A stretch of 64,000 bases of DNA, from assembly GCF_004212215.1 (NCBI RefSeq), contig NZ_QVFV01000001.1, positions 940,814 to 1,004,813 of the forward strand, read 5' to 3'. The first letter of the stretch is position 1. Every line of letters starts with the position of its first letter. Made by a program: the position numbers and the translations under genes. Shown here piece by piece: positions 1 through 64,000 of the stretch. The notes beneath the pieces are model-generated. The model saw nothing but the letters and a program-made list of their open reading frames with translations, was not told where the DNA came from and searched no databases. The DNA is from Leptolyngbya iicbica LK. Its GTDB lineage: Bacteria > Cyanobacteriota > Cyanobacteriia > Phormidesmidales > Phormidesmidaceae.

Positions 1-162
1 AGCCTGCGGCTCAATATGACAAGTTAATGTGGTTTGAGAAGCCGTCAGTAGTGAGTAAATTCCCACGAGGAAAAATATTCCCAAACCCAAGCTCACGAGA
101 GCCAACTGAACAATTGCCCGAACAGGAAACCGATTAGGTGAGTGATTGGAGGCATGCGTCAT
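1..162 (-). CDS. N-terminal fragment of a membrane-anchored protein (runs off the window)
   Basis: An open frame begins at an ATG at 162 on the minus strand and stays open for 54 codons to the window edge. It starts MTHASNHSPNRFP, followed by one strongly hydrophobic stretch at about residues 15-38 (AIVQLALVSLGLGIFFLVGI), then a polar segment with a cysteine (LTCHIEPQ). This looks like a short cytoplasmic tail, one membrane helix and the beginning of an extracytoplasmic domain. The family is not recognised and the C-terminal part is missing. No clear ribosome binding site was seen. Confidence 0.5.
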   Translation of the reverse strand, partial: MTHASNHSPNRFPVRAIVQLALVSLGLGIFFLVGIYSLLTASQTTLTCHIEPQA

Positions 163-520
163 ACACTACATCGCCATTCCATCATGAATCTAAGCCTAGA
201 ACAGCTGATCAACCACAACTGTCATCAAGTCGCAGTATTCCCAAGAATTGTCCAATGCCACTGCCCGCTCAACCACAATTCAGGCGTGATGCTTAGATAT
301 GCCTGTTGAAAGCCCCATCGCAATCCAATCAATATGACATTCTACGGTAAAGCGCGGATCTCTCAGATATCCAGAAGCTTGGTACAAAAACGTTTTGAAT
401 TCTGCCTTTGCTTCTCTCACTAGGCAAAAAAATAAGCCCCTGAACTCAGGAATGCATCCTATCGTTCCAGGGACTAACCTAGCTGATGGAATTTCAAGCA
501 CTGAAACCCAATGTGAGGGG
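163..520. other. Intergenic stretch with one terminator
   Basis: No credible gene was seen here. A minus-strand open frame at 280-531 starts at a TTG inside the end of the upstream small gene and has no recognisable family, so it was not called. The only structured element is the minus-strand terminator at 426-475. Confidence 0.5.
426..475 (-). terminator. Rho-independent terminator after the small conserved gene
   Basis: Read on the minus strand, AGTCCCTGGAAC (475-464) can pair with GTTCAGGGGCT (445-435) through an 18-nt loop, with one bulged G and one G-U pair. The sequence TATTTTTTT follows at once. It lies about 45 bp past the stop codon of the gene at 521-751 and is correctly oriented to end that transcript. 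Confidence 0.6.
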
Positions 521-751
521 CTAGTAAGCAAGGGTTTCTAGAGTTTCACGCAGATAGAGCCGAACTTGTTTATCAAGGGATAAATCACCAAGTTCCGAAG
601 ATTGCTGCTGCTTCCAGCCTTGAAAACCAGAGCTGTTAGCGATCGCCTCTCTGAGATTAGCCCAAATTTCGCTATCTTCAGAGGTATTGCGCATCGATAC
701 CGAAGGAAAACTGGCCATACGCGCTTCCATAGTGAGAGAACAAACAGTCAT
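521..751 (-). CDS. Small conserved cyanobacterial protein, function unknown
   Basis: This 76-residue frame ends YLRETLETLAY. That ending, and the central segment WANLREAIANSSGFQGW, resemble a small soluble protein family I associate with cyanobacteria, although no function is known to me. There is no signal peptide or membrane segment. Three start codons are possible: residues 1, 8 and 12. The internal ATG at 718 (MASFPSVS) is preceded by GGAAG at usual spacing and would give a 65-residue product, so the true start may be internal. A good terminator follows at 426-475, suggesting a monocistronic unit. Confidence 0.6.
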   Translation of the reverse strand: MTVCSLTMEARMASFPSVSMRNTSEDSEIWANLREAIANSSGFQGWKQQQSSELGDLSLDKQVRLYLRETLETLAY

Positions 752-927
752 TGAGCTCTTGCTTGACGGAACTATAAACAGCTTTGCCTAGCATTCACTC
801 AGTAGTCTAAGCATAACGCACCTAATCGAGGCTCCATTGTGCGTACAACCACACTTTTATTCGTAATTGGAGCGAAAATTAAGATTTTCTGAACAGTTTT
901 TTAATTCATAACATTGACTCAATTTAT

Positions 928-2256
928 TTAACTGGGATCCAAACTGGTAGGCACTGAATGCAAACCAGGGCGAAGCTCAGATACGCCACCATTATCAGCT
1001 GCAGGAGTGACCACCTTAGACGCCTCTACGGCATCATCCCCCGGCTCAGAAGCGTCTGAATGAGTAGTCGATGTCCCATCCATTTTCTGCTGCAAAGCTT
1101 GATGTCGCTCTGGCGGCGGAACGATCGCGGTAGTCGAGTCTGAATCTTCAGGTATTAGACGATGAGGAGGCTCTGCCGTTATCGATACATCTGCTGCAGA
1201 TATTGCCGATCTGTGGTTGATCATATGAGACCCAAATTCCTTGATTGCGGTCTGACTCTCGCCGCCAGACACTTTGTCCTCTGCGAATGGAGCTACTGGC
1301 CATGCCGTTAACAGATCCGAAGGCGGCGCCATGCTCGGTGTAGACACCGAGGGGTCGTCCTTGTCGATCTCGGTGGCATCAGCGACGTGCTCGTCTGAAT
1401 CGCCTCCTAAATTCACTTCAGGTTCTTCTACAACAGCAGACTGAGCCTCGTCACTCCCTTCGGGCGCAGACAAACTTTTAGACTGAATTACAGGACTCGA
1501 ATCTGCTGAGTGAGGAATCGTCACCTCAGCACTCTCGGGCGCAATAGATTGCTTCTCAACAATGACTTTATCGGTTCCTGGTGAAGCGGCTGGCGTTTGG
1601 TCAGGCTGCTCACCAACAGCTGGCTGAGTAGGCCCGATCGACTCTGAAATGAAGGTTTCCGACGCTGCGGAGGCATCCGGCAAAATCCGGCCCAGCCGTA
1701 CGCCTACCACTAAAAAATTCGTTAAGACCTTCGTGACTTTAAACGGCGTTGTATGTTCTAGTTGTCGCGGTGAAATCAGCAGAAGCGGGACGACCGTCGC
1801 TGGCACTAAAGCGAATAAATTAGCCAGCCCAAAGCCCCCAGCACAAATCGCCCAGCCTGTTGCCCGAGACTTGTCAGATAGCCAGGGTAAGTCGATCGCC
1901 ATGGGAGCCATCTGATACAGGCGATACAGCATGAACCAAAGCGCGATCGCAGTGAGCACCACGAGCCCCCGGCTCCACCAGTTCCGCTGAATCGTCAATA
2001 AACGTCGCCGCTCGACTGAGAGTCGATCTGGCCGGAGAGCCAGCCCCGGCACGCTAAAGATATAGAACGGCCGCTGCAGCTGCAACCAAACAATCGGCAA
2101 CACACTGACTAGCGTTAAGGTTGTGATCTCCAACCAAGGCGGCACAATAGGCTCACCAACCGCTAATCCTGCCAGACATACATCAAGCCAAAGGGGCACC
2201 GTAGCCAAACCCGCTAGATGTAGCCAAAGGTAAGGATCGCGGCGGTGAGAAGTCAT
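928..2256 (-). CDS. Low-complexity-tail membrane protein
   Basis: This 442-residue protein has two very different halves. Residues 1 to about 200 hold about four hydrophobic segments separated by short basic loops (for example RRRLLTIQRNWW). Residues about 205-442 are a hydrophilic tail rich in E, S, D, P, A and T with no predicted fold. This arrangement, and its position right behind infB, match a cyanobacterial family annotated as low-complexity tail membrane protein; its function is unknown. The start ATG lies only 5 bp after the infB stop codon, so it is probably co-transcribed and perhaps translationally coupled. The tail composition resembles the acidic linkers of the chemotaxis proteins later in the window, but no homology is implied. 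Confidence 0.75.
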   Translation of the reverse strand: MTSHRRDPYLWLHLAGLATVPLWLDVCLAGLAVGEPIVPPWLEITTLTLVSVLPIVWLQLQRPFYIFSVPGLALRPDRLSVERRRLLTIQRNWWSRGLVVLTAIALWFMLYRLYQMAPMAIDLPWLSDKSRATGWAICAGGFGLANLFALVPATVVPLLLISPRQLEHTTPFKVTKVLTNFLVVGVRLGRILPDASAASETFISESIGPTQPAVGEQPDQTPAASPGTDKVIVEKQSIAPESAEVTIPHSADSSPVIQSKSLSAPEGSDEAQSAVVEEPEVNLGGDSDEHVADATEIDKDDPSVSTPSMAPPSDLLTAWPVAPFAEDKVSGGESQTAIKEFGSHMINHRSAISAADVSITAEPPHRLIPEDSDSTTAIVPPPERHQALQQKMDGTSTTHSDASEPGDDAVEASKVVTPAADNGGVSELRPGLHSVPTSLDPS

Positions 2257-2261
2257 GAAGG

Positions 2262-5216
2262 TTATACCGGTGACAGCTTACGGCGTTGGGTGACAAGCTT
2301 GTAGGCTTCAATGCGATCGCCTTCTTGCCAACCATTAAAGTTGTCTACACCGATACCACATTCAAAGCCCGAAGCCACTTCTTTGACATCATCCTTCATA
2401 CGCTTGAGGGAATCGAGGGTGCCTTGATAAACCACATCGTTGCCCCGGCGGACACGGATATGACAGTTACGGGTCACTTTGCCTTCAGTCACATAAGAAC
2501 CAGCCACGGTGCCTTTGCGCACCGAGAATACGGCCCGCACTTCCACAGTCCCCAAGGGCTCTTCGACCAGCTCTGGCTCTAGCAAACCTTCCATCGCCCC
2601 TTGAATATCATCCAAGAGGTTATAGATGATGTCGTAGTCGCGCACATCAACGCCCTGGCGATCAGCCGCTTGACGAGCTCCAGAAGCCAAGGTGGTATTG
2701 AACCCGATTAGTACCGCACCACTAGCTGCAGCCAGGTCAACATCCGTTTCACTAATTTCACCAGGAGCCCCTAACAAGACACGAATTTGCACTTCGTTTT
2801 GAGGCATCTGCTGGAGTGCGGCCAAAATGGCTTCAACCGATCCCTGAACATCGGCCTTTAAAATAATGTTCAGCTCTTTAAGGTCACCCTCTTGAGCCTT
2901 AGCTGACAAGCTGCTCAAGGTAACCCGGCGCGAAGCCATCGCCTGTTGTAAACGAGAACGGCGCTGCTCATCAGAACGTGAATCCGCAACGCTGCGAGCT
3001 TCACGCTCATCAGCAAACACTTCAAACTCATCCCCAGCGGCTGGCACGTCATTCAGGCCCAACACTTCCACCGCAAAGGATGGCGTCGCCTCTTTGACGC
3101 GATCGCCGCGGTCGTCAATCATGGCTCGCACCTTACCAAAGACAGAGCCTGCTACGACACTGTCCCCAACACGTAGGGTGCCGTTTTGCACCAACAGCGA
3201 AGCTACGGGCCCTCGAGCTTTGTCCAAGTTAGCTTCAATAATGGTGCCCTTAGCTAAGCTATCCGGATTAGCATGCAAATCCTCAACTTCCGAGACTAAG
3301 AGAATCATTTCCAGCAGCGTATCGAGGTTATCACCGTTGATCGCACTCACTGGCACCATGATGGTCTCACCGCCCCACTCCTCAGGGACTAAGCCGTGTT
3401 CCATCAGCTCTTGCTTAACGCGATCGGGCTGGGCCGACTCTTTGTCAATCTTATTGATTGCTACGACAATAGGAACTTCAGCAGCCTTCGCATGACTAAT
3501 GGCTTCGATCGTCTGGGGCCGGACACCATCATCAGCAGCCACTACCAAAATCGCGATATCAGTAACTCGCGTTCCGCGGGCTCGCATCGCCGTAAAGGCC
3601 TCGTGCCCAGGCGTATCGAGAAAAACGATCTGCTGTTGATTGCCATCATGTGTCACATCAACGTGGTAAGCACCGATGTGCTGGGTAATACCGCCCGCTT
3701 CCCCTTGGGCGACTTTCGTTTCTCGAATTGAGTCAAGCAGGGTAGTCTTACCATGGTCAACGTGACCCATGATCGTCACGACTGGGGGCCGCTTCGACAA
3801 GTTCTCCAAGTCTTCCACTGAGAGCATCTCGGTGACTTTCTTCGCTTCCGATTCTTGCTCAGCGGTTTCAACTAAAATTTCAAACTCTTCTGCCACCATC
3901 TTGGCAGTTTCGACATCTAGGGTTTGGTTAATGTTGGTAGCAATCCCTTTGAAGAAGAGCAGCTTGATAATTTCCGTCTCAGGCACGACGATTTGATTCG
4001 CCAGTTCATGAACGGACAAGCCCCCCCTCAGAGTGATCATCTCAGGCCGTTCGGGCTCGTTATTTTGATTACGACGATCGCGACGCTGATTACGATTGCC
4101 GTCGCGCTGCTGAGGCTTGTGCGACTTCGGGGTACTAACAGGCTTCGGACCACCCTTCGATTTCGGCTTGGGTGGTCTTGCCAGAGACATACTCAGAGCC
4201 GCAGACGCGCCATTACTGTTGCTATCTCCCGTCACTTCATCAAGATCAGCCAGGATTTCTTCCTCTTGATCCTTTAGAAGATCATTCCCCCGACGCTTCG
4301 TCTTCTTAGTGGTTTTCTGCTGTTCTTGCTCGTCGTCTTCACGCTCTTTAGGTTTACGTTTGTGACGGGGAGGCGAAGGTCGGCGCAGAATGGGTTCTTC
4401 GGTGACGGTATCCGGAGCGGATGCGCTGTCCTCATCCGTTGAATCTTCTGCTTCCTTCAAAGCGTCCGAACGCTTAGGTCGTGGCCGCTTCAGCTCAGGT
4501 TTCGGCTTAAGCAGCGTCGTCTCGTCTTCGTCATCAATTTCACGAATTTCAATCCGTTTGGGTTGACCGTCATCCTCTCCCCGAGCATCTGAGCGATCGC
4601 GCTTCTTCAAGACAGGCCGCGTTGGCTTTGCGGGCTTTGTAGGCCGTTCAGGCGGTCCCACCAACTCGACATCAGGTTTCGCCGGTGCAGTTGGCGCTTC
4701 AGGCTTTGCTGGAGCAGTTGCCTCGGCATTGGGAGCCGGAGTTGTTGGCGGGCCCACAAGCTCTGGTGACTCTTCGGCGCTACTCCCAGGCCGCTTAAGC
4801 TTGGGTTTAGGTAAAGTCGAGGGGACTGCTGGACGGCTAGAAGTCGTTTCAGCAACCGATTCTTCTGCAGTGTCAACCGCTGTCGATTCAGGAGCGGTCG
4901 GCGGCGTTGGGGCCGTTGCAGACTTGGGCCGATGACGGCGAATTTCCAAAATTTGCTGCTTTTTAGGACGCGGCGTTTCCTTACTTTTAGCAGCAGGCTT
5001 GCGAGGACGGGGGGGCGAAGGTTTAGTTGGCTTGCTCAATAGTTTTCCAGATGTCTCCTTGACCTCATTGCGAATGCGTTGGGCATCCTCACCCGTGATA
5101 GTGCTGCTGTGGCTCTTGGCAGCAATTTCCAAGCGTTCACAGATGGTCAGAATATCCTTATTTTCCAAGCCAAGATCCTTTGATAATTCGTATATTCTGA
5201 CTTTGCCGTTGTTCAT
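2262..5216 (-). CDS. infB: Translation initiation factor IF-2
   Basis: This 984-residue protein is the GTPase that places initiator tRNA on the small ribosomal subunit. The N-terminal IF2_N-like module ([18 protein letters not shown]) comes first. A long proline-, lysine- and acid-rich linker of about 300 residues follows, as is usual in cyanobacteria, then a second IF2_N module ([12 protein letters not shown]) near residue 400. The G domain begins near residue 484 with GHVDHGKTT, followed by DTPGHEAF and NKID. Domains II to IV complete the C-terminus. The ATG at 5216 is preceded by GGGAG at good spacing. It is the fourth gene of the rimP-nusA-ylxR-infB unit, separated from ylxR by about 260 bp, so an internal promoter is possible. 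Confidence 0.97.
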
Positions 5217-5478
5217 TCAAATCTCCCTCGCCAATATCGCTATTTCATAAACCAACCTGCTTTGTTAGATAAACCGTACATTGACTTGCTGTGACAAGTT
5301 GTCGCAGTCCCGAAATTCAAGCTATCAAAATCAGGTCTATAACTTCAAAAAGCTGAAGCTATCAACTCTTCGATCTCATACCTACAACATTCTAGAGCAT
5401 AGCTCTATCAAACCCTCACCATAGCGCACCTGAGGAAGGACTACACATTTCAGCGAAATGTTTTAAGAGTATCAGGTG

Positions 5479-5772
5479 CTAGCTCTGGGTCATTGAGCGG
5501 TTAGAACCAGTCTCAAGACTGGATGAAGATTGCAATCGTTGCCACAGCTGCTGGTAAATTGTTTCGGAAACTGACACTCTCAGAGCTTTGCTCAGGCGAT
5601 TTTTCTTTTGCGCCATGCTCAAGCAACTGGTTGTAGGGCAGAGATAAGCAGAACGCCCCAGACCTTGGTCAAGCTGAACAGTCCCTGTATCGTGCTGACG
5701 AACCACCCGCCATAGGTTTGGCTTAGGGGCGATCGCGCGACAACTTACACAGCGTCGATGATTCGGTTTCAT
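5479..5772 (-). CDS. rnpM: YlxR/RnpM family RNA-binding protein
   Basis: This 97-residue protein starts MKPNHRRCVSCR. It carries the family pattern RRCVSCRAIAPKPNLWRVVR near the N-terminus and GRSAYLCPTTSC in the middle, which fit the YlxR (DUF448) fold. The family is nearly always encoded between nusA and infB, and Bacillus members bind RNase P RNA. The longest open frame starts 96 bp further upstream inside nusA, but homology begins at the ATG at 5772, so that start was chosen. It lies 19 bp past the nusA stop, and the GAGGAATGA at the end of nusA may contribute to coupling. No strong ribosome binding site of its own was seen. Confidence 0.9.
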   Translation of the reverse strand: MKPNHRRCVSCRAIAPKPNLWRVVRQHDTGTVQLDQGLGRSAYLCPTTSCLSMAQKKNRLSKALRVSVSETIYQQLWQRLQSSSSLETGSNRSMTQS

Positions 5773-5791
5773 GACGTTAGTAAAGGAAAGC

Positions 5792-7336
5792 TCATTCCTC
5801 CTCTGGTGCGACGTCTGCCGCCAACTCATCATCTGCGGGATCAGCAGTTTCTGCTGTCTCACCATCACCCAAGGCGACAGGGGTTTCCGCTGGACTCTCG
5901 GCTGAGCCTTCTTCTATGGTAGCGGCTGGTGCTGCTTCTGTTGTAGCGGCGTCCGGTTCTGTCGCCAGTGGGGTCTCGGTTTCGCCGTTAGCGGCAGCTC
6001 GGGCCGCCGCTTCCGCCGCTTCACGGGCATCTTCCTCTTCGGCAGCAGCCGCGATCGCGGCCAAACGAGCCGCTTTAGCTGCCTGTCGAGCTGCTTCTTC
6101 CTCACGACGAGCCGCTTCCGCTGCTTCGCGAGCCGCTTCTTCCGCCTGCCGAGCCGCTAGTTGCTCAGCAAGCTTGCGGTCTTCTTCGGCGTAGTCGTAT
6201 TTTGCCGTGTCTTTGATGTCGATTTTCCAGCCCGTCAACTTGGCCGCCAGACGGACATTCTGACCTTCTTTACCAATGGCTAAACTAAGCTGATCTTCGG
6301 GCACCAATACATGGGCCTGTCGATCTTCCGGGTTCATCAGGCGCACTTCATCCACTCGCGCTGGACTCAGCGCATTAGCAATGTAAGTTGCAGGATCCAG
6401 CGAATAACGAATCACGTCAATTTTTTCGCCACGCAATTCACTTACCACGGCTTGAATACGAGAGCCCCGAGCCCCGATGCAGGCTCCGACCGGATCAACA
6501 TCGCGCTCAGCAGTATCGACAGCGATTTTGGTGCGTGGCCCCACCGAGCGGGAGGGCGGATTCGCTTCCCGCGCGACAGCAACAATGCGAACGATTTCGT
6601 CCTCGATTTCGGGGACTTCGTTGGAAAATAGTTCCACTACTAACGCCGCATCGGCCCGCGAGACTAAGAGCTGTGGTCCTCGGTGCGAACCTTCGGAAAC
6701 TTTTTTCAGCACTACCCGAAACTGGGAGTTAGGGCGATAGTTATCATTGGGCAGTTGATCGCGCTTGAGCAACTCGGCTTCGACTTCTGGCTGCCCGGTG
6801 CCGCTGCTCACAGTCATAATGACCGACTGCCGCTCGAACCGCTGCACTTTTGCCGTCAGCACTGTGCCTTCTAAATCTTGAAACTCTTCTTGAATGAGTT
6901 TGCGCTGTTGGTCACGCAGCTTTTGCGCGAGCACCTGCTTGGTTTGGATGGCGGCCATGCGGCCAAAATCTTTCTGTTCTGGCGTCACATCCAACACCAC
7001 CACGTCACCGACTTGCGCCTCAGGAGCGACTTCCAGCACTTCTGCCAAGGCGATTTGGTGATCAGGGTTTTCCACTTCTTCGGCAATCGTTTTACTCGCT
7101 AGTACGCGAAAGCCCTGCTCGTCTTCGTATTCGATGTCAAGTTCAATATCAAAGTTATCAAAGTAGCCTTCCTCAAAGTTAACGCTATCCGCCGCCCGAT
7201 GGGTCCGACGAAAGCGCTCATATCCTTTGAGTAAGGCTTCTCGTAGCGCATTTTCTACTGCATATTTCGGCAAATTGCGCTGAGCGCTAATTTCATCAAT
7301 GGTTTCTTTTAGTTTTGGCAGGCTGACTAAAGACAT
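5792..7336 (-). CDS. nusA: Transcription elongation/termination factor NusA
   Basis: NusA binds RNA polymerase and controls pausing, termination and antitermination. The 514-residue product has the N-terminal polymerase-binding domain, an S1-like domain, and two KH-type RNA-binding domains (GARGSRIQAVVSEL and IGKEGQNVRLAAKLTGW). It ends in an alanine/glutamate-rich tail of about 110 residues, which is low complexity and lacks the acidic repeats of enterobacterial NusA. The open frame extends 21 codons further upstream, but the ATG at 7336 (MSLVSLPKL) matches the family start and is preceded by GAGG. It lies between rimP (97 bp upstream) and ylxR (19 bp downstream). A terminator in the rimP leader may make it part of a self-regulating operon. 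Confidence 0.96.
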   Translation of the reverse strand: MSLVSLPKLKETIDEISAQRNLPKYAVENALREALLKGYERFRRTHRAADSVNFEEGYFDNFDIELDIEYEDEQGFRVLASKTIAEEVENPDHQIALAEVLEVAPEAQVGDVVVLDVTPEQKDFGRMAAIQTKQVLAQKLRDQQRKLIQEEFQDLEGTVLTAKVQRFERQSVIMTVSSGTGQPEVEAELLKRDQLPNDNYRPNSQFRVVLKKVSEGSHRGPQLLVSRADAALVVELFSNEVPEIEDEIVRIVAVAREANPPSRSVGPRTKIAVDTAERDVDPVGACIGARGSRIQAVVSELRGEKIDVIRYSLDPATYIANALSPARVDEVRLMNPEDRQAHVLVPEDQLSLAIGKEGQNVRLAAKLTGWKIDIKDTAKYDYAEEDRKLAEQLAARQAEEAAREAAEAARREEEAARQAAKAARLAAIAAAAEEEDAREAAEAAARAAANGETETPLATEPDAATTEAAPAATIEEGSAESPAETPVALGDGETAETADPADDELAADVAPEEE

Positions 7337-7433
7337 CGCTGGATTTTCCTCAACTCCCTCAAAAATAGTGGCGCTCGCGGTCGTAACGTAACCAGTCACC
7401 GTAAAGACATCCAGAACTGTGGGGACTAGCGGC

Positions 7434-7904
7434 TTACTCTACGGCTTGGTTGCTCAATTCCACAGTGGCGACGAGCGATCGCGGCAGCTTGGTTGATTTT
7501 CCCTTGCGCGTCAAATAAATATAATCATCGTCGCGTTTGAGCAATTGCCCAATCCAGGTTTGGCGCTTTTTGTACACCTCTGTCAGCTTGACCTCAACCA
7601 TAAAGCCTTTGAAGACAATGAAATCGCGATCGCTGATCAGCGTCGTCGAAATCCCTGGACTTGATACTTCGAGCACATAGGCATCTGGAATCAGATTGGT
7701 CTCATCGAGCACCGCCGCCAGCGACTGACTCATGTGCTCACAATCGTCTAGACTGGTGTCTTCAGCCTGATGATTACGCACATCAACCCGTAAAACCGGG
7801 GGTGCATGGTTAGTCTGAAAGACGGCATCCACGACCTCTAACCCCAGATGCTCAGCGATTGGAGTCGCCAAGTCTAAGATTTGAGGGACGAGAGGATGAA
7901 CCAT
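7434..7904 (-). CDS. rimP: Ribosome maturation factor RimP
   Basis: This 156-residue RimP is required for maturation of the 30S subunit. It shows the N-terminal domain (IAEHLGLEVVDAVF and LRVDVRN), the hallmark YVLEVSSPGIS, and the C-terminal SH3-like part. The ATG at 7904 is chosen because GGAG lies 6 nt before it; the frame could also open at a TTG four codons earlier, but that TTG overlaps the GGAG. It is the first gene of the rimP-nusA-ylxR-infB unit. A complete terminator-like hairpin with seven T residues ends 13 nt before the start codon, so transcription from any promoter upstream of it must pass this element. Confidence 0.93.
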   Translation of the reverse strand: MVHPLVPQILDLATPIAEHLGLEVVDAVFQTNHAPPVLRVDVRNHQAEDTSLDDCEHMSQSLAAVLDETNLIPDAYVLEVSSPGISTTLISDRDFIVFKGFMVEVKLTEVYKKRQTWIGQLLKRDDDYIYLTRKGKSTKLPRSLVATVELSNQAVE

Positions 7905-7917
7905 ACAAAACTCCAAT

Positions 7918-7943
7918 AAAAAAAGTGGGTGCGAAGCCCACTT
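7918..7943 (-). terminator. Terminator or attenuator hairpin in the rimP leader
   Basis: On the minus strand AAGTGGGC, a short loop and GCCCACTT-type complement form an 8-bp stem (7943-7936 with 7930-7923, including one G-U pair). It is followed directly by TTTTTTT (7924-7918, partly shared with the stem), and the rimP GGAG comes 3 nt later. It could end transcripts of the upstream gene at 8062-9495. Its placement immediately before the rimP ribosome binding site also allows it to work as an attenuator for rimP-nusA-infB. Confidence 0.75.
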
Positions 7944-8061
7944 CCTAGAACGTTCAGTATCAGGAAGGAACAGATCAGACTTGATCCGCTCGGCTTACAA
8001 TACTAACGCAAAATTGCCACATGGTTATCAAGGCTTAAAGCTGGACAATCGCTGTTTAAGC

Positions 8062-9495
8062 TTAGCGTCGAGTCTGAGTCAGGTCATACAGTTTGTAATT
8101 CTCATCTCGTAAGCGATCGATATCTTCAAAAGACAATTGTTGAACGTAGTTAATTTTGATTTCTTCCAGTAACGCGACAGTCCACTGTTCTAGTTCATCA
8201 ACTGTGTTGTCTTGCTGAACCTCATTTCGCAGCGTCTCGCCAATTTTTGAGAGCAAATCACGGGTCAACGCGGCGCCCTCTTCATCTTCGATCGCACCCG
8301 TCGCAGTTTGATACAGCGTTTGTGATAACTGGCTAATCACCTGCTGTGAAATTTGCTCCGGCAAGTTGCCAATACCCGGTAAGCCACGAAAACTCTGAAA
8401 TCCAGGCGCTTTATTGAGCGCCTGCATGACACTGTGCTGCAACAACGCATCCACTTCTGGTTTCACGTGGGGCAACACCTGATACATCGTGATTGTGGTC
8501 AGCCTAGAGGTAATCGCTTCCACTTCATTCACGCCGTTGATATCGATGTATTGATTTTGCTTTCCGAGCGCTAGTAGCCATTTAGCCACGTCACCATCGC
8601 GAATCAGGTTTTGCACCTGATCCACGATGCGCAGGACAACGATTTCCGTTAATTCCACGGCAAAGGTGGAGACAAAGATGCGATTGATCCGATTACGTAA
8701 GGGAATCAGGTTGACCAGTTGCGAATGATTGACCCGCACCGACACTGGGATCACCCGCAACCAACGCCAAAACGGCAAAAAGAAAAGCAAGTCGTACCAG
8801 CGCAGTAACACCGCATCTAGCCAGGTGTAGTTTTTGTAGCGGCGGCTGATGTAAAGGGTTCGCAACAGCAACTCAACGCCAAAGAACCCCACAAACCAAA
8901 TGTCCAGTTTCCAAAAGAAATAGTCGGCAGGCTGACCATTTTCACCAATGCCCCGGAAGTAGTTGGTTTCAAACAGGGGCACAACATCTTCGTTGAAGTA
9001 GTTGATTTCTTGAGTCCATCCCTGTGCCGTCAGGTAGTCAGCACTCCAAAAGGTATCAAAAGCCGCCTTAGAGGATTCCACATCAACTCGATCGCGCACA
9101 CTATTCTTAATTCGCTCTAGGGTGCCAGACTTGTTTGCAACTTCGAAGGGGTTTTCATCAATGATGGCCGCACTTTGCTGACGTAGATCTGCTAACAGCG
9201 ACTGCGCTTGTACGGATTGCAACCCAGTCTGGGCTACTTGCTCTTCTAAATTGTCAACGGTGTTGAGATAGTTGACGGTTGTGCGTTCTGGGGTGATGCC
9301 TTTAAAGACTTCGCCATACCACTGGGTGAATTCAGGCAGGAACCGCAGGTAGATATCGCGAAAGCGAATATAGCTACTGTCAAACAGGACCAACATGAGA
9401 TTGACCACCGCGAGAATCGCGACAAAGCGCTCAAACCAGAGCGCCGTGGTTCTAATAATGGGGCGACGTTTTTTGGTGCGGGTGAGTGCGGCCAT
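8062..9495 (-). CDS. Conserved cyanobacterial membrane protein with a voltage-sensor-like segment
   Basis: This 477-residue protein begins with a basic tail (RTKKRRPIIR) and a first membrane helix at about residues 18-40. A hydrophilic, probably periplasmic region of about 150 residues follows. A second group of hydrophobic segments (about 190-260) includes an arginine-containing helix (WRWLRVIPVSVRVNHS), and the C-terminal half is helical and cytoplasmic (about 220 residues). The cluster recalls the S1-S4 part of voltage-gated ion channels, but no pore helix or selectivity filter is visible, so channel function is unproven. Neighbours give no functional clue. The transcript probably stops at the hairpin 7918-7943. 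Confidence 0.6.
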   Translation of the reverse strand: MAALTRTKKRRPIIRTTALWFERFVAILAVVNLMLVLFDSSYIRFRDIYLRFLPEFTQWYGEVFKGITPERTTVNYLNTVDNLEEQVAQTGLQSVQAQSLLADLRQQSAAIIDENPFEVANKSGTLERIKNSVRDRVDVESSKAAFDTFWSADYLTAQGWTQEINYFNEDVVPLFETNYFRGIGENGQPADYFFWKLDIWFVGFFGVELLLRTLYISRRYKNYTWLDAVLLRWYDLLFFLPFWRWLRVIPVSVRVNHSQLVNLIPLRNRINRIFVSTFAVELTEIVVLRIVDQVQNLIRDGDVAKWLLALGKQNQYIDINGVNEVEAITSRLTTITMYQVLPHVKPEVDALLQHSVMQALNKAPGFQSFRGLPGIGNLPEQISQQVISQLSQTLYQTATGAIEDEEGAALTRDLLSKIGETLRNEVQQDNTVDELEQWTVALLEEIKINYVQQLSFEDIDRLRDENYKLYDLTQTRR

Positions 9496-9861
9496 AGCGA
9501 TAACAAGTTGCTCTCGGCGATTTGCTTAGATGATTAATTACCTGTTTGTGAGAATAGACTGCTTGATCCCTTTTCTCCAAAAATTATCCTGTTTTGTTCG
9601 GCGATCGCGTCGGCGATGATCTCACCGACCTCAGTGCTCAAGAGCCAATGCGACCCCTGATAGGATCTGCATGGTTAGAACAATTACCTCCACAGAAACG
9701 ATTCCGTAGCGAATTCCGATACGGTAAGGGCTGCTTTTCAGAGCACCTTCTCCTCAGATGTCAAAGTGGCAGGATTCGGAGAGGGCGTCGGCGTCACGAG
9801 CCATTCATCTGAAAATCTGTAAAATAAAAGCTGTTACATACCTTTACAGAGACTAGCGTTC
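9496..9861. other. Divergent intergenic region
   Basis: This region separates the minus-strand membrane protein from the plus-strand hydrolase, so it should hold promoters for both. A short plus-strand frame at 9594-9812 shows no family features and was not called. The only notable structure is the 8-bp inverted repeat at 9816-9850 just before the hydrolase start. Confidence 0.5.
9816..9850 (+). promoter_or_regulatory. Inverted repeat over a possible -10 box of the hydrolase gene
   Basis: TCTGTAAA (9816-9823) and its exact complement TTTACAGA (9843-9850) face each other across 19 nt, ending 11 bp before the ATG at 9862. The sequence TAAAAT (9820-9825), a fair -10 box, overlaps the left arm. 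It could be a repressor site or a leader stem. No -35 box was found with confidence. Confidence 0.3.
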
Positions 9862-10764
9862 ATGACGGTTGCGATCGCCTCCAACATTCACACTGTGCCA
9901 GCGTTGCCGGGGCAGGTTTGGTCATGGGATGGCCATGATATCTACTATGTTGCGGCCGGTGAGCCCCGCGGAGATCGTCCCCCACTATTGCTGGTGCATG
10001 GGTTTGGCGCCTCCACAGACCATTGGCGCAAAAATGTTCATGAGTTAAAAGACGACTTTGAAGTTTGGGCGATCGACTTACTGGGTTTTGGGCGATCGGC
10101 GAAGCCTGATAGGCAATACAGCGGTCAACTTTGGCGCGATCAACTGCATCACTTCATTCAAGAGAACATCGGTCGCCCGACCGTCATTGCCGGTAATTCT
10201 CTCGGTGGGTATGCCAGTCTCTGCATCGCTGCTGACTATCCCGAATCGGTTGCTGGCGTGGTGCTGCTCAACAGCGCCGGCCCGTTTCAAGATGCGACGT
10301 CCACGGAAGCACCTAAGCCCTGGCAAACGGCAATTCGACAAGCCATCCAGACGTTTATGCTCCAGCCATTCCCTAGTTGGCTGTTGTTTCAATACGTACG
10401 GCAGCCGCGTAATGTTCGCAAGACCTTGCAACAGGTCTATGTCGATCAAACGGCAGTCACTGACCAATTGGTGGAAGAAATTCTGCGTCCGGCCAATGAT
10501 CCCGGAGCAGCACAAGTCTTTGCCTCAGTGTTCAAATCGCCCAAAGGTGACACAGTGGATGCTTTGCTCGGGCGAATGTCTGCTCCCCTCTTAATCTTGT
10601 GGGGCGAGGGTGATCCCTGGATGAATACTCGCCGTCGCAGCGAACAGTTTCGCCAGCATTATCCCCAGCTTCAAGAGCATTTTTTACAAGCTGGACATTG
10701 CCCCCACGATGAAGTGCCCCAACAGGTTAATCAGTTAATGCGTGACTGGGTCTTGAGTTTATGA
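9862..10764 (+). CDS. Alpha/beta hydrolase
   Basis: This 300-residue protein has the full set of alpha/beta hydrolase landmarks: the oxyanion-hole motif HGFG (46-49), the nucleophile elbow GNSLGG with Ser113, the acid Asp251 in GEGDPW, and His279 in AGHCPH. The N-terminal part WSWDGHDIYYVAAG and the general layout resemble the cyanobacterial and plastid group that includes pheophytinase and chlorophyll dephytylase, but the substrate cannot be told from sequence. A helical cap lies between about residues 140 and 230. There is no signal peptide. It is convergent with the acetyltransferase gene, whose stop codon lies 28 bp beyond. Confidence 0.85.
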   Translation: MTVAIASNIHTVPALPGQVWSWDGHDIYYVAAGEPRGDRPPLLLVHGFGASTDHWRKNVHELKDDFEVWAIDLLGFGRSAKPDRQYSGQLWRDQLHHFIQENIGRPTVIAGNSLGGYASLCIAADYPESVAGVVLLNSAGPFQDATSTEAPKPWQTAIRQAIQTFMLQPFPSWLLFQYVRQPRNVRKTLQQVYVDQTAVTDQLVEEILRPANDPGAAQVFASVFKSPKGDTVDALLGRMSAPLLILWGEGDPWMNTRRRSEQFRQHYPQLQEHFLQAGHCPHDEVPQQVNQLMRDWVLSL

Positions 10765-10792
10765 GCATCCACACCAGCGACGGGGCAAAAAC

Positions 10793-11275
10793 CTACAGGC
10801 TTTTGCGAAAGCAGCGAATTAAACCAACGTCTTCAAAACCTAACGCTACATGAGCTTGCCAACTCGCGAGGTTGTCGGCTTCAGCATCAGAAGCGAACTC
10901 GGTGCAACCTTGCGATCGCCCCCAATCATCAGCGGCATCGATTAAGGCTCGTCCAACCCCTTGATGACGATATTCAGCAACCACATACCAGCCCTCCAAA
11001 TATGCGACCCGCTGGGTGTCGCAGCCTTCGGCGTAGGTGCGGATGGAAAGTTCTGCGAAGCCGATCGCTTGCTGCTGATCCGTTTCTGCAATCAACACGG
11101 CTAACGGTTCAGGCGCTGTGCCCGCAAAAAATGCAGCGATCGCAGTTTGATGTTCTACCGTCGGGGTGTCAGGCCAGAGACCTTGTCGAAGGTTTAGCCA
11201 GATATCGGCATCAGCAGAGTTAACCAAACGAACATGCCAGGCAGAATGTGTTGGTGTGATTGGGGGGTCAGCCAA
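10793..11275 (-). CDS. GNAT acetyltransferase, AAC(6')-like
   Basis: This 160-residue protein has the GNAT acetyl-CoA loop RHQGVGRAL after the strand LEGWYVVAEY. The pattern continues with CTEFASDAEADN, ALGFEDV and the ending FRKSL, which closely follows aminoglycoside 6'-N-acetyltransferases of the AAC(6')-I type. Many chromosomal relatives have unknown natural substrates, so resistance is not implied. It starts 18 bp after the aldo/keto reductase stop codon on the same strand and is probably co-transcribed with it. Full length for the family. Confidence 0.8.
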   Translation of the reverse strand: MADPPITPTHSAWHVRLVNSADADIWLNLRQGLWPDTPTVEHQTAIAAFFAGTAPEPLAVLIAETDQQQAIGFAELSIRTYAEGCDTQRVAYLEGWYVVAEYRHQGVGRALIDAADDWGRSQGCTEFASDAEADNLASWQAHVALGFEDVGLIRCFRKSL

Positions 11276-11293
11276 GTTAGATTACTCCGCAAG

Positions 11294-12247
11294 TTATTCG
11301 TCCCAGAGATTAGCCAGGGTGTAGGGGCCATCTTCCACGACCCAGATGGAACCATCCACATAACGGCGGTGGCGATCCAGAGCGGCGATCGCAGCCATAT
11401 CCTCGTCAGTCAAAGTCAACTGAGCGGCAGCAAGGTTTTGCTCAATGCGAGCCGGATTCACCGATTTGGGAATGACGGCTGTACCGCGCTGCATCGCCCA
11501 CCGAATTAACACCTGGGCAGGGGTCGCTTGGTGCCGGTCAGCAATTTCTACAATGGTGGGGTCTTCTAGTAATACGGGTTCATCCTTAGCCTTGAGTGAC
11601 GCAGGGCGATCGGATGATCCCAGCGGTGAGTAGCCTGTGAGAAAGACATTCTGAGCTTGGGCAAACTCCAGCAGTTCAGTCTGCTGTAAATAGGGATGGA
11701 GTTCGACTTGATTCATCACCGGGCGAATGGTGGCAGTGTCGAGCAGCGATCGCAGCTTGGCAATACTGAAATTAGAGACGCCAATATGACGAGTCAAGCC
11801 CGCTTGCACCAAAGACTCCATCGCTTGCCAGGTAGTCGCGATCGGAAGTTCCTCTAGGCCAATCAACTTTTCCTTCGTAAGTGGAAAACCCTCACCTTTT
11901 TTGATCGCCACTGGCCAGTGCATGAGATATAAATCCAGATAATCCAGCTGCAAATCAGTTAGCGTCTGTTTCAGACCAGCCTCGACATCCTTGGGGGCGT
12001 GGGAGTCATTCCACAACTTAGAAGTAATCCACAATTCATCACGGGTGACGACTCCCGACTGCAAAGATTCCGACAGCGCTCGGCCAATCTCAGTTTCGTT
12101 GCCATAAATCAGTGCACAGTCGATATGCCGATACCCGAGGGCGATCGCCGCCTTCACCGCTTCATAAACTTCTCCCGGCGCCGATTTCCAGGTACCTAAA
12201 CCAATCATCGGCATCGTGTCACCGTTCGGATAACGCAGGGTCTGCAT
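11294..12247 (-). CDS. Aldo/keto reductase
   Basis: This NADPH-dependent oxidoreductase of 317 residues shows the AKR tetrad: Asp43 and Tyr48 (DCALIYGNE), Lys77 (ITSKLW) and His110 (LMHWP). The cofactor-binding end has IPKSVNPARIEQN. The start at 12247 (MQTLRYPNG) is chosen because GAGG lies 8 nt upstream and homology begins there; the frame stays open for another 65 codons without family similarity. It resembles the AKR groups that reduce aldehydes or sugars with broad specificity. It probably forms a two-gene unit with the downstream acetyltransferase. Confidence 0.9.
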   Translation of the reverse strand: MQTLRYPNGDTMPMIGLGTWKSAPGEVYEAVKAAIALGYRHIDCALIYGNETEIGRALSESLQSGVVTRDELWITSKLWNDSHAPKDVEAGLKQTLTDLQLDYLDLYLMHWPVAIKKGEGFPLTKEKLIGLEELPIATTWQAMESLVQAGLTRHIGVSNFSIAKLRSLLDTATIRPVMNQVELHPYLQQTELLEFAQAQNVFLTGYSPLGSSDRPASLKAKDEPVLLEDPTIVEIADRHQATPAQVLIRWAMQRGTAVIPKSVNPARIEQNLAAAQLTLTDEDMAAIAALDRHRRYVDGSIWVVEDGPYTLANLWDE

Positions 12248-12406
12248 TGTGGACGCCTCATGCACAAACAACGGTCTGACTCTAACGAATTCTTGTCCCA
12301 GAGACAAAAATAGTCTCATCGCCGAGCCATCAGACATCTTGAATCGTCCTGCCCTTCTATTAACGAGGCCAATCGTCATCTCTAGACAACAGAAAATCCA
12401 GACAAT

Positions 12407-12437
12407 AAAAAAGCAGGCATGTATAATACACACCCGC
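12407..12437 (-). terminator. Rho-independent terminator after apcC
   Basis: On the minus strand an 11-bp stem (GCGGGTGTGTA with TACATGCCTGC, three G-U pairs, 3-nt loop) is followed directly by TTTTTT. It lies 38 bp beyond the apcC stop codon and marks the end of the apcEABC transcript set. Confidence 0.8.
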
Positions 12438-12475
12438 CTCAATCACTCACATTACCCAAAGCAAAAGTCTGAAGC

Positions 12476-12679
12476 TTACTGCAAACCAGTGTTAGTACCG
12501 GGCTTACCAGTTGCCATTTCAACCTTAACAATCTTGCCACCCATCTTTTGGATGCGCTGCTGCTCACGAAACCAGTTGTCGTAGGGAACTAGCTTGGTGA
12601 AAAAGGTGTTTTGCAACTCTCGCTGGGTGCGAATGCGAGTTTGGCTCGGGACACAGGCCGTAATCTTAAACATTCGCAT
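12476..12679 (-). CDS. apcC: Phycobilisome 7.8-kDa core linker polypeptide
   Basis: This 67-residue protein starts MRMFKITACVPSQTRIRTQR and ends GKPGTNTGLQ, a near-textbook ApcC sequence. It is the small linker that caps allophycocyanin trimers in the phycobilisome core cylinders on the thylakoid surface. AGGAG lies about 11 nt before the ATG. It is the last gene of the apcE-apcA-apcB-apcC set, 253 bp after apcB. The long inverted repeat in that gap may lower its expression relative to apcAB. Confidence 0.97.
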   Translation of the reverse strand: MRMFKITACVPSQTRIRTQRELQNTFFTKLVPYDNWFREQQRIQKMGGKIVKVEMATGKPGTNTGLQ

Positions 12680-12803
12680 GGCTAATCAGCTCTCCTAAAA
12701 CCTAATGTCAATCAACAGCAAAGAAAATGATGGATTAACAGGCGATCGCGCTTTCACTCAGAAAGTCTGCAAAAACCGATTAAAACCTCAAAGTTAGAAA
12801 CAT

Positions 12804-12891
12804 CTCCCGCAGAAGGGCTGTGTCTCAAGCCAATGCCATACTCAGAAACTCTCAGTAATAACACTCACCCCAGACAAAGTTTCTGCGGGAG
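12804..12891 (-). promoter_or_regulatory. Long-range inverted repeat between apcB and apcC
   Basis: The 11-mer CTCCCGCAGAA (12804-12814) is exactly complementary to TTCTGCGGGAG (12881-12891), with a 66-nt loop. On the transcript it lies between the apcB stop and the apcC start. There is no strong T-run after it, so partial termination, RNA processing or 3'-end protection of the apcAB message are all possible. Confidence 0.5.
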
Positions 12892-12932
12892 CCCACCTTC
12901 AAAGATGGGAACGAAGCTACTCAGATCTACGT

Positions 12933-13418
12933 CTAGCTCAAGCCAGAGCAGATGTAGTCGAAGTAGACGCCCATTTCCTTACCTGCGTCAGCGCCGACCA
13001 AGCCAGCGGTAACTTCTTTCATTGCCTGAATTGCGTTCACAGTAGCACCGATGGGCACACCCAGAGAGTTATAGGTCTCTTTTAGGCCGTTCAGCACACG
13101 CTCATCCAAGATGGAAGGATCACCAGCCAACATGGCATAGGTGGAGTAGCGCAGATAGTAGTCCAAGTCGCGGATGCAAGCAGCATAGCGACGAGTGGTA
13201 TACATGTTGCCACCAGGACGAGTGATATCGGAGTAAAGCAGCGACTTAGCCACTGCTTCCTTGACGATTTCAGCCGCGTTAGCGCTAATGGCGGTAGCTG
13301 CACGAACCCGCAGCTCACCAGTTTGGAAGTAAGCCTTCAGCTTGTCCAGGGAGCCACCATCGAGGTACTTGCCCTGTACATCGGAGGCATTAATGACTGC
13401 AGTAATTGCGTCTTGCAT
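12933..13418 (-). CDS. apcB: Allophycocyanin beta subunit
   Basis: This 161-residue protein begins [20 protein letters not shown]. It contains Cys81 for phycocyanobilin attachment ([14 protein letters not shown]) and the conserved Asn at about position 71 (GGNMY) that is methylated in beta subunits. With ApcA it forms the trimers of the phycobilisome core that pass excitation energy to chlorophyll. AAGGA precedes the start. It lies 57 bp downstream of apcA on the same transcript. Confidence 0.98.
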
Positions 13419-13475
13419 GATTTGATTCCTTAAATGTTCTTACTTGCGTTAAAAACGTCGTAGCACTCTGCAGGT

Positions 13476-13961
13476 TTACTGCATTGCACCAACGACATAG
13501 TCAAAGTAAGCAGAAGCTTCAGCTGCATCTTCACTAGACAACAAACCAGAAGCAACCGCCTTCATGCAGCGAACAGATTCTGCGACTGCAGGAATGGGAG
13601 TGCCGAGGGAGTTGTACATTTCGCGCACGCCAACCAAGCCGATTTCTTCAATCGGGGTGACATCGCCTGCAACCACTCCGTAGGTGATGAGACGCAGGTA
13701 ATAGTCCATGTCACGCAAGCAAGTTGCAGTCATTTCTTCGCCATATGCATTTCCACCAGGGGAAACTACATCAGGGCGCTTTTGGAAAAGTTGATCGCCA
13801 GCTTGCTTAACGATGCGCTCACGCGACTCAGTCAAAACCTGGGCGATCCGCAGACGCTTTTCACCAGAAGTCACAAAGGACTTAATACGGTCTAATTCGC
13901 CGGGGCTGAGGTAACGGGCCTCTGCATCGGCGTTCACGATGGATTTCGTGACAATGCTCAT
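13476..13961 (-). CDS. apcA: Allophycocyanin alpha subunit
   Basis: This 161-residue protein begins [20 protein letters not shown]. It carries the chromophore cysteine at about position 81 in [14 protein letters not shown] and the family ending [10 protein letters not shown]. It partners ApcB in the phycobilisome core. GGAGG lies 10 nt before the ATG, a strong site that fits a highly expressed protein. The 523-bp gap from apcE probably contains a promoter, as apcAB messages are usually far more abundant than apcE messages. Confidence 0.98.
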
Positions 13962-14484
13962 TGGATGGATTCCTCCGAAAAATGTAACCAGATATCAAAT
14001 CAATAGCTGGTAATCACTGAATCTAAATAGCCAGCAATGACTCTAAAAGAGTCAGTGAAAATCACCTTTGCCGACTTGAAATTTGAGCCCATTAACTGGC
14101 AGCTTGACAGCAAACGATGCTTTACTTTGCCGAGAGTGACAATGTTTCGCAAAATTCTCGCTTACTACGCGGAGCCGTTAAGTGATGGGCACCTTCCCGA
14201 ATTATTGTCCGGTATTAGACTCGCCTTCTTGGATGAGCGAAACATTTTGTAACAGTCTTACTCATCTTCTCAAAGCCTTACCCAAAGCAGCTTTTAAAGT
14301 ACACAGACAGAGACGACCACCCACTAAATAGGTAACCATCTCTGTCAAAAAGTCAATCACTCAGATGAGCTGAGATCACGAGTTAACCCACATTTCTTCA
14401 CAGCTAGCTCCTCAACTTACTTAGGCCGATTCAGCGCAAGGCTGATATCAACCTAAGCAAGTTTCAAGGTAGATACAGCTGCCC
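13962..14484. other. apcE-apcA intergenic region
   Basis: This gap should hold the apcA promoter, though no box could be assigned with confidence. At 14416-14461, shortly after the apcE stop, CTTACTTAGG and CCTAAGCAAG form a 10-bp stem with one G-U pair. An inner pairing around the segment TCAGCGCAAGGCTGAT lengthens the hairpin. No T-run follows. A plus-strand frame at 14037-14252 has no family features and was not called. Confidence 0.5.
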
Positions 14485-18051
<3,567 letters not shown>

Positions 18052-18492
18052 ATGAGCTACGTGCAGATTCCCTCAAATTCTGAAATATCTGATGCAGCAG
18101 AAACCGAAACGCTCAACATTGATTCTTCCGGAGAAGACTCAATGGATAGCTTTTACAGGTTACAGGCGCAACTATTAAGGATCACAATCGCTTTCTCGGC
18201 GATTGTTTTCGTTGCCACTTGCTTCACTTACTCTTTGCACATCGGACTCAACTACCTGCTTGGCTCATGCACAGGCATGGTTTACTTGAGAATGTTGTCC
18301 AAAAATGTTGAAGCAATAGGAAGAAGCTCGACTCGGATATCTAGCAGTCGACTGGCTCTCGTGGCAGCCATGATTTTGGTCGCCAGTCAATGGAACCAAC
18401 TTGAAGTAATGCCTGTCTTTTTAGGCTTTTTGACTTATAAGGCTGCTCTTATCGGATACACCATATGGGCAGTTGTTCCCGGAGAGAAGTAA
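18052..18492 (+). CDS. atp1: ATP synthase subunit I (Atp1)
   Basis: This 146-residue protein has a polar N-terminus of about 35 residues and four hydrophobic segments (for example LLRITIAFSAIVFVATC and ALVAAMILVASQW). Gene order, just upstream of subunit a, identifies it as the assembly-related Atp1/AtpI protein, which helps form the c-ring and may carry magnesium. The family is poorly conserved, so position carries much of the evidence. It is 98 bp upstream of the subunit a gene and is presumably the first gene of the operon. Confidence 0.85.
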   Translation: MSYVQIPSNSEISDAAETETLNIDSSGEDSMDSFYRLQAQLLRITIAFSAIVFVATCFTYSLHIGLNYLLGSCTGMVYLRMLSKNVEAIGRSSTRISSSRLALVAAMILVASQWNQLEVMPVFLGFLTYKAALIGYTIWAVVPGEK

Positions 18493-18590
18493 CCCCGCTA
18501 CTTGTTGGCGATACTTCTCTGTATTAGTTATGAGAGTCTATCACTGTTTTTCTGGCAACCTTTTGTGCAAATCTTAAGAATGGCTTAGAG

Positions 18591-19334
18591 ATGATTGATT
18601 TGATGACGACGCCATTGCTATTGGCTGAGCTGGAAGTTGGGGAACACTTTTATTGGAAAGTTGCAGGTCTCAGCATTCACGGCCAAGTCTTTATAACATC
18701 TTGGTTTGTCATTGCTTTGTTGCTCTTGTTTTCTGTTCTAGCAACTCGAAAAATCGAGCGGATTCCATCGGGATTGCAAAATTTTATGGAGTACGCGCTG
18801 GAGTACATTCGCGACTTGGCAAAGGGTCAAATTGGCGAAAAAGAGTATCGCCCTTGGGTTCCTTTTGTGGGAACCTTGTTTTTGTTCATTTTTGTCTCGA
18901 ATTGGTCTGGGGCTTTGGTGCCTTGGAAGTTAATCCATCTCCCTGGTGGTGAATTAGCTGCTCCCACGAACGATATCAATACGACTGTGGCACTTGCTTT
19001 ATTGACCTCGCTAGCGTACTTCTACGCTGGCTTCAGAAAGCGTGGTTTGGGGTACTTTGCTCGCTATATTGAGCCAACTCCTATCCTGTTGCCAATCAAT
19101 ATTTTGGAAGATTTCACCAAGCCTTTATCGCTAAGCTTCCGTCTCTTCGGGAATATTCTGGCAGATGAACTGGTAGTTGCTGTTTTGGTACTGTTAGTGC
19201 CTCTATTCGTGCCTTTACCGGTGATGGTTTTGGGTCTGTTTACTAGTGCCATCCAGGCACTGATTTTTGCGACCCTCGCTGCCGTTTACATTGGAGAAGC
19301 GATGGAAGGCCATGGTGAAGAAGAGCATGGATAG
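18591..19334 (+). CDS. atpB: F0F1 ATP synthase subunit a
   Basis: Subunit a (247 residues; called atpI in the cyanobacterial and plastid scheme) forms the proton half-channels beside the c-ring. Five to six membrane helices are visible, and the conserved arginine lies in [15 protein letters not shown], with the later helix [20 protein letters not shown]. The N-terminus could begin at the ATG 18591 or at the second ATG four codons later. It lies between atp1 and the c-subunit gene. Confidence 0.96.
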
Positions 19335-19478
19335 TTTACAGACTATCCAGATGATCCTAAGTTGATGCGTGGATTTTCAAGCGCAATATCAACAAGGCGG
19401 TCCTTGGGGCCACATTTAAGAGCGAGCCAGATGGTAAGTTCAATTCTGTAGTTGTTTAGTAGAACATCCACTCTTTGA

Positions 19479-19733
<255 letters not shown>

Positions 19734-19829
19734 GTGCTTTTGCTCCCAGCTGGAACAGTTCCCGTTTTGGCTGGGAGTGTTTTGACTTCGACTTTTTTTT
19801 GAATGACGACGCTGTAAGGTTTGAGTGCG

Positions 19830-20294
19830 ATGAGTTGGACGTTGCTGCTAGCGGTTGAAGAGGGGGGTGGCCTTTTTGACATCAATGCCACACTTCCTTT
19901 GATGGCAATTCAGTTCCTGGTTTTGGCGGTAGTACTGAACAAGGTTTTCTACAAACCTTTGGGCGATGCCATTGATAGCAGGGACGGTTATGTAAATTCT
20001 AGTATTGTTGATGCCAAGGAAAAGTTGGCAAAAGCTGAGACAATAGCCCAGCAGTATGAGCAAGAGCTGGCTGAATCTCGTAGGCAGGCTCAAGCCATCA
20101 TTGCCGAAGCGCAGATAGAAGCGGAGAAAGTTGCTAGTCAGCAAATTGCAGCGGCACAGCAAGAAGCTCAAGCCAGAAAAGAGCAAGTTCAGAAAGAAAT
20201 TGATGCCGAAAAGGCTTCTGCTTTTGAAGTTTTAGAGGGTCAGGTTGCTGCTTTAACGAAGCAGATGTTGGACAAGCTTCTGAGTGCCGCTTGA
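19830..20294 (+). CDS. F0F1 ATP synthase subunit b'
   Basis: Subunit b' (called atpG in cyanobacteria) forms with b the peripheral stalk of photosynthetic ATP synthases. An N-terminal membrane helix ([23 protein letters not shown]) is followed by a long charged coiled coil rich in A, E, Q and K. The ATG at 19830 is preferred over a TTG at 19821, since AAGG lies 10-13 nt upstream of the ATG. The product is 154 residues, with an extra dozen residues before the family core. The presence of both b and b' is a cyanobacterial and plastid trait. Confidence 0.93.
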
Positions 20295-20356
20295 GTTATT
20301 GGAACTTTGAAGCCTTTTAGATTTAACTGCGTGGATTGTGTAAGGGGTTATGAACC

Positions 20357-20875
20357 ATGGATAGTCTGTCACTACTGGCAACCGAAGGAAGTGGCTTTGG
20401 TTTAAACTTTGACCTGCTGGAAACGAACTTAATAAACTTAGCCATTATTTGGGGAGTGCTGTTCTATTTTGGCAGCAAGTTTTTAGGGGGAACTCTGTCG
20501 ACACGCCGAGCCACGATTGAGGAAGCTATTCGTGATGCAGAGCGTCGCCAGCAAGAAGCCAAACAAGCCTTAAGCAATCAACAAGCTAATCTCGAGCAGG
20601 CTCAATCGAAAGCAAAGGAAATTGTAGCCACAGCTAGAGAAAATGCGACTAAGGTGAGTGAGGACATTTTGGCTCAGGCAAAAGCCGAGGTTGAAAAGAT
20701 GCAGGCTGCTGCAGATCAAGATGTTACTTTCCAACAGGAGAAAGTGATGAGAGAGTTAAGGCAGCGCATTGCTGAAATAGCTCTTGAGCGTGCTGAGGAG
20801 GAATTGCCTTCGCGATTGACTCCAGATCTTCAGACTGCTCTGGTCGATAAAAGTATTGCATTGCTAGGGGATTAA
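20357..20875 (+). CDS. atpF: F0F1 ATP synthase subunit b
   Basis: This 172-residue peripheral stalk subunit has an N-terminal helix ([20 protein letters not shown]) and a long coiled coil ([19 protein letters not shown]). It ends in the delta-binding region. It is 62 bp after b', and 6 bp separate its stop from the delta gene, so these two are probably coupled. Confidence 0.95.
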
Positions 20876-20881
20876 TTAGGT

Positions 20882-23036
<2,155 letters not shown>

Positions 23037-23112
23037 AGTTGGAGATTTGCATCTGGTGATCAGATTCCTGGGTTTGGTCACTGGATGCTCCGTTGGTTAG
23101 GAAGGTAAAGGA

Positions 23113-24060
23113 ATGGCTAACCTAAAAGCAATTCGAGATCGCATTAAGTCGGTAAAAAATACCCGCAAGATTACAGAAGCAATGCGTCTGGTCGCAACCG
23201 CTAAGGTGCGTCGGGCTCAAGAACAGGTGATTGCTACTCGTCCGTTTGCCGATCGCTTGGCTCAGGTCTTGCATGGTTTACAAACACGACTCAAGTTTGA
23301 AGACGTTGATTTGCCCCTGCTGCAAGAGCGTCCGGTAGAAAAAGTTGCATTGCTAGTTATTTCAGGCGATCGCGGTTTGTGTGGTGGCTATAACGGCAAT
23401 GTCATTCGGCGAGCGGAAAAACGGGCTCAAGAACTTACTGGCAGCAACATTGAGTACACCTACATCTTGGTAGGTCGTAAGGCGGTTCAGTATTTTAATC
23501 GCCGAGAACAGCCGATTGATTCTAAGTTCACTGAGTTAGAGCAAATTCCCACAGCGGAAGAAGCTTCCCAGATTGCTGATCAGCTCTTGTCGCTGTTTTT
23601 ATCCGGCACTGTTGATCGAGTCGAACTGGTATATACGAAGTTTGTTTCGTTGGTCAGCTCTCGTCCGGTCGTTCAAACTCTACTGCCCCTAGACCCTCAG
23701 GGATTAGAAGCTGAAGATGACGAAATCTTCCGCTTAATTACCCGCAGTGGTCGTATTGACGTCACTCGTGAGAAGGTTGCTGTCGGCGATCGCGCTTTGC
23801 CAAAAGATATGCTGTTTGAGCAAGATCCTGTGCAGATTCTGGATGCTTTGCTACCGCTGTACTTTAGCAATCAGATTTTGCGGGCACTGCAAGAAGCGGC
23901 AGCGAGCGAGTTGGCAGCTCGGATGACAGCGATGAACAATGCCAGTGATAATGCCAGCCAATTGGTGAAATCTTTGACGTTGGACTACAACAAGGCTCGT
24001 CAGGCCGCAATTACCCAGGAAATCCTGGAAATTGTGGGTGGTGCCGAAGCCTTGGGCTAA
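23113..24060 (+). CDS. atpG: F0F1 ATP synthase subunit gamma
   Basis: The rotor shaft subunit (315 residues; atpC in cyanobacteria) starts [20 protein letters not shown] and ends with the conserved helix ([22 protein letters not shown]). It is about 30 residues longer than the Escherichia coli protein because of an insertion near residues 195-230 ([16 protein letters not shown] region). That fits the cyanobacterial insert; it lacks the cysteine pair used for redox control in plants. It is the last gene of the cluster; beta and epsilon are not in this window. Confidence 0.96.
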
Positions 24061-24097
24061 GGATCAGAGCTGAGTCAATCCAATCTGTTCACTTCAC

Positions 24098-24132
24098 AGA
24101 GTCCCGGTCTACACTTGCTAGATCGGGGCTCT
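24098..24132 (+). terminator. Hairpin after the ATP synthase operon
   Basis: AGAGTCCCGGTCTA pairs with TAGATCGGGGCTCT over 14 positions (two of them G-U or similar wobble) with a 7-nt loop, 37 bp past the gamma stop. Only a weak T-rich stretch follows (TGCTTATT), so termination efficiency is uncertain. It is the likely end of the atp transcript and faces the convergent glycosidase gene. Confidence 0.55.
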
Positions 24133-24227
24133 TGCTTATTGGTGGCCATCGATCACTTGAAGCATCTGGAAGAGATGTGGCAATCAAGTGCATGGTGAGC
24201 CAACTATATGAGTTCAGCCATGGGCAA

Positions 24228-26792
24228 CTAACTAGCTGGTGATTGAGAAGATTTCCATTCCACCAACATGCCATAAAGCCCCCAAATAGCTAAAGGGCGC
24301 AGATAATGGCAGGCTCGGAATGTTCCAAAAGCGGTGATTGCTTCAGGCGTGCGGAATTGAAGTCCGTAAGCATAAATCTGCTGCACAACGGCTTCTGTGA
24401 TGGCGAAAGCCCGCTCTGGCTGACCCATTTGAGCGAAGAAAGTGGCTAGACCAAAGTTGATGCCAGTCCACACCTCAAGCTGGTGAGTGCCATCGGGATC
24501 TTCCGGCACACCGGACGGCAAAACCCCATTAGCCGCCCCGATTGCCTGACCTGGCTGAGCTGAGCGAAAAGTACCAGCCTGCGCGCCAGCGAATTTTTGC
24601 GTTTGGGGAATGGCGGCCTGCGCCGCATAGGCGTTGAACTTCACAAAGCAGGCGTCGTAAATCGCCTCGAGTGCCGATCGCACATATTCTTCCGCGACCA
24701 AATCGGGTAATCCCAGCAAACGCGCACAAAATTGCCCACAGAGCTGATCGGCCATGACCACATCTGAACCGCTGCCCGTATCTAGCCGATAGTACTGGCC
24801 ATTCCACAATTTTTGATGGAAATGGTTACGGCTCTGCTCTAGCCAGCGTTGATATTGAGTCACCAAAATTGGGGTGTTGCCAGGAGCCAGATGCGCTTGG
24901 GTGAGTATTTTGGCGATCGCGATCGCGCTTTCTAATGCCGCCATCCACAGGCCACCGCAATAAGCACTGACACCTTTCAGCTGCCAGTCATCGAAAGTTT
25001 GATCGGGGGCACCACCGTTTTCGGGCAGACCATCGCCATCCGTATCAAAGCGTTTGAGATACTTCAGCGTTTCCGTCACAGCGGGCCAGCAGTCGGCCAG
25101 GAATTGTACGTCCTGTTCTCCCGTCAGTTTGTAAGCGCGGTAAACCTGAATCACAAAATCACTGGGCAAATCTTTCCACTGATTGCAGTCTTGATAACTG
25201 GTGTAGTTGGTTTGGATAAATGGTTGCTCGTTGGGGGCTCCCAAGTCGTGGGGAGTCGCTCCTTTGAGCTTGCGCGGCGCATAGTGATTCGCTTCGCCGA
25301 CGGTATAGTAATAGCCAATGATGCGCGTCCGCTGATCAGCAGTGGGAATGGCGCGGGCAAACGCGCGGATCACGGCTTTTTCTAACTCGGGCCAGAGCAG
25401 TAAAGTGGCGAACCCCCCATAGAGCCGAACATCGAGACTCTCGTACCAGCGGTAGTCCACGCATTCAAGCACCGCAAATTGGCCAACCGGATCCAGTTCT
25501 GTGGCTGCCGTCCACAGGGTGCCGCCGCTGGTCAGGTCATACAGCTCATTAAAGAGCGCCATTTTGAACCAGTCGGGAAAATCTGCGCGGTCTAAAATCG
25601 GCTGCTGCCAGTCAATAATCTGTTGCTGCCACTGGCGAAATTCCTTCAGGGCAGTGCGGGCGATCGCCCATGCGTGGCAGCCTTCGCGCCCAAAAAAGTC
25701 AGTATAGCGGCGATACTCAGAGATGCCTGCCGCATATTCGGTCACCGGCAAGTCCCATGCCAAAGAAACGGGAATTTGGCGCGTTTCCCCAGGTTGCAGC
25801 GTGAACCGCAGAGCGATCGCACAGCCAATCTGTTCATCGACGGCGGCTGGCTGGTCGACTATTTGATTCGTGAGCGCACCGCCAGTTGCAAAGGTTTGCC
25901 AAAGATCACTGCCGTCGCCAGCCGGATTCCAACGGATGTGGAAAAACAGTTCAGTATCGGCCTGTACGGGCGTCGCAATCGCCCAACTGCCATCTCCCTC
26001 CTGTGGCGATCGCCCGTGGTGTGACCAAGCTCCATTCATCACACAACCCACCGCATCTCCGGTTTGCACCAACAGGTTGTAGTTGCCCGCACTTTGCCCC
26101 AACGGCGGCACGTAATCGTAATAAGGGCTGCCGTCATCACGCTGGAGCACTTCTGGCGTCTTTTCCGTATTGGTGAACCAGCCCACCATGTTTTGCCAAC
26201 TCAACATGATGCTCAGCGTCAGGGGCTGATCCGTCGGATTGTGCGCCGTCCACACAAATATGGCCACCGGATAACTGGATTCCTGATAATTGTTGGCCCA
26301 AATCGGCGATAGCTGTTCGCAGGTGAGCTCAGCATTAAAAACATTCTGGTAAACAAACCAACTACGGGGGTAAAGAGCATGGTAAGTACCCGTGTGCGCT
26401 GGATCAGGAGCGGGACCAGTCGCGGTGTCAGGTTGAGCAGAACGCGGCCCGCTACTTTTGGGATACCACTGCCAGGTGCTCAGCGAGCCGTCAGACGGCG
26501 CCTCGGTACACAGGGCGTAGGCTTGAGTGAGATCGCCACACTGCTCAAACACGCTGAATTGACAACCGGGAAACGTTTGAAAGATATGTTCCCCGCCATC
26601 TAAATGCCAGAGATTAAAATCACCCCGGGGCGATCGCCCGATACAGCCTGCCCCAAATCCCCCCAAGGGCGCACCATGCCAGGGGCCATCATCCAAATTG
26701 CTGGCGTAACGCACGATGTAATGATGTTCCCAATCTTGACCGATGGGATGTTGCCAAGCACAGGAAGGAATAGCCTGAGAAAAATCTGTCAT
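24228..26792 (-). CDS. Glycoside hydrolase family 116 (GBA2-like beta-glucosidase/glucosylceramidase)
   Basis: This 854-residue protein begins near residue 35 with GPWHGAPLGGFGAGCIGR, the start of the family's N-terminal beta domain, and ends with a long alpha/alpha barrel. The probable nucleophile is the Glu near residue 444 in FAVLECVDYRWYESLDV, and the acid/base the Asp near 597 in GAPDQTFDDW. These correspond to the two catalytic residues known from bacterial GH116 and human GBA2. No signal peptide is seen, so it is probably cytoplasmic. The natural glycoside is unknown; glucosylated lipids or small glucosides such as glucosylglycerol are only guesses. Confidence 0.88.
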   Translation of the reverse strand: MTDFSQAIPSCAWQHPIGQDWEHHYIVRYASNLDDGPWHGAPLGGFGAGCIGRSPRGDFNLWHLDGGEHIFQTFPGCQFSVFEQCGDLTQAYALCTEAPSDGSLSTWQWYPKSSGPRSAQPDTATGPAPDPAHTGTYHALYPRSWFVYQNVFNAELTCEQLSPIWANNYQESSYPVAIFVWTAHNPTDQPLTLSIMLSWQNMVGWFTNTEKTPEVLQRDDGSPYYDYVPPLGQSAGNYNLLVQTGDAVGCVMNGAWSHHGRSPQEGDGSWAIATPVQADTELFFHIRWNPAGDGSDLWQTFATGGALTNQIVDQPAAVDEQIGCAIALRFTLQPGETRQIPVSLAWDLPVTEYAAGISEYRRYTDFFGREGCHAWAIARTALKEFRQWQQQIIDWQQPILDRADFPDWFKMALFNELYDLTSGGTLWTAATELDPVGQFAVLECVDYRWYESLDVRLYGGFATLLLWPELEKAVIRAFARAIPTADQRTRIIGYYYTVGEANHYAPRKLKGATPHDLGAPNEQPFIQTNYTSYQDCNQWKDLPSDFVIQVYRAYKLTGEQDVQFLADCWPAVTETLKYLKRFDTDGDGLPENGGAPDQTFDDWQLKGVSAYCGGLWMAALESAIAIAKILTQAHLAPGNTPILVTQYQRWLEQSRNHFHQKLWNGQYYRLDTGSGSDVVMADQLCGQFCARLLGLPDLVAEEYVRSALEAIYDACFVKFNAYAAQAAIPQTQKFAGAQAGTFRSAQPGQAIGAANGVLPSGVPEDPDGTHQLEVWTGINFGLATFFAQMGQPERAFAITEAVVQQIYAYGLQFRTPEAITAFGTFRACHYLRPLAIWGLYGMLVEWKSSQSPAS

Positions 26793-27148
26793 ATCGCCGA
26801 AGTCGGGGGAGAGAGTATTGCCGCCTGTTCAATAGTAGAGGTTCGACTTCCCCTCACTACGCTCAGCTCCATGATTCGGCGCACAAAAAGTCGCCGAAGG
26901 TGACAAAGCCTGGCTCCCTTGGCATCGCTCAAACCGCGATGAGTCCCCCCGGACAGAATCCCGTCAGGATCACCGTGGGATCAAAAAACTGCTGGCATCC
27001 TCAATGGCGAGCCCCCATGATCTTGGGTCAATCATGACTCACAACCGTTCTCATTGGAGGCATGGCAGCTCTTGTGACCTGACCTTGCCGGTTGTTCAGC
27101 GCCAGAGTCGGGAAGTCTAAAGTAGTTATTGTCTGAAGTCGCGAAGCC
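26793..27148. other. Divergent intergenic region
   Basis: This stretch lies between the glycosidase (minus) and the histidine kinase (plus). It has no credible gene; minus-strand frames here run antisense into the kinase gene. No riboswitch or strong hairpin was recognised. It should carry both promoters. Confidence 0.45.
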
Positions 27149-29092
27149 ATGAGCAATGATGACCGAGCCCAACATGGCATATCCCGTGAATGGCTCAAGC
27201 CAACAGGAGTGATTACACTGCCGTTCTGGAAGGTAAGCCCCCCCTGGGCGATCGCCCCAACTCGGTCAGACAGCACATCTAAATTACCGCGATGGTTGAT
27301 CATGACCATTGTGCTGATCTGCCTCGTGCCGTTATCCCTAAATTGGGTCGGAATCGACTTCAGCTCATCAACTGTGGCACTTGACTTAGCCGCCACCGCC
27401 CAGCTTCCCGCCGCGGCCATGGCTGATGCCCTGCACCAAGCCATGGAAGGCAGCTATACCCACACCATTCTGGAGTGGAGTGCCTTCTGTGCAGCCATTT
27501 TCACCGTCATCTTAGCCTTTGCCCATTTCAACATTAAGCATGATGTGACCACCCCCGTCATTGGTGTGGCCCTGCTCTGCGCGGGATTGATGGATGCCTT
27601 TCATACCCTCGCCGCCGATCGCCTGATTGACGCCGTTGCCAGCAACGAAAACTTAATTCCCTTTACTTGGGCGCTTTGTCGCCTCTCTAATGCCGCCTTA
27701 ACCATCATCGGCGTGAGTCTCTTTTTTGTGGGCTCTGCCTATCGAAAATGGCAAGGCAATACCCTCTTTGTCGCAGTGGTCAGTGCAACGTTTGGGCTGT
27801 TGGCTTATAGCATCATCCACATTTGTGCCACTAGCGCCAGCCTGCCACAAACCATGTTTCCCGACGCCTTGATCACACGACCTTGGGACGTTTTGCCGCT
27901 AGTTTTATTTATCATTGCTGGCATCTGGATTTATCCTAATTTTTATCGTAACAATCCCAATCTTTTCTCCCATTCCCTCGTCATTAGCACCATTCCAAAT
28001 ATTGCGACTCAGGCGCACATGGCGTTTGGTTCAACAGCCTTGTTTGACAATCATTTCAACATTGCTCACTTCCTCAAAATCATCGCCTATTTAGTGCCTT
28101 TAATGGGGCTAATTTTGGATTATATTCGGACGCATCAAACGTTAGAACAACGCAATCACGAACTTGATCTCGAAATCCACGATCGCAAACAAGCAGAAGA
28201 GAATCTGCAGTCAGTCATTCACGAGCTCCAAACGACTCAGCTCCAGCTCGTGCAAACTGAAAAGATGTCAGGCCTAGGGCAACTGGTCGCAGGGGTTGCC
28301 CACGAAATCAATAATCCAGTCAACTTTATTTATGGCAATATTCAGCCTGCCAAAGATTACGTCCACGATCTTTTTCATCTCATCGAGCTATATCGCGAGC
28401 ATTATCCTGAACCACCAGCGACCATTACCCAGGAAATTGAAACCATTGATCTTGAATTCATTGAACAGGATTTGCCTAAGCTCTTAGGATCAATCGATAT
28501 TGGAGCGAATCGCATTCGCCAGATTGTCATGTCATTGCGGACTTTTTCAAGACTCGATGAGTCAGAAATTAAGGATGTCAACATTCATGAAGGCATTGAC
28601 AGCACACTCGTCATTCTGACCAATCGGCTGAAAGAGACGGGTCATCGATCTGCGATTAAAGTCACTAAAGCCTACGGAGACTTGCCTCTAATCGAATGTT
28701 ATGCGGGTCAGCTCAATCAAGTCTTTATGAATATTTTGACGAATGCGATCGATGCGATTGAAGAACAGTATGAGGCGACGACAGCAAGTGATGAACATTA
28801 CCAGGGACACATTACGATCGCGTCTCGCTTAGTCGATACGGATCATATTCTGATTACGATTACCGATAACGGGATCGGCATGTCAGCCCAGACCCAACAG
28901 AAAATTTTTGATCCGTTTTTCACCACTAAAACTGTAGGCAAGGGAACAGGTATGGGCATGCCCATCAGCTATCAAATCATCACCGAAAAACATCGAGGCA
29001 AGCTGATTTGTCAGTCAAGTTTTGGACAAGGGACAACCTTTGAAATCACCATCCCGCGAGCCATCCATCATCCTACGACTGGCACACACTAG
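27149..29092 (+). CDS. Membrane sensor histidine kinase with 7TM-type (MASE3-like) sensor
   Basis: This 647-residue protein has a leading helix (about 50-70) and then seven or so hydrophobic segments to about residue 330. These include the conserved stretch YTHTILEWSAFCAAIFT and LLCAGLMDAFHTLAADRL, resembling the MASE3 type of bacterial membrane sensor. A short coiled coil follows, then a HisKA-type H-box with His near 384 (VAHEINNPVNF), an N-box near 529 (NILTNAIDAI) and G-boxes (DNGIGM, FDPFFTTK, GKGTGMGM). No PAS or receiver domain is present, and no response regulator gene is adjacent, so it is an orphan kinase. The ligand is unknown. It is convergent with the CocE gene, 17 bp away. Confidence 0.85.
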   Translation: MSNDDRAQHGISREWLKPTGVITLPFWKVSPPWAIAPTRSDSTSKLPRWLIMTIVLICLVPLSLNWVGIDFSSSTVALDLAATAQLPAAAMADALHQAMEGSYTHTILEWSAFCAAIFTVILAFAHFNIKHDVTTPVIGVALLCAGLMDAFHTLAADRLIDAVASNENLIPFTWALCRLSNAALTIIGVSLFFVGSAYRKWQGNTLFVAVVSATFGLLAYSIIHICATSASLPQTMFPDALITRPWDVLPLVLFIIAGIWIYPNFYRNNPNLFSHSLVISTIPNIATQAHMAFGSTALFDNHFNIAHFLKIIAYLVPLMGLILDYIRTHQTLEQRNHELDLEIHDRKQAEENLQSVIHELQTTQLQLVQTEKMSGLGQLVAGVAHEINNPVNFIYGNIQPAKDYVHDLFHLIELYREHYPEPPATITQEIETIDLEFIEQDLPKLLGSIDIGANRIRQIVMSLRTFSRLDESEIKDVNIHEGIDSTLVILTNRLKETGHRSAIKVTKAYGDLPLIECYAGQLNQVFMNILTNAIDAIEEQYEATTASDEHYQGHITIASRLVDTDHILITITDNGIGMSAQTQQKIFDPFFTTKTVGKGTGMGMPISYQIITEKHRGKLICQSSFGQGTTFEITIPRAIHHPTTGTH

Positions 29093-29109
29093 GCAGCCAA
29101 ATTCAAGCC

Positions 29110-30771
29110 TCAGTTAGTGGATAGTAAAAGATAGGAATCAGGGTGGCTACACTTCACGCTGAGGGTCGTAATTTGCGCATCCATCAGGCGTGGACTGGCA
29201 TGGGCGATCGCGACTCCAGGGTTCACCGCGTAAGCCGGAAAGTTGGCGGCGCTGATGCTGATTCGTAATGCCTGCCCCTGCGCACACTGGAAACAGGTCG
29301 GTTGCAATTTCACCACATGCGTTTGCCAGGCGTTGGGTATGCCCGTGAAACGACCATACCCCTGAGTCAGGTTATACACAGTGCCATCGGGGCGCACTTC
29401 TGACAGGGTGAGGCTGAGGTCAAAGCTGGGGCGATCGCCCTGGCAATGCAGGCTGACTTCCACCTGTCCGGCCACGACTAGAGCAGTCGGTAATGGATCA
29501 GAGGTGTAGGTGAGCACGTCACTGCGGCCATCGATCGCAGCGCGATTAAACGCACCAGACGGTATGGCGGCATGGCCCCCTAATGAAGGTACGGGACGCC
29601 ACGGATCATGCACCCACGTATCAATGCTGGGAACCGTAGGCGAGACATCCTCAAAGGGAGCCTCTAACTTCAGGAGCTTGCCGTCACCTGAGTGCATTGC
29701 CGCCAGTCCGCTACTGGAAAATTGCCAGCGTTGGCGATCGCTCTCGTGAGGCCAGTGGTCAAAGGCTCGCCAGCGGTTGCTGCCCATTTCAAACAAGTTG
29801 ACGGGGGGTTGGTTGAGCAGTTGGGCCGGTTCGTCTCGGAGCCAGTGGGCAAACCATTGGATCTGGAGGCGATCGATAGGGCTATTAGCCGCTGCGCCAA
29901 AGTCGCGCGCCCCCACATGTTGACTCCACGGCAGATGGCCCCAAGGCCCAATCCACAACAGTTGCGGAAACTGACTACGGGCTGCCATCGCCTGATAGAG
30001 CCGCACATCGCCCCGCAGATAAGGGTCAAACCAGCCGCCAACGTGCAGCATGGGCAAGTCAACATCCTCTAACTGGGGAGTGATGCTTTGCCAGTAGGGG
30101 GCATCCGGCGGGTGCTGACGCCAATCGTGAAAGAACGAGTCAGGGGCGTAGCGCTGCAGTACATCGGGACACGTAGGGTCGGCGTCATACACGGGCAACT
30201 GTCGCGAGGCTTGATACAACGCCTGAAATGCAACGCGATCGTCCTTCAGGCGAGCCGTTTCGGCCGCGAGTTGGATAGCCCACCCCACCCCCGCCTGCAG
30301 CAACAGCGCCCCATTTTCGTAGGCCCAATCTGGGCCGGGGTGATAGCCCACCATGGCGGGGGCGATCGCCTTCAACCCCTTAGGCCGAGCCTGGGCGGCA
30401 AAGAGCTGGGTCATGCCCTGGTAAGAAAAGCCATACATGCCCACGCGGCCATTACTACCGGGCAGATGAGCCGCCCATTCTACGGTGTCAAAGCCGTCAT
30501 TGACCTCGTGGGCAAAGAGCTGAAACTCGCCTTCGGAAGTGCCGCGCCCCCGCACGTCTTGAATTACGACGATGAACCCGTGGGCCGCATACCAACTGGG
30601 ATGGGCGTAGACGACCGTGGAGGCGATCGCCCGTCCGTAGGGCTGCCGCATCAGCAAAACCGGAAATTTACCCGCCGCGTCAGGTCGATAGACATCCGCA
30701 TCTAAACGGACACAATCGCGCGTGAGAATCGAGACGCTCTCTTTCGGTAAGACGGAATATCGGGGTCGCAC
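29110..30771 (-). CDS. CocE/NonD family hydrolase
   Basis: This 553-residue protein begins with a strand-rich start (VRLDADVYRP) and the sequence QDVRGRGTSEG that is characteristic of this group. The nucleophile is Ser116 in YGFSYQG, with the acid probably in GGWFDPY and the histidine in GPWGHLPW. The C-terminal 200 residues form the jelly-roll typical of X-Pro dipeptidyl peptidase/CocE proteins. Members cleave esters or peptides; the substrate cannot be predicted. There is no signal peptide. Confidence 0.88.
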   Translation of the reverse strand: MRPRYSVLPKESVSILTRDCVRLDADVYRPDAAGKFPVLLMRQPYGRAIASTVVYAHPSWYAAHGFIVVIQDVRGRGTSEGEFQLFAHEVNDGFDTVEWAAHLPGSNGRVGMYGFSYQGMTQLFAAQARPKGLKAIAPAMVGYHPGPDWAYENGALLLQAGVGWAIQLAAETARLKDDRVAFQALYQASRQLPVYDADPTCPDVLQRYAPDSFFHDWRQHPPDAPYWQSITPQLEDVDLPMLHVGGWFDPYLRGDVRLYQAMAARSQFPQLLWIGPWGHLPWSQHVGARDFGAAANSPIDRLQIQWFAHWLRDEPAQLLNQPPVNLFEMGSNRWRAFDHWPHESDRQRWQFSSSGLAAMHSGDGKLLKLEAPFEDVSPTVPSIDTWVHDPWRPVPSLGGHAAIPSGAFNRAAIDGRSDVLTYTSDPLPTALVVAGQVEVSLHCQGDRPSFDLSLTLSEVRPDGTVYNLTQGYGRFTGIPNAWQTHVVKLQPTCFQCAQGQALRISISAANFPAYAVNPGVAIAHASPRLMDAQITTLSVKCSHPDSYLLLSTN

Positions 30772-31046
30772 AAATTTTTCGGAGTCAATTGTTCACAGGC
30801 GGCCAACCATCCCTTGCCCGTCTAACTAAGGCGGTTCAGGATTGGCAGCTGAATTCACGCGAGGGAGGGAACTGGTGGATGCCAAGTTAAAAAGCTCTGA
30901 TCAGATGATGATCTCCTTAACTTTACTATTCCGTTCCCTCACTATCGGGTCGTTTCAGTCTCATCTTGCGGAGAAGATTGAGCCCCGCCACTCCCGGCTA
31001 TTGGTCTAACCCCAAATCGGACGGGCGATCGCGCTGCGTTAACCCC

Positions 31047-31541
31047 TCAATCTGAGCCGCCCCAAGTCCAGCGGGGATTTCCTTCCCGCAATCCGCCAAA
31101 CAGCAGCGTTGAGGTATAGCCGTTAGCGTCGGGAATGCCGGTCATATCCAGCACGGCGGTCACCTCACCGTCGGCGAGCTGCACTTGCAGATAAGAATGC
31201 GTCGTAAAGGCTTCGTCATCAATGCGCGTGATAATGGCCGACCCTTCACAGTCGCGAAATTCAGGCTTGAGCGTCGCCGTCCACGTGGTACTGAAAGCGT
31301 CAGTGGTGACCACACGAACGTTTGTCGCAATATCCCGCAGTTTGATCATGCCGTCACGGGAATAACTGCCCTCGACATAGGGACGGAGGGTTTCGTGGGC
31401 AATGAGTTGCTCGGGACAGGTACCCCCAGAGGTGAGCGTCGGCAACACCTCCAATTCTATGGTGGTGGCTAGGGCAGCCGAGCCCAGACTGGTTAACACA
31501 CTAAAGGGGATGGCCCAGAGCAGCGATCGCGTTAAGTTCAT
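31047..31541 (-). CDS. Secreted protein of unknown function
   Basis: This 164-residue protein has a clear signal peptide (SLLWAIPFSVLTSLGSAALA) with likely cleavage near residue 25. Two cysteines (in GGTCPEQ and FRDCEGS) could form a disulfide in the mature protein. The rest looks beta-rich. No family is recognised. It stands alone between the hydrolase and the divergent GAF gene. Confidence 0.6.
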   Translation of the reverse strand: MNLTRSLLWAIPFSVLTSLGSAALATTIELEVLPTLTSGGTCPEQLIAHETLRPYVEGSYSRDGMIKLRDIATNVRVVTTDAFSTTWTATLKPEFRDCEGSAIITRIDDEAFTTHSYLQVQLADGEVTAVLDMTGIPDANGYTSTLLFGGLREGNPRWTWGGSD

Positions 31542-31705
31542 ACAGTCTCATCTCCTATCAAGGATGGGGGCATAGGGTTATTCAACACATTTGGTGTCGA
31601 GAGTTACGGAAGCACATTAAGCACTGTCAACTTTTCCGTGCCCTTACCAGGGATGCCAGATTCGATTCCTAGAATGAAACGTAATGGTAAGCGTGGTGTG
31701 TGACC

Positions 31706-32437
31706 ATGAAGCCCCCGAAGCTCAAGCAAGAAGCGGCCCGCCTGGAAGCGCTGCGGCAGTACAACATTTTAGATACCCCAGCAGAAGCGGTCTATGACGA
31801 CATTACCGCGTTGGCGGCCTACATCTGCGAGGCCCCGATCGCGCTCATTAGCCTGGTCGAAGCCCATCGCCAATGGTTTAAGTCAAAGGTGGGCATCGCG
31901 GTTGACGAGACCAGTCGCGACGTCTCGTTTTGTGCCCATGCGATCGCCCAGCCTAAGCCGTTTGTGATTCCCGATGCGCTGGCCGATGAACGGTTTGCCG
32001 ACAATCAATTGGTCACGTGTGCCCCCAACATTCGCTTTTATGCGGGGGTGCCGTTGATCACGCCCTCGGGTGAAGCGATCGGTACGCTGTGCGTGATTGA
32101 CTATCAACCACGCGAGCTCTCGCCCCAACAGCTCAAAACGTTAGAGGCATTGGCGCGTCAGGTCGTGCTGCAGCTAGAGCTCAGACGCACCTCGGCCCAG
32201 TTGGCCGCTTCTCTCGAAAAGATTCACCTGATGGAAGGGCTCGTGCCAATTTGCGCCTATTGCAAAAACATTCGCAATGATGAGGGGTTTTGGCACACAG
32301 TCGAACAATTTATGGAAGCTCACAGTGACGTCAACTTTACCCACGGCGTTTGCGACGACTGTATGCGCCAACAATTTCCTGAAGTGGCTGACGTGTTGCT
32401 TCCCCGAGACTCCGTGCAAACACAGTCGGAAAGCTAG
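31706..32437 (+). CDS. GAF-domain protein with a C-terminal Cys4 element
   Basis: This 243-residue protein has a GAF domain at about residues 20-170 (FCAHAIAQPKPFVIPDAL and FYAGVPLITPSGEAIGTLC). A short helix follows, then a C-terminal segment with CAYC at about 190 and CDDC at about 222 (the pattern CxxCk-iR---G-W followed by H-g-C--C). That tail is common at the end of bacterial PAS, GAF and receiver proteins and probably binds a metal, but its role is unknown. The GAF lacks an obvious bilin-binding cysteine motif. The ATG at 31706 is used rather than the GTG two codons earlier. There is no kinase or cyclase output domain. Confidence 0.75.
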   Translation: MKPPKLKQEAARLEALRQYNILDTPAEAVYDDITALAAYICEAPIALISLVEAHRQWFKSKVGIAVDETSRDVSFCAHAIAQPKPFVIPDALADERFADNQLVTCAPNIRFYAGVPLITPSGEAIGTLCVIDYQPRELSPQQLKTLEALARQVVLQLELRRTSAQLAASLEKIHLMEGLVPICAYCKNIRNDEGFWHTVEQFMEAHSDVNFTHGVCDDCMRQQFPEVADVLLPRDSVQTQSES

Positions 32438-32503
32438 GGCAGTGTCAACGCTCAACTTTAGGGTTTGCAGAGTGTGTCGAGTTGGCCAGCCCCCGGTTGC
32501 CAA

Positions 32504-32545
32504 GGCTCGTGTGGGTCGCTCTACGATTGACCCACGCGACGAGCC
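32504..32545. terminator. Hairpin between convergent genes
   Basis: GGCTCGTGTGGGTC (32504-32517) pairs with GACCCAC and ACGAGCC (32529-32545) with a 3-nt bulge and an 11-nt loop. It lies between the stop codons of the GAF gene (plus) and the DUF1400 gene (minus). Neither side has a T-run, so it may protect 3' ends rather than terminate on its own. Confidence 0.4.
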
Positions 32546-32572
32546 CTCCCCATTCTCAGGGCCAACAATGCC

Positions 32573-33127
32573 CTAAGGCAAAATGTCCGTCTCGAAGATA
32601 TCGGCCAGGGCTTCTAACGGTTCCAAAATGTCGTAAAGGCGATTGTAGGTTTCGAGCAAGCGATCGCCCCGCACCATCAGTTCTGGCGTGGGATAAGCCT
32701 GCATCACTTCCAGCAGGGTGATTTCGTTATCGTCAGCCGCAGCGGCAATGAGGGCCGAGCGCAACGCCTGACGACTGCCCGCGCCTGAGGCCGGATGGAT
32801 AATCTCGCCGACCTGATCGAGCGCCCATTCCCCTGGCAGCGAGTTCAGCGCCAGATCGAGCACCGTGAGATTGACGGGCACCGGATCCGTTAGCGTGGTT
32901 TGCACGGATGTCGGTTCTTGGTTAGCCAATTTCAGCAGTTGCTCCAACTGCCCCGAAGCTTCGCCTGTTTCGGCCAAGCCTTCTAACTCAGTAATGGGCA
33001 CCCGCATCGAGATCGGCCCATAGGTCAGCACAATTTTTTCGGCAGCGATCGCCGCTGTTCCCTGGCCCAACAGACTAGCCAACACTCCCGCCAGTCCCGC
33101 CACCCAAGCTTTCCCGGTTAATTTCAT
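32573..33127 (-). CDS. Secreted DUF1400-domain protein
   Basis: This 184-residue protein has a signal peptide of about 28 residues (WVAGLAGVLASLLGQGTAAIA), then AEKIVLTYGPISMRVPITELE. That is the beginning of the DUF1400 domain usually found in front of cyanobacterial secreted alpha/beta hydrolases. Here the domain stands alone with no hydrolase attached. Its start overlaps the end of the preceding gene by 4 bp (ATGA), so it is translationally coupled and belongs to the four-gene unit 32573-35912. Confidence 0.7.
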   Translation of the reverse strand: MKLTGKAWVAGLAGVLASLLGQGTAAIAAEKIVLTYGPISMRVPITELEGLAETGEASGQLEQLLKLANQEPTSVQTTLTDPVPVNLTVLDLALNSLPGEWALDQVGEIIHPASGAGSRQALRSALIAAAADDNEITLLEVMQAYPTPELMVRGDRLLETYNRLYDILEPLEALADIFETDILP

Positions 33128-33789
33128 TCCTCACCTCTGGGCGATCGCCCGCCTCTAATTATGGCAATAGCTAAGCCTACAACAATCACGATACCGCCCC
33201 CAATTGCGGGCACTAGCCACTGATTAGACGCAGCCGGGTCAGTCAGAGTTTCCGTAGTTTGCGAAACTTCTGGTTCGGGGTCAGTCGTTATCGTCTCTGA
33301 TGGGCCAGGCTCATCGCTCGTAGCCGCAGCAGTAGTCGGGGCGGCAGATGCATTGGGTGCTCGACTCGCCACCGTTACCTCAAAACTCAGCTCAAAGGGG
33401 GTGAAGGCTCCCGCCTGCTGCGGGCTACCCGCCAGCCGCAGTTCATACGCGCCAACCTCGGGAAAGGTGACCGTCGCCCCCGGAATTGCTTGGAAACCCT
33501 CGGCGGAAATCGCGCTCAGGGGAGGCGTCTCGATGGCATTGGCCTGACTGTCGTACAGGGTGAGGGTGCAGTCGCACTCAGCTAGCGGCACGACAGTGCC
33601 CCCGGCTTGCGTGAGCGCAAACCATATATCGGTGGGGGCACCAGCGCGAGCGATGTCGTTGGGTTCGATGTGCAGAGTGGCCCCAACATCTTCAGCAAAT
33701 TGGACTTCGTGGGCGATCGCGGGGGCCATCGCCGTACTGCCCAGCCAGGTCGCCGCCAGCAGCAAACAGGAAGGAAAAACTCTAGGCAT
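33124..33789 (-). CDS. Periplasmic YtkA-like protein anchored by a C-terminal helix
   Basis: This 221-residue protein has a signal peptide (LLLAATWLGSTAMAPAIA) and, after cleavage, begins HEVQFAEDVGATLHIEPND. The central 100 residues look like the immunoglobulin-type YtkA/FixH fold, which is linked to copper or heme enzyme assembly in other bacteria. A threonine/proline-rich spacer (about 145-190) and a single membrane helix (WLVPAIGGGIVIVVGLAIAII) close the protein. A CDC pair occurs near residue 75. It starts 4 bp after the SafE-type gene and overlaps the next gene, so it is in an operon. Confidence 0.6.
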   Translation of the reverse strand: MPRVFPSCLLLAATWLGSTAMAPAIAHEVQFAEDVGATLHIEPNDIARAGAPTDIWFALTQAGGTVVPLAECDCTLTLYDSQANAIETPPLSAISAEGFQAIPGATVTFPEVGAYELRLAGSPQQAGAFTPFELSFEVTVASRAPNASAAPTTAAATSDEPGPSETITTDPEPEVSQTTETLTDPAASNQWLVPAIGGGIVIVVGLAIAIIRGGRSPRGEE

Positions 33790-33793
33790 CAGA

Positions 33794-35077
33794 CTATTCG
33801 TGACAGTGAGAAGAAGGAGAGGGGGAGAGCGGCGGGCGGGCGGATTTGGCCGGCGGGGTGTACCACCGCTGGTAGTTGAACAACCGCCAGAAAACGGGCG
33901 ATCGCAGCGCCATCACCAACAGCAAACTCCCCGCGAGCAAGCCGGAATGCAGTAAGGGACGCCCCTGCATTTGCAAACTGCCGAAATAGCTCGAGCCGGC
34001 AACGATGGCGTGCAGCCCCCCCAACAACAGCGCCGGAATGCTGAGCAGATGGAGCGATCGCCAGGCTTTGCCCAGTCGTCGCTGAGCCGTATCAGTACTG
34101 GTAAGGGTGAGGGGAATCATCAATAGGAGGGCGATCGCCCCCGCCACCATGCCCCACCGATGCTGCGGCAACATGAAACGCACCGCTGCGGGCTGCCAGT
34201 TCCAACTGTGTTCGAGCATGTGGACGGTATGGGCGAGGGCCAATACAAAACCTCCGACCCCTAGTAAGCGACGAAACCGCAGGGGATAAGGCCACAATTT
34301 ACTGATGGGTCGAGCGATAAGCGCCAGCGCCAGAAATAGGAGCGACAGATGCCCTGCATAATCGACCATCAGATCGCCTGTGCGGAGCAATGTGAGGACG
34401 CCAATCAGCAGAGTAATCCAACCGCCGAGTTGGAATAGCTGACTGCGGCGATCGCGGCTTAGCCAAGCGCTATAGGTGCCCAACCCCACCATCATCGGCA
34501 ACGTGCCCAAGCCAAAGGCTCCCATCGTCGCCGCCCCCGCCCACACTGAACTCGTGGCCGCCGCTTTGATCTGCGCGGTGTAAAGAAAGCCGCAGGGGAT
34601 TAACCCCCAGGCAAGGCCCAGTAACAGCGGTGTCCACCAGCGGCGCGACTGGGCCGTGTGCCCCATCACTTGCTGCAGGCGATCGTGCAGTGCGCCTTGC
34701 AACGGATGCAGAAAGGGCAATTGAGGGAATAATCCCGGAGCCACCTGCCGCAGCCCAATGAGGATTAGCAAAGTGCCTGTCAGTAGGGCCATCCCGCGAC
34801 GCAGAACACTGCCGACGCCCGCCATCTGCCCCCCAGCAACCAGTACCGATCCCAGCCCCCCGATCGCGGCCCCCACCAACACATAACTGGCGAGCCGACC
34901 TAAGTTGAGGCAAAGGTGAAACCAAAACTGTTGCGATCGCGTCGGTACCGTCGTCTCATCGGTTGTTTGGGAACGGGCCGCCAAGGAAAACGCCACCGTG
35001 ATCGGGCCGCACATGCCGACACAGTGCCCAAAGCTGCCTAAAAATCCCAACGCGGCGATGAGAGAGAGTTCCAGCAC
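33794..35077 (-). CDS. SafE/UreH-type membrane protein fused to a ferric-reductase-like domain
   Basis: This 427-residue protein has two parts. Residues 1 to about 230 are a SafE/UreH-type (DsbD-like) six-helix domain with the entry motif GHCVGMCGP (17-25) and the later GLIPCGFLYTA. Such proteins move copper or reducing equivalents across the membrane. Residues about 240-410 resemble the ferric-reductase or YedZ-like heme membrane domain, with histidines spaced in HTVHMLEH and in LHLLSIPALLLGGLHA. The C-terminus ends SHCHE, a possible metal-binding tail. It is separated by only 4-7 bp from its neighbours. The fused layout suggests coupling of metal transport to electron transfer, which is inference. 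Confidence 0.7.
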   Translation of the reverse strand: MLELSLIAALGFLGSFGHCVGMCGPITVAFSLAARSQTTDETTVPTRSQQFWFHLCLNLGRLASYVLVGAAIGGLGSVLVAGGQMAGVGSVLRRGMALLTGTLLILIGLRQVAPGLFPQLPFLHPLQGALHDRLQQVMGHTAQSRRWWTPLLLGLAWGLIPCGFLYTAQIKAAATSSVWAGAATMGAFGLGTLPMMVGLGTYSAWLSRDRRSQLFQLGGWITLLIGVLTLLRTGDLMVDYAGHLSLLFLALALIARPISKLWPYPLRFRRLLGVGGFVLALAHTVHMLEHSWNWQPAAVRFMLPQHRWGMVAGAIALLLMIPLTLTSTDTAQRRLGKAWRSLHLLSIPALLLGGLHAIVAGSSYFGSLQMQGRPLLHSGLLAGSLLLVMALRSPVFWRLFNYQRWYTPPAKSARPPLSPSPSSHCHE

Positions 35078-35084
35078 GGTGGCC

Positions 35085-35912
35085 TTAACCCTCCAAGGTC
35101 AAAAACTGTTCCAGGGCGTCGGCGACTTTCGGCGGCCAGCGGCGAATCGTGCGCACCCACTCTAAATCTTTATAGCGGCTATCCAAGCCTTCTACCGCGA
35201 CCCACTGGCTTTCGGCCTCACCGCGCTGGTTGCTGGCCCACAGTCCGGCAGTGAGGGCCGCCCGCGCATCGGGAAAGTTGGGATACTTGCGCACCACGCC
35301 TCGCAAAGTTTTCAGCGCTTCATCATGACGATCGACCTGATACAGAGCCAGACCATAGTTAACGCGTGCCAAGGCAAAATTCGGGTCCAGATCGGCGGCA
35401 GTTTTGTAGTCGGCGATCGCAGCTTCCCAGTCGCCCTGACCGGCCTCAGCATTGCCGCGATTATTCAGCGCCCCCGCCTCTTGAGGATCGAGCGCCAAAA
35501 CGTGGTTGTAGTCCGCGATCGCCGCATCCCATTCCTGCTGCATCTCGTACGCCGCCCCTCGATTCAAATAAGAATCGGGCTCGTCGGGAGCCAGGGTGAT
35601 CGCTTGAGTGTAGTCGGCGATCGCATCCTCTAGTTGAAATTGACTGGCTCGCACAATGCCGCGATTGCTCCAAATCGCCGGTTCCTCAGGCAAGTACTCT
35701 AAGAGCTGCGTCCACAGCTTATCCGCTGCCGCATAGTCGCCTTCGCGACTGGTAATAAAGGCTTTTTCGCGCAAAGTAGCCATTTCTTGAATGTCGGCTT
35801 GGCTAAAGTTGTCAGGCGCAGGAGCCGCGATCGCGGACGCTCCCCACCCCCATGCGAAGCACAGGCAGAGACAAACACTGACAAACAGGCGACAAGGAGT
35901 TTTTAAACGCAC
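35085..35912 (-). CDS. Secreted tetratricopeptide repeat protein
   Basis: This 275-residue protein has a signal peptide (LFVSVCLCLCFAWGWGASAIA) and then at least four TPR units (for example AIADYTQAITLAPDEPDSYLN and AIADYNHVLALDPQEAGALN). The repeats make a protein-binding surface in the periplasm. It is the first gene of the four-gene minus-strand unit, 7 bp before the SafE-type gene. A partner is likely to be encoded in the same unit. Confidence 0.75.
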   Translation of the reverse strand: MRLKTPCRLFVSVCLCLCFAWGWGASAIAAPAPDNFSQADIQEMATLREKAFITSREGDYAAADKLWTQLLEYLPEEPAIWSNRGIVRASQFQLEDAIADYTQAITLAPDEPDSYLNRGAAYEMQQEWDAAIADYNHVLALDPQEAGALNNRGNAEAGQGDWEAAIADYKTAADLDPNFALARVNYGLALYQVDRHDEALKTLRGVVRKYPNFPDARAALTAGLWASNQRGEAESQWVAVEGLDSRYKDLEWVRTIRRWPPKVADALEQFLTLEG

Positions 35913-36107
35913 TGGATTGATAAATGATGGAAGGCACTTTTATAGACTATCGAGTCTGGCGACGAAAGGGAAACTAAAAATTACTGCAAGGGGAGATTTT
36001 TGGGAATCCTGCTGAGTTTGGCACGGACGAAGATTTGAACCATATGGAGCAGTGACCGAGGAGGAACCTGCGGCTGGCTGCAACATCCCCTCACAATTCC
36101 TTGCCTG

Positions 36108-36755
36108 ATGGTGTGGGTGCAGTATCATCGGTGGGTGAAAACGCTAGATGTGGGCGATCGCGTGGCGGAATACCAACCTTCTCTGCTCTCGAATCAAGAT
36201 CTCAAAGCCGCTGAGGTGTCGTGGGCGTATAACCGTCCCGCGCAACAGGCTGCTTTGAGCGCTGACGAACTGACCGCTTGGAAGCAGCGGATCCACGAGT
36301 TTCAGCAGACGGTGAAGGGCGAGGCGGGCGCAACTCAGGGGAGTTTGTTCGGCGACAGTGTGCCGTCCCCGGTGGAGGCGATCGATCCATTCACTCTACC
36401 CCAGCGCAATGCCGAGTTTTGGCGCGAGCAGTTCACCGATGCGGGCAACGCCGCCCTTTACTTCGTGCTGGATCATGAGGCCGATTTACTGCTCTACGTG
36501 GGCGAAACCGTTAAGGCCAATCAGCGCTGGAAGGGCACCCACGACTGCAAGCGCTACATTCTCAACTATGTTTCTGCCCACCGAGCCGCCGATCTGCCGG
36601 TGCAGGTCAACATTGGCTTTTGGCCCTACGCTCCTGAAGATCGCAAAGCCCGCCAGTCGTTGGAATCAGAACTAATTCGTAAATGGCGATCGCCCTTCAA
36701 TAAAGAAAACTGGCGCAAGTGGGCCACCCCCTTCATCGGCCAGAGCGACACTTAG
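36108..36755 (+). CDS. GIY-YIG nuclease-like protein
   Basis: This 215-residue protein has a variant GIY-YIG core in the second half: LYFVLDHEADLLLYVGET (about 123-140), then RWKGTHDCKRYI and the Glu-containing helix SLESELIRKWRSP. The first 110 residues are unrelated and rich in Q and A. The family includes repair and restriction nucleases; no such function can be assigned. The start is uncertain: no ribosome binding site precedes the ATG at 36108, and a GTG ten codons later is also possible. It is an isolated gene followed by repeats. Confidence 0.65.
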   Translation: MVWVQYHRWVKTLDVGDRVAEYQPSLLSNQDLKAAEVSWAYNRPAQQAALSADELTAWKQRIHEFQQTVKGEAGATQGSLFGDSVPSPVEAIDPFTLPQRNAEFWREQFTDAGNAALYFVLDHEADLLLYVGETVKANQRWKGTHDCKRYILNYVSAHRAADLPVQVNIGFWPYAPEDRKARQSLESELIRKWRSPFNKENWRKWATPFIGQSDT

Positions 36756-36778
36756 GGGTTCTCCAGAAATAAATTTAC

Positions 36779-36893
36779 CGTCGTAGGTTGGCGTCAAGGA
36801 ACGTTGGCGAAGCCTGGCCAGAGGCCATGAATCAACAGGCTTTAATCCTTCCTACTGTTGGGTTTCCTGACGTCAACCCCAACCTACACGACG
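36779..36893. repeat. Imperfect palindromic element (MITE-like)
   Basis: The left arm CGTCGTAGGTTGGCGTCAAG (36779-36798, continuing GAACG) is largely complementary to the right arm, which ends CCAACCTACACGACG (36879-36893) and includes TTTCCTGACGTC. The arms pair over roughly 25 positions with small gaps around a 60-nt centre. Palindromes containing GTAGGTTGG occur as dispersed repeats in many cyanobacteria, so this is probably a non-autonomous mobile repeat. Confidence 0.55.
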
Positions 36894-36964
36894 AATTTTT
36901 CGGGGGATTTCTTTTTCAGAGATCTCCTTATCATCACCTCAGCCCAGAATCGGGTGTCGCCAGG

Positions 36965-37021
36965 GGACGGTTCCCTCGGTGTAAACCAACATCTTGTCTA
37001 TCAGCCCACAGGGAACCGTCC
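36965..37021. repeat. 12-bp perfect inverted repeat
   Basis: GGACGGTTCCCT (36965-36976) and AGGGAACCGTCC (37010-37021) are exact complements across a 33-nt loop. It is 90 bp before the URC1-type gene. It could be a second repeat element, a terminator of the GIY-YIG transcript without T-run, or a leader structure. Confidence 0.4.
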
Positions 37022-37111
37022 TCCGAGGCCATACCAACATTGCAACCTGCACTACAGTCTGGGCTACCCTGACAGGATAGGTTCAAAATTTAGTGATTAA
37101 GGGGCTCTACG

Positions 37112-38377
37112 ATGACCTCGGCTCAGTCGCCTCGCCATAAGCACATTGTTCTCACTTCGCATCCGGCCCAGTTTGGCAGCCAACCTCATCCCGTGCAGTG
37201 GGGGAATCCTAATCCGCAAGAACGCGGCCCGATCATTGCCACCTTGGGGAATCTGGCTCACCGCAACGCCATTGGCACCCATTCCGGCGGGTATGCCGTG
37301 TACCGAGCGTTGGCGATCGCCAGCGGCAGTCTCAAGCGCGATCACCAGGCCGACCTGACCGACACCTCTCCCACCGTATCCATTGGGCCACACCCCAGTT
37401 GGGGCGACCCGACCAAGATTGTGGCGCTGGATCCCTTTGGGGCGCTGGATAATCATCTGTTTGCCGATTTGCGGGCCGAGGGCTACGACATTCGTCCCTC
37501 TATCGCCATCACCAAAGCCCACATCAACATTCCCGAACTGCAAGACGCCGTCGCCCAGGGGCGTCTCAAGGTGGACGGCAAAATTTTGAAAGAGAACGGT
37601 GAATTGGTGGTGACCAAAGCGGCGATCGAGCCCGTCTGGCACCTGCCGGGCATTGCCAAGCGCTTTGGCGTGGAAGAAAGTGACCTCCGCCGCACTTTGT
37701 TCGAGCAGACCGGGGGCATGTTCCCCGAGTTGGTGACCCGTCCTGATTTGGAAGTGTTTTTGCCCCCCATTGGCGGCCATACCGTCTACATTTTGGGCGA
37801 GATCGAAGCGATTACGGATCCTGACAAACCGCTAGCCGTGCGCATCCACGATGAGTGCAATGGCTCGGACGTGTTTGGTTCTGACATTTGCACCTGTCGT
37901 CCGTACCTCGTCCACGGCATTGAGGTGGCGATTCAAACCGCGCAGGTGGGCGGGGCGGGCGTCATCATCTACGCCCGCAAAGAGGGGCGCGCCCTGGGCG
38001 AAGTGACGAAGTTTCTCGTGTATAACGCCCGCAAACGCCAGGAGGGGGGCGATCGCGCTGACACCTACTTCACTCGTACCGAATGTGTTGCGGGCGTGCC
38101 GGACATGCGCTTTCAGGAAATCATGCCCGACGTGATGCATTGGCTGGGCATCACTCGCATTGACCAGTTCGTCTCGATGAGCAACATGAAATACGACGCG
38201 GTGACTAAATCCGGCATTGAAATTGTTGAGCGCATCACCATTCCTGAGGAGTTGATACCGGCGGATGCGATGGTAGAAATCAACGCGAAGAAGGCAGCGG
38301 GCTATTACACCGAAGGCGAGGTGCCGGACGAAACCGTGCTGGAAAAAACCATCGGTCGGCAATACGAGGACGCATGA
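37112..38377 (+). CDS. URC1-type GTP cyclohydrolase II homologue (uracil catabolism)
   Basis: The C-terminal half of this 421-residue protein is a RibA-type domain. It has the zinc ligands Cys249, Cys260 and Cys262 (DECNGSDVFGSDICTC) and the catalytic-region motif YARKEGRALGEVTK. The extra N-terminal 200 residues and the context separate it from riboflavin-pathway RibA. Next to a DUF1688 gene and upp, it matches the URC1 protein of the URC pathway of uracil breakdown, which is thought to open a ring derived from UMP or uridine. A good ribosome binding site lies 9 nt upstream. Its stop overlaps the URC4 start by 4 bp. Confidence 0.85.
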   Translation: MTSAQSPRHKHIVLTSHPAQFGSQPHPVQWGNPNPQERGPIIATLGNLAHRNAIGTHSGGYAVYRALAIASGSLKRDHQADLTDTSPTVSIGPHPSWGDPTKIVALDPFGALDNHLFADLRAEGYDIRPSIAITKAHINIPELQDAVAQGRLKVDGKILKENGELVVTKAAIEPVWHLPGIAKRFGVEESDLRRTLFEQTGGMFPELVTRPDLEVFLPPIGGHTVYILGEIEAITDPDKPLAVRIHDECNGSDVFGSDICTCRPYLVHGIEVAIQTAQVGGAGVIIYARKEGRALGEVTKFLVYNARKRQEGGDRADTYFTRTECVAGVPDMRFQEIMPDVMHWLGITRIDQFVSMSNMKYDAVTKSGIEIVERITIPEELIPADAMVEINAKKAAGYYTEGEVPDETVLEKTIGRQYEDA

Positions 38378-39612
38378 TGACGCCGTCAGAGTCCGCCGCG
38401 ATCGCCGACCTCCGCACCCCCCAAGCCGTCCGCGATCGCTGCCAGCAACTCTTCGCCTTGTGTGAAGCGGGCCAGCTAGATCATTTCGCCTGCGACCTGA
38501 GCCAGTTGGACACCGTCGCCGATTATGTGGTGGCAACCACCCAGCAACTCTACCCCGACTTCGACGTGCCCTTTCACTCCCGCTGGCGACACTTTGACGC
38601 TGGAGGGACACCCCGACTGGCTCAGTTGGATCAGTCACTGGCGGAATTATCCGTAGCAGCAGCGGCGCGATCGCGCCTCGATCTCGCCATCGTCAGTGTG
38701 TTGCTGGATGCCGGAGCGGGGAGCCTGTGGCGCTACCACGATCGCGCTGCCGATCAGGTCTTGGGGCGCTCCGAGGGACTGGCGATCGCTAGCCTCCACG
38801 CCTTCCAACAGGGCGTCTTTTCGTCCGACCCAGAACAGCCCTATCAGGTGGATGCAGCGGGCCTGCAAGCCCTCACCGAGTCGGACTTGGCTAACGCCTT
38901 CCAGGTCAGCGACGAGAATCCGCTGGTGGGATTATCGGGACGGCTGCAGCTCTTGCACCAGCTTGGTCGCTCCCTCGCCGCGCACCCCCAGCGGTTCGGC
39001 GCGGACTGCCCCCGGCCCGGCAATTTGCTGGATTACTGGCATGCCACTTATGGCAACACGCTCGACGCGGGGAACCTGTTAACCGAAGTGCTGATCAGTT
39101 TTGGCGACATTTGGCCGGGCAGAGTCGCGATCGCGGATACCAACCTCGGCGACGTATGGCCCCACCCCGCTCTATCCAACACTGGTCCCGGTACGAATCT
39201 GGTGCCCTTTCACAAGCTATCCCAGTGGCTCACCTACTCTCTAGTGGAGCCTTTGCAGTCCGCTGGCCTCACAGTGACGAACCTGAACACCCTGACCGGA
39301 CTGGCAGAATACCGCAACGGCGGCCTCTGTTTGGATCTCGGTTTGCTAGTGCCGAAACACGACGCCGTCACCCGCGAGGCGCATTTGCCCAGTTCCCCGG
39401 TAGTGGTGGAATGGCGAGCATTAACCGTGGTGATGCTGGATGCGATCGGCGATCGCGTCCGCCACCAACTCGGCAAGTCGGCGGAAGAATTGCCCCTCAT
39501 CAAAGTCCTCGAAGGCGGCACCTGGGCCGCCGGACGCCGCATCGCCAAACACCTGCGCTCCGACAGCGGCGCGCCCCCCATTACCATCCAAAGCGACGGC
39601 ACCGTGTTTTGA
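38374..39612 (+). CDS. URC4/DUF1688 family protein (uracil catabolism)
   Basis: This 412-residue protein belongs to the DUF1688 (URC4/urg3) family: LRTPQAVRDRCQQLFAL at the start, HSRWRHFDAGG near residue 70, LDAGAGSLWRY near 110, and the ending EGGTWAAGRRIA. The family is required for the URC route in yeasts and occurs beside URC1 in bacteria; its chemical step is unsettled. It overlaps the URC1-type gene by 4 bp (ATGA), so the two are translationally coupled. A palindromic repeat separates it from upp. Confidence 0.85.
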   Translation: MMTPSESAAIADLRTPQAVRDRCQQLFALCEAGQLDHFACDLSQLDTVADYVVATTQQLYPDFDVPFHSRWRHFDAGGTPRLAQLDQSLAELSVAAAARSRLDLAIVSVLLDAGAGSLWRYHDRAADQVLGRSEGLAIASLHAFQQGVFSSDPEQPYQVDAAGLQALTESDLANAFQVSDENPLVGLSGRLQLLHQLGRSLAAHPQRFGADCPRPGNLLDYWHATYGNTLDAGNLLTEVLISFGDIWPGRVAIADTNLGDVWPHPALSNTGPGTNLVPFHKLSQWLTYSLVEPLQSAGLTVTNLNTLTGLAEYRNGGLCLDLGLLVPKHDAVTREAHLPSSPVVVEWRALTVVMLDAIGDRVRHQLGKSAEELPLIKVLEGGTWAAGRRIAKHLRSDSGAPPITIQSDGTVF

Positions 39613-39629
39613 TGCCATTCATATTCCGC

Positions 39630-39698
39630 AGGGGCGAGGCATTTTGTGAATCACATATCGGTTATTCAAATTTGTCAGAACCAAAATGCCTCGCCCCT
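39630..39698. repeat. 17-bp perfect palindromic repeat between urc4 and upp
   Basis: AGGGGCGAGGCATTTTG (39630-39646) is exactly complementary to CAAAATGCCTCGCCCCT (39682-39698) with a 35-nt centre. Palindromes of the type GTAGGGGCG...CGCCCCTAC are widespread dispersed repeats in cyanobacteria. It lies within what is otherwise a tight gene cluster. Confidence 0.65.
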
Positions 39699-39741
39699 AC
39701 AACACCCATCCACCCTGCCACCCAACCACCCTCATACCTCC

Positions 39742-40371
39742 ATGCCCACCGTCACCCTGATCGACCATCCCCTCATCCAGCACAAGCTGACCCTGATGCG
39801 GCAAAAAGACACCAGCACGGCCAAATTTCGCAGCCTGCTGGGGGAAATCAGTATGCTGCTGGCCTACGAAGTGACCCGCGACATGCCATTGGAAAAGGTG
39901 GAAATTGAAACCCCCATGGCCATCATGCAAGCCCCCATGCTCTCCGGCAAAAAGGTGGTGCTCATTTCCATCATGCGGGCGGGACAGGGCATTCTCGACG
40001 GCATGTTGCAGCTCATGCCCTCCGCCCGAGTCGGCCACATTGGCCTATATCGCGACCCACGCACCCACATTGCCGTGGAGTATTACTTCAAAGTGCCGGG
40101 GGATGTCTCAGAGCGCGACATGTTGGTAGTCGACCCGATGCTCGCTACGGGCAACTCTGCCGTCGCCGCCGTCTATCGCCTCAAGGAAACCCAGCCCCAC
40201 TCCATCAAATTCGTCTGCCTGCTCGCCGCCCCCGAAGGCATCGAACACTTCCACTCCGAACACCCCGACGTGCCCATCTTCACCGCCGCGATCGATGACA
40301 AACTCGACGAACATGGCTACATCTTGCCGGGTTTAGGGGATGCAGGCGATCGCATGTTCGGCACCAAATAA
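39742..40371 (+). CDS. upp: Uracil phosphoribosyltransferase
   Basis: UPRT makes UMP from uracil and PRPP. The 209-residue protein starts [20 protein letters not shown] and contains the PRPP loop [12 protein letters not shown] and the uracil-site ending [17 protein letters not shown]. The open frame can be extended by 32 codons through the palindromic repeat to a GTG, but the family starts at the ATG at 39742. Within this cluster it probably has the role played by URC6 in yeast: trapping uracil as UMP for breakdown. It would also serve salvage. Confidence 0.95.
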
Positions 40372-40495
40372 TCAAGCCCGTGAAGAGAGGTGCTGCTTTT
40401 CAAGAAGAGGAGAGGTTGTGGTGCACTCTGCTCCATCGGCCCCTCTTAGCCAGCGGATATAGTAGGAGCAACTGCGCTCTATACTCTGGCACACT

Positions 40496-43400
40496 ATGGT
40501 TCTAGACATTCTGGCTGCGATCGGATTGCGAGAAGCCGGGAGCTACGTAACGAAAGACGTATTGCTGCCATTGTTACAAGGCAGTTTGGAAGATTACGCA
40601 AAAGACTTCTTCAAGAGCTGTATCGCTGACGCTGCCGGGTTAGCCCAACAGGAACCCGTGCAAAAAGCGCTGGCCAAGGCTCTGAAGGCGTTTGTGGAAC
40701 TCGTGGAGGAAGAACTGGCGTTTCAAGGCTGCACCGGGGCGGAGATTCGCGATTTTTACGAGCTGCCGCTGCGCCAATTTATGCAGGATCAGGACGTGAA
40801 GGCGACGTTGGGCCGCGCCTTTGAGCCGGATTGTCGCGCCATTGATGCGGAGGTGCTGGCGCTACGGTGGCAAGCGTTGGAGCTGCGCCCCCTGCCAGAA
40901 GAGTTTGACTGGTCGCAGATTGGCAAGCAGTATGTGCGAGCCGTGAAAGGCATTTTGCGCAGTGACGATGCGCTGCGGGACTTGTTGAAGCTGCACAATC
41001 AGGAGGCGATGCGCCAGGGCATTGAGGAACTGGTGGGCATTCCGCCGGATTTTGATTTGCGGAAGTATCAGGAAACCCTGCGGGAGCAGTACGGCAACCT
41101 GAAGCTGGAGTCGCTGGATACCACGGGCTATGCCTACAACGACCTGAAGCTGTGGCGCATGTTCATTCCCCAGGATGTGCGCACCTGCCAGGAATTTAAC
41201 CCCAAGGTGTACGAAATCCCCAAGGAGAAGCTGCAGGAACTCCAGCAGCGGGGAGAACTGGATGCGGAAGCGCTGGAGGCCGCGCAGATTGAAGAATACC
41301 GCAAGACCTATGTGGAGCAGCCGATCCAGAATGTGCTGGAGGTGGTGGGACGCACAGAAGGCGTGGGGCAGCGGAGCCGTCCGGTGGCGGACTATGCCGT
41401 GGTGCTGGAGGATCCGGGGTCGGGGAAATCGACCCTGTTGCAGTATGTGGCCCTACAGTGGGCCGAGCAGCCCATTCGCGACTTGAAGGAACTGGCCCAG
41501 CGACCGCTGCCGCTGCTGATTGAGCTGCGGAAGTATGCGCGCGATCGCAACGACAAAAAGTGCAGCAGCATGGTGGAGTATCTGCACCAGGGGGATATTG
41601 CCTGTCGGCTAAACCAGCAGCGACTCCATGAGGTGCTGACGGCAGGCAATGCGGTGGCCCTGTTTGACGGCATTGATGAAGTGTTTGACCCCAACCTGCG
41701 GGATGTGGTGGTGACGGATATTCACCGCTTTACCAACAACTACCCCCAGGTGCAGGTAGTGGTGACCTCACGGTGGCTAGGGTATAAGGCGCAGACCCTA
41801 AGGGATGCGGGGTTTCAGCACTACATGCTGCAAGACCTGACGGATGATCAGATTGCGGAATTTATTGAGCGGTGGCACGACCAGACCTTTGCCGACGGGG
41901 CAGACAAGGTCCGCAAGCAGGAGCGGCTACACAAGGCGATTCGCGAATCGAAGGCGATTCGGGAGCTAGCGGGGAATCCGCTGCTGCTGACGATGATGGC
42001 AATTTTGAACCGCCACCAGGAATTACCGCGTGATCGACCGGAACTGTATAACCAGGCATCACGGGTGCTGCTGCACCAGTGGGATGTGGAGCGGAATTTG
42101 ATTGAGCAAAAGCTCGACCCGGTGACGATCGACTATCGGGATAAGCAGGCGATGCTGCGAAAGGTGGCGTTTCACATGCAGTCGGGGGAAGCGGGGCTGG
42201 CAGGCAACATTATCAGCGCCCAAGACCTGGAAGCGATTTTGACGGACTACTTGAAATCCATCGATGTGGAGCAGCCGCGAGATGTGGCGCGACGGATGAT
42301 TCAGCAGCTGCGAACCCGCAACTTTATCCTGTGCTATCTGGGAGCCGACAATTACGCCTTCGTTCACCGTACATTTTTGGAGTTTTTTGCCGCCTGGGCC
42401 TTTGTCTGGGAGTTTAAGGAAACTCAAACGATTACGTTTGAAGAACTACGTGATCAGACCTTTGGAGCACATTGGCAGGAGGAAAGTTGGCAGGAAGTGC
42501 TGCGGCTCATTGCCGGAATGTTAAATGTAACGTTTGCAGAAGAAATAATTCAGTTTCTTCTAGACAGAGATGACCGTAGCGAAGATTATAAATATCTTTT
42601 CCTAGCCGCAGAATGCTTGACAGAGATTAGGAAGCCTAACGCGCTCGAGAATATAAATAAGCTTCTTCTTGATTCTTTGAGAGCTTTGTTGTCTGTTGAG
42701 GGTACCTATGGTGTTAGGACAAAGGCAGTTGAGGTGATCGCACATACTTGGACTGATGCAAATACCTTGCAGTGGCTAAAATCTTTGTCTGTATCAGATG
42801 GTTGGGACGATAATTGGGATGTCCGTAGGGCGTCAATACAAGCAGTTGCAAAAATTTGGCACACAGAGGTTAGCATCCAAAGCTGGCTTGAGAAGAATCT
42901 TCTTCACGACTTAGATTGGAATGTGCGAGATGAAGCTATCGAAAGCTTGGTGCCATTGTTAGATAAAAGTCGAAACTTGAAGACAAGGTTAGGGGTAATA
43001 GTCGAAAGCGACGATGACGAGGATGTGCGCAGCGCAGCCGTGCAGGCATTAGCCCAAGGGTGGAAAGACGACCCCAATACATTGCCCTGGCTCAAAACCT
43101 GTGCCCAAAGTGATGAGCATTACGCTGTGCGGAGTGCGGCGGTGCAGGCGTTAGCCAAGGGGTGGAAAGACGACCCCGATACCTTGCCCATTCTCAAAAC
43201 CCGTGCCCAAAGTGATGAGCATTACGCTGTGCGGATGGCGGCGGTGCAGGCGTTAGCCAAGGGGTGGAAAGACGACCCCGATACCTTACCCATTCTCAAA
43301 ACCCGTGCCCAAAGTGATGACAATTACGCTTTGCGGAGAGCGGCGGTGCAGGAGTTAGCCAAAGGCTTCAAAGACGACCCCGAGACCTTACCGATCCTCA

Positions 43401-44044
43401 AAACCCGCGCCCAAACGGACGATCATTACGATGTCCGGATGGCGGCGGTGCAGGAGTTAGCCCAGGGGTGGAAAGACGACCCCGATACCTTGCCCATTCT
43501 CAAAACCCGTGCCCAAAGTGATGACAATTACGCTGTGCGGATGGCGGCGGTGCAGGCATTAGCGCAGGGGTGGAAAGACGACCCCGATACCTTGCCCATT
43601 CTCAAAACCCGTGCCCAAAGTGATGAGGATAACGCTGTGCGGATGGCGGCGGTGCAGGAGTTAGCCAAAGGCTTCAAAGACGACCCCGAGACCTTACCGA
43701 TCCTCAAAACCCGCGCCCAAACGGACGATCATTACGATGTCCGGATGGCGGCGGTGCAGGAGTTAGCCCAAGGCTTCAAAGACGACCCGACTTTGTTTGA
43801 GTTTTGGTGCGATCGCACGCTCAACGATCCCTTTGAAAGAGAGTATGACTGGCAAGGGAACCCTCGTCAAACTGCTCTCAACGTGCTGGTGCAGCAATAT
43901 CCCGACCACCCCAAAACCCTGGAACTGCTGCGCGACAGAGCCCACAACGACAGCGACGAGCAGCTCAGAGAATGGGCGACGAAGCAACTGGAGCAATTAA
44001 AAATGCAAAATTCTGGAAGCCCTGTGAGTGAGTTTATTGTTTAA
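40496..44044 (+). CDS. NACHT NTPase with C-terminal HEAT repeats (candidate NLR-like immune protein)
   Basis: The 1182-residue protein has three regions. Residues 1 to about 285 are helical, with no enzyme motif seen. The NACHT module (about 295-460) has a P-loop at 305-313 (EDPGSGKST, so the usual first glycine is Glu305), Walker B with LFDGIDEVFD (390-399) and the sensor-like VVVTSRW. Then come winged-helix/helical parts to about residue 680 and HEAT-type repeats from about 730 to 1100. The last 80 residues are a different helical module. Bacterial NACHT-repeat proteins are known antiphage STAND NTPases, so a defence role is plausible but not shown. No clear ribosome binding site lies before the ATG. 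Confidence 0.8.
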   Translation: MVLDILAAIGLREAGSYVTKDVLLPLLQGSLEDYAKDFFKSCIADAAGLAQQEPVQKALAKALKAFVELVEEELAFQGCTGAEIRDFYELPLRQFMQDQDVKATLGRAFEPDCRAIDAEVLALRWQALELRPLPEEFDWSQIGKQYVRAVKGILRSDDALRDLLKLHNQEAMRQGIEELVGIPPDFDLRKYQETLREQYGNLKLESLDTTGYAYNDLKLWRMFIPQDVRTCQEFNPKVYEIPKEKLQELQQRGELDAEALEAAQIEEYRKTYVEQPIQNVLEVVGRTEGVGQRSRPVADYAVVLEDPGSGKSTLLQYVALQWAEQPIRDLKELAQRPLPLLIELRKYARDRNDKKCSSMVEYLHQGDIACRLNQQRLHEVLTAGNAVALFDGIDEVFDPNLRDVVVTDIHRFTNNYPQVQVVVTSRWLGYKAQTLRDAGFQHYMLQDLTDDQIAEFIERWHDQTFADGADKVRKQERLHKAIRESKAIRELAGNPLLLTMMAILNRHQELPRDRPELYNQASRVLLHQWDVERNLIEQKLDPVTIDYRDKQAMLRKVAFHMQSGEAGLAGNIISAQDLEAILTDYLKSIDVEQPRDVARRMIQQLRTRNFILCYLGADNYAFVHRTFLEFFAAWAFVWEFKETQTITFEELRDQTFGAHWQEESWQEVLRLIAGMLNVTFAEEIIQFLLDRDDRSEDYKYLFLAAECLTEIRKPNALENINKLLLDSLRALLSVEGTYGVRTKAVEVIAHTWTDANTLQWLKSLSVSDGWDDNWDVRRASIQAVAKIWHTEVSIQSWLEKNLLHDLDWNVRDEAIESLVPLLDKSRNLKTRLGVIVESDDDEDVRSAAVQALAQGWKDDPNTLPWLKTCAQSDEHYAVRSAAVQALAKGWKDDPDTLPILKTRAQSDEHYAVRMAAVQALAKGWKDDPDTLPILKTRAQSDDNYALRRAAVQELAKGFKDDPETLPILKTRAQTDDHYDVRMAAVQELAQGWKDDPDTLPILKTRAQSDDNYAVRMAAVQALAQGWKDDPDTLPILKTRAQSDEDNAVRMAAVQELAKGFKDDPETLPILKTRAQTDDHYDVRMAAVQELAQGFKDDPTLFEFWCDRTLNDPFEREYDWQGNPRQTALNVLVQQYPDHPKTLELLRDRAHNDSDEQLREWATKQLEQLKMQNSGSPVSEFIV
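43022..43793 (+). repeat. Tandem 102-bp HEAT repeat array inside the NACHT gene
   Basis: Units start at 43022, 43124, 43226, 43328, 43430, 43532, 43634 and 43736 (the last is partial). Each codes for a 34-residue HEAT unit of the type VRMAAVQALAKGWKDDPDTL. Units 4-5 and 7-8 are almost base-identical at a distance of 306 bp, which shows a recent three-unit duplication. Differences fall mainly in the residues just after ILKTRAQ, at the likely exposed loop. Confidence 0.9.
43878..44013 (+). repeat. Direct repeat, left copy (3' end of NACHT gene)
   Basis: This 136-bp stretch codes for NVLVQQYPDHPKTLELLRDR and following residues at the end of the NACHT protein. It matches 44589-44724 in the same orientation with scattered base differences. 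The toxin-antitoxin pair lies between the copies. Confidence 0.85.
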
Positions 44045-44060
44045 AAAAACGGAGAGAATG

Positions 44061-44288
44061 ATGACAACCTTATTGGAACAAGCATTTAGAGAAGCCTCAA
44101 GATTGCCAAGCGAGCTTCAGGATGAGATTGCTCAGCAACTGCTAGACGACATTGAGAATGAACTTAAGTGGCAAGCAACCTTTTCTGACTCAGATACCGA
44201 CATAGGCAGTTTTGCCGCAATGGCTCAAGCCGCTCTGGTCGAAGACGACGCAGGCAAAACGGAAGAAAAAGGCTTTGGCGAAGTGTAA
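44061..44288 (+). CDS. Antitoxin-like small protein of a RelE/ParE-type module
   Basis: This 75-residue acidic protein (LEQAFREASRLPSELQDEIAQQLLDDIENE) has the helical layout of cyanobacterial antitoxins paired with RelE/ParE toxins. The second of two adjacent ATGs (44061) stands 6 nt after GGAG, so it is chosen over 44058. The longest frame starts 33 bp earlier within the NACHT 3' end. The stop codon overlaps the toxin start by 1 bp (TAATG), the usual coupled arrangement. Confidence 0.75.
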   Translation: MTTLLEQAFREASRLPSELQDEIAQQLLDDIENELKWQATFSDSDTDIGSFAAMAQAALVEDDAGKTEEKGFGEV

Positions 44289-44563
44289 TGAAGTCGTCGA
44301 GAACTCAAGATTTTCGCAAGCTGTTTTCTAAACTGCCCAACCGGGTCAAAGCAACTGCCAGGAAGAACTATCAGCTTTGGCGAGAAAATCCTTCTCATCC
44401 CAGTCTGGAGTTCAAAAAGGTCAACAACAAGCTAAATATCTGGTCAGTTCGAGTTGGTATTGGCTGGCGAGCTTTAGGCGTCATGAAACCACAAGAGAAT
44501 AAGATTGTCTGGTTCTGGATTGGCTCTCATGCTGAATACGATCGCATTCTCAAGACAAAGTAA
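44288..44563 (+). CDS. RelE/ParE-family toxin
   Basis: This 91-residue basic protein (FRKLFSKLPNRVKATARKNY, then SVRVGIGWRALGV and FWIGSHAEYDRI) follows the RelE/ParE fold pattern seen in cyanobacterial type II modules. Such toxins cleave ribosome-bound mRNA or act on gyrase; which applies here is unknown. It is translationally coupled to the antitoxin. It is followed at 21 bp by the remnant of the NACHT 3' end. Confidence 0.8.
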   Translation: MKSSRTQDFRKLFSKLPNRVKATARKNYQLWRENPSHPSLEFKKVNNKLNIWSVRVGIGWRALGVMKPQENKIVWFWIGSHAEYDRILKTK

Positions 44564-44584
44564 TGCTCGTTTTCTCCAGCTATA

Positions 44585-44770
44585 TTGTTCAACGTATTCA
44601 TGCAGCAATATCCTGACCATCCCAAAACCCTGGAACTGCTGCGCGACAGAGCCCAAAACGACAACGATGAGCAGTTTAGAGATTGGGCGACGGAGCAACT
44701 GGAGCAATTCAAAATTCAAAATGCAAATCTAAAGAAGCAGGAGTCTGTATTTGCTCATGAAATCCCTTAA
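44585..44770 (+). pseudogene. Remnant of a NACHT-HEAT C-terminus
   Basis: The 61-codon frame opens at a TTG and reads QQYPDHPKTLELLRDRAQND, closely matching the last 45 or so residues of the NACHT protein. It has no P-loop, no proper start and no ribosome binding site, so it is a duplicated fragment rather than a gene. Its end overlaps the DUF433 start by 14 bp. Confidence 0.75.
44589..44724 (+). repeat. Direct repeat, right copy
   Basis: Second copy of the 136-bp sequence at 43878-44013, 711 bp downstream and in the same orientation. Similarity fades upstream of TTCAACGT and downstream of the A-rich end (CAAAATGC). Confidence 0.85.
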
Positions 44771-44987
44771 TCGCATCACGCTCAATCCTGGAGTCATGGG
44801 CGGCAAGCCTTGTATCCGAGGGCTGCGAGTCACAGTTGGCGCTGTCGTGGGGCTTTTAGCCAGTGGGCGTTCCACCGACGACGTGCTCAAAGCGTATCCC
44901 TATCTAGAAATTGAGGATATTTATGAAGCCCTCACCTACGCCGCTTGGCGAGTTGATGAGATTGAAGTGCCTCTGGTCTCCACATGA
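44757..44987 (+). CDS. DUF433 antitoxin-like protein
   Basis: This 76-residue protein (RITLNPGVMGGKPCIRGLRV, then EDIYEALTYAAWR) is a typical DUF433 member. The family has a winged-helix-like fold and is normally encoded just upstream of a PIN-like DUF5615 toxin. No such toxin follows: the sequence after the stop contains only frames shorter than 25 codons before the convergent GST gene. It may be an orphan antitoxin or the survivor of a broken pair. AGGAG lies 13 nt before the ATG. Confidence 0.85.
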   Translation: MKSLNRITLNPGVMGGKPCIRGLRVTVGAVVGLLASGRSTDDVLKAYPYLEIEDIYEALTYAAWRVDEIEVPLVST

Positions 44988-45043
44988 AAGGTGAAGCCCA
45001 ATGTCGACATCAGCGGCGAGACGATGCGGAATGAGCTTGTGAG

Positions 45044-45712
45044 CTACGAATAGGGTCGGGCTGCTGCGTCGATAAAGGGTAAGGTTTCGGCTTCGTGGGC
45101 GGCATCGCGGCACCAGGCTTTTACCGACTCTAGTGCTTGGGTGCGGGTGACGAACTGCTGGGCCGTGGGCTCAAGCTGAATGCCGTAGGTCACAAACCGC
45201 AACGCCACCGGCACATACATGACATCCGAGATCGAAAACTCACCGCATAGCCAGGGGCCACCATAACGTTCAAAGCCGTCTTGCCAGAGCCGCTCAACCC
45301 GCGCGATCTCTCGTTGAGCCGTGCTCGAAAAGTCGTCGAGCGATCGCTGCTGACACACCCGCAAATTTTGCGGCAGTTCTTCCCGAATGGCCATGAAGCC
45401 CGAGTGCATTTCCGTTGCAATGGAGCGAGCGTGGGCGCGCGCGGCGCGATCGCTCGGCCAGCCCACCGTATCGGCAAAGTTTTCCCGCACATACTCCATA
45501 ATGGCGAGCGAATCCCAGATCGCAATGTCACCATCCAGTAACACCGGCACCTTGCCAGCCGGGGTATAGCGATTGATCTCAGTCTGCCACTGCTCAGTAA
45601 ACAGCGCTAACTTAATCTCTTCAAATTCCACCCCGCTCTGCCGCAAAAAGAGCCAGGCCCGCAATGACCATGAAGAATAGTTTTTGTTGCCGATAATCAG
45701 CTTCAGAGACAC
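45044..45712 (-). CDS. Glutathione S-transferase family protein
   Basis: This 222-residue protein has an N-terminal thioredoxin-like domain (KLIIGNKNYSSWSLRAWLFL, then GKVPVLLDGDIAIWDSLAI) and a helical C-terminal domain. The NYSSWS segment holds the likely catalytic serine or tyrosine. The group acts in detoxification or glutathione-dependent reduction; the substrate is unknown. It is 81 bp downstream of the carotenoid oxygenase gene on the same strand. Confidence 0.88.
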   Translation of the reverse strand: MSLKLIIGNKNYSSWSLRAWLFLRQSGVEFEEIKLALFTEQWQTEINRYTPAGKVPVLLDGDIAIWDSLAIMEYVRENFADTVGWPSDRAARAHARSIATEMHSGFMAIREELPQNLRVCQQRSLDDFSSTAQREIARVERLWQDGFERYGGPWLCGEFSISDVMYVPVALRFVTYGIQLEPTAQQFVTRTQALESVKAWCRDAAHEAETLPFIDAAARPYS

Positions 45713-45793
45713 CGCAGTGGCCTTCTCAACTAAGTTGTCAACTCGCCGACACGGGTCGGATTTTTGACAGCCTAGCGCCTCTCTGGGTTCCTA

Positions 45794-47299
45794 TCAAGCC
45801 GCAGCCGCTGGGCCGAAATATTCGGAGACAAAACTACCATGCAAACCATAGGGCACATGGTGCTGGAGCTTCAAACGAGCGATCGGGCCAGAAGTGATGT
45901 CCCGCGCATCCAGAATGAGTACATCAGAGCAGCGTCGCGCCGCATTATACGTCAACACCAGCAGCCAACCATCATCTTCCGCTTGGCTCTGGGGACGAGG
46001 CACAAATACCGGCTCCCCCATAAAGCCGCGTGGCGCTTCACTCCACAATTGTTCATCCCCAGTGACCAAATCGCGCTTCAGCAGCGCCTGTAATGGAGCA
46101 TTGCCCTGGGAACTGTGCACCGCACCGATATATAAATAACGGTAAGTTTGGCCCACATGAGCGGGGTGCAGGGCAGGAAATTCACAACCGCGATCAATTA
46201 AACAGGTCGCCTTACTCGTTTCGGCCTCCAGATCCAACGCAAAACGCCAAAGCTGACCTTCCGGCACGTGGGAAAAATCCACATCTTTGAAGGTCATGCC
46301 CTCATCCAACGATGGAAAGTCCTGATAAACAATCGAGTCGACAAACACCTGACCATCCTGCTCAAACGCATTGGCATGGTGAAAGACAAAGCCCGCCGGA
46401 GCTTCGATGGATTTTAGCGGCCCATCACCATGACGGGGAATCAAGATGATGTTGGTTTTCGCTTGGGGATTAAACTCGACACATTCTCCCGCGCCTTTGA
46501 ACCCCAAGATGAACGGAAAGGGATTGAAACTCACCGGATTTTGGAAAAAGATGACGTAGTTCGGCGTGATCATGCAGTCGTGCATGAAGGCAAAGCCAGG
46601 AATGCTGCGCTGGTAGGATTTGACGCGATCGCCCGACGGCGCAAACTCATGGATGCGAATCGTACTCGACAGCCCGGTTTTAATCGAAAAATTCACCAAG
46701 CGCGGTTCCTGGCCTTGCTCAGGATGGCCCGGATCAATCTTGGGATGGGCGGCAAACGCATCGCCCGGTTCCAGCAAGCCGTCTAAGTTATCTAGCCCCA
46801 GCGTGGCTAAAGTCGCGGGATCGAGGCGGTGCGGTTCAGCCGCTTCCCACAGGGCCAGGAGCTTGCCGCCCCAGTAAATGACGTGGGTGTTGGCGATATT
46901 TTTCAGCTTAAGATCAAACAGATTGGCCCACCAGCCGCCGGGCTTTTGGGTACCAAATACGCCCCGGTACAGGGGTTTACCTGCGGCCTGCTCCGCGACA
47001 TAGCCCTCAGTACGCACAAAGCGGTTGCGATAGTAGGCCCGCCCCTCTTTGAAGGCAATGCTGCTGATCATGCCGTCGCCATCAAAGGGATGCTTGAGAC
47101 GATGACCGTGGATGTCGAGCAGTCCCGGTCCGTTGCGAAACAGGGTGCCTTCCAGCTCAGCGGGAATCGTGCCCTCAATGTCGTCAATCCAGTAGGCAAA
47201 TTCTTCGGGCTGTGATCGATAGCCGCTGCGCCAGTCATCCATATCAAAGGACGGGGCAGCATTAACTTCAGTATTTTGAGGCGAAGGCAGCGTTTGCAT
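45794..47299 (-). CDS. Carotenoid oxygenase (apocarotenoid 15,15'-oxygenase type)
   Basis: This 501-residue seven-bladed propeller enzyme cleaves carotenoid-derived polyenes to retinal-like products. The four iron-binding histidines are near 185 (AAHPKID), 240 (FMHDC), 307-308 (FHHANAF) and 489 (YGLHGSF), at spacings very close to the Synechocystis apocarotenoid oxygenase. The N-terminal pattern LFRNGPGLLDIHGHRLKHPFD is also typical. Membrane association through a hydrophobic patch is known for the family. The start ATG begins MQTLPSPQNT. Confidence 0.92.
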   Translation of the reverse strand: MQTLPSPQNTEVNAAPSFDMDDWRSGYRSQPEEFAYWIDDIEGTIPAELEGTLFRNGPGLLDIHGHRLKHPFDGDGMISSIAFKEGRAYYRNRFVRTEGYVAEQAAGKPLYRGVFGTQKPGGWWANLFDLKLKNIANTHVIYWGGKLLALWEAAEPHRLDPATLATLGLDNLDGLLEPGDAFAAHPKIDPGHPEQGQEPRLVNFSIKTGLSSTIRIHEFAPSGDRVKSYQRSIPGFAFMHDCMITPNYVIFFQNPVSFNPFPFILGFKGAGECVEFNPQAKTNIILIPRHGDGPLKSIEAPAGFVFHHANAFEQDGQVFVDSIVYQDFPSLDEGMTFKDVDFSHVPEGQLWRFALDLEAETSKATCLIDRGCEFPALHPAHVGQTYRYLYIGAVHSSQGNAPLQALLKRDLVTGDEQLWSEAPRGFMGEPVFVPRPQSQAEDDGWLLVLTYNAARRCSDVLILDARDITSGPIARLKLQHHVPYGLHGSFVSEYFGPAAAA

Positions 47300-47427
47300 A
47301 AGTGTTGAAAAGATCGATGGATAGCAAGGAAATCAAAAGTGGGCAGAGTGCGTTTTGCGCTGGGTTGCAGCCGCGATCGCACCCTCGACGCAAGACCTTG
47401 ATGATACGGCTTGGGGAATCGCTCACG

Positions 47428-48855
47428 TCATGTTTCTGACTCCACGGCCCCCAGCGGCAGAGGCACGGGTGCACTGATATCGACATCGGGCATGAACTGC
47501 TCGGATTGGCTAGCTTTGAGGGAAGCGCTGGAAGCGATCGTCCCTTCTCCCTGAGCCGACGTGGTGGGCAACAAAAACAGTAGCGGCAGCGGCAGCAACG
47601 TCGACAAGTTAGTCAACGTCACCAGCAGCCACAAATTGTCAAAATTGGTTTCGGTGACGCCCAGCCAATGAGTCAAAATCGCGCCAAACTCATGGGAGAG
47701 CAGCCCCGCCAAATTCACGATTGACATGAGCAGGGCAAACAGGGTCGCCTCTACCCCAGGCGGACAGATGCGGGCGGATAAAACCAGGACGGGCATAAAC
47801 GAAATTTCGCCCATGACAGTCAAAATCAAGCTGTCGCCCAGGCTAAACCATTCGTCGCCGATGCCCAGAGCCCGATTGGTGTGGGTCACCAGCAGCAACA
47901 TCGTGAAGCCCAGCAGCGTTGACAACACCGTGGACCAGGCAAAAATTGTGCGGAAAGGCACCGCCTTCAGAAAGCGCTGAAAGATCCAGACGCCCAATAA
48001 GGCGGCGATACTCGTCACGAGGCGCACCCGCCCCAAAAATTCGGGCTCAAACCCCAAATCATTGGTGGTGAAAAAGAAGAAGGCAGAGTCCGCCGTCGGC
48101 GTCGCTTGCCAGAGAAACAGGAACAGCGCGGGCATCCAAATCACCTTTTGGCTCACCGCGCCTTTGAGCTGTTTAATTTGTCCGCCAATCACTTGCCAAG
48201 TCGAGGTTTCGGTGACCGGATCTTCGGCAATCCACCAGGCCACGAGAGAAACGACCAGCGGAAACGTCGCCGTGACGCCAAAGACCGATCGCGTGCCCAC
48301 ATATTCCAGCAGCAGACCACCGAGATAGGCCGTGATGATGCCGCCCAAAGCCGACGAGCCCCAGGCCAGCGATTGCAGCGTTCCTGCATCGCTCTGCGAC
48401 TCTCGCCGCGCTCGCTCTACCACAAGGGAATCGACAATCACATCGCCAACTGCCACGGAGAGAGAACTGAGAGTAATGGCGGCGATCGCCACCCAAGCCG
48501 TATTCACCACCGTCGCCATCGCCAACCAAGACGCGGCTCCCAGCAGTCCCGACAGGATGAGATAAGGCCGCCGCCGATACCCCAAAATCGGGAATCCATC
48601 AGACATAAAGCCCAACAGCGGCTTAATCGTCCAGGGCGCAGCAGCGATCCCCGTCAAGGCCGCCACTTCGGCAGGGGTCAGCCCCAAATCGTCTTTCAGA
48701 AAGAAGCTCACCGCCAACCGCGCCAGGCCCAAAATGCCTTGCACAAAGTACACCAGCAAAATCGCGGTGAGTTCTAACGAAGCCTCCTGACCAAACAGAA
48801 TGCGTTTTTCCACAAACTGCTGCCAGCTGCTCTTTTGAATGGAAGAGTCGGTCAT
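47428..48855 (-). CDS. Folate/biopterin transporter (BT1-type major facilitator)
   Basis: This 475-residue protein has about twelve membrane helices. The start of the core, LVYFVQGILGLARLAVSFFLKDDLGL, then GFMSDGFPILGYRRRPYL and VGDVIVDSLVVERAR, follow the BT1 family, which includes the cyanobacterial transporter known to carry folate. The substrate here could be folate, pterin or a related compound. The C-terminal 40 residues are polar. It is divergent from the small heat-shock gene. Confidence 0.88.
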   Translation of the reverse strand: MTDSSIQKSSWQQFVEKRILFGQEASLELTAILLVYFVQGILGLARLAVSFFLKDDLGLTPAEVAALTGIAAAPWTIKPLLGFMSDGFPILGYRRRPYLILSGLLGAASWLAMATVVNTAWVAIAAITLSSLSVAVGDVIVDSLVVERARRESQSDAGTLQSLAWGSSALGGIITAYLGGLLLEYVGTRSVFGVTATFPLVVSLVAWWIAEDPVTETSTWQVIGGQIKQLKGAVSQKVIWMPALFLFLWQATPTADSAFFFFTTNDLGFEPEFLGRVRLVTSIAALLGVWIFQRFLKAVPFRTIFAWSTVLSTLLGFTMLLLVTHTNRALGIGDEWFSLGDSLILTVMGEISFMPVLVLSARICPPGVEATLFALLMSIVNLAGLLSHEFGAILTHWLGVTETNFDNLWLLVTLTNLSTLLPLPLLFLLPTTSAQGEGTIASSASLKASQSEQFMPDVDISAPVPLPLGAVESET

Positions 48856-49247
48856 ATAAATCTTGATAGCGATCGCAGATCACGCGACCGCTATCTGCTT
48901 TCACCAATTATTGCGTTTTATTAACCCTCTCCATGATAAACACTTCGTCTCCAACAAGCAGCGGCGATGTTGTCGCATTGCGGCGGCAGTCTCCCCTTGT
49001 GACCATACAACGATGTCAACAACCTCCAGAAAGCCTGGCTGTAAACGGGGCACCACCCTAGACATTGAGGCTCATTCAGTCAACGGCAGGCGCTCATTTA
49101 CGGCTAATTCGGTACGGTGAGTTCGGTGTAAAAATTCGCCATCGGAGTGGGGTTCTTGTCACTGTTGGTTCCTAAAACAAAGGCGCATCATAAGAGTCAT
49201 AGAACGCAAGCAAAAAACACTCTCGCAAAAGTTTTAGGAGGCAATTC
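48856..49247. other. Divergent promoter region
   Basis: This 392-bp stretch lies between the folate/biopterin transporter (minus) and the small heat-shock gene (plus). No gene was seen. Just before the latter is a strong ribosome binding site, TAGGAGG, within an A/T-rich leader; a CTCT about 16 nt upstream could pair weakly with it. No CIRCE element was recognised. Confidence 0.45.
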
Positions 49248-49724
49248 ATGATTGTTCGTTACTGGCATCCTTTCCAAGAAGTTGAAACTCTCCGCCGTCA
49301 ACTCGACAGCGTTTTCAATGAAGTCAGCAACGCCATGGACTCACCCGCGGCATGGACGCCTGCCATTCGTTTGGTGGAAAACGAAGATCAGTACGTTTTG
49401 ACCGTTCAGCTATCAGGCATTATCCCTGACAGCATTGACATTCAGGCCACTCGTGAAAGCATTGTGATTAGCGGTGAGCGTCAACAGCCGGAGGTCCCAG
49501 AAGGCGATCGCGTACTCCACGACGACATTCACTACGGCAATTTCCGTCGCGTTGTGAATCTGCCAGAAGCCATTCAAAATGATGCTGTATCGGCCAACTT
49601 TGAGCATGGTTTCCTAACCCTAACCCTGCCTAAAGTGGAAGAAGTTCGCAACAAAGTTGTGAAAGTCAGCCTGAAGGGTCAAACCGCAGAAAACCCTCAA
49701 GAGTTGCCCGAAGCGGATGCTTAA
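49248..49724 (+). CDS. hspA: Small heat-shock protein (Hsp20/alpha-crystallin)
   Basis: This 158-residue ATP-independent chaperone begins MIVRYWHPFQEVETLRRQLD. The alpha-crystallin domain spans about residues 45-140, with the conserved GERQ and the pattern FEHGFLTLTLPK near the end of the domain. The C-terminal extension is short and polar, and the start matches cyanobacterial HspA proteins, which protect membranes and phycobilisomes under heat and light stress. A strong TAGGAGG precedes the ATG, and a very stable terminator follows. Confidence 0.94.
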   Translation: MIVRYWHPFQEVETLRRQLDSVFNEVSNAMDSPAAWTPAIRLVENEDQYVLTVQLSGIIPDSIDIQATRESIVISGERQQPEVPEGDRVLHDDIHYGNFRRVVNLPEAIQNDAVSANFEHGFLTLTLPKVEEVRNKVVKVSLKGQTAENPQELPEADA

Positions 49725-49773
49725 TTGGGCCGCTTAGTTCGACAAGTGAGCAAGTTAGTAAGTCATGGTGTTG

Positions 49774-49799
49774 GGGGCAGCGATCGCTGCCCCTTTTTT
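49774..49799 (+). terminator. Terminator after the small heat-shock gene, with HIP1 in the stem
   Basis: GGGGCAGCGATCGCTGCCCC (49774-49793) is a perfect 20-bp palindrome followed directly by TTTTTT. The HIP1 octamer GCGATCGC forms its centre. It lies 50 bp after the stop codon and is a textbook rho-independent terminator for the plus strand. Confidence 0.9.
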
Positions 49800-49968
49800 C
49801 TTAAATTAGTCATTTTAGAAGCTGGCTACCTGAGGGATTGACGACCATTGCACTCGTCACCAACATCGGCGATCGCCCCAATACAGCCACCTGTTTGGTC
49901 AAGTCCAGACGCTTGATTTAAGATAAAAGCAGACTGAAATTTTCGACATCTCCTGTTCATAGGCATTT

Positions 49969-51603
49969 ATGGCAACATCGACCGTTTCTGAAACAGTTTT
50001 GGCCGAAGAGGTAGAAAAGCGCCGCAATTTTGCGATCATCTCTCACCCTGACGCGGGTAAAACGACCCTGACTGAAAAGCTGTTGCTGTATGGAGGTGCC
50101 ATCCACGAAGCCGGGGCCGTCAAAGCGCGGCGAGCCCAGCGCCACGCCACCTCTGACTGGATGGAGATGGAGCAACAGCGCGGCATTTCGATTACCTCGA
50201 CGGTGTTGCAGTTTGACTACCGCGACGTGCGCATCAATCTGCTGGATACACCGGGCCACCAAGACTTTAGTGAAGACACCTACCGGACGCTGGCGGCGGC
50301 GGACAATGCGGTCATGCTGGAAGATGCCGCTAAAGGCTTGGAACCGCAGACCCGCAAGCTGTTTGAAGTGTGTCGGATGCGATCGCTGCCCATCTTCACC
50401 TTCTTCAACAAGATGGATCGCCCGGCACGTGAACCGCTGGAATTACTCGACGAAATTGAGCAGGAATTGGGCCTCGCGACCTACGCCGTGAACTGGCCCA
50501 TCGGCATGGGCGAACAGTTTCGTGGTGTCTTTGATCGCCGCAAGCGCCAGTTCCATCTCTTTGAACGAACGGCTCACGGTAGTAAGGCCGCCGGCAAAAC
50601 CGTTTTGGACTTAGGCGATCCGCGTATCGAAGATTTAGTCGATCAAGACCTCTATTATCAGTTCAAAGAAGAGCTCGAAATGATCGAAGAGCTAGGAGCT
50701 GAGTTGGATTTGGCGGCGATTCACGCCGGGCAGCTCTCCCCGGTCTTTTTTGGGAGCGCCATGACTAACTTTGGCGTGCAGCTTTTCCTCGACGCTTTTT
50801 TGGACTACGCGCTGAAGCCCGCGCCGCGCAACAGTACGCAAGGAGAGATCGAGCCCACTGCGGAGGATTTCTCCGGCTTTGTGTTTAAGCTACAGGCCAA
50901 TATGGACCCGAAACATCGCGATCGCGTGGCGTTTATTCGCGTCTGCTCCGGCAAGTTTGAGAAAGACATGGTGGTCAACCATGCGCGATCGGGCAAAAAC
51001 GTGCGCCTCTCTCACCCCCAAAAGTTGTTTGCACAAGGTCGCGAATCCCTGGAAGAGGCTTATCCCGGCGATGTCATCGGCCTGAATAATCCCGGGGTGT
51101 TTGCGATCGGCGACACCATTTATCAAGGCCAAAAGCTGGAATACGAAGGTATTCCTTGCTTCTCGCCCGAACTATTTGCCTATCTCAAAAATCCCAATCC
51201 CTCAAAGTTCAAGCAATTCCACAAAGGCGTGACCGAGCTGCGGGAAGAAGGCGCAGTCCAAATCATGTTCTCTGCCGACGAATCGAAGCGCGACCCCATT
51301 CTGGCAGCAGTCGGGCAACTCCAGTTCGAAGTGGTGCAGTTCCGTCTGCAAAACGAGTACAACGTTGAAACCCGGTTGGAACCGCTGCCCTACAGCGTGG
51401 CTCGCTGGGTCGAAGGGGGTTGGGAAGCGTTGGACAAAGCCGGTCGTCTCTTCAACACCACAACGGTCAAAGATAGCTGGGGGCGTCCGGTGCTCTTATT
51501 CCGCAATGAGTGGAATGTGGGGCAAGTGGAGGGCGATCATCCAGGCCTGAAGTTGCGCAAAACCGCCCCTGTGGTCTCCGGTCAGCAAGTCGAGGATCTG
51601 TAA
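49969..51603 (+). CDS. prfC: Peptide chain release factor 3
   Basis: RF3 is the GTPase that removes RF1/RF2 from the ribosome after termination. The 544-residue protein has G1 near residue 25 ([19 protein letters not shown]), the switch segment [30 protein letters not shown] and NKMD. The order and the [11 protein letters not shown] pattern separate it from EF-G and TypA. Domains II and III follow. AGG lies 7 nt before the ATG. Confidence 0.96.
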
Positions 51604-51637
51604 TCTGTGGGCTTTGCAAAATCGATGTCAGCAGCAC

Positions 51638-51669
51638 AAAGCCGTACAGGCTCCATCCTGTACGGCTTT
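51638..51669. terminator. Bidirectional terminator between prfC and the CheA gene
   Basis: AAAGCCGTACAGG (51638-51650) and CCTGTACGGCTTT (51657-51669) form a perfect 13-bp stem with a 6-nt loop. It has T residues after the stem on the plus strand and the A/T pairs on the other side. It lies between two convergent genes and can end both transcripts. Confidence 0.85.
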
Positions 51670-51690
51670 TCAGTATCTGTGTCTGACCGA

Positions 51691-54600
51691 TTATTCGGCT
51701 TCTTCTGCTCCAGCCCCAGCACCGATCAACACTTCGCCTTGCAACATCTTTTGCGCCGCTTCTAACAGCGCTTCTTCCAGATAAGGCTTGGTGAAGTAGC
51801 CACTAGCCCCTAAATCCACAGCCATCTGACGGTGACGATCCGCACCACGCGAGGTCAGCATGGCGATGGGAATGTTTTTCAACATGCTGTCTTTCTGCAT
51901 TCTGGATAGCAGTTCGAGGCCATCCATGCGCGGCATTTCAATATCGCAGAAGACCAAGTCGCAGGGCAAGCCCGATCGCATTTTCTCCCAGGCTTCCTGA
52001 CCGTCGCGCGCTTGCTCGACCCGGTAGCCCACCTTGTTGAAACTCATCGACAACAACTCGCGTACCGTAATCGAGTCGTCCACAATGAGAACCGTCGGTT
52101 CGGCCTTGACCGGAGCTGCATCCTCTTCCGGCGGCAATTCGACTTGTGCCCAAATAGAAGAGCCAGCTTCTCGTCGTACCCGTCCCTGAGCAATGTCAAT
52201 CAGTTCTAATACGTCACCAATCGGCATGACGCGACCATCCCCGAGCACCGTCGCCCCGGCAATGCCCATCGGCTTGGGTACAGGGCCTTCGATTTGCTTA
52301 ATTACAATCTCTTGCTCGCCCAGGACGCGATCGACCTGGATGCCGATGTAGGTATTGGCGTTCCGCAGCACCACGATGGAGACCATGTCGTCATCTTGGC
52401 TGCCGCCATACACCCGGCCCCGGCCCAGCGATCGGTTGAACTGCAACAGATCTGATAGGGGTTGGAAGGTCAGCGACATGTCGCGCCACTGGATAAATGA
52501 CTGACCTTCTTCATTCGTTTGCACTCGCTCACGAGGCACATCAAACATGTCCTCGACCCCGTCCATCGGGAAAGCGATGCGAGCCTGGTTATTCAGACAG
52601 CTCAACGCCTTGGAAATACTCAGCGTAAGCGGTAGACGAATCGTGAAGCTAGTGCCTTTGCCTAATTCTGAATCGATATTGATCGAACCACGAATCTCCG
52701 ACAGGGCCGATCGCACCACATCCATGCCAACCCCTCGCCCCGCAAAGTCATCAGCCTGATCGCGGGTGGTAAAGCCGTGATGGAAAATGAGCTCGTAGGT
52801 CTCTAGCTTATTCATGCGATCGGCTTCTGCCTGGGTGATTAACCCTTTTTGAATCGCCTTACGTTTCAGCACATCGGGATTAATACCTGCGCCATCGTCT
52901 TCGATGTAGATGACCGTTTGATTACCTTGATAAAAGGCGCGCACCGAAATTTTGCCTTCTCGGGGTTTGCCCAGTGCAGCCCGCTCTTCTGGTGGCTCGA
53001 TGCCGTGGGTAATGGCATTGTTGACCAAGTGGGTCATGGGATCATAAAGCCGCTCCAGCAGCATCTTATCGATGAGGGTTTCTCGGCCTTCAACCACCAG
53101 CCGCGCTTCTTTGCCGCATTTAATCGAAATGTCGCGAACGGCTCTGGGCAAGCGATCGGCAGTTTGAGCAAACGGCACCATGCGAGCCTTGTTCAAGCCC
53201 TCTTGCAGTTGCGTCGTCACCTGCCGGAATTGACGGGCAATCTGATCGGTCGATTCCACCGTGTAGGCAATATCAGACGACGACTCTCGCACTCGCACGA
53301 TGAGCTCAATCATCTCTTGAGTCAGGGTATGGAAGCCGGTGAAGCGGTCCATCTCCAGGGCATCGAAGCTTGCACCTGTGGCGTGGCTGTCACCATTGCT
53401 GCCATTAGTCGTGGTCGAAAACACACTGCCACCGGCATGAAAAGCCTGACGACTCGCTAAGAGTGAGCTTTCGAGCAGCGATCGCTCGTATAGGTCGCGC
53501 ATCCGCTGCCCCACATCATTCAATTGCTGCACTTGGAAGAGCAGATTGTCGAGGAACTGGCGGAAGCGATCTTGGTCTTGTTCCAGCGAGTTGCGGTTAA
53601 CGACCAGTTCGCCGACAAGGTTATTGAGATTATCCAGGTGTTTAACCGAAACTCGCATCGTCTGGTCAACGATGCCACCCACTCGTCGGGTCGATCGGCC
53701 TGGGCCGGGCGATCGCATACTCGTAGAGCCACCCCCTAGAGTTTGATCGGCCTCTTCTAGAAGTTTTTCCAGATCCCCAAATTCATCGCTAGCCGGTTCA
53801 CCGCCATCGTCTGTAATCGCCACCGTAGCTGGGGCATCAGTATCACCAATGAGCGCATCCAACTCATCAAAATCGACGTCGAGCTCAGCCGCTGCCGTGG
53901 GCACAGGCGCTGCTGCGTCATCGTCCAGCAGGGCATCTAAATCGCCAAATTCGTCATCGCTGGACACTGCTAGCTCATCCAGCGCCAGAGACTCAGTTGC
54001 CTCGTCGGCGTCATCGTCAGCCAGCATCGCGTCGAGGTCATCAAATCCGCTCTCGTCGTCACCGTCGAGATTGAGATCATCCAGACCTAGCGACCCATCC
54101 GCCGCATCTTCACTGGCATCTAAATCCAGATCCAACTCTCCCAGGTCATTGTCAACCGCACTATCCCCTGACTCGTCGAATAGATCGCTAGCTTCTACCT
54201 CTGCGCCTAAGTCTTCCAGCTCCGAATCTTCGAGACCAGATTCTGCCAAGCCCAAGTCGTCAAAATCACTGTCATCGATCGCAGCAGTCTCTTGACTATC
54301 AGATTCGGGTGCGAGCTCAAGATCAACGTCATCCGATCCACTATCAGTATCGAAATCTAGCAGTGGGGCAGACGCATCAGAGGCATCATCAGCGTCACTG
54401 ACTGCTCCAGCCAGGTCGGTGCCAATGCCTACGGTTGCATCTTCTGTGTTGGTAGACGCCACCTCGACCGCTGACTCATCCGTGCTGAAAAAATCATCAA
54501 TATCATCGCTGGGAGCGGCAACCGTGACCTCTGCGTCCGAGGAACTAACGTCATCGCTGCCAAAAAAGTCGTCAGTATCATCACCGCTAGAAGCAACGCC

Positions 54601-57081
54601 AGTATCCATTAACTCAACGTCGGCAGTGCCAAATAAGTCATCACTATCATCAGCGCTGGTATCTTCACCAAACAAGTCATCGCTGTCGTCAGGCGTAGCT
54701 GAGTCGCCACCTTCGGCTTCGATCGCCGCAGTATCGTTCTCTAAAGCCAACGCCTCATCACTATCATCAGCGAAGGTTAAGTCAAAGTCATCCGATGCCG
54801 CATCACTGACGTCCGGCAAAGTTGTTGCCGCCTCAGAGGGAATCGTCGCCTCATCTAGCAGGTCATCTAAGTCGGTTTCGTCACTACCAGCAGCACTGCC
54901 AGTCTCTTCGTCAAATAGGAAATTTTCATCGCCTACCAAACTTGACGTGTCAGATGCAGTCTCGTCAAGAAAATCTAAATCGGTGTCGTCTGTGGGTGCA
55001 TCACCAGCAAACAGGCTACTGAGATCAGAATCTGCTGCAGGCGTCGTGGCATCTGCCCCAGCCGCAGCATCGGTTACCGAGGATGCATCACTGGCTGCAG
55101 CCGTCCCAAACAAATCGTCAAAATCGTCAGCCTCGTCTTCCTGAGTTGCAGCGTCGGTTTCATCGATTTCAGGAAAGTCGCTGAAATCTAGATCTGAGCT
55201 GGCTGAGTCTGAGCTGGCTGAGGCCGGCGCAGTCTCATCTGACCAATCATCCAAAGCACCTAATGCCAGCTCAGTGTCATCGCTGGTAGAGTCGTCGCTC
55301 CCTGTGGACCATGGATCGGCGATCGCGCCAAAATCATCGATCTCTGTAGACGGCGCCGTGTCTGAAGCTGCAGCAGACTCTAGGGCCGCATCGTGATCGC
55401 CAGCGTCAAACTCAAGCGATGCTTCTGAAACTTCGTCAACGGTTTCAGAAACGGTCGTCTCACCGCCAAACAAATCATCAAAATCGTCGATATCAGTCCC
55501 GACGTCAGCTGGTGATGCCGCAAACTCGAGCTCCTCCGAAGAAGACTCATCCAGGCCCAAATCTAAATCGTCCCCCAGATCGTTAGAGCCGTCTTCAGTA
55601 GTAGCTTCTAAGCCATCCAGTAACGAGTCTAAGCCGCTGTCATCAGTCTCAGTGGCTACGGCCTCGGCATCGCTGGGTTCCTCCCCAAGATTTAACAAAT
55701 CATCGAGGTCATCATCAGCTTCCGACGAGACCGCGACTTCAGCATCGCCAAAGTTACTGTTATCGCCGAAGAGATCAGCCAGATCGCCGCTGCTGTCAGC
55801 GTCATCATCTTCTCCCAGAGAACCATCTAATAGATCTGAGAAATCACTATCTAGCTCAATATCTGGGCTCGGGGTATCGGCGACAGCCGCCTCACTTTCA
55901 GAAATCTCTTCCCATGGGGAATCCAGCTCAGACACTTCTCCTTCGAAGAGATCGGCCAAACTGTTCAATTCCGCCGTTCCCACCGTCGGTTCACGAGGCA
56001 ACTCGGCTTGACTATCATCATTGGTCAACGCCGAGAGGGAGTCAGCCAAATCATCATCACTGCTAGATGCCGCAGTATCCGCCGCATCTTCTGAAAAATC
56101 CAACCAATCCAAATCAGCTTCGGCCCCTGTTGCCGACTCGGTTTCAGTCGCAAACAAATCGGCCAAATCCGGTTCTTCAGTGGTTGATAGGGCATCATCC
56201 AGCAGCGAATCAATGTCACCCACCACGTCCTCAGTCTCCACGAGGAGCGGCATCAGCGACTCTAACTCGGCAGATACAACGATCGCGTTGGCTTGACCAG
56301 ACAGCACTTGCTCTTGGGCGCGCTTCAACTCTTTGATGATGACGGGAGCTAGCGACCGATATGTTTGGTCTGAGTTACCCACAGCATGTCGGGCAGCGGT
56401 CGTCAAATCACACCACAGACTGAGATCAAACTGTTCGCCGACTCGTTTGAGGGCGTCACAGCAGGCTTGTAAGGCCGAGCGACTTGCTTCGGTATCGACT
56501 TGCTTAAAGAGCGTCAACATTTCCCGCAAGTGACCAGGTACATCGCTGCTAAAGACTAGCTTGAGTGCACTATCTTCACTGCTGCTAGCAACGGTGCGGG
56601 TGGCCTGGGCGGGCGCTGGAGCAGTCGCCGCCGCCGCTGGAGCTGCCGCCGGGGCCGCCGCAATTAACTCATTCAGATGACTTTCCAAATCGTCAAAGAC
56701 GGGCTCAATGTCGGCCATCACTTCTTGAGCTTTTTCTTCAGTGAGTCCGAAAGGGCCTTGTAGCTCTTCGAGCAGCGCTTGCAGACCGTCAAACACCTGC
56801 AAAAACATGGTTTCCAGATCACGATCGATCTGGGTCGTGGGGGCTTCTTTCAGCAGTTTGAAGTAGTCTTCAAGCCGATGAGAGGTGGCTTGAATGCTGC
56901 CTAAACTCAACATGGCCGCCCCACCTTTTACGGAGTGAGCTGCCCGAAACACTTCTGTCACCATTTCTGGGTCTTGAATCGTGCTCTGCAGATTGAGGAG
57001 ACCTTGCTCAATCGTATTGAGATGATCCTTGGCTTCTTCGATGAAATATCCCAGGATTCGCTGCTGCTGTTCAGGCATCAT
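51691..57081 (-). CDS. CheA-type hybrid histidine kinase with a giant acidic linker
   Basis: The 1796-residue protein starts with an Hpt domain (His49 in FRAAHSVKGGAAMLSLGS) and a second helical domain to about residue 270. About 830 residues of low-complexity sequence made chiefly of D, E, S, A, T, L and G follow. From about 1120 come the dimerisation helices, the ATPase domain (about 1300-1490; HLVNNAITHG, GRGVGMDVV), a CheW-like domain (about 1495-1640) and a receiver domain (about 1660-1780, VDDSITV, MPRMDG). It is the equivalent of PilL/HmpE, which control type IV pilus motility. It is the last gene of the operon. Confidence 0.92.
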   Translation of the reverse strand: MMPEQQQRILGYFIEEAKDHLNTIEQGLLNLQSTIQDPEMVTEVFRAAHSVKGGAAMLSLGSIQATSHRLEDYFKLLKEAPTTQIDRDLETMFLQVFDGLQALLEELQGPFGLTEEKAQEVMADIEPVFDDLESHLNELIAAAPAAAPAAAATAPAPAQATRTVASSSEDSALKLVFSSDVPGHLREMLTLFKQVDTEASRSALQACCDALKRVGEQFDLSLWCDLTTAARHAVGNSDQTYRSLAPVIIKELKRAQEQVLSGQANAIVVSAELESLMPLLVETEDVVGDIDSLLDDALSTTEEPDLADLFATETESATGAEADLDWLDFSEDAADTAASSSDDDLADSLSALTNDDSQAELPREPTVGTAELNSLADLFEGEVSELDSPWEEISESEAAVADTPSPDIELDSDFSDLLDGSLGEDDDADSSGDLADLFGDNSNFGDAEVAVSSEADDDLDDLLNLGEEPSDAEAVATETDDSGLDSLLDGLEATTEDGSNDLGDDLDLGLDESSSEELEFAASPADVGTDIDDFDDLFGGETTVSETVDEVSEASLEFDAGDHDAALESAAASDTAPSTEIDDFGAIADPWSTGSDDSTSDDTELALGALDDWSDETAPASASSDSASSDLDFSDFPEIDETDAATQEDEADDFDDLFGTAAASDASSVTDAAAGADATTPAADSDLSSLFAGDAPTDDTDLDFLDETASDTSSLVGDENFLFDEETGSAAGSDETDLDDLLDEATIPSEAATTLPDVSDAASDDFDLTFADDSDEALALENDTAAIEAEGGDSATPDDSDDLFGEDTSADDSDDLFGTADVELMDTGVASSGDDTDDFFGSDDVSSSDAEVTVAAPSDDIDDFFSTDESAVEVASTNTEDATVGIGTDLAGAVSDADDASDASAPLLDFDTDSGSDDVDLELAPESDSQETAAIDDSDFDDLGLAESGLEDSELEDLGAEVEASDLFDESGDSAVDNDLGELDLDLDASEDAADGSLGLDDLNLDGDDESGFDDLDAMLADDDADEATESLALDELAVSSDDEFGDLDALLDDDAAAPVPTAAAELDVDFDELDALIGDTDAPATVAITDDGGEPASDEFGDLEKLLEEADQTLGGGSTSMRSPGPGRSTRRVGGIVDQTMRVSVKHLDNLNNLVGELVVNRNSLEQDQDRFRQFLDNLLFQVQQLNDVGQRMRDLYERSLLESSLLASRQAFHAGGSVFSTTTNGSNGDSHATGASFDALEMDRFTGFHTLTQEMIELIVRVRESSSDIAYTVESTDQIARQFRQVTTQLQEGLNKARMVPFAQTADRLPRAVRDISIKCGKEARLVVEGRETLIDKMLLERLYDPMTHLVNNAITHGIEPPEERAALGKPREGKISVRAFYQGNQTVIYIEDDGAGINPDVLKRKAIQKGLITQAEADRMNKLETYELIFHHGFTTRDQADDFAGRGVGMDVVRSALSEIRGSINIDSELGKGTSFTIRLPLTLSISKALSCLNNQARIAFPMDGVEDMFDVPRERVQTNEEGQSFIQWRDMSLTFQPLSDLLQFNRSLGRGRVYGGSQDDDMVSIVVLRNANTYIGIQVDRVLGEQEIVIKQIEGPVPKPMGIAGATVLGDGRVMPIGDVLELIDIAQGRVRREAGSSIWAQVELPPEEDAAPVKAEPTVLIVDDSITVRELLSMSFNKVGYRVEQARDGQEAWEKMRSGLPCDLVFCDIEMPRMDGLELLSRMQKDSMLKNIPIAMLTSRGADRHRQMAVDLGASGYFTKPYLEEALLEAAQKMLQGEVLIGAGAGAEEAE

Positions 57082-57292
57082 GGCGGACTATTTCCCCCCT
57101 CGTGCTCGTATGTAGTGCCCTGGCATCGGTGCTGTGATGCCTCGATAGTGCTTCCCCGGCAGTGGCATGTGGGCTGTTGGGCTCATAACTTTCCCTTGTT
57201 CAGACATCTTAATGGGTAGAAAGCAAGAGACTTTACAGCCCGTTACATTGCTCTACGTGTTGCCCCATCGAGGAGCGATCGCCTTTCCCCCC

Positions 57293-60112
57293 TTAGGCTT
57301 TAGTATTCTCCCCATCATCGACCTTAAATCGTTCCACCGAAGTCAGAAGATCACGTGCAACACCCACCAGGTTTTGCAGCGAACCCGACACTCTTTGTGA
57401 TTCTTGGGAGGTCTCCTGCGCCGTCAATTCAACGGACTGCATCACCTGGGCTACCGTCCGAGACGTTTCCGTCTGTTCAACGGTATCAGCAGTAATGGAG
57501 CGTACCAAGACGTCAATCCGATTCGACACCTGAATAATGTCTTCCAGCGATCGCTTCGCTTGTTCCGCCAACTTAGTACCCTCAATAACCTGTTGGGTCC
57601 CTTCTTCCATCGCCGTCATTACCCCGCTCGTCTCACTTTGAATCTGCAAGACGATTTGTTCGATTTCTTTCGATGCTTTGGCAGCCCGGTCGGCCAGTTG
57701 TCGCACCTCGTCAGCCACAATGGCAAAGCCCCGGCCCGCTTCTCCCGCCCGAGCCGCCTCAATACTGGCGTTCAAGGCGAGTAAGTTCGTTCGGGAGGCA
57801 ATCTGCGAAATCAACGCCACAATCTTCGAAATCTCTTGGGAAGATTCGGCCAAACGCTTCACCTTGCGGGTCGTTTCAGCCACCGTTTCCCGAATCTCGA
57901 GAATACCGGCCACCGTCCGTTCCACCGACTCGCCGCCGCGTAGGGCGGTTGCCGATGCAGATCGGGCCACCTCTTCTGCTTCCCGGGCGCTCTCTGCCAC
58001 CCGCTGAATCGAGTCCGTCATCACCTGCACAGAATTGAGTGTGACCGCTAACTCTTCAGCCTGCCGTAACGCATCTGCCGATAGACTGCGGGCAAACGTC
58101 TCATTTTCAGCGGAAGCCGCACTCACCTGACGCGCCGCCGCACTTACCTGCTGCACAATCTCTTGCAGGTTTTGAATGGTGAGGTTGAAGGAGTCGGCTA
58201 CGGCTCCCAACACGTCAGCGGTAACCTCCGCCTTCACGGTTAAGTCGCCTCGGGCCGCACCTTCCACATCGTCTAATAGACGAATCACCTGCCGTTGTAG
58301 GTCTTCCTTCGCCTGCTCTTGCTCTTGAGCTTTGCGCTGGGCTTCGCTGGTGGTGGTCAAGATCACCCGCGCCATTTGGTTAAAGTCAGAAGCAAGTTGG
58401 CCGACATCGTCTTCCGCATAGACGGTTGCCCGAGCATTTAAGTTACCTTGTGAAACGGCAGCAAACTGGGCCTGCAAATCCTCTAAACCTTGCTTAGTGC
58501 GACGGTTAGCCAACTGACCAACTCCTGCGGCCGTCCCGAAGCCAGCCAGTCCAGCAGCTAAAGACATCGCTGCCGCGGGCACCGGCTGCACCCGTTGCTG
58601 TGACATCACACTGGAGCCAACAAAATACACCACCCCAGCGGTAATAAAGGAAGCGAGCCCCGCCGCCCCGGCCACAATAATTTGTTTGGTGCCGATAGAG
58701 GCGTTTTCCAGCAGTGCGAGGTTGCCTTGTTCAACTTGAACGGGCTGTGAATCATCGTCTACTTGGGCAAATGCGGGTAATTGATCCGCCACGCCGGAAA
58801 TGCTGAAGATTTCCTCATTATCGATAGTGGAGGAGGTGTCTTCATCCAAAGCGAAATCAGAAGCCCCAAAGCTATCTGACTCGACGGATTCATCTGAGAG
58901 GTCAACGCCAGAACTGCCGGCCATAGGACTGGTAAAGCCAGCAGAACTATCCGTCAGTTCAAAGTCGGGAATGCTGCCGAGATCGTCAAATTCATCAAAA
59001 TCGTCGAGGAAGTCAACATTACTTTGGCCCCCACTCGCGCTGTCGTTTGCGATCGCCGCGCCATTGTCACCGTAGCCAACATCGGCGTAAGTTTCTCCCG
59101 TAGAGCCAGCATCGTCTGACCAGTAAGCCGCCTCTTCATCAACGGCAAAGGCATCGTCTTGAGCCCCCCCGATATCATCATCGTCAGCAGGCTCTGCCAT
59201 AAAGAGGGTCTGATCATCTTGCTGATCCAGCATGCCTACGGCGTCGTCCACCATCGGTAAATCCATCGCGTAGTCGTCAGCCTCATCCAGCATCTCTTCC
59301 ATCTGCGTTGGAGCTGACTCAAACGTCACTTCCGGCTGTGGACTCAATGGTTCGGGATCAGTTTCTGCGGTTTCAAGATTCTCAAAATCGGAAAACGGAT
59401 CATCCCCCGCAATGTCAGAATCTGGGATCTCCATCTCGGCTAAATCGATGTCAGCCCCGAAGGGATTGTCATCATTCATACTGAAGGGACTATCTGCCGC
59501 TGCAGCATCGACTGCGGCGCCATCGTCGGGGTTAAATGTAAACGGATCGGGAGTATCACCGGCAACCTCCGAATCATCGCCCCCAGAATGATCAGCCTCA
59601 TCAACCGCGAACGGACTATCAAAGGGGGAATCTGGGGTGAGGTCACCCGACAGGTCAAGATCGACATCAGCAGCGTCGAGGTTAAATTCCGTCAGATCAT
59701 CTTCCGCCTCGTCAAAGAATCCGGCTTCACCCGCTGTATCGTCAGCATGGGCCGCATGCGAGTCGGACATATCGGCCAACGTCGCATTACCATCAACCAA
59801 GCCATCAACATCAACGTTGTCAAAGGCATCAACGGCAGACTGCTCTTCAGCATAGGCCAGGCCGTTGTGGGCAAAATCGACAAATTCTGGATCAGAGGTC
59901 ACATCTAACACCGCCTGATACTGCTCACGCGCTTCACTGTAACGATGCAGCCCGTAGCAGTAGATGTGTCCCCGCAGCAGTAGCACACTCGGGTCCGAAG
60001 GATAATCGGCAGCAAGCTGATCTATGATTCCGGCAGCATCTTCATAGCTACCCTGCATGTAGGCTCGCTCAGCTTTCTGATATGCTTGGGTGTAATCAGT
60101 GCTCGATGCCAT
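57293..60112 (-). CDS. Methyl-accepting chemotaxis protein with N-terminal TPR (PilJ/HmpD type)
   Basis: The 939-residue protein begins with TPR-like helices (residues about 5-95; [22 protein letters not shown]). A 370-residue acidic low-complexity region follows. Then come two hydrophobic segments (about 480-530), HAMP-type segments to about 640, and the signalling domain, whose tip contains the segment [20 protein letters not shown]. It lacks a periplasmic sensor domain, since both hydrophobic stretches are adjacent. It is the receptor partner of the CheA encoded 211 bp downstream. The acidic linkers of the two proteins are similar in composition. Confidence 0.92.
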
Positions 60113-60152
60113 TTCCTAATCTCCTGCCGTTTAAGCAATCTAAATACAACTG

Positions 60153-60686
60153 TTAGGCAGCCCAGCGAGCTGATCTCAAAACAGCGATATGGTCTAGTAA
60201 CCGAACTACCTGCTTCGAAGAGTCGTGTTCGATGACCCATTCCCCCTTTAGAAAGGGTGCCATTGTGTCAGGGGTGTTTTGAGAAAGATTCAGTGAATCA
60301 AGATCCATCCAATCCGTCCCAACAATCTGATTAACGGCTAAGCCTAGCATAGTTCCTTGTTCTTCAATCGCAATGACCGGAATCTCCGGTCGGTCGGTGT
60401 TCATCTGGGTGGGATAGCCCAAAAACTGCCCTAAGTCAGCCACCCAAATTACCCGTCCCTGCTCGTTTAAGGTGCCGAGTAAGAGCGGCGATACGTTAGG
60501 CACCGCCGTGATGCGATCGGGGGGATGCTCAATAATGCGACGAATACCAGTTGCCGGCAAGGCAAATTCATCGCCAGCGGTAATAAAGAAGCGGAGATAT
60601 AGTTCACCTTCGGGCGATTCGAGTTCTTGCAACTCGGGCCCTTGCTCCTGCCCTGTACCGGTTAAAAAATCGGGATTGCCGACCAT
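60153..60686 (-). CDS. CheW-like coupling protein
   Basis: This 177-residue protein has the CheW beta fold: LYLRFFITAGDEFALPATGIRR, then LLGTLNEQGRVIWVADLGQFLG and VIAIEEQGTMLGLAVNQIVG. It joins the MCP and the CheA in one signalling array. It is 40 bp before the MCP gene and 21 bp after the receiver gene, a clear operon. It corresponds to PilI/HmpC. Confidence 0.92.
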   Translation of the reverse strand: MVGNPDFLTGTGQEQGPELQELESPEGELYLRFFITAGDEFALPATGIRRIIEHPPDRITAVPNVSPLLLGTLNEQGRVIWVADLGQFLGYPTQMNTDRPEIPVIAIEEQGTMLGLAVNQIVGTDWMDLDSLNLSQNTPDTMAPFLKGEWVIEHDSSKQVVRLLDHIAVLRSARWAA

Positions 60687-60707
60687 CCTTTCCTCCAGCC
60701 CTGAACG

Positions 60708-61076
60708 TCATCCACGTAGCAGTTGTTTTACGGTGCCCAGTAGTTCCATGGGTTGAAACGGCTTAGCAATGTAGGCGTCAGCGCCTTGCTTCATCCCCCA
60801 ATAGCGGTCAAATTCTTCCCCTTTTGAAGAACACAGAATGACCGGCACATGCTGAGTGATGGGATCAGACTTCAGGCGACGACAAACTTCATAACCATTC
60901 ATCCGAGGCATCACGATATCCAGTACCACAAGGTCAGGATGTTCTCCAGCCTGAATTTGCTCCAAAGCTTCGACGCCATCCGTTGCTGCAGCAACGGTTA
61001 AGCCATTGCCTTTAAGCAATTCGGTGATCATTTCCCGTTGGGGAATGCTGTCCTCCACCACTAAAACCATGCTCAT
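60708..61076 (-). CDS. CheY-like response regulator (PilH/HmpB type)
   Basis: This 122-residue single receiver domain has the acidic pair VVEDS, the phosphoryl aspartate in DLVVLDIVMPRMNGYEV, the SS and K residues (VILCSSKGEE, IAKPF), and no output domain. The ATG at 61076 is used rather than the in-frame TTG at 61085. It is the first gene of the operon. A PatA/PilG (HmpA) type regulator, often placed before it in related loci, is not present. Confidence 0.9.
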   Translation of the reverse strand: MSMVLVVEDSIPQREMITELLKGNGLTVAAATDGVEALEQIQAGEHPDLVVLDIVMPRMNGYEVCRRLKSDPITQHVPVILCSSKGEEFDRYWGMKQGADAYIAKPFQPMELLGTVKQLLRG

Positions 61077-61721
61077 AATATTCAATGACTCGCAAATTAG
61101 CTTCCCTGATGCAATTTTTCACGGTGGAACGTGTTGATGCTGGGGATGCGATCGCTCATTCGCATAAGCATCGCCCTGTATTTTTTTAAGGTACCCGTAA
61201 ACTTTAAAATTCTCGCTTTTTAGGTGTAAATGGTTAACTTCGCAGGGACCCTAGGTAATTGCGATGCCGATGCCCATGGTGTCTGCGGTTTCAGCCCTGA
61301 GTAATGGTGCTCGAGACAGCCAAATCTTGGCACTAGACGCGCAGATGCGAATAATGTTAACGAATCTCGAGGAAAACCAACGAAAAGATTGGCCACATTG
61401 ATGATGTGCTAGTGGCACCTGTGCTGTCGTACTCACAGCACAGGTGCATCCTATGGAACCAAAGTGATTGCGCCCAAAGGAATATAGCGGCTTACCCGCT
61501 GGTCAATACAGGACGGGGGTAAGTAGTGGCAAGTGTCATGTCGCCATAGCAGTTTGGCTGAGCTCAGGTTGCGACTTAATTAAAGACAAGCCAGCACCAA
61601 AGGACAACAGATCCTCAGGCATATTGCAAAAATTGCTCAACCATCCCCACTTACTGACCACTCACCCCAGAATCTGTTGGTCCCCAAATAAGCAGCACCT
61701 GCGGGAACTGTTGAGCCCAAC
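61077..61721. other. Intergenic region with a perfect hairpin
   Basis: This 645-bp stretch should hold the promoter of the chemotaxis-like operon. No credible gene was seen; frames at 61251-61436 and 61468-61812 have no family features, and the second runs antisense into the permease. At 61415-61447, GCACCTGTGCTGT and its exact complement ACAGCACAGGTGC surround a 7-nt loop; no T-run follows. Confidence 0.5.
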
Positions 61722-62669
61722 TCAATCGTCTTTGCCAAGGGCACCAGGGGCTCCGACCAAAGTACGTTTTGGTGAGCAGGTGACAATCATGATGAGTAGC
61801 GTCAATATGTAGGGCGCAGCGTTGAATAAGTAGTAGTAAGCGTTAACCCCCACTGACTGAAAAGCCGGCCCAATTGCTTGCGCCCCGCCAAACAGTAACG
61901 AGGCCCACAGGCATTGAATGGGATTCCACCGCGCAAAGATCACTAACGCGACAGCCATGAGGCCCTGACCGCTCGAAATCCGTTCAGTCCATACCCCTGG
62001 ATAGTAGAGCGAGAGGCAGGCTCCGCCAATGCCCGCGAGAAAGCTGCCCGCCACGATGCTGAGAAATCGCACTTTAAAGATGGAAATGCCCATGGCGCGG
62101 GCCGCTTCAGGACTATCACCAACGGCGCGAATGTAGAGGCCCCAGCGGGTGGCACGAAAGAACCACTGCATGAGGGGCGCGATCGCCACCCCGATCAAAA
62201 ATAAGGGACTGACCTTTAATGCTGACTGTACAGCCGGATTACTACTCCATGCGCCTAGCTGGAACGTAAACAGCTGAGGAGCTTGAGGTTGAATAAACGG
62301 TTTACCCAAAAAGAAGGCCAAGCCGCTGCCGAAGATAATCATGGCAATGCCGACGGCGACATCATTGACGCGCGGCTGCTGCGCGAGCCAACCGTGAATG
62401 GAACCGAGAAACATTCCCGCCACGCCAGCAGCTAACACTCCCAGCCACGGGGCCCAAAATTCGCCCACAGCCCCTTGCGTCAAATAGGAAACCCCGTAGG
62501 CACTCATCGCCCCCATCAGCAGGGTGCCTTCGAGACCGAGGTTGATTTTGCCGCTCTTTTCGGTCAGGCATTCTCCCAAGCTTACGAAGAGAAAGGGGGC
62601 GCTGCCGCGCAGGGTGCCCGCCAATATGCCCAGGGGTACGCCCCACCAGCCGAGTGCTTCAGTTGCCAT
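61722..62669 (-). CDS. ABC transporter permease, nucleoside type (NupQ/YufQ-like)
   Basis: This 315-residue membrane protein of the branched-chain/ribose permease family (BPD_transp_2) has LTEKSGKINLGLEGTLLMGA near residue 35, NDVAVGIAMIIFGSGLAFFLG, and the signature RAVGDSPEAARAMGISIFKV near 195. The closest known relatives are the permeases of nucleoside importers that work with a BMP-family binding protein. It starts 121 bp after the stop of its partner. The ATPase and binding protein are not in the window. Confidence 0.85.
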   Translation of the reverse strand: MATEALGWWGVPLGILAGTLRGSAPFLFVSLGECLTEKSGKINLGLEGTLLMGAMSAYGVSYLTQGAVGEFWAPWLGVLAAGVAGMFLGSIHGWLAQQPRVNDVAVGIAMIIFGSGLAFFLGKPFIQPQAPQLFTFQLGAWSSNPAVQSALKVSPLFLIGVAIAPLMQWFFRATRWGLYIRAVGDSPEAARAMGISIFKVRFLSIVAGSFLAGIGGACLSLYYPGVWTERISSGQGLMAVALVIFARWNPIQCLWASLLFGGAQAIGPAFQSVGVNAYYYLFNAAPYILTLLIMIVTCSPKRTLVGAPGALGKDD

Positions 62670-62790
62670 GGTGTGTCCTCAAAAATGGGGAGATATCGCT
62701 ACAGTGCAAATCGATGTTTTGCCGCCAATAAGATGTCAACAGGGGTAGGCAGTGGACGTTCGCAGAGACGCGCCTACCCGCAAAGCTGCC

Positions 62791-63876
62791 TCAAACAATG
62801 GGTTTTTCTTGGAACCAAGGCAGGCGACCGTAGAGGGAATCGCTAAATAGAACGCATAAAAACACAATGCCTTGGAAAACGAGAACCGTGGCATCCGGCA
62901 GGTCGTGCGATCGCTGCAAGATACCGCCACTGGCCAAAATGCCCCCCAGCAACACCGCAACTAAAATGGTCGCGAGGGGATTATGCCGCGAGACAAACGC
63001 GACCAAAATGCCCGCATAGCCGTAGTTAGAAACCAGCGATTCATTGATGCGCTTTTGCACAGCAGCGACTTCGATCATGCCTGCCAGTCCAGCGCAGGAG
63101 CCGCCTAAAAAGCACACAGCCAGGGTCAACTTGCCGACCGGCAGGCCCGCAATTCGCGCGGCTCGCAAGTTACCGCCCGCAGTTCTGGCGGCAAAGCCAA
63201 AGGTCGTACGCTGAATTAGCACATAGGCTAAAACACAAGCAATCAACCCATAAATCAGACCATAGTGAATACGACTACCAGGGATCGTACCCATCCAAAG
63301 CACTTCATTCAGCTCTGCCGACGACGGCTTGGTAACAAATTCGGCATCGCGCATCGGCCCTTCGACTAAATGATTCATGAGGGCGATCGCAATGTAGTTC
63401 AGCAGCAAACTACTAATGGTTTCATTCACCCCGCGGTAGTGCCGCAGGGCTCCGGCCAACATAATCCAGACACCACCGCCGACAATGGCCGCGATCGCCA
63501 TCGTCATTTGCCCCATTAGTGGCGGCAGCGCAGCGCCCACACTCAGGCCCATCGCCACGGCACAGAGCCCACCAATGACTAAAGCCCCTTCGTTGCCAAT
63601 AATGACTAGCCCGAGGCGCGCTGGCAACGCTGTGCAGAGCGCCGTCAGCATCAGGGGCGAAGCGCGAATCAGCGTATTTTGCCAGGCACTCCAACTGCCA
63701 AATGCCGCTTTATAAATGGAGGCGTAAACCGCCAACGGATTGGCCCCAGCTAAGGCGCAAAAAATGCCAAAAATCAAAAGCGCTGTCACTAATGCCGCGA
63801 TCGGCAAAAGGATGGCCTCTAGGGGCCGTCGCCAGCGATACAGCCAGCTGGGAGCAACAGGGAAGGCAAGCGTCAT
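62791..63876 (-). CDS. ABC transporter permease, nucleoside type (NupP/YufP-like)
   Basis: This 361-residue membrane protein begins WLYRWRRPLEAILLPIAALV. It contains the family segments LGLVIIGNEGALVIGG, YRGVNETISSLLLNYIAIAL (about 145-165) and the signature RTAGGNLRAARIAGLPVGKL near residue 230. It is the partner of the permease encoded downstream, as in nucleoside or purine ABC systems of the NupP/NupQ kind. Upstream genes of the operon would lie beyond the window end. Confidence 0.85.
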   Translation of the reverse strand: MTLAFPVAPSWLYRWRRPLEAILLPIAALVTALLIFGIFCALAGANPLAVYASIYKAAFGSWSAWQNTLIRASPLMLTALCTALPARLGLVIIGNEGALVIGGLCAVAMGLSVGAALPPLMGQMTMAIAAIVGGGVWIMLAGALRHYRGVNETISSLLLNYIAIALMNHLVEGPMRDAEFVTKPSSAELNEVLWMGTIPGSRIHYGLIYGLIACVLAYVLIQRTTFGFAARTAGGNLRAARIAGLPVGKLTLAVCFLGGSCAGLAGMIEVAAVQKRINESLVSNYGYAGILVAFVSRHNPLATILVAVLLGGILASGGILQRSHDLPDATVLVFQGIVFLCVLFSDSLYGRLPWFQEKPIV

Positions 63877-64000
63877 AGACTCAACACCTAAAACCGCAGG
63901 GAATCACCGACATCGACACCCGTCGATTACCTCTGGCTGACTGCCTGTAGGCAGGTGACCGAAGGTTGTTAGGCATAGTCGCCTCAACTGGCAGATGGAA

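Follow-up and report, generated by a model that had tools for sequence, protein, structure and literature searches.

A NACHT protein of Leptolyngbya iicbica LK with an exchangeable HEAT-repeat sensor, a candidate intracellular non-self receptor

Introduction

The bacterial NACHT proteins assayed so far are antiphage (PMC12169576), and N-NACHT/HEAT architectures have been reported in bacteria (PMC12258605). Among the bNACHT clades, clade 6 combines a PD-(D/E)XK nuclease with NCH1, and clade 14 carries SNaCT (PMC12169576). NLRs with high internal conservation bear repeats more than 85% identical over at least 100 aa (PMC4986451). The ways in which NLR-like receptors of bacteria follow their changing phage targets are still poorly understood. 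Here, a NACHT gene within a 64,000-nt stretch of the genome of L. iicbica LK, a filamentous cyanobacterium (hereafter the window) was analyzed, for which a first-pass annotation had proposed a role as antiphage or self/non-self receptor.

Results

The gene, located on the forward strand at 40496–44044, is an intact ORF with an ATG start and 0 internal stops encoding 1182 aa. Pfam assigns residues 27–209 (40574–41122) to NNH2, the NACHT N-terminal helical domain 2 (PF22734, E 7e-62), residues 306–462 (41411–41881) to NACHT (E 1.1e-9) and six further stretches to HEAT_2, the best of them covering residues 835–921, which bears out the helical N-terminus, NACHT module and HEAT repeats of the first-pass annotation. 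The product is a real NNH2-NACHT-HEAT STAND protein of the bNACHT kind, with NACHT in the center of a tripartite arrangement of N-terminal domain, NACHT and C-terminal HEAT sensor. Walker B, LFDGIDE at residues 389–395 (41660–41680), is intact as claimed and conserved in the family alignment, with D391 in 57 of 58 sequences and G392, D394 and E395 in all 58; a TSR motif at 424–426 likewise agrees with the family. Plain sequence search returned no solved relative. A family profile run against solved structures matched NLRC4 (5aj2, E 1.1e-5) and, at E 0.001, 5irm, presumably NOD2. When the NACHT module was compared with the Avs families, as had been proposed, no Avs model of PADLOC matched the protein at E up to 1, the sole PADLOC match being a weak one of PDC-S60 to the NACHT part (E 2e-4). 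Pfam models for PD-(D/E)XK with NCH1 or for SNaCT gave no match at E up to 1 either.

The N-terminal part had been described as an effector other than a recognized nuclease or pore former. Profile search places it in a recognized family, NNH2, presumably an effector or signaling domain and indeed no known nuclease or pore former; a literature search found no paper describing NNH2. The suggested structure prediction gave an all-helical NNH2 domain in a low-confidence AF2 model, with residues ~60–150 at a pLDDT of ~80–90, and Foldseek with the NNH2 model (pLDDT 58) returned no match below E 1. The full-length AF2 model was built from five sequences, its HEAT helices being usable and its NACHT part not modeled. 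An N-terminal transmembrane helix is not supported for the window protein, with a maximal 19-residue hydropathy of 1.11 within residues 1–300. Residues 1–28 form a hydrophobic stretch and would be compatible with membrane contact. With dN/dS values of 0.06–0.10 for residues 1–690 against six orthologues, the NNH2-NACHT switch is under strong purifying selection.

The P-loop, VLEDPGSGKST at residues 303–313 (41402–41434), carries Glu305 where Gly is expected. The initial reading EDPGSGKST was confirmed, codon 41408–41410 being GAG versus GGG, GGC or GGA in orthologues, with Lys311 and Ser312 kept. Position 305 is Gly in 57 of 57 homologues, and scanning 390 genomes of the class for the Glu pattern retrieved the source genome only. 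Judged from these comparisons, Glu305 is a private change of this genome, explained by one base change; it may instead reflect a sequencing or assembly error. Being a single private substitution absent from 57 homologues, the altered P-loop is not supported as a feature of the system, contrary to the first-pass annotation, and was rejected as a subfamily feature on the same counts. It is rather unlikely that the receptor allele in the window was disabled recently, with Glu305 keeping ATP from binding or the switch from operating, and is heading to decay. In favor of such inactivity, Glu305 is the only departure of the window protein across the 98 columns that at least 56 of the 57 homologues share, and the family is rich in broken copies (an IS insertion in genome G005, a stop and split frame in G057, many fragments). 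However, the rest of the ORF is intact with only 7 private residues out of 690, and at codons that do not differ among the other sequences there are 13 private synonymous versus 0 private non-synonymous changes. The Walker lysine and serine as well as Walker B are preserved, and Glu305 itself may be an assembly error.

Alignments (blastn) to six orthologues stop at 42498–42520, and a 40-residue identity profile drops at residue ~690 from 84–93% to below 40%, placing a cassette boundary at about residues 668–690 (42498–42565). The adjoining sensor start (residues 690–854, 42563–43057) is a highly divergent helical-repeat region, and in the seven orthologues the sequences after ~690 belong to four or more types. 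The best match of the window sensor start is 35% identical and resides in a protein whose N-part is merely 53% identical, whereas the sensor start of G010, with an N-part 85% identical to that of the window, is 59% identical to the distant G107 and 30% to the window. This pattern indicates cassette exchange of the sensor, beginning near residue 690.

Further downstream, seven tandem 34-aa HEAT units of 102 nt each (43058–43771) are variable mainly at unit positions 11, 20–23, 26 and 31. In the AF2 model, most of the array is at a pLDDT of ~80–88, with helix A at unit positions 8–18 and helix B at 22–34. The window units show 82% mean aa identity (76–88% between neighbors), and the recent repeat changes noted earlier are real, as units 4 and 7 differ at only 1 of 102 nt and near-identity spans about 240 nt around this pair. 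Mean nt identity among units is 96% in G310 and 91% in G012. Among orthologues with 84–93% identical N-parts, 0, 2, 3, 7, 8 or 17 units were matched, a repeat-number polymorphism between species and not within a population, and HEAT copy number has been altered by unit duplication. Per-position variability agrees between independent arrays (Spearman 0.73, p 1e-6). At positions picked on five close arrays, pN/pS in eleven other arrays is 1.46 versus 0.40 elsewhere, a ratio that among recombining repeats is no formal selection test. For the window array alone, the values are 0.42 for all and 0.64 for the variable positions, with pN not exceeding pS. Amino acid change is concentrated at a few positions of the unit, the same ones in independent arrays. 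Overall, the comparison depicts a switch conserved between species and a sensor repeatedly swapped and re-diversified.

The toxin-antitoxin (TA) pair and DUF433 gene seen downstream were verified, all on the forward strand. An antitoxin-like ORF (44058–44288; no Pfam match) begins 14 nt after the NACHT stop and overlaps by stop and start at 44288 with a ParE-like toxin (44288–44563; PF24732, E 4e-9), the antitoxin being upstream as in type II TA arrangements, and a DUF433 protein is encoded at 44757–44987 (Pfam E 2e-24). This close spacing, a degraded ParE remnant just 3′ of the G012 orthologue and an 80% identical DUF433 copy directly 3′ of the NACHT gene in G346 would fit one defense operon comprising TA pair, DUF433 and NACHT gene. 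Such an operon is nevertheless quite improbable: among the homologue loci, a related ParE occurs only at L035, L043 and L047 and DUF433 only in G346 (two records, one contig) and G003, and neighbors across the family are diverse (Uma2 4/110, PIN 3/110). Moreover, the TA pair lies between duplicates of the NACHT 3′ end, which form a 134-nt direct repeat with copy 1 in the gene (43878–44011) and an 89% identical orphan copy 2 (44589–44722), as if recombination had brought the pair in. The segment 44589–44971 is collinear with the G346 orthologue 3′ end plus DUF433 (L065 3178–3589, 71%). With so few loci sharing them and such diverse neighbors, neither TA pair nor DUF433 qualifies as a conserved partner, and their inclusion in the defense system initially envisaged is not supported; the TA pair appears to be an adjacent hitch-hiker.

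Of the 390 genomes of the class, 100 contain NNH2 above cut-off, at 1–6 copies with many fragments, as against 0 of 14 controls. The NACHT protein is 91% identical to that of G310 from another genus (dS 0.70), compared to 70% for a GTP cyclohydrolase II-like marker (dS 1.5), and the NACHT gene of same-genus G003 is more distant (dS 1.31), which, with this one marker gene, points to horizontal transfer. A phage origin was rejected, as residues 1–300 had no match in 50,697 phage records; PHROGs matches of the protein lie within and just C-terminal to the NACHT part. Downstream of upp, where the window holds the NACHT gene, sister genomes carry type IV Mrr, PemK and ParDE (G004), a Shedu-like gene and PemK (G005), ASCH/PDC-M11B (G002) or none (G003), making this site a hotspot for different defense and TA genes. 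Because of the patchy distribution, the horizontal transfer and the position downstream of upp, a housekeeping role is ruled out, and the central proposal of a STAND receptor with a NACHT switch, whose repeat sensor evolves fast and whose gene lies in a defense/TA hotspot, gains support; neither universal housekeeping orthologues nor a non-defense regulator family emerged. STAND proteins can be regulators (PMC10427625), and the HEAT part weakly resembles the NblB and CpcF models, albeit far under cut-offs (47.6/300 and 34.1/220 bits). A role as transcriptional or metabolic STAND regulator, be it MalT-like or as a HEAT protein related to phycobilisomes, is however highly improbable, as no DNA-binding domain was matched in Pfam, the gene is patchy, transferred and without conserved neighbor, and its sensor is hypervariable.

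A role in telling self from non-self or kin among filaments, or in sensing mobile elements, instead of phage defense would be in line with sensor evolution resembling that of fungal HNWD/HET NLRs in near-identical repeats, length polymorphism and set-position diversification (PMC4986451, PMC12222747). Within the class, large genomes often carry members of the family. However, cyanobacterial filaments, unlike hyphae, are not known to undergo cytoplasm fusion. The antiphage action of the bacterial NACHT proteins tested so far (PMC12169576) and the sharing of the genomic site with restriction and Shedu-like genes further render this role unlikely.

Discussion

Judged from its sequence, the gene probably encodes a single-gene, NLR-like intracellular non-self receptor of the bNACHT kind triggering a death response via its helical domain. 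The HEAT solenoid would keep the protein off until binding an invader (phage) or altered-self protein, whereupon NACHT would exchange nucleotide and oligomerize, and the clustered NNH2 helical domains would set off growth arrest or cell death. Repeat recombination and sensor swapping would re-target the receptor. More speculatively, and with confidence short of even, multicellular cyanobacteria may possess a natural recombination-driven non-self receptor repertoire, a bacterial counterpart of fungal HNWD, in which the NNH2-NACHT switch moves between genera and the HEAT sensor is cassette-swapped and re-diversified by unit duplication at few binding-surface positions; nucleotide control might then be altered in the Glu305 variant. 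If true, bacterial NACHT defense would be linked to fungal allorecognition receptors by the mode of sensor evolution. The family offers a ready test, with orthologues of nearly the same effector and switch differing in sensors and repeat numbers, and if the variable HEAT positions contact the ligand, they would reveal the residues setting specificity, in a frame near the engineered alphaRep scaffold.

Among the known systems, Avs proteins share the STAND switch, N-terminal effector and C-terminal sensor, the latter being TPR in Avs and HEAT here. With bNACHT (Kibby et al., 2023, as cited in PMC12169576), the protein has in common a central NACHT, the tripartite layout, the single gene and the patchy, transferred occurrence. 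It differs by NNH2 in place of the PD-(D/E)XK nuclease of clade 6 and by a hypervariable, near-identical HEAT array and, in this allele, Glu305. NACHT antigen sensors diversified by DGR (PMC10907252) also join a STAND switch to a diversified sensor and have been proposed for immunity in multicellular bacteria; their sensor has a C-lectin fold, whereas here a HEAT solenoid changes by tandem-repeat duplication and sensor swapping. The artificial HEAT-like binders alphaRep (PMC3754942) resemble the array in a fixed frame with few variable surface positions per unit. The present array is natural, with variable position 11 in helix A, 21 in the loop and 22, 23 and 26 where helix B begins, and its unit register differs, hence the binding face need not be the same. 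Likeness to the fungal HNWD, HET-D/HET-E and TPR/ANK NLRs extends to the NLR switch and repeat-number polymorphism, and probably to near-identical tandem repeats, set-position diversification and concerted evolution (PMC4986451, PMC12222747). In contrast to these, the protein described here is bacterial, combines HEAT units with NNH2, varies between species and not within a population, has a less homogeneous array in the window and also exchanges its sensor start as a cassette.

Architecture and distribution of the NACHT protein

The ORF at 40496-44044 (+) is intact and encodes a protein of 1182 residues which, as the first-pass annotation had it, combines a NACHT module (residues 306-462, Pfam, E 1.1e-9) with a C-terminal sensor part matching HEAT_2 (E 1.2e-62). 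Its N-terminus, there called unrecognised, belongs to the named Pfam family NNH2 (residues 27-209, E 7e-62). A profile built from 34 homologues finds the NACHT of NLRC4 (E 1.1e-5) and, with less significance, 5irm/5irl (NOD2); by this similarity the module is an NLR-type NACHT.

Of 390 genomes of the class, 100 have NNH2 above its cut-off, in one to six copies and with many fragments; none of 14 control genomes does. The closest orthologues of the NACHT gene are mostly found in other genera. For genome G310, identity to the window is 91% (dS 0.70) in the NACHT gene versus 70% (dS 1.5) in a GTP cyclohydrolase II-like marker, and G346 and G023 show the same pattern. Same-genus G003 is more distant in the NACHT gene (dS 1.31), and G004, the nearest genome by the marker (95% identity), is without NNH2. 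Measured against this one marker gene, the comparison indicates horizontal transfer of the NACHT gene. Decaying or interrupted copies also occur: in the genus relative G005, a more distant NNH2-NACHT copy (locus L050, 8291-9450) is interrupted around residue 535-543 by an insertion that carries transposase ORFs, and a 58% identical copy in G057 (L040, 3632-6658) is decaying, being in two ORFs with an internal stop.

Variation of the HEAT sensor

In 40-residue blocks, identity among orthologues stays mostly within 80-100% until about residue 680 and is only 0-40% over residues 681-840, recovering in the repeats and C-terminal tail to an extent varying by orthologue; DNA alignments between window and orthologues end at 42498-42520. 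Residues 690-855 are of one type in G310, G012 and G003 (66-74%) and are without close match in the window (best 35%), G346 (31%) and G023 (32%). The G010 orthologue, with an N-part 85% identical to that of the window protein, has in this region 30% identity to the window but 59% to the distant G107, which amounts to exchange of a sensor cassette.

Repeat number varies as well, with seven tandem 34-aa units in the window, eight in G310, 17 in G012, three in G003, two matched in G010 and none in the G346 and G023 orthologues. Of 58 family members, 19 carry three or more near-identical units, whose length is almost always 102 nt. The recent repeat changes proposed earlier are borne out by window units 4 and 7, which differ at 1 of 102 nt with near-identity reaching into adjoining units, indicative of a recent duplication. 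Two relatives (L035, 7363-11832; L085, 5200-9381) carry about 16-18 near-identical HEAT units and are good material for work on repeat evolution.

Variable unit positions (7, 11, 21, 22, 23, 26, 31 and 34) were picked on five close arrays; in eleven arrays from more distant proteins, they gave a pN/pS of 1.46 versus 0.40 at the remaining positions. These ratios are descriptive only, because repeats recombine, and come from arrays that may be mis-assembled where based on short reads. Per-position pN of the close and distant sets correlates (Spearman 0.73, p 1e-6). In the window's own array, pN/pS is 0.42 over all positions and 0.64 at the variable ones, here chosen by eye. Since an AF2 model, in which most of the array is confidently predicted, assigns unit positions 8-18 to helix A and 22-34 to helix B, the positions that vary most are predicted to fall on helix A, in the loop and in the first turns of helix B.

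The altered P-loop

The altered P-loop reported earlier is present in the window (VLEDPGSGKST), but it is a private change, as all 57 homologues (39-92% identical) have Gly at position 305. At the 98 columns where 56 or more of the 57 agree, the window differs at this residue alone, and of 390 genomes of the class only its own is hit by a degenerate DNA pattern written for the Glu form. Codon 305 is GAG versus GGG, GGC or GGA in orthologues, GGG to GAG being one transition. Against six orthologues, dN/dS over residues 1-690 is 0.06-0.10, and Glu305 is one of only seven private amino acids there. On these data, Glu305 arose recently as a private change while purifying selection acts on the rest of the gene, unless it is a sequencing error. 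As a real change it could abolish, weaken or modify nucleotide handling. The sensor, rather than the P-loop that first drew attention, is the interesting part of the gene.

Genomic context

The site downstream of upp was compared between the window (40371-45044) and loci L060 (5574-10030), L061 (8897-13024), L062 (1-1643) and L063 (8401-10528). In G004, upp and the GST-like gene, which flank the window gene, enclose the same segment, but what they hold there is a PemK toxin, a type IV Mrr restriction enzyme (PADLOC, E 2e-84), a ParDE pair and DUF2283. In G005, upp is directly followed by genes for a Shedu-like protein (Pfam SduA_C, 5e-8) and a truncated PemK, and in G002 by one for an ASCH protein (PADLOC candidate PDC-M11B, 5e-28); G003 has neither a Shedu-like nor an ASCH gene there, a phospholipase D gene coming next. 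Differing defence or toxin-antitoxin genes thus follow upp in four of five genus members examined. Because sister genomes carry such genes there (Mrr, Shedu-like, ASCH, PemK, ParDE), gene content marks this position as a defence/toxin-antitoxin hotspot, which could be mined for new systems. Pfam 'NACHT-associated inactive Restriction Endonuclease 1' is a further match of the Mrr-like enzyme (L060, 7168-8193; E 7e-8). A sequence of some 50 nt at about 39680-39735 of the window, immediately before the probable true start of upp (about 39742), has matches at some twenty sites in the same genome and at many in other genus members; this short dispersed repeat is probably non-coding and is taken in by the mechanical ORF call as an N-terminal extension of upp.

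The first-pass assignment to a defence-type locus finds better evidence in this hotspot than in the adjacent toxin-antitoxin pair, whose role as a conserved partner is not sustained: the NACHT family has no constant neighbour, Uma2 (4) and PIN (3) leading among 110 near ORFs and being absent from the leading families of 110 distant ORFs. The pair, an antitoxin-like ORF and a ParE-like toxin, sits between two 89% identical copies of 134 nt from the NACHT 3' end (43878-44011 and 44589-44722). In G346, the NACHT 3' end continues directly into DUF433 (80% identical), collinear with window 44589-44971, and in G012 the NACHT gene is followed by a degraded piece of the same ParE-like toxin. On the simplest reading, a 3' end with the toxin pair would have recombined in front of an older 3' end followed by DUF433. 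Alternatively, the arrangement could stem from an internal duplication and an insertion after it. The G003 orthologue (L036, 8763-11355) is followed by a DUF433-DUF5615 (PIN-like) pair, a Uma2-like ORF and a NurA-domain protein.

Proposed function

Most likely, the protein is a stand-alone NLR-like receptor with HEAT sensor, NACHT switch and NNH2 executor. If it works like tested bNACHT proteins (PMC12169576), the sensor would recognise a phage protein or phage-altered host protein, upon which the receptor would oligomerise and arrest growth or cause cell death, presumably conferring protection. What the data show is its architecture, transfer, hotspot position and sensor variation, while ligand, oligomerisation, effector action and protection are inferred. 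A search limited to openly available papers found no account of this combination in bacterial NACHT-HEAT proteins, which is weak evidence of novelty. The window protein is best described as a receptor of the bNACHT type whose HEAT sensor is unusually variable. Exchange of cassettes and duplication of repeats may renew the specificity of the sensor, as has been proposed for fungal NLRs with high internal conservation (PMC4986451, PMC12222747).

Follow-up and report, generated by a model that had tools for sequence, protein, structure and literature searches.

A cyanobacterial NLR-related gene that probably encodes a receptor with a recombining, exchangeable HEAT-repeat sensor

The 64,000-nucleotide stretch of Leptolyngbya iicbica LK DNA analysed here (the window) carries a gene that, judged from its sequence and that of its relatives, probably encodes an NLR-like bacterial receptor whose sensor recombines and can be exchanged, in analogy with the fungal NLRs of high internal conservation (HIC NLRs). 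Such a receptor would extend the rapidly recombining NLR sensors of fungal type to bacteria, with HEAT repeats. Downstream of the gene lies a worn, same-strand copy of its own 3’end, and we report such copies here as new; in the literature searched, outside which most subscription journals lay, we found no description of a recombining bacterial HEAT NLR sensor with orphan ends.

The gene (Table 1) is the only full-length copy of its kind in the genome, and its NNH2-NACHT-HEAT order follows the tripartite plan of an N-terminal effector/signalling domain, a NACHT and a C-terminal repeat sensor. Membership of the NACHT family (Walker A and B) is backed by a Pfam score over the cut-off, and K311, S312, D394 and E395 show no variation across 47 aligned sequences. 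The first glycine of the P-loop, present in 46 of the 47, is replaced by E305 in the window protein, and the window allele may therefore be weakened. In structure comparisons of the predicted model, residues 182-783 resemble NLRC4/NOD2 (Z 19-20) and residues 825-1134 match the alphaRep structure 4zv6 (Z 20.9, 278 aligned, rmsd 5.6), with pLDDT at about 90 or more across most of the array. The NNH2 model is modest (mean pLDDT 70.3) and none of the matches listed against solved structures was informative (best Foldseek E 0.44; best VIA Z 4.3, rmsd 3.4, 93 aligned), so we assign NNH2 no function from its fold; a literature search for the name listed unrelated chemistry only. Among the relatives, one from Azotobacter has a SIR2-like domain ahead of the NACHT and the same type of array behind it, and one on a Gloeocapsa plasmid has a short and diverged arm. 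Other identities were rejected: the phycobilisome HEAT proteins NblB and CpcF on NCBIfam scores (47.6 against a cut-off of 300 bits and 34.1 against 220), and a phage gene on the lack of any match to the window gene in phage records, the PHROGs that match the NACHT part being of unknown function. PADLOC gave only a weak match (E 2e-4), a scan for promoters and terminators yielded nothing informative, and none of the neighbouring genes examined points to defence except the small toxin-antitoxin-type genes.

Table 1. Features of the receptor locus (positions within the window).
Feature	Position	Strand	Details
NNH2-NACHT-HEAT gene, NLR-related receptor	40496..44044	+	1182 aa; Pfam NNH2 7e-62, NACHT 1e-9, HEAT_2 1e-62
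NNH2 N-terminal helical domain, aa 27-209	40574..41122	+	Pfam PF22734; effector/signalling slot
NACHT NTPase, aa 306-462	41411..41881	+	Pfam PF05729
Non-repetitive start of sensor arm, exchangeable, aa ~675-843	42518..43024	+	identity to close relatives: core 87-94%, here 24-33%
Seven complete 102-bp HEAT units	43025..43738	+	each unit 34 aa, in frame
Longest exact repeat, 125 bp	43340..43464	+	recurs at 43646-43770 (+306)
Partial eighth unit (about half)	43739..43789	+	unit alignment
3’end “cap” of receptor gene	43878..44011	+	ungapped over 134 bp, 88.8% identity with 44589-44722
Small ORF of 76 aa, putative antitoxin gene	44058..44288	+	position and overlap with toxin ORF; no Pfam match
ParE-like toxin gene, 91 aa	44288..44563	+	Pfam PF24732 4e-9
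Orphan copy of receptor 3’end, putative displaced former end	44589..44722	+	colinear over 412 bp with L090 gene end and DUF433
DUF433 gene	44757..44987	+	Pfam 1.9e-24; L090 copy 80% identical, directly behind receptor gene

The array of the initial annotation was confirmed, the 102-bp tandem repeat by TRF (43040-43788, 7.3 copies, score 1050) and the seven complete units and partial eighth by unit alignment, whereas its “306-bp duplication” proved inaccurate: what recurs is a near-identical tract of about 155 bp (43331-43487) at a three-unit spacing of 306 bp, with three mismatches in 43331-43339 and none from there until 43465. Units 4-5 do recur in units 7-8, with 125 bp repeated exactly. 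Units 3 and 5 (98 of 102 positions identical) are about as alike as units 4 and 7 (99 of 102). The array is therefore best described as two unit types, A (units 2, 3, 5 and 6) and B (units 4 and 7), plus a diverged unit 1. Silent positions, said to be largely unchanged, are so within a type (differences at 0.5-3 of about 22) but not between types (at 7.5-10 of 22), and taking every pair among units 1-7 together gives a pS of 0.276 and a pN of 0.103. No paralogue that could have donated units was found elsewhere in the genome, and this source was rejected.

We compared units across the family, keeping 33 genes and dropping the 25 of 58 members without at least three good units side by side. For 167 of 254 units the nearest relative lies in the same gene (8.7 expected), which supports the proposed recent expansion or gene conversion; by this comparison, units are homogenised within genes. 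Unit number and order differ between species even among relatives with nearly the same core; an array unchanged in unit number and order across distant relatives, named at the outset as the result that would refute expansion, was not found. The arm as a whole varies as well: in 18 of 21 pairs whose cores are 82-94% identical, the middle segment is only 22-38% identical, and in one relative (L012) the middle segment is nearest to that of L095 (57%), whereas its core is 61% identical to that of L095 and 87% to that of the window gene. On these alignments there is arm turnover between species, in which the arm would be swapped in full, starting near residue 675, and the core kept.

About one in four of the relatives examined carries worn copies of the 3’end downstream of the gene, often separated from it by toxin-antitoxin genes. 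Such orphan ends occur at 12 of 45 loci in a first count (L098 and L105 of the 47 were dropped, as the array continues there in another frame) and at 4 of 18 in a second set (20 stretches fetched, L184 and L199 untestable; several of the tested genes end without a cap), and the same pattern was seen in 1 of 96 other ORFs used as control. A profile search for the cap gave 23 matches, every one on the strand of the gene and within 3 kb, spread over 16 of the 56 stretches downstream (14 of 56 without L058 and L095, whose matches lie at most 125 bp from the gene end and may be their own cap out of frame), and none in 49 upstream stretches. In a set of 21 orphans, which omits L096 and L119, both positive in the first count, 6 are colinear with the intact gene end of another genome and run on into the gene directly behind the receptor there, so that orphan copies look like displaced former gene ends; the other 15 show no colinearity with any gene end examined. 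The ends of the matches vary from locus to locus, and thus no fixed attachment site was seen; an integron cassette array, which would have attC sites with fixed ends and an IntI integrase, was judged unlikely on the same grounds, and one heptamer similar to the integron core-site consensus, located at the orphan copy in the window, was taken by eye for a chance likeness.

The orphan ends and toxin-antitoxin genes might instead be bystanders, arising by local tandem duplication or as mobile small genes in a tolerated spot, with no tie to sensor exchange. This is possible, if rather doubtful. The variable match ends fit it, as does a Y1 (IS200-like) transposase gene near the L125 locus, an ORF of similar kind being present in L181. 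For 10 of 21 orphans the closest gene cap belongs to the own locus, which lends it some weight; that it is so for only 10 accords better with import than with local duplication, a point that is not decisive. Against bystanders stand the confinement of profile matches to the downstream side, one strand and 3 kb, the six orphans that continue into the gene behind another genome’s receptor, and the rarity of the pattern in other ORFs.

To ask where amino-acid change is concentrated in the units, we took the positions randomised in alphaRep (numbers from PMC3754942) and mapped them by VR register in the alignment, so that alphaRep 18, 19, 22, 23, 26 and 30 correspond to unit positions 33, 34, 3, 4, 7 and 11; an earlier set (positions 3, 33 and 34) had been picked after seeing the data, and the alphaRep set is external, yet was looked up after the site table had been seen. 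Pooled over the 33 genes, pN/pS at the alphaRep positions is 2.61 (1.77-4.01) for unit pairs at least 90% identical, 1.46 (1.11-1.97) for pairs at least 80% identical and 1.12 (0.99-1.27) for all pairs, and at the other positions 0.61 and 0.43 at the 90% and 80% thresholds, respectively. By this measure, pN/pS is above 1 at the candidate binding positions in the pooled family. The expected excess of amino-acid change at variable codons is thus present in the family but not in the window gene alone, where pN at these positions (0.165) stays below pS (0.276). A young solenoid kept for stability, in which slippage and gene conversion spread units, variable surface positions are under relaxed constraint and the partner is fixed and non-immune, as in a STAND regulator, would leave no selection visible in the window gene, and youth and stability have been offered as the explanation for highly repetitive prokaryotic WD40 proteins (PMC5587647). 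We nevertheless consider it unlikely, since relaxed constraint brings pN/pS to 1 at most and 2.6 (1.8-4.0) was found at positions named beforehand; in addition, the arm is swapped as a block and the same type of array exists behind a SIR2-NACHT.

A short-read assembly artefact as the source of the 125-bp exact repeat and of the number of units is improbable: in Podospora, arrays of this kind do gain or lose units when assembled from short reads (PMC12222747), but the window contig exceeds 1.37 Mb with the array frame open, and long arrays of relatives sit in megabase contigs (5.46 Mb in L089, 6.5 Mb in L113). Diversification of the array by a reverse-transcriptase system (DGR), as described for NACHT-linked sensors of other multicellular bacteria (PMC10907252), is hardly credible and was rejected, because the genome has no reverse transcriptase match (PF00078) at E 0.001 and the variation is spread over repeated units rather than held in a single variable region.

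In the receptor reading that we prefer, an N-terminal helical domain would occupy the effector slot, the NACHT would act as switch and the C-terminal HEAT solenoid as sensor. Recombination inside the gene would duplicate, lose and homogenise units, amino-acid changes would be favoured on the candidate binding face of the solenoid, of which the six named positions per unit are direct candidates for binding, and after arm exchange the old 3’end would stay as an orphan copy with small genes, often toxin-antitoxin pairs, behind it. The ligand may be a protein of a phage or other invader whose binding triggers NACHT assembly; array and cap sequences held in common may recombine and so drive the exchange, and the toxin-antitoxin genes may help to retain the locus or act with the receptor. 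More tentatively, and as something we hold quite possible without thinking it probable, the receptor 3’end could be a recombination platform at which an incoming arm, cap and toxin-antitoxin cassette recombines at the core on one flank and at a cap copy on the other; former ends would accumulate behind the gene and document its earlier sensors, and toxin-antitoxin cassettes from a common pool would move with the receptor 3’end rather than by an integrase. If the orphan ends are indeed displaced former ends, past exchanges of the sensor could be read from them, and they would connect NLRs with toxin-antitoxin cassettes.

Among known systems, the Rhs/CDI polymorphic toxins also carry remnants of former 3’ends stacked behind a gene with an exchanged 3’part, and if the platform exists, bacteria would exchange NLR sensors much as toxin tips are exchanged in Rhs systems. 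The family studied here differs in that the exchanged part is a sensor and not a toxin tip, the remnants are short caps, and the intervening genes are of toxin-antitoxin type instead of tip immunity genes. The artificial HEAT-like binders alphaRep (PMC3754942; 4zv6) share the fold and the aligned variable positions, but are engineered and have a shorter module, whereas the window array is natural, with 34 aa per unit, and sits inside an NLR-related protein. DGR-diversified NACHT/STAND sensors, as reported in PMC10907252, likewise belong to multicellular bacteria and form the variable sensing part of NACHT-type proteins; the variation of the window gene would instead arise by repeat recombination, in a genome with no RT match. 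Anti-phage bNACHT proteins share the NACHT, the N-terminal slot and a C-terminal sensor region with the window gene; bNACHT25, as described in PMC12169576, has an NCH1 C-terminal domain and a nuclease, whereas in the window gene, known from sequence, no catalytic domain is known and the putative sensor is a long HEAT array that varies between relatives.

The closest parallel, which the initial annotation had aptly drawn, is with the fungal HIC NLRs, represented by the NACHT-WD40 proteins HET-D, HET-E and HET-R and by NACHT-ANK and TPR forms (PMC4986451, PMC12222747). HIC repeats are defined in PMC4986451 as units that share 85% identity or more across a minimum of 100 aa, a definition that counts amino acids, while the 76 to 99 of 102 identical positions between units 1-7 of the window gene are nucleotides. 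As these sources describe them, the fungal receptors and the window family share a NACHT or related switch, C-terminal near-identical units, concerted evolution and differences in unit number, seen here between species. The diversifying selection at few surface positions in the fungal receptors may have a counterpart in the pN/pS above 1 of the pooled family, a signal that the window gene alone does not show. The window gene differs in being bacterial, in having HEAT in place of WD40, ANK or TPR repeats and NNH2 in the effector slot, and its family in having orphan 3’ends with toxin-antitoxin genes and no known incompatibility function.

In its own genome (5.7 Mb, 16 contigs), the putative receptor gene of the window (see table) is the sole full-length copy; beyond it, the search matched a distant NACHT gene (29% identity), an orphan 3' end and, weakly, a HEAT sequence. 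At E values up to 1e-20 the protein was found in 38 of the 59 relatives, and at E values up to 1e-100 its core, the part ahead of the sensor arm, was found in 68 of 388 genomes belonging to the class; the family sample that we analysed comprises 58 distinct members. The first glycine of the window P-loop is replaced by glutamate (E305, 41408-41410), although glycine occupies this position in 46 of 47 aligned sequences, and judging from this residue the window allele may be weakened rather than fully active. A short tandem repeat (21/42 bp) also lies at window positions 6065-6158.

Receptor gene of the window and the parts of its protein
Feature	Position in window	Position or length in protein	Remark
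Receptor gene	40496-44044	1182 aa	repeat array at its 3' end
NNH2		aa 27-209	
NACHT		aa 306-462	
HEAT repeats		C-terminal part	encoded by array

Among close relatives, identity falls at about residue 675, where the variable sensor arm begins, and mostly recovers in the last 100 residues. Seven close genes have cores that are 82-94% identical, but their middle segments share 22-38% in 18 of 21 pairs and 68-76% in the other three (those among loci L089, L042 and L043). Moreover, the L012 middle segment is nearest to that of L095, yet the L095 core is just 61% identical to the L012 core. Because core and middle-segment identities disagree in this way, these alignments argue that the sensor arm is exchanged between genes and not simply fast-drifting. 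By counts from draft genomes, which may be off, and in comparisons that are all between species, the core-closest relatives carry about 9 (L089), 17 (L042), 3-4 (L043 and L012) and about 2 (L090) good units, and L044, also close in core, has zero units of the near-identical kind.

The window array consists of seven full 102-bp units (43025-43738) and half of an eighth. Units 2, 3, 5 and 6 belong to one type, matching one another at 95-98 of 102 positions; units 4 and 7 make up a second, identical at 99 of 102; and unit 1 has diverged, sharing 76-89 of 102 with the others. The longest stretch repeated without a mismatch measures 125 bp, its two copies offset by 306 bp; thus, while the initial annotation had the spacing of its 306-bp duplication right, the copied tract is only ~155 bp, and its statement that silent sites are largely unchanged holds within a unit type but not across types. 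An AlphaFold2 model (47 sequences; mean pLDDT 82.4, pTM 0.56, mostly at least 90 over the array) matches NLRC4 and NOD2 over residues 182-783 (Z 19-20), and over residues 825-1134 it matches the engineered HEAT-like alphaRep binder 4zv6 (Z 20.9, rmsd 5.6, 278 aligned, 24% identity) as well as other solenoids.

The unit statistics cover 254 units from 33 genes, each of which has three or more good units side by side. Units share a mean nucleotide identity of 0.716 within genes versus 0.563 between genes, and the nearest neighbour lies in the same gene for 167 of the 254 (expected 8.7); higher-order repeats are visible by eye in long arrays such as those of L042 and L113. The array also resembles the artificial binder 4zv6 in sequence (E 3.6e-13), and the randomised alphaRep positions, 18, 19, 22, 23, 26 and 30 (PMC3754942), correspond to unit positions 33, 34, 3, 4, 7 and 11. 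At these positions, which an external source supplied, pN/pS (with pS taken across all sites; bootstrap intervals over genes) was 1.12 (0.99-1.27) for all unit pairs, 1.46 (1.11-1.97) for pairs at least 80% identical and 2.61 (1.77-4.01) for pairs at least 90% identical, against 0.59, 0.43 and 0.61 elsewhere, simple counts that ignore the shared ancestry of unit pairs in one gene, which the gene bootstrap only partly corrects. When sites were picked in half the genes and tested in the rest, the medians were 1.21, 1.62 and 3.03. Units 1-7 of the window gene alone gave a pS of 0.276, with pN 0.165 at the alphaRep positions and 0.088 elsewhere, so that pN/pS there is not above 1, though the direction is that of the pooled family.

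The 3' end of the window gene (its cap, 43878-44011) recurs as an orphan end at 44589-44722 over 134 bp at 88.8% identity; the interval holds a small ORF followed by a ParE-like toxin gene. Orphans were found at 14 of 47 family loci for which 600 bp or more of downstream sequence was available, or 12 of 45 after removal of two loci whose array runs on out of frame, and at 4 of 18 loci of a second set, versus a recurring 3' end in 1 of 96 control ORFs of at least 250 aa (mechanical ORFs on both strands, window gene excluded). The two removed loci, L098 and L105, have arrays continuing past the stop codon in another frame, as in a broken or mis-assembled gene; the sole control match is an ORF of L130 (genome G011) ending at 2786 (140 bp, 93%). 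A profile of 45 caps gave 23 matches in 16 of 56 downstream stretches (335 kb), each in the orientation of the gene and no more than 3 kb away, and 0 in 49 upstream stretches (108 kb). Searching 12 whole genomes with one cap protein returned 25 matches, nearly all at or close behind the ends of such genes; follow-up covered all but the two on contig 110 of G165 and contig 75 of G151.

At L090, whose core is 88% identical, DUF433 directly follows the gene end, and the two are colinear over 412 bp with the window orphan and its DUF433. By this colinearity, the window orphan appears to sit where the former gene end was, with the ParE-like pair and one cap in front. When one fixed criterion was applied, 6 of 21 orphans proved colinear with the end of the gene in another genome plus the sequence behind it, and for 10 of 21 the nearest gene cap is that of their own locus. 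A simple route to this layout would be recombination with one crossover in the core or array and the other in a cap copy; integration of a circle carrying a cap and a toxin-antitoxin pair would serve equally.

A Pfam scan of 20 hand-picked intervening ORFs plus those of the window found toxin or antitoxin matches in the window (ParE-like), L125, L126 (two), L049 (two PIN, one AF2212-like) and L118 (HicA/HicB), and matches below the cut-off at L056 and L123. The 47 ORFs from 14 loci include 11 groups common to at least two loci, in differing order. As gene order stands, what links the toxin-antitoxin cassettes to sensor exchange is a positional correlation. Adjoining orphan ends are also a Y1 (IS200-like) transposase gene (Pfam) at L125 (5703-6161) and a similar ORF at L181 (54-521 bp downstream of the receptor gene); near the stop of that gene in L181, a 24-base stretch also matches the gene's end in inverted orientation.

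The NNH2 domain had no informative structural match among the matches listed. In a relative on an Azotobacter chroococcum plasmid (L202, 5377-8286), SIR2_2 precedes NACHT and the array is of the window type (adjacent 34-mers up to 94% identical); an IS3 transposase gene lies behind it. The NACHT protein of a Streptomyces anulatus plasmid (L203, 4833-8441) has HEAT units up to 85% identical, and an NB-ARC gene lies nearby. The sirtuin defence protein DSR2 is reported to deplete NAD+ upon phage infection, and this comparison supports a putative effector role for the N-terminal slot.

Fungal NLRs are described as having near-identical units that evolve in concert, with selection acting at few positions (PMC4986451; PMC12222747). 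High internal identity and enrichment in cyanobacteria are on record for prokaryotic WD40 proteins (PMC5587647), and DGR diversification for NACHT sensors (PMC10907252). The literature searched yielded neither a NACHT-HEAT protein with these properties nor orphan ends with toxin-antitoxin genes. Because those precedents are known and the NACHT-HEAT version was absent from that literature, we regard the receptor as a variant of known receptors, and the orphan ends as the part of the finding that could be more than such a variant.
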